Below, one piece after another: positions 1 to 12,155 of a DNA stretch of 12,155 nt. This stretch comes from Candidatus Zixiibacteriota bacterium (GTDB taxonomy: Bacteria > SM23-81), in the NCBI GenBank assembly GCA_030628225.1, contig DAOVRJ010000049.1:1-12155 (forward strand), read 5' to 3'. Made by a program: the position numbers and the translations under genes. The notes under the pieces were generated by a model. It was given only the letters and a program-made list of their open reading frames with translations, searched no databases and was not told the DNA's origin. Numbering within the stretch: the stretch's first letter is position 1; each line of letters begins with the position of its first letter.

Positions 1-2217
<2,217 letters not shown>

Positions 2218-2234
2218 GCTAGTAGCAGAGGACA

Positions 2235-2270
2235 GATTTAAGACCTTCTTCGAAGGTCGCATTTTAAATC
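2235..2270. terminator. Two-part stem-loop just after hsdR; possible terminator
   Basis: The inner stem GACCTTC (2242-2248) / GAAGGTC (2252-2258) has a 3-nt TTC loop. The outer stem GATTTAA (2235-2241) / TTAAATC (2264-2270) is joined to it by a 5-nt bulge. It begins 17 bp after the hsdR stop. There is only a short T run inside the 3' arm and none beyond it, so it may be a weak terminator for hsdR or an mRNA 3'-end stabiliser. The structure is seen; the role is inferred. Confidence 0.45.
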
Positions 2271-2303
2271 GCGAGTGAAAATTTGCCCCACACTTTCTCA
2301 CCC

Positions 2304-2331
2304 AAGAAAAAGGGCTCAACATATTGAGCCC
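2304..2331 (-). terminator. Rho-independent terminator, minus strand
   Basis: A perfect 8-bp stem GGGCTCAA (2312-2319) / TTGAGCCC (2324-2331) closes a 4-nt loop. Read on the minus strand, the stem is followed at once by TTTTTCTT (complement of 2304-2311). This is the classic intrinsic terminator layout. It lies about 250 bp past the stop of the minus-strand TPR membrane protein, so that transcript would carry a long 3' UTR that includes the composite repeat at 2397-2511. Confidence 0.75.
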
Positions 2332-2365
2332 CTGCAGAGATCATCATCCCGATTGCAGTAAATCC

Positions 2366-2387
2366 GGGGCGAAGCCGGTTCGTCCCC
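2366..2387. other. Stem-loop in convergent spacer
   Basis: GGGG-CGAA (2366-2373) pairs with TTCG-CCCC (2379-2387) with one bulged T at 2383 and a GCCGG loop. No T run follows on either strand, so it does not look like a terminator. It would lie in the 3' UTR of the TPR gene. Confidence 0.4.
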
Positions 2388-2579
2388 AGTCATTCACGAA
2401 TCTCGAGTTTCGGCTCTTCATCCAGGATCGGTTTTTCCTTTCCTCCAAACTCTCTAAACTCTCCAAACTCGCTTAACTCTCTGAACTCATTCCCCCATGA
2501 ACACGTGCTTTTGCCCCTTCATCTCCAGCTACGCATGGCGGTGAATCAGACGATAATCTATGGTCTGGTCGTCTCTAAA

Positions 2580-4556
2580 TCAATGCCGAGAGAGCCCTTG
2601 CAATCTTTCCCGTGCTCTTTGATGGTTTGGGTTAAGCTCCAGCGTCCGCCTCCATTCGGCTTTTGCCTCCGGCCACCTTCCCTGTTGCTCATAAGCGCAG
2701 CCCAATATAAAGTGAAAATCGGCATCATTGGGCTTTATTGCTATTGCCTTTTTGAACTCTTGAATCGCCTGGTCAAAGAGCTTCCTCTCTTGATAGAGAA
2801 TCCCCAGGTTGTAATGGGCTAAATCGAATTTGGGATCGATGGCTATTACCTGCTCGTACTGCTGGATGGCCTCATGGTACATCTTTTTGTGCACGTAAAG
2901 GCTGCCCAGATCGAAACGGGCCCTGGCGAGGTTGGGAAGAATAGCAACGGCCTTCTGATACTGCTGGATGGCCTCATCGTACATCTTTTTCTCCCAACAT
3001 GTGAGCCCCAAGCTTAAATGCAATCGCACATTATCGGGCGAAACTGCCAGGGCTCTGCGGTACTCCTCGATGGCCTCGTCCAACAGCCCCACATCCCGAT
3101 AATAGATGGCCAGCTCTTCATGAGCATATGATTGAGATCGCAACGACTTTGTGCTGATCAACAGCTTGAATCTTTTTATGGCCTTATCCGCATCGGCATT
3201 GACCAAAATCCACGGTATGGTGTGCACCAAAGCCACCACCGTTAAGGTCAACCCGATGGATTTCAGTCTTCGTCGATTTCTCACGCAGCCTATCAGAAGA
3301 TAGGCACCCAAAAGGGTGTACGGAATGCTGGGAAGCGAGAGCAGATCCCAATCCCTGCTGGGGCCTATCTTGGGATTCAGGACGAATGTAGACAGAAAAC
3401 AAAACCCGCTGGCGATGATGAAAAACCTAATCAATGGTCTTTTGAAGTTTATCTCTCGACGGTAACCGATGAAAAGCAGAAGACAGAGTATCAGACCCAC
3501 AGGTGATATCAACAGATGCTCGTTGACCATATCTACCAGATGAGCCGGGGAAAACAGGGTATATGGTGGCTGTGCTGTGCTGGAACCCAGGGACAGAAAC
3601 ACATCGCTCTCTGCTCCTGCAAGAAGCTCTATCATACTTCGGCCGGAGAGTATGATCAGCGCGGCCGACAGCAAAATGGGAACAACGAAAGTCCCACTCA
3701 TTTTTGCGAAAAGGAGCCAGTTTGAGCTCCGATGCTTCCGTTTTGCCGAGGCAAGGAAGAGGTAAATCAGTGAGGGGAATAACGCCACCGCGGTGAGATG
3801 GCAGCAGATGGTCAAAGAGAGGGCCAGGGAGGGAAAAAGGATGCTACATCGCCCTTTCAGATGATAACAGGAGAATAAAAGATAGATCAGCACGCCCACG
3901 CTCATCAAGGTGTAGCTTTCGACATAGCCGAAGAAGAGCTGCACCGTCCCCATGGACATCATCAAAGAGAAGACAAGGGCTGCTTTCCAACGATCTTTTC
4001 CCAGGAAATCGGAAAACCACAGCAGGACAAAGACAAAGAATACCCCTCCTATGGCGCTGACCAGGGCGTAAACGACGGCGGCGTCTGCTTCGCTGGCCCC
4101 CTTCATGACGTGGAATAGCCTGGCATGGAGAAACAGATCCAGCAGGCCGGTCAGCTTGAATTGATGTCCGGAGACCAACGATCTGAGGCAAAGGTAGCCA
4201 TCGCCGAGAAAATGGGCTTGAGCCCTGAAAACCCAGAAGGGGACAAAGGAAACGACGGCCAGAGCCAAAAAAACAAGTCGTTTCTTTACCCTGGGGCAGG
4301 TCCTCCGAATCCAATGGAGGATCTTCTCTAGTATGTGGACACTTTTCTTGCTTGCCCATGGGATGCAGACCAAGATGCCGACCGAAACGAGCACGAGCCG
4401 GACGGGCAGGGAGAAGAAAAAGAGGTGATGGATACCCCAGCTTCGTCCGGTGGGGAAAAAAGAAACCAGCAGATGCAGCAGGATCATCAAGATACCAATA
4501 CATGCAACTGCGGCTTCAAGTTTTAACTCTTTTGATTCTTTTGATCCTTTTCCCAT
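2580..4556 (-). CDS. Polytopic membrane protein with five C-terminal TPRs, GT-C glycosyltransferase-like
   Basis: 658 residues. About ten hydrophobic segments lie between residues 15 and 452, followed by five TPRs (about 477-646) with an exact 34-residue period marked by Pro507, 541, 575, 609 and 643. An acidic motif, LGDG (Asp119), sits just after an early membrane segment, where GT-C glycosyltransferases keep a catalytic Asp. GYVESY (210-215) and GPSRDWDLL (398-406) are other candidate functional motifs. The layout (membrane GT-C-like part, then TPRs) resembles eukaryotic TMTC O-mannosyltransferases, so lipid-linked sugar transfer at the inner membrane is a reasonable guess but unproven. 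The ATG at 4556 is the first in-frame start before the membrane part, with no clear Shine-Dalgarno; a CGGGA-AAAA-TCCCG hairpin (4557-4570) abuts it, so the start is uncertain. The hydrophilic first 12 residues come from a repetitive A-rich stretch. No promoter is obvious; read-through from the helicase 458 bp upstream is possible. Confidence 0.85.
   Translation of the reverse strand: MGKGSKESKELKLEAAVACIGILMILLHLLVSFFPTGRSWGIHHLFFFSLPVRLVLVSVGILVCIPWASKKSVHILEKILHWIRRTCPRVKKRLVFLALAVVSFVPFWVFRAQAHFLGDGYLCLRSLVSGHQFKLTGLLDLFLHARLFHVMKGASEADAAVVYALVSAIGGVFFVFVLLWFSDFLGKDRWKAALVFSLMMSMGTVQLFFGYVESYTLMSVGVLIYLLFSCYHLKGRCSILFPSLALSLTICCHLTAVALFPSLIYLFLASAKRKHRSSNWLLFAKMSGTFVVPILLSAALIILSGRSMIELLAGAESDVFLSLGSSTAQPPYTLFSPAHLVDMVNEHLLISPVGLILCLLLFIGYRREINFKRPLIRFFIIASGFCFLSTFVLNPKIGPSRDWDLLSLPSIPYTLLGAYLLIGCVRNRRRLKSIGLTLTVVALVHTIPWILVNADADKAIKRFKLLISTKSLRSQSYAHEELAIYYRDVGLLDEAIEEYRRALAVSPDNVRLHLSLGLTCWEKKMYDEAIQQYQKAVAILPNLARARFDLGSLYVHKKMYHEAIQQYEQVIAIDPKFDLAHYNLGILYQERKLFDQAIQEFKKAIAIKPNDADFHFILGCAYEQQGRWPEAKAEWRRTLELNPNHQRARERLQGLSRH
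2857..2990 (-). repeat. Near-identical TPR-coding DNA repeat
   Basis: Bases 2857-2888 and 2959-2990 match over 32 nt with a single mismatch and lie 102 bp (34 codons) apart. They encode the adjacent helices KKMYDEAIQQYQ and KKMYHEAIQQYE. This suggests a recent internal duplication or gene conversion of a TPR unit inside the membrane protein gene. Confidence 0.75.
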
Positions 4557-4570
4557 CGGGAAAAATCCCG
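4557..4570. other. Small hairpin abutting the TPR gene start
   Basis: CGGGA (4557-4561) and TCCCG (4566-4570) form a 5-bp stem with an AAAA loop (UUUU in the minus-strand mRNA) directly before the ATG at 4556, where a ribosome binding site would be expected. It may hinder initiation or mean the real start is further in. The structure is seen; the effect is inferred. Confidence 0.35.
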
Positions 4571-4639
4571 GTCAACGGTTTGTAAGTGACGCTTGGCCGC
4601 CGTCCCCAATGCCGCGCGATTGGGAGCCTGCTCGTACAA

Positions 4640-4837
4640 GAAGCTGGTTTGTCGAGACTAGAGATTCGAGACTCGGGGGAAATGCGAAAACACGTGTCCG
4701 TGTCGATGTCCATGGCCGCGGAATAAAACCGATTCTGGATGCTGGATGCGGGTTTGTGGGTGAGGAAGCTGGTATGGATGCTGGAGGCTAGAAGCTGGAA
4801 GCTGGTTGGGTCGAGACTAGAGACTTGGGGGAGATGC
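4640..4837. repeat. Direct repeat pair and GGATGCTGG/GAAGCTGG words, spacer between helicase and TPR gene
   Basis: Two ~25-bp direct repeats (4640-4664 and 4798-4823) begin with GAAGCTGGTT and end with TCGAGACTAGAGA; both then run into a similar GGGGGA(A/G)ATGC tail (to 4685 and 4837). Between them lie degenerate words such as CTGGATGCTGGATG, GGATGCTGGAGG and GAAGCTGGAAGCTGG. The word CGAGACTAGAGA also occurs inverted at 10891-10902. No RNA gene or credible CDS is seen here. A separate 6-bp hairpin (CCCAAT/ATTGGG, 4605-4624) lies just before this block. Confidence 0.7.
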
Positions 4838-4860
4838 ATTGAAAATTGATTGGAAATTGA

Positions 4861-5002
4861 AAAATTTGCCCCACTCCGTTTCCTTTCGCTTTTTGCCGCC
4901 TTTAGCTCCGCACTCGCATCGTTCCGAACCTCGAGTTCCAAACTCTCAACTCTCCAAACTCTCTTAACTCGCTAAATTAATTCTCTCACAACCACGTGCT
5001 TT
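4861..5002. repeat. Composite intergenic repeat, copy B
   Basis: This copy contains AAAATTTGCCCCAC (4861-4874), CGAACCTCGAGTT (4925-4937), CTCCAAACTCTCTTAACTC (4952-4970) and CACGTGCTTT (4993-5002), the same words in the same order as 2278-2511. It is shorter because it lacks the stem-loops of that copy. It ends 12 bp from the stop of the helicase gene, so like copy A it sits just past the 3' end of a minus-strand gene. I saw no T-tailed terminator for the helicase in this spacer. Confidence 0.7.
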
Positions 5003-5014
5003 CTCTCTGAACTC

Positions 5015-7183
5015 TCACCTCAAAATCTCCAGCCGCGCATACCTGGCCAACAGCTTCTTATGCACCTTGTCTTTGAAGGCCACGGTCAACTTCAGGTCGT
5101 CGGCATAGCCGCTCAGCTCCACCACCTTGCCAATGCCGAACTTGGGATGCCGGACCACTGATCCCACGCCCACCCGGGGGGTGAACTCATCGTCGGGCCC
5201 GGTCAAGCGGCTATCATCCGCTTGGACGTCTCTTTTGGGGGACCAATCGCCCTGCCCATATCCCTCCACCTCCACCAGCTCGGTGGGAATCTCGTCCAAA
5301 AAACGCGAGCGGAGGCAGCCCATCCCTGCTCCGTACCGCCTTCGCCAATGGCTCCGCGACAGAAATAGCTTCTCCCGGGCGCGGGTCATGCCCACGTACA
5401 TCAGCCGACGCTCCTCCTCCAGCTCCTCAGGGCTCTCCATGGCGCGGGACAGGGGAAAGAGCCCCTCCTCCAGGCCGGCGATGAACACCACCGGAAACTC
5501 CAGCCCCTTGGCGCTGTGCAGGGTCATCAGGGTGACGGCATTGCTCGCCGGATCCCATGCGTCCACGCTGGTCATCAGGGAGACCTCCTCTAAAAAACCG
5601 GTCAAAGAGGCATCCTGGTCGCGCATGAAGAACTCCTCGGTGGCGGTCACCAGCTCGCGGACGTTCTCCGCCCGGGTCTGGGCCTCAACTGTGTTCTCCT
5701 CCATGAGCTTCGTCAAATAGCCGGTGCGTTCCACCACCTCCTGGACGACCTCGTGCACATCCAGGTCCTTGAGGCGGGCCATGAGAGACCGGAACAGCTC
5801 GTGCAGCTCCCCCAGCTTCTCCCGGATCCCCTCCCGCAGATCCTCCATCTTGCCGGCCATCTTGATGGCCTTCAGCAGACCCACACCTTTCTCGGCAGCC
5901 AATGCCTCCAGCTTGCCCAGGGTGGTGGGGCCGATGCCCCGCCTGGGCACGTTGATGATCCGCCGCAGACTGACCGCGTCGTTGGGGTTGGCCACGATCC
6001 GCAGGTAGGCCAGAATGTCCTTGACCTCCTTGCGCTCGTAGAAGCGCACGCCCCCCACGATGACATAGGGCAGGCCTATGCGGCGCAGCTGATCCTCGAA
6101 GCTACGCGACTGGGCATTGATCCGGTAGAGGATGGCGAAATCGGACAGGGCCCTCAGGTTCTGGGACCGTTCCGTCTGGATCTTATCCAGAACGGTCATG
6201 GCCTCTGACCGCTCGTCCAGGGCCTCAAAGAGAGTGATGATCTCCCCGGCCCCCTTGTCCGTCCACAGGGTCTTCTCCTTGCGCCCCCGGTTATGAGCCA
6301 CCACATGTCCGGCGGCGGTGAGGATGTTCTGGGTGGAGCGATAGTTCTGCTCTAACTTGACCACCTTGGTGTCGGGATAGTCCTTCTCGAAGCTGAGTAT
6401 GTTGCCGATGTCCGCACCTCGCCAGCCGTAGATGCTCTGGTCGTCGTCGCCCACAACGCACAGGTTGCGGTGCTTGGAGGCCAACATGTTGACCAGCATG
6501 TACTGGGCGTGATTGGTGTCCTGATACTCGTCCACCAGGATATATTGGAAGCGGTTCTGGTAGCGGGCTAAAATTTTGGGGTGGGCCTGGAAAAGGAAAA
6601 CCATCTTGCTGATCAAATCCCCGAAATCCATGGCGTTGTTGGCCTCCAGGCTCTTCTGGTATCGCTGGTAGACCAAAGCCGCCTTTTGCTCGTAATCGTC
6701 AACGGCCTGGTTGGCGAACTCTTCCGGGGTCATCAGGTTGTGCTTGGCCCCCTCGATGCGGGCCCGGAATCCCTTGGGGGAGATGCGCTCGGCGGAGATG
6801 TTCAGCTCGACCATGGTCCTTTTGACCAGGCTTAACTGATCATCCCCGTCGTAGATGCTGAAGCTGCGGTCATACCCCAGCCTGTTTCCCTCCCGGCGCA
6901 GAATGCCGGCGCAGATAGAGTGAAAAGTGCCCATACGGATGAACCGGCCATCCCTGTCCAGCATCTTGACCACCCGGCCCCTCATCTCCTCGGCGGCCTT
7001 GTTGGTGAAAGTCACCGCCAGGATGTGCTCCGGGCTGACGCCCATTTCTCCCACGAGGTAGGCGATGCGCGTTGTCAGCACACGGGTCTTGCCGCTGCCC
7101 GCCCCGGCCAAGACCAGGACCGGGCCTTCCACATGGGTAACCGCCTCCCGCTGGGCGGGATTTAGATCGGCCAACAGGTTCAC
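5015..7183 (-). CDS. pcrA: ATP-dependent DNA helicase, PcrA/UvrD family
   Basis: 3'-5' superfamily 1A helicase that unwinds DNA in nucleotide excision repair, mismatch repair and removal of stalled complexes. 722 residues, the usual full length. Motifs are complete and in order: Q motif LNPAQREAV (7-15), Walker A GAGSGKT (27-33), Ia TFTNKAAEEM (58-67), TFHS (86-89), II VDEYQDTN (217-224), III VGDDDQSIYGWRGA (244-257), IV QNYRST (279-284), V TLHSAKGLEFPVVF (554-567), VI RRLMYVGMTRARE (592-604). The C-terminal block 673-721 (VGSVVRHPKFGIGKV...) is the small Tudor/SH3-like tail typical of PcrA, which contacts RNA polymerase. The start is GTG: the family N-terminus (M-N-x-L-x-x-L-N-P) begins here and an AGGGAGAG sequence precedes it. 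It lies 86 bp downstream of the STAS gene on the same strand with no clear terminator between, so it is probably in one operon. uvrD would be an equally acceptable name. Confidence 0.96.
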   Translation of the reverse strand: MNLLADLNPAQREAVTHVEGPVLVLAGAGSGKTRVLTTRIAYLVGEMGVSPEHILAVTFTNKAAEEMRGRVVKMLDRDGRFIRMGTFHSICAGILRREGNRLGYDRSFSIYDGDDQLSLVKRTMVELNISAERISPKGFRARIEGAKHNLMTPEEFANQAVDDYEQKAALVYQRYQKSLEANNAMDFGDLISKMVFLFQAHPKILARYQNRFQYILVDEYQDTNHAQYMLVNMLASKHRNLCVVGDDDQSIYGWRGADIGNILSFEKDYPDTKVVKLEQNYRSTQNILTAAGHVVAHNRGRKEKTLWTDKGAGEIITLFEALDERSEAMTVLDKIQTERSQNLRALSDFAILYRINAQSRSFEDQLRRIGLPYVIVGGVRFYERKEVKDILAYLRIVANPNDAVSLRRIINVPRRGIGPTTLGKLEALAAEKGVGLLKAIKMAGKMEDLREGIREKLGELHELFRSLMARLKDLDVHEVVQEVVERTGYLTKLMEENTVEAQTRAENVRELVTATEEFFMRDQDASLTGFLEEVSLMTSVDAWDPASNAVTLMTLHSAKGLEFPVVFIAGLEEGLFPLSRAMESPEELEEERRLMYVGMTRAREKLFLSRSHWRRRYGAGMGCLRSRFLDEIPTELVEVEGYGQGDWSPKRDVQADDSRLTGPDDEFTPRVGVGSVVRHPKFGIGKVVELSGYADDLKLTVAFKDKVHKKLLARYARLEILR

Positions 7184-7269
7184 TAAAATCTCTCTCCCTA
7201 ATTCCGGGGCGACCGGACACAGCTGTGGCCAGTTGCCCCTGGGCTTTTCAGCTCAAAACCCCGCTGCCA

Positions 7270-7608
7270 TCAGAGGTAGCTGGCCACGGCATCATCGACT
7301 GTATCGTACGACTCGAAGATGCTGATCAGCTTGGTGACCATCAGCAGATTTTGCACCTTCTCGGTGGTGTTGGCCAGCTTCAGGTCGCCGCCGCTGTTGC
7401 GCATGGTGGTCAGGCCCCCGATGAGTATGCCCAGGCCGGAGCTGTTCATCCAGCTCACTCCGCTCAGGTCCACCACCACCTTTTTCTTGCCGTCGTCGAT
7501 AAGCTGATGGAGCCGCTCTCTGACGGCACCGGCATCCGGCCCGCCCATGATCTTGCCTTTGGGCTCGAGAATGACCACCCCGTTCTGTTCCCGCTCGCTC
7601 ATTTTCAA
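7270..7608 (-). CDS. STAS-domain anti-sigma factor antagonist (SpoIIAA/RsbV-like)
   Basis: Single STAS domain of 112 residues, the usual size for a free-standing antagonist. Such proteins bind a serine-kinase anti-sigma factor and are switched off by phosphorylation. The segment DLSGVSWMNSSGLG (47-60) aligns with the SpoIIAA phosphorylation loop; Ser56 is the predicted phosphoacceptor, and the usual preceding Asp is Asn55. The C-terminal part (LKLANTTEKVQNLLMVTKL...) also matches the family. Two starts are possible: TTG at 7608 and ATG at 7602. AAAGGGGGTG sits about 6 nt from the TTG but 12 nt from the ATG, so the TTG is slightly favoured. No kinase or phosphatase partner gene is in the window, so the regulated sigma factor is unknown. 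It is the first gene downstream of the promoter at 7689-7717 and is followed by the helicase. Confidence 0.92.
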   Translation of the reverse strand: MKMSEREQNGVVILEPKGKIMGGPDAGAVRERLHQLIDDGKKKVVVDLSGVSWMNSSGLGILIGGLTTMRNSGGDLKLANTTEKVQNLLMVTKLISIFESYDTVDDAVASYL

Positions 7609-7688
7609 GCTTTACACCCCCTTTATGGGACGTAATAGAATGACCCACAAAGAATTAACCTGTGAGTCCTCTACCTAAATCCACTTAC

Positions 7689-7717
7689 ACAATACAAAGG
7701 ATTGCCGGGGAAGTCAA
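7689..7717 (-). promoter_or_regulatory. Sigma-70-type promoter for STAS and helicase genes
   Basis: On the minus strand: -35 TTGACT (7717-7712), exactly 17 bp, -10 TATTGT (7694-7689). A run of seven A (minus strand) lies just upstream of the -35, like an UP element. Predicted transcription start is near 7682, giving a leader of about 74 nt to the TTG start. Not tested experimentally. Confidence 0.55.
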
Positions 7718-7789
7718 CTGTTTTTTTGCATGCTGTGGAGGAGAATGAGAGTGTCGAGCCCTTTTTTAGGATAGTGCTTTTGAAAAAAG

Positions 7790-7945
7790 GAGTTAGGGAT
7801 TAGTGACCCCGGAAAGACAGGGATTAGGGATCAGGGGTTAGGGACCCCATTTCCACCCCCCAACATGCAACTTACTGTGATAAAAGATGCTTTTCTTGTT
7901 TTCCCCTAACCCCTATACCCTATTCCCTAAACCCTGGAAGGGTTG
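7790..7945. repeat. Telomere-like TTAGGG / CCCTAA inverted block in divergent spacer
   Basis: The left arm (about 7790-7846) is a degenerate tandem of GGGATTAGG and GGGGTTAGGG words. The right arm (about 7902-7935) is the complementary CCCCTAACCCC / CCCTATTCCCTAAACCC. AGGGGTTAGGG (7833-7843) and CCCTAACCCCT (7904-7914) are exact inverse complements about 60 bp apart. A further CCTTTTTT/AAAAAAGG stem (7760-7767 with 7783-7790) lies just to the left. The spacer 7609-8168 holds no convincing CDS; an open frame at 7887-8123 runs through these repeats and is rejected. Confidence 0.65.
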
Positions 7946-8097
7946 GGTTGGGAGGGGGATGTTTCTATCTGATGGTCGGAGACTTCGACTTTCATATTTA
8001 ATCACACTTCATCATTATTTATCAGCTCTCTTCTTTTATAAACAATCCTCCTCAAGACTTCTCAATCTTATCAATCCAGCAGAAAACCATTTAAACC

Positions 8098-8126
8098 TTG
8101 ACAAAACCCTCGCCAACCCATAGACT
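8098..8126 (+). promoter_or_regulatory. Sigma-70-type promoter for the GH13 gene
   Basis: A consensus -35 TTGACA (8098-8103), exactly 17 bp, then TAGACT (8121-8126, 4 of 6 consensus) as -10. The predicted start is near 8133, giving a 5' leader of about 36 nt. A weak purine-rich ribosome site, GAGAG (8157-8161), stands 7 nt before the GTG start codon. Confidence 0.6.
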
Positions 8127-8168
8127 GATAGAAATTGACGATGCCCCATTTTCATAGAGAGTACTGAA

Positions 8169-10751
8169 GTGAACAGGCGATCTCACATTTTTCTCTTAGT
8201 GGCCCTAATTATCGTTCTGCCCCTCTCCCCCCTCCCACACGCCCACCCCTTTCAGGACGACATCTTCTACCAGATCTTCCCCATCTCCTTCCGCGACTCG
8301 GACGGCAACGGGTTCGGGGATTTCGACGGTATCGTCGAGGCCATACCCTACCTGCAGGATCTGAGCATCACCGCCGTGTGGCTCAATCCGGTCTTCTACT
8401 CCAAGACCTATCACGGATACCAGTATGTCCGCCACGACAGTCTCAATCCCCGGTTCGGCAGCGAGGCCGAGTTCATCGCCATGGTGGAGACCCTGCACGA
8501 CGCCGGGATCGATATATACATCGACCTGGTGGCCTACGGGGTGAGCGAGGATCATCCCTTTTTTCAGGATGCGTGGGGCAATCCCTCCTCAGCGTATGAT
8601 CAGTGGTTCGCCTTCACCGACGACGGTAACTGGAACTACTTCGGCTTCGGCGGCGGCTACCACGACTGGCAGGGCAACTGGATCACCCACGTCTTCTGGG
8701 ACCACAATCACCAGCCGGTGCGGGACCATCTGGTGGACAAGCTTTCTTACTGGTTGGATCCGAATGACGATGGGGATTTCCACGACGGCATCGATGGCTT
8801 TCGCATCGATCATCTATCGGTGGACTGGTGGTCTGAGTCGCAATGGGGTTACGATCTGTCCCTGTGGGATGATCTCACGGCCGGACTACGGGAGGTCAAT
8901 CCAAACGTACGCTTCATCGCCGAAGATTCTCACTGGGGGGCGCATCATCCGGAGATTTTCGATCACGGTCTCGATGCGGCCTTCAATATGCCGTTTCTTG
9001 CCTCTTGGGACCGCTATTTACCCTCTCTCCTTTGGTACGCGGAAGGTTGGGAATTAAGCCGAGAGGTTGAAAAAGATCTCCTTCTTCTTCCTGATAGTGG
9101 GCAATGGCTGGGATTGCTGAATAACCACGATGTCAACAGAATCAGTGAGAACCTGATGGATAGTGAAAGCCTCTGCAAGCTGGCTGCAGTGTGGCTCTTC
9201 ACCAGCCCCTTTCCACCCTGCCTGTATTACGGCGAGGAGATCGGCATGCGCGGCCACAAGGTGGATTGGTACGGCAACGATGCCAACGACCTGCACATCC
9301 GCGAGCCCCTCGAATGGAACGCCGTTTTGACCGTCCCGCCGCATGCCCAGTGGTACCAGGGACACTCTCAATACAGCAGCAATCAGTTCGCTCAGGACAA
9401 CGACGGCGTCTCGATCGAGGAGCAGGACTCCGACAGCACCTCGCTGCTCAACCATTATCGCTCTCTGGCTGCCCTGCGCACGGAGCATGCCGCCCTGCAC
9501 ACGGGTGAGTTCGACCCCGTCTGGGTGGGCGATGAGCGGGTCTATGCCTGCCTGCGGCATGACGACACCAGCTCGGTGCTGGTGGCCGCCAATCTGGCCG
9601 ACGGGCCGGTGAACCTGGAGGTGGACTTCGCCGGCACGCCCCTGGGCCTGCTGGAGCGAACGGTGACCGACATCTGGCAGGGCCGGAGCTATGACGATAT
9701 TACCATCGGAAACGGCGACGAGTATCCGCTGCACCTGGACGCGCAATCGGCTGTCATCCTGGGCATCGGCGGGGCCATCGACACCAGCGAACACCGACTG
9801 ATCTTTCAGGTCGACCTGTCGGCCTGGGATCCCGATCCGGACCTCTTTCCGCCGGAGCTACGTGGCGACAAGTACCCCCTGAGCTGGTATTACGGCCAGT
9901 CCATGGACGAGGTAACGGACGGCATCTGGCAGACCGAGGTCGAGTGCAAGGGCTCGCTCCACGGCCAGACGGTGGAATATAAGTACAAGCTGTCCGGGCG
10001 GGGGTTCGCGGACCATTCCATCGGCTGGTCGCCGGATCCCAACCTGAGCTTCGTGGTGGACACCACCCAGCATCCGCAGACCTTGACCTACAATGGAACG
10101 GGCTGGACACAGCCGTACCGGGAACATCCGCTGCGTTTCGTCATCGACCTGTCCCACTGGGAACAGCAGCCCTTCCAACATGACCTGGAGGTGCGGGGAG
10201 ACTTCGAGCCCTTGAGCTGGTATGATGGCATCGATACGGAATATGCGGGCGAGGGCATCTGGTCGCAGACGGTCATCATGACCCTGGCCCAGAACACCTG
10301 GTTCTACTATAAATTCAAGCTGAACGGACCGCAGTTCTCCAGCCAGGGCGAGGGCTGGACCCCGGGCGGGAACCGCTATGTCTCGGCCGATCTCAGCGGG
10401 GACACCCTGGTCGTCGTGTACGACGGCGACACCTGGTATCAGCCGTATGAGACTTCTGTTGACGCAGATAACGAATCACCTCTACCCCAAAAATTCCGTC
10501 TATATCAAAACTATCCCAATCCGTTCAACGCCGCTACCACCATCCGCTATGACCTGCCGGAGAAGAGCAGAGTGCAGGTGCACATCTTTAACGTGAGAGG
10601 TCAATTGGTGGAGAGACTGGTGGACGAGAGGCAAGGACCCGGTCATCATGACATCGTCTGGGATGCGAAGAATCTCAGCTCGGGGATCTACTTCTACCAG
10701 ATCATCGCCGGGGAGAACCGGGCGACGGGGAAGTGTTTGCTGGTGAGGTGA
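8169..10751 (+). CDS. Secreted GH13 alpha-amylase-family protein with two beta-sandwich modules and a T9SS sorting domain
   Basis: 860 residues with a GTG start. Residues 1-25 are a signal peptide (RR, hydrophobic core, PHA before the likely cut). A GH13 barrel follows (about 31-535), opening IFYQIFPISFRDSDGNGFGD. Catalytic residues present: nucleophile Asp214 in GFRIDH with Arg212, acid/base Glu252 in FIAEDSHWG, and stabiliser Asp321 in NNHD. Region I is abnormal: DLVAYGVSEDHP (119-130) where the family has D-x-V-x-N-H, so Asn and His are Tyr123 and Gly124. Two tandem modules (about 543-650 and 655-760) share F-V/I-DLS-W...RGD...LSWY...GIW...V-YKFKL...W and resemble CBM20/CBM48-like starch-binding domains. 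Residues 774-860 are a FlgD-like T9SS sorting domain with QNYPNPFN (780-787) and SSGIYFYQI. Likely an outer-surface or secreted alpha-glucan hydrolase; exact substrate and subfamily cannot be told. Stands alone between its own promoter and a repeat-rich spacer. Confidence 0.92.
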   Translation: MNRRSHIFLLVALIIVLPLSPLPHAHPFQDDIFYQIFPISFRDSDGNGFGDFDGIVEAIPYLQDLSITAVWLNPVFYSKTYHGYQYVRHDSLNPRFGSEAEFIAMVETLHDAGIDIYIDLVAYGVSEDHPFFQDAWGNPSSAYDQWFAFTDDGNWNYFGFGGGYHDWQGNWITHVFWDHNHQPVRDHLVDKLSYWLDPNDDGDFHDGIDGFRIDHLSVDWWSESQWGYDLSLWDDLTAGLREVNPNVRFIAEDSHWGAHHPEIFDHGLDAAFNMPFLASWDRYLPSLLWYAEGWELSREVEKDLLLLPDSGQWLGLLNNHDVNRISENLMDSESLCKLAAVWLFTSPFPPCLYYGEEIGMRGHKVDWYGNDANDLHIREPLEWNAVLTVPPHAQWYQGHSQYSSNQFAQDNDGVSIEEQDSDSTSLLNHYRSLAALRTEHAALHTGEFDPVWVGDERVYACLRHDDTSSVLVAANLADGPVNLEVDFAGTPLGLLERTVTDIWQGRSYDDITIGNGDEYPLHLDAQSAVILGIGGAIDTSEHRLIFQVDLSAWDPDPDLFPPELRGDKYPLSWYYGQSMDEVTDGIWQTEVECKGSLHGQTVEYKYKLSGRGFADHSIGWSPDPNLSFVVDTTQHPQTLTYNGTGWTQPYREHPLRFVIDLSHWEQQPFQHDLEVRGDFEPLSWYDGIDTEYAGEGIWSQTVIMTLAQNTWFYYKFKLNGPQFSSQGEGWTPGGNRYVSADLSGDTLVVVYDGDTWYQPYETSVDADNESPLPQKFRLYQNYPNPFNAATTIRYDLPEKSRVQVHIFNVRGQLVERLVDERQGPGHHDIVWDAKNLSSGIYFYQIIAGENRATGKCLLVR

Positions 10752-10822
10752 AAACAAAGTGGCAGCGGCAATGGCAATGGCAGGAGAAGAATAGTCGGCA
10801 GCAGGCAGTAGGCAGCAAGCAG
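10752..10822. repeat. GGCAG/GGCAA low-complexity repeat after the GH13 gene
   Basis: Degenerate 6-8-nt words: GGCAGCGGCAATGGCAATGG (10761-10780) and GGCAGCAGGCAGTAGGCAGC (10797-10816). It begins 10 bp after the stop codon. No coding or structural RNA signal was seen. Confidence 0.55.
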
Positions 10823-10839
10823 ATCAAAAAATGTAGCGT

Positions 10840-10865
10840 CCTCACTCCTGTGAGGTCGAGCTTTT
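10840..10865 (+). terminator. Weak possible terminator downstream of GH13 gene
   Basis: CCTCAC (10840-10845) and GTGAGG (10850-10855) form a 6-bp stem with a TCCT loop, followed after six bases by CTTTTCT. The stem is short and the T run is offset, so it could equally be part of the repeat landscape. It is the only T-followed hairpin I noticed in the 478 bp after the gene. Confidence 0.35.
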
Positions 10866-10872
10866 CTCCTTC

Positions 10873-11074
10873 CGAGTCTCCAGTCTCGAGTCTCTAGTCT
10901 CGCCCTCTATACTTCGCCTCATTGTATTTGCCTTTAACCAGCATCCAGGATCGGTTCTTCTTTTCTTTTACCAGTATCCAGGATCGCGCATCCAGCATCT
11001 GTTTTTTCCCAACGCTCCAAACTCTCTAAACTCGCCTAACTCTCTCAACTCTCAAAACTATAATCCAGGATCTG
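10873..11074. repeat. Intergenic repeat cluster D (GAGTCTC, ATCCAGGATC and CTCCAAACTC words)
   Basis: Three word families in succession. GAGTCTCCAGTCTCGAGTCTC with TCTCTAGTCTCG (10874-10902) contains the inverse of the 12-nt word in the 4640-4837 block. ATCCAG(G/C)ATC occurs four times (10943, 10976, 10990, 11063). CTCCAAACTCTCTAAACTC (11015-11033) is identical over 19 nt to 2443-2461. CATCCAGGATCGGTT (10942-10956) is identical to 2419-2433. No ORF or RNA gene is visible. Confidence 0.7.
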
Positions 11075-11109
11075 TCTTTTTCCCGCTAAATCTTAAATAA
11101 ATTAACCTC

Positions 11110-11138
11110 TTGACAAATCACCGAGTTTCTGGTAAAAT
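11110..11138 (+). promoter_or_regulatory. Strong sigma-70-type promoter for the C25 peptidase gene
   Basis: Perfect -35 TTGACA (11110-11115), exactly 17 bp, -10 TAAAAT (11133-11138, 5 of 6), and an extended -10 TG at 11130-11131. The predicted start is A11145, giving a leader of about 85 nt. This is the best promoter match in the window. Confidence 0.78.
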
Positions 11139-11144
11139 GTATTT

Positions 11145-11229
11145 ATGGGGAGTAGTCGGCCCCTAATGTTTTTTCCAAAGCCAATCAGATTATCAATGCT
11201 CTTCTCCACCCACCTGAGGAGGTGTTTTA
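11145..11229 (+). promoter_or_regulatory. Structured 5' leader of the C25 peptidase gene
   Basis: Right after the predicted start, GGGG (11147-11150) and CCCC (11160-11163) can pair around a 9-nt loop, followed by T6 at 11169-11174. At the end of the leader CACCT (11211-11215) and AGGTG (11220-11224) pair around GAGG and would bury the strong ribosome binding site GAGGAGGTG (11216-11224), which is well placed 5 nt before the ATG. The 5' word GGGGAGTAG equals a signature of yybP-ykoY manganese riboswitches, but the leader is short and I could not build the rest of that fold. Confidence 0.4.
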
Positions 11230-12155
11230 ATGAGAACTCGTCAATTCACGTTCTCCATCCTAGCCATCCTGATAACCCTGGTGGCCTATCAGGGCGCTTA
11301 CGCGGCCCAGGAGACCACCGTGACCCTCTCCTTCGAGCCGGAGCAGTTTCTCTTCGACCAGGTACGCGGCTACGACCGGGTGCGCCTGGCCGATGAGAGC
11401 TTGATCTGCCGAGTAGGAGAACCGGTCTTGCCGGCCAGGCAGGTGCGCGTGGCCATTCCCGCCGGGACCGAGGCCGTGAAGATCGGCGTGCGCTCGCTGG
11501 ACAGCGAGCAGATTCCCGGCAGCTACCATATCTTCCCCGGACAACCGCCCAGGCGCCTGGACGGCAGCTCGCCAGTTCCCTTCGTGGAGCCGGACGAGCA
11601 GGTGTACGGCTCCACCCTGGCCTATCCGGAGATGCTGGCTCAGCTGGATGGGCAGACGGATCTGGCCGGACAGCAGATGGCCGTGGTGACCGTGTATCCG
11701 CTGCAGTATGTGCCGGCCACCGGACAGTTGGTGCTGCACCGTGAGCTGGAGATCACCGTGGAGAGCCGTCCCGGGTATGTGTCCCGTGAGTCATACGCCA
11801 AGTTCACCGATAAGCAGCGGGAGATGTATGAGCAGAGAGTGCGCGGCATGGTGGTCAATCCCCAGGACGTTTTTCTGAACCCGCCGATGAGCAGTCCTTC
11901 CAAGGCGCTTCCGGCCGGTGACTTCGACCACGTAGTCATCACATCTTCCTCTTACAGCTCATATTTCGACGATCTGGTAGAATGGCACAACAAGCGCGGC
12001 CTGCCGGACACGGTGGTGACCACAACATACATCTATGCCAACTACAGCGGCTCGGACAACCAGGAGAGGATCCGCAACTTCGTCATCGACGCCCACAGCA
12101 CCTGGGGGACCACCTATTTCCTGATCGGCGGAGAGGACGGCACCGTGCCCTTTGA
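11230..12155 (+). CDS. Peptidase family C25 (gingipain-like), N-terminal part, cut by the window end
   Basis: Open from ATG 11230 to the window end (308 complete codons plus 2 bases). Residues 1-25 form a signal peptide ending AYA before AQ. Residues ~27-215 look like the C25 propeptide. From ~232 the catalytic-domain start is recognisable: DHVVITSSSYSSYFDDLVEW, the KRGLPDTVVTT segment, the helix ERIRNFVIDAH and the strand YFLIGGEDGTVPF, which matches the family's Y-L-L-V-G-D...P pattern. The catalytic His and Cys lie beyond the window and cannot be checked, nor can a C-terminal sorting domain. In Porphyromonas these enzymes are T9SS-exported cysteine proteases; here secretion and protein degradation are inferred from family and from the T9SS-tagged neighbour. 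Start choice is firm: GAGGAGGTG stands 5 nt upstream and the signal peptide begins at once. It has its own strong promoter, so it is a separate unit from the GH13 gene. Confidence 0.85.
   Translation, partial: MRTRQFTFSILAILITLVAYQGAYAAQETTVTLSFEPEQFLFDQVRGYDRVRLADESLICRVGEPVLPARQVRVAIPAGTEAVKIGVRSLDSEQIPGSYHIFPGQPPRRLDGSSPVPFVEPDEQVYGSTLAYPEMLAQLDGQTDLAGQQMAVVTVYPLQYVPATGQLVLHRELEITVESRPGYVSRESYAKFTDKQREMYEQRVRGMVVNPQDVFLNPPMSSPSKALPAGDFDHVVITSSSYSSYFDDLVEWHNKRGLPDTVVTTTYIYANYSGSDNQERIRNFVIDAHSTWGTTYFLIGGEDGTVPF

Follow-up and report, generated by a model that had tools for sequence, protein, structure and literature searches.

The closest described counterparts, in unit length and placement, of the repeats considered here are the GGGNATC and GGGGA(C/T)T heptamers of Xanthomonas and Nostoc, which form 7-nt intergenic arrays and inverted pairs whose function is not known, lie on the coding strand near a stop or on the non-coding strand before a start in any ORF orientation, and vary in sequence and length between relatives (PMC4692102). 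The STRR and TAACTGA heptamers of Calothrix, other cyanobacteria and Beggiatoaceae likewise form short tandem arrays in many intergenic regions (PMC4679880). REP/BIME elements, together with their RAYT transposases, provide high-copy intergenic palindromic mosaics that are often situated downstream of genes and can donate TAG stops (PMC3733652, PMC2817692), and the BOX elements of Streptococcus pneumoniae are small, modular and structured repeats, restricted to a lineage, whose inner repeats vary and which are thought to be parasitic (PMC3049150).

The window analysed here, a stretch of 12,155 nucleotides, is one contig (C186) of a host genome of 2.34 Mb in 306 contigs. Its repeats belong to an interspersed mosaic repeat family that is lineage-specific and both real and widespread across this genome. 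The placement rule is common to these repeats and the Xanthomonas/Nostoc heptamers, and the array families that we label B7 to H7 are similarly 7-nt tandem units found mainly in intergenic regions, A9 having a period of 9. Unlike that system, with its one type of G-quadruplex (G4)-forming unit, the host has at least eight families, of which one has a 9-nt unit and most do not form G4. By sequence, a GGGNATC-like G-quadruplex unit is matched by the minor families G7 and H7 only, and A9, B7, C7 and E7 lack G-tracts. Moreover, connectors and fixed-length cores build the host arrays into mosaics, which are lineage-restricted. TAACTGA units are near exact and sit just before start codons, in contrast to the degenerate, inverted arrays of the host, which favour stops (PMC4679880). 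The difference from REP/BIME lies in the absence of a GTAG or CGTC foot from the arrays and from the D, C and B modules, and in stems that are themselves 7- or 9-nt arrays. BOX elements have fixed boxA and boxC ends; the host mosaics draw on many array families, their module order varies between loci and common ends are absent. What is new is thus the organisation of several heptamer-type array families as multi-family inverted mosaics, heptamer repeats themselves being already known. Literature searches found no description of such a mosaic, and Rfam covariance models gave no match in the window or in six array-rich loci, in agreement with the first-pass annotation, which knew of no named family for it.

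Two spacers that share a vocabulary

In the spacers behind a TPR gene and uvrD (2278-5002), that annotation had described a single element present twice, with four words in constant order and a variable filling. The words occur where and as claimed: AAAATTTGCCCCAC at 2278 and 4861, CGAATCTCGAGTT at 2397 with CGAACCTCGAGTT at 4925, CTCCAAACTCTCT(A/T)AACTC at 2443 and 4952, and CACGTGCTTT at 2502 and 4993. The first set spans 234 bp and leaves 68 bp to the stop codon of the minus-strand gene at 2580; the second spans 142 bp and leaves 12 bp to that of the minus-strand gene at 5015. As landmarks the words are real but not unique, being units of degenerate tandem arrays with periods of 9 and 7. 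The second word is doubtful as a homologous pair: the first copy belongs to a B7 array (CGAATCTCGAGTTTCGG) and the second to a degenerate D7 stretch (TTCCGAACCTCGAGTTCC), a likeness that, judged on sequence, is probably not homology. The spacers at 2278 and 4861 share vocabulary and order, yet a single element in two copies does not describe them; they are distinct mosaics assembled from at least eight array families and conserved cores. The underlying view that a dispersed feature exists, rather than chance low complexity, is upheld by the alignment of the two spacers beyond chance (82% identity over 60 bp) and by about 70 matches of segment 4640-5020 in the host genome (best non-self E 5.6e-12).

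Several small elements of these spacers recur elsewhere (Table 1). The exact motif AAATTTGCCCCAC is present in 5 copies in the host genome, and lies directly 3' of E7 arrays at three loci (L100, L101, L111). At many loci, C7 is linked by the connector CATCCAGGATCGGTTTTTCCTTTC to either B7 or A9. Close to A9 lies the small motif CACGTGCTTT, and the K motif found near A9 in both spacers is also seen near it at locus L113, with ACGAACACGTGTTC near A9 at L112. A GACTCAATATATTGAGCCCTTTTTT version of the terminator-like hairpin of the TPR gene occurs in the orthologous uvrD spacer of G001, a genome from another genus of the host's family. The window has two further array spacers, 7609-8168, where the arms of a G7 inverted repeat are 84% complementary and 60 nt apart, and 10752-11229, an A9/B7/C7 mosaic that the first-pass annotation had overlooked.

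Table 1. Array modules, connectors and associated motifs in the spacers of the window
Feature	Positions	Strand	Remarks
End motif AAAATTTGCCCCAC of E7-type (GNAAANT)n array	2278-2291	+	Purine-to-pyrimidine switch point of spacer 1
Intrinsic-terminator-like hairpin GGGGCTCAATATGTTGAGCCC-TTTTT	2311-2332	-	Assigned to minus-strand TPR gene; beyond the arrays
B7 array CGAATCTCGAGTTTCGG	2397-2413	-	Family with 113 matches in the host genome
C7 unit with conserved connector CATCCAGGATCGGTTTTTCCTTTC	2419-2442	-	
A9 array, 5 units	2443-2488	-	Gene-sense strand
K motif ATGAACACGTGCTTTTG	2495-2511	+	Adjoins A9
B7 array CGAGACTAGAGATTCGAGACTCGG	4653-4676	+	
C7 arrays (GATGCTGGATGCGGG ... GGATGCTGGAGGCTAGAAGCTGGAAGCTGG)	4738-4806	+	
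Second B7 remnant and E7-type stretch ending in AAAATTTGCCCCAC	4811-4874	+	Read from sequence
Degenerate D7 stretch (AGCTCCGCACTCGCATCGTTCCGAACCTCGAGTTCC)	4901-4938	-	Compared with D7 units elsewhere
A9 array	4939-4979	-	uvrD-sense strand
K motif CTCACAACCACGTGCTTT	4984-5002	+	
Single A9 unit (GAGTTCAGAGAG)	5003-5014	-	Flush with uvrD stop TGA (TGA gagttcagagag)
G7 array hairpin (fold-back)	7795-7935		AGGGATTAGGGATCAGGGGTTAGGG (7819-7843) faces CCCTAACCCCTATACCCTATTCCCT (7904-7928)
B7 array	10873-10900	-	Third mosaic spacer
Three C7 arrays with CGGTTCTTCTTTTCTTTTA connector	10938-11003	-	Third mosaic spacer
A9 array, then ACTATAATCCAGGATCTG	11015-11060	-	Third mosaic spacer

Array families and their lineage restriction

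The main families are A9 (GAGTTNRGM)n, B7 (CGARTCT)n, C7 (CNAGNAT)n, D7 (GGARYKS)n and E7 (GNAAANT)n, to which are added the minor G7, H7 and GCAG families. As the arrays were defined by regular expressions, positions specified in a pattern are fixed by construction and the measured result concerns the free positions only. Over 191 A9 units, in which GAGTT at positions 1-5 is given by the search definition, all four bases occur at position 6 and all except C at position 7; 188 units have G at position 8, and position 9 is mostly A or C. Adjacent A9 units are no more alike than random ones (7% versus 10% identical), adjacent D7 units are identical in 2% of cases versus 9% for random ones, and for B7 and C7 the differences between neighbours exceed those obtained when units are permuted within arrays (p 0.0055 and 0.0035, with the caveat that array copies are related, so that these and our other counts and p values overstate independence). 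This unlikeness of neighbours exceeds expectation for B7 in both permutations, for C7 within arrays only and for D7 genome-wide only. It argues against simple recent slippage, which would make neighbours alike, and possibly reflects the survival of only imperfect, stable arrays.

A four-unit A9 pattern (at most two mismatches) has 165 matches in the host genome, versus 9 for its reversed control, and 27 in G001, with none among 39 other genomes, two of them from the host's phylum. The B7 pattern, beyond its host matches (Table 1), was found 17 times in G001 and 3 times in 2 of 191 other genomes. Further, a 16-nt A9 pattern run against 84,980 genomes returned 69 scattered matches, only three of them with a run of at least three units, indicating that the A9 family is not widespread. 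In contigs taken irrespective of arrays, period-7 similarity per 100 kb amounts to 419 bp in the host, 327 bp in G001 and 541 bp in the genome G002, versus 70 bp in 68 unrelated control contigs; under strict criteria, 6 of 58 spacers in an unbiased host sample contain an array.

An inverted grammar and shared blocks

Arrays of the same family form inverted pairs with the purine-rich strand first. D+ precedes D- 14 times and C+ precedes C- 9 times, with neither pair found in reverse, and the spacing is about 38 bp from D+ to D- and about 70 bp from C+ to C-. Accordingly, an array spacer is purine-rich when read outward from either of its gene boundaries. Where a spacer is bounded by two called genes (the calls come from a simple home-made hexamer model), A9 lies on the plus and minus strands 11 and 1 times in the left half, and 0 and 19 times in the right half. 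Taken over every array, the corresponding counts are 54/23 versus 15/64 (p = 1e-10), in loci that, as for most of our statistics, were mostly selected for carrying arrays; the bias is kept in each gene-orientation class (p < 0.02). Spacers of unselected contigs have no general purine skew, which rules out such a skew as the cause of the inverted order.

The conserved word order noted earlier is borne out as two recurrent arrangements, A-D-core-D-A and an alternation of C and B joined by fixed connectors. The D core is mostly 34-45 bp long and nearly identical in many copies (CCCCCACTCCATCCCAGATATTATTGTTTTTGCTTTT), with arms that vary at the free unit positions, and the C7/B7 alternation uses the connectors CGGTTTTTCTTTTAA and CGGCCTTTAA or CGGCTCTTCAT. 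Connectors join modules into blocks of 50-400 bp, and such multi-module blocks recur between loci: of 192 spacers compared, 80 are connected by a total of 1050 HSPs that are 50 bp or longer; the longest common blocks, of about 390 bp, carry D+D-A- together.

The hairpin of the D element is real at the family level. At least 23 copies are present in the host genome and none in G001; their folding z ranges from -1.0 to -6.6, and 17 of 22 are in the sense of the upstream gene. In an alignment of 16 copies, standard pairs occupy 96.4% of cells over 21 pairs, versus 27-57% for slid structures, with two pairs altered on both sides of the stem. A search for compensatory changes, proposed in the first-pass annotation, added little beyond this: pairing (24/500) and covariation (32/500) are only slightly above shuffles, and element-specific compensation between arms was not found, the arms of one copy pairing at 18.0 of 21 positions with each other and at 17.8 of 21 with those of other copies. 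G.U pairs number 2.9 per 21 stem pairs on the upstream-gene-sense strand versus 0.65 on its complement, and a disrupted inner pair is very rare. Evidence for selection on D-element RNA is weak, and the copies lack independence. Intrinsic terminators, considered as an identity for the D elements, are ruled out by the T-run, which lies in the loop and not after the stem.

Arrays at gene ends

The suggestion that copies cluster at gene 3' ends agrees with what we find for A9: 13 of 31 arrays start within 30 bp past a same-sense stop, versus 1.5 +/- 1.1 (maximum 7) under random placement in 2000 trials. Several begin within the stop codon itself (TGA-GTT). An intrinsic terminator stands between stop and array in 6 of 34 same-sense cases, so that the array starts at the end of the transcription unit and not always inside it; arrays beyond terminators argue against an obligatory role in the 3'-UTR.

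Comparisons with G001 provide one filled/empty site pair, the host locus L115 and its counterpart L288, which have two neighbouring genes in common. The G001 spacer is array-free and about 55 bp long; the host spacer is 348 bp, with an A+D+D-B-C-H+C- block that begins 2 bp past the stop. A MITE would have terminal inverted repeats and a target-site duplication; the D modules have inverted arms, and this pair has no clear duplication. At L116, in a gene that we take to be DUF502-like, the product matches its G001 counterpart (L286) at 83%, the match ending at residue 210 of 217, and the last codons and the TAG are the repeat phrase GAAAGGCGGATCCTGGATTATAG, continuing into TTTTGAGAG. On sequence comparison, the L115/L288 pair and the repeat-encoded stop of L116 point to insertion at gene ends, the polarity of gain and loss being uncertain since the only close relative is of another genus. 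Elsewhere, at L161:9267 and its counterpart L289, which have the next gene in common, an A9 array comes after the same TAG in host and G001 alike, with different A9 units and a different remaining spacer. The end of the uvrD protein is likewise common to the window and G001, where the uvrD spacer lacks A9 and has a terminator surrounded by B7/H7-type arrays. These cases suggest that the site and style of an array can persist while its content is replaced. The gene at L112 had no G001 match at the threshold used.

Origin and maintenance of the mosaics

Given the architecture, placement, block sharing and lineage restriction of the repeats, together with the filled/empty site pair, we lean towards regarding them as lineage-specific interspersed mosaic repeats with BIME/BOX-like behaviour and with arms of heptamer-type repeats akin to those of Xanthomonas and Nostoc, which are copied in blocks and tolerated at 3' ends. 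They are most likely non-autonomous. It counts against this account that the arrays are linked to no mobilising enzyme. Each module is a short degenerate tandem array of a 7- or 9-nt unit with some positions fixed and others free, and modules of the same kind, set in inverted pairs round a core of near-constant length, give imperfect fold-back spacers. We infer that homology-driven recombination, or template switching in replication, carries copies of blocks from one spacer to another, the arrays then being reshaped in place as units are gained, lost and exchanged. Arrays would persist where they do least harm, flush with stops or just past terminators, presumably through tolerance rather than a selected function, and sometimes provide the stop codon and last residues of a gene. 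Many must be transcribed together with their genes, as hairpins or purine-rich 3' tails; hence, they could plausibly affect the 3' ends of mRNAs to a modest degree, and a role as RNA hairpins is possible. The fixed unit positions, along with the D-stem pairing kept on a single strand, are a hint that selection, and not tolerance alone, is at work.

The closeness of arrays to same-sense stops, the good folding and upstream-gene sense of the D elements, and the sense-strand tolerance of G.U with rarely broken inner pairs would suit selected 3'-end RNA elements, acting on the transcript as mRNA 3' stabilisers or as attenuating terminators downstream of stops. We nevertheless hold this to be rather unlikely, in view of the same-sense A9 arrays past intrinsic terminators, the inverted order that holds in divergent spacers too, the equal pairing of D arms with those of other copies, the marginal covariation and the T-run within the D loop. 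Replication slippage, by which each array would have grown separately from a chance seed at a stop through a polymerase favouring period 7 or 9, can appeal to the known heptamer excess in bacteria and a polymerase-footprint idea (PMC4692102), to a few homogeneous arrays (L172, with repeated GAGTTTGGA) and a duplicated 4-unit block at L112, and to stops such as TGA-GTT that can be read as seeds. It is unlikely as the source, both because of the unlikeness of neighbouring units and because unlinked loci agree in which unit positions vary and which are fixed, and have connectors, cores and multi-module blocks in common. A dedicated lineage process that writes or rewrites degenerate 7-/9-nt arrays at gene ends, with letters fixed at some unit positions and free at others, neighbours avoiding identity and composite fold-backs defining 3' ends, appears to us quite improbable; if true, it would be a kind of element beyond slippage, REP transposition and known SSR behaviour.

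Spread of REP/BIME-type elements by a RAYT (TnpA-REP) transposase is a very improbable account. Y1 transposases are present in all four genomes, four of them in the host; on contig C179, a GTAG palindrome flanks a RAYT-like gene and recurs, in part, at 10832 of the window, and GTAG REPs are reported as stop-codon donors too (PMC3733652). However, the transposase-linked REP is a different sequence, TGTAGCGTCCTCACTCCTGTGAGGACG, and the arrays are 7- or 9-nt tandem repeats with neither foot. Among the four host transposase loci, a B7 array is near the RAYT-like gene only, and the inverted A9/D7/C7 modules do not flank that gene; it is an IS200-like transposase gene that is surrounded by E7 arrays. 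RAYT/REP is rejected as the source of the arrays, the GTAG REP being a separate, coexisting family. Every array family combines strongly fixed with strongly free positions (GAGTT fixed and position 6 any base in A9; two free positions in C.AG.AT), as might be expected of DNA-level binding arrays whose fixed unit positions are read by a protein, of the nucleoid or otherwise; since a single genome has at least eight unit families without relation to each other, turnover between genera is rapid and the arrays are placed with respect to gene ends, we consider this reading extremely unlikely.

The host adds to the scant literature on degenerate heptamer arrays, in that several array families can follow one grammar, in which modules are inverted and cores constant, that A9 arrays begin at stops and that a repeat can provide a stop codon together with C-terminal residues. 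As a consequence, the origin of the arrays is testable by strain comparison, and the annotation of gene ends in metagenome-assembled genomes is affected.

Transposase-associated palindromes and hairpins

The GTAG-footed palindrome TGTAGCGTCCTCACTCCTGTGAGG(ACGG), of a family separate from the arrays, adjoins a RAYT-like (TnpA-REP) Y1 transposase gene and recurs in scattered further copies; the two constitute a genuine REP/RAYT pair, which coexists with the array mosaics. An IS200-like TnpA gene is bounded on both sides by hairpins CCCCCGCTCGTGAGCGGGGG and surrounded by arrays of the degenerate tandem family E7, and locus L010 holds a remnant of a similar hairpin. E7 arrays and a G+C-rich core (GAGGGGGTAGCGG...) also compose a repeat of ~400 bp with 85-88% identity between loci, for which an Rfam search of L205 and L157 returned no match.

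Positions of repeats and associated genes
Feature	Locus	Position
RAYT-like gene with adjoining GTAG palindrome	L241 (contig C179)	about 1290-1960
GTAG palindrome, further copies	window	10832-10858
	L172	
IS200-like TnpA gene	L233 (contig C221)	1207-2142
~400-bp repeat	L205	3206-3831
	L161	1527-2264
	L157	1834-2600
Putative alpha-amylase-like protein	window	8169-10751
Putative secreted protein	window	11230-12153
Heptamer arrays	L219 (G002)	2720-2770, 4819-4868, 10048-10094

Arrays and protein C-termini

The window encodes a putative alpha-amylase-like secreted protein whose C-terminus carries a sorting-signal-like domain (YQNYPNPFN...) and, next after it, another probably secreted protein, both named by sequence reading only. 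In G002, a genome of the same phylum, degenerate heptamer arrays lie inside coding sequence, within C-terminal sorting-signal-like domains (NYPNPFN...) whose strand-forming segments they replace; paired stretches follow ~150 bp downstream of each, and the vocabulary of these arrays (CAGTGGTCAGCGGTCAGCAGTCAGC; AGGTTAAAGGTGATAGG; AAAGCTGAAAGCCG) differs from that of the arrays in the host genome. A C7-like stretch (CTGGATCCTTGTGAAAAGAAAAAT) encodes the last residues of a methyltransferase-like orthologue (L287, contig C68) in G001, of the same family but another genus, and the stop of its host-genome orthologue sits within an A9 array. C-termini derived from repeats may be common in this family.
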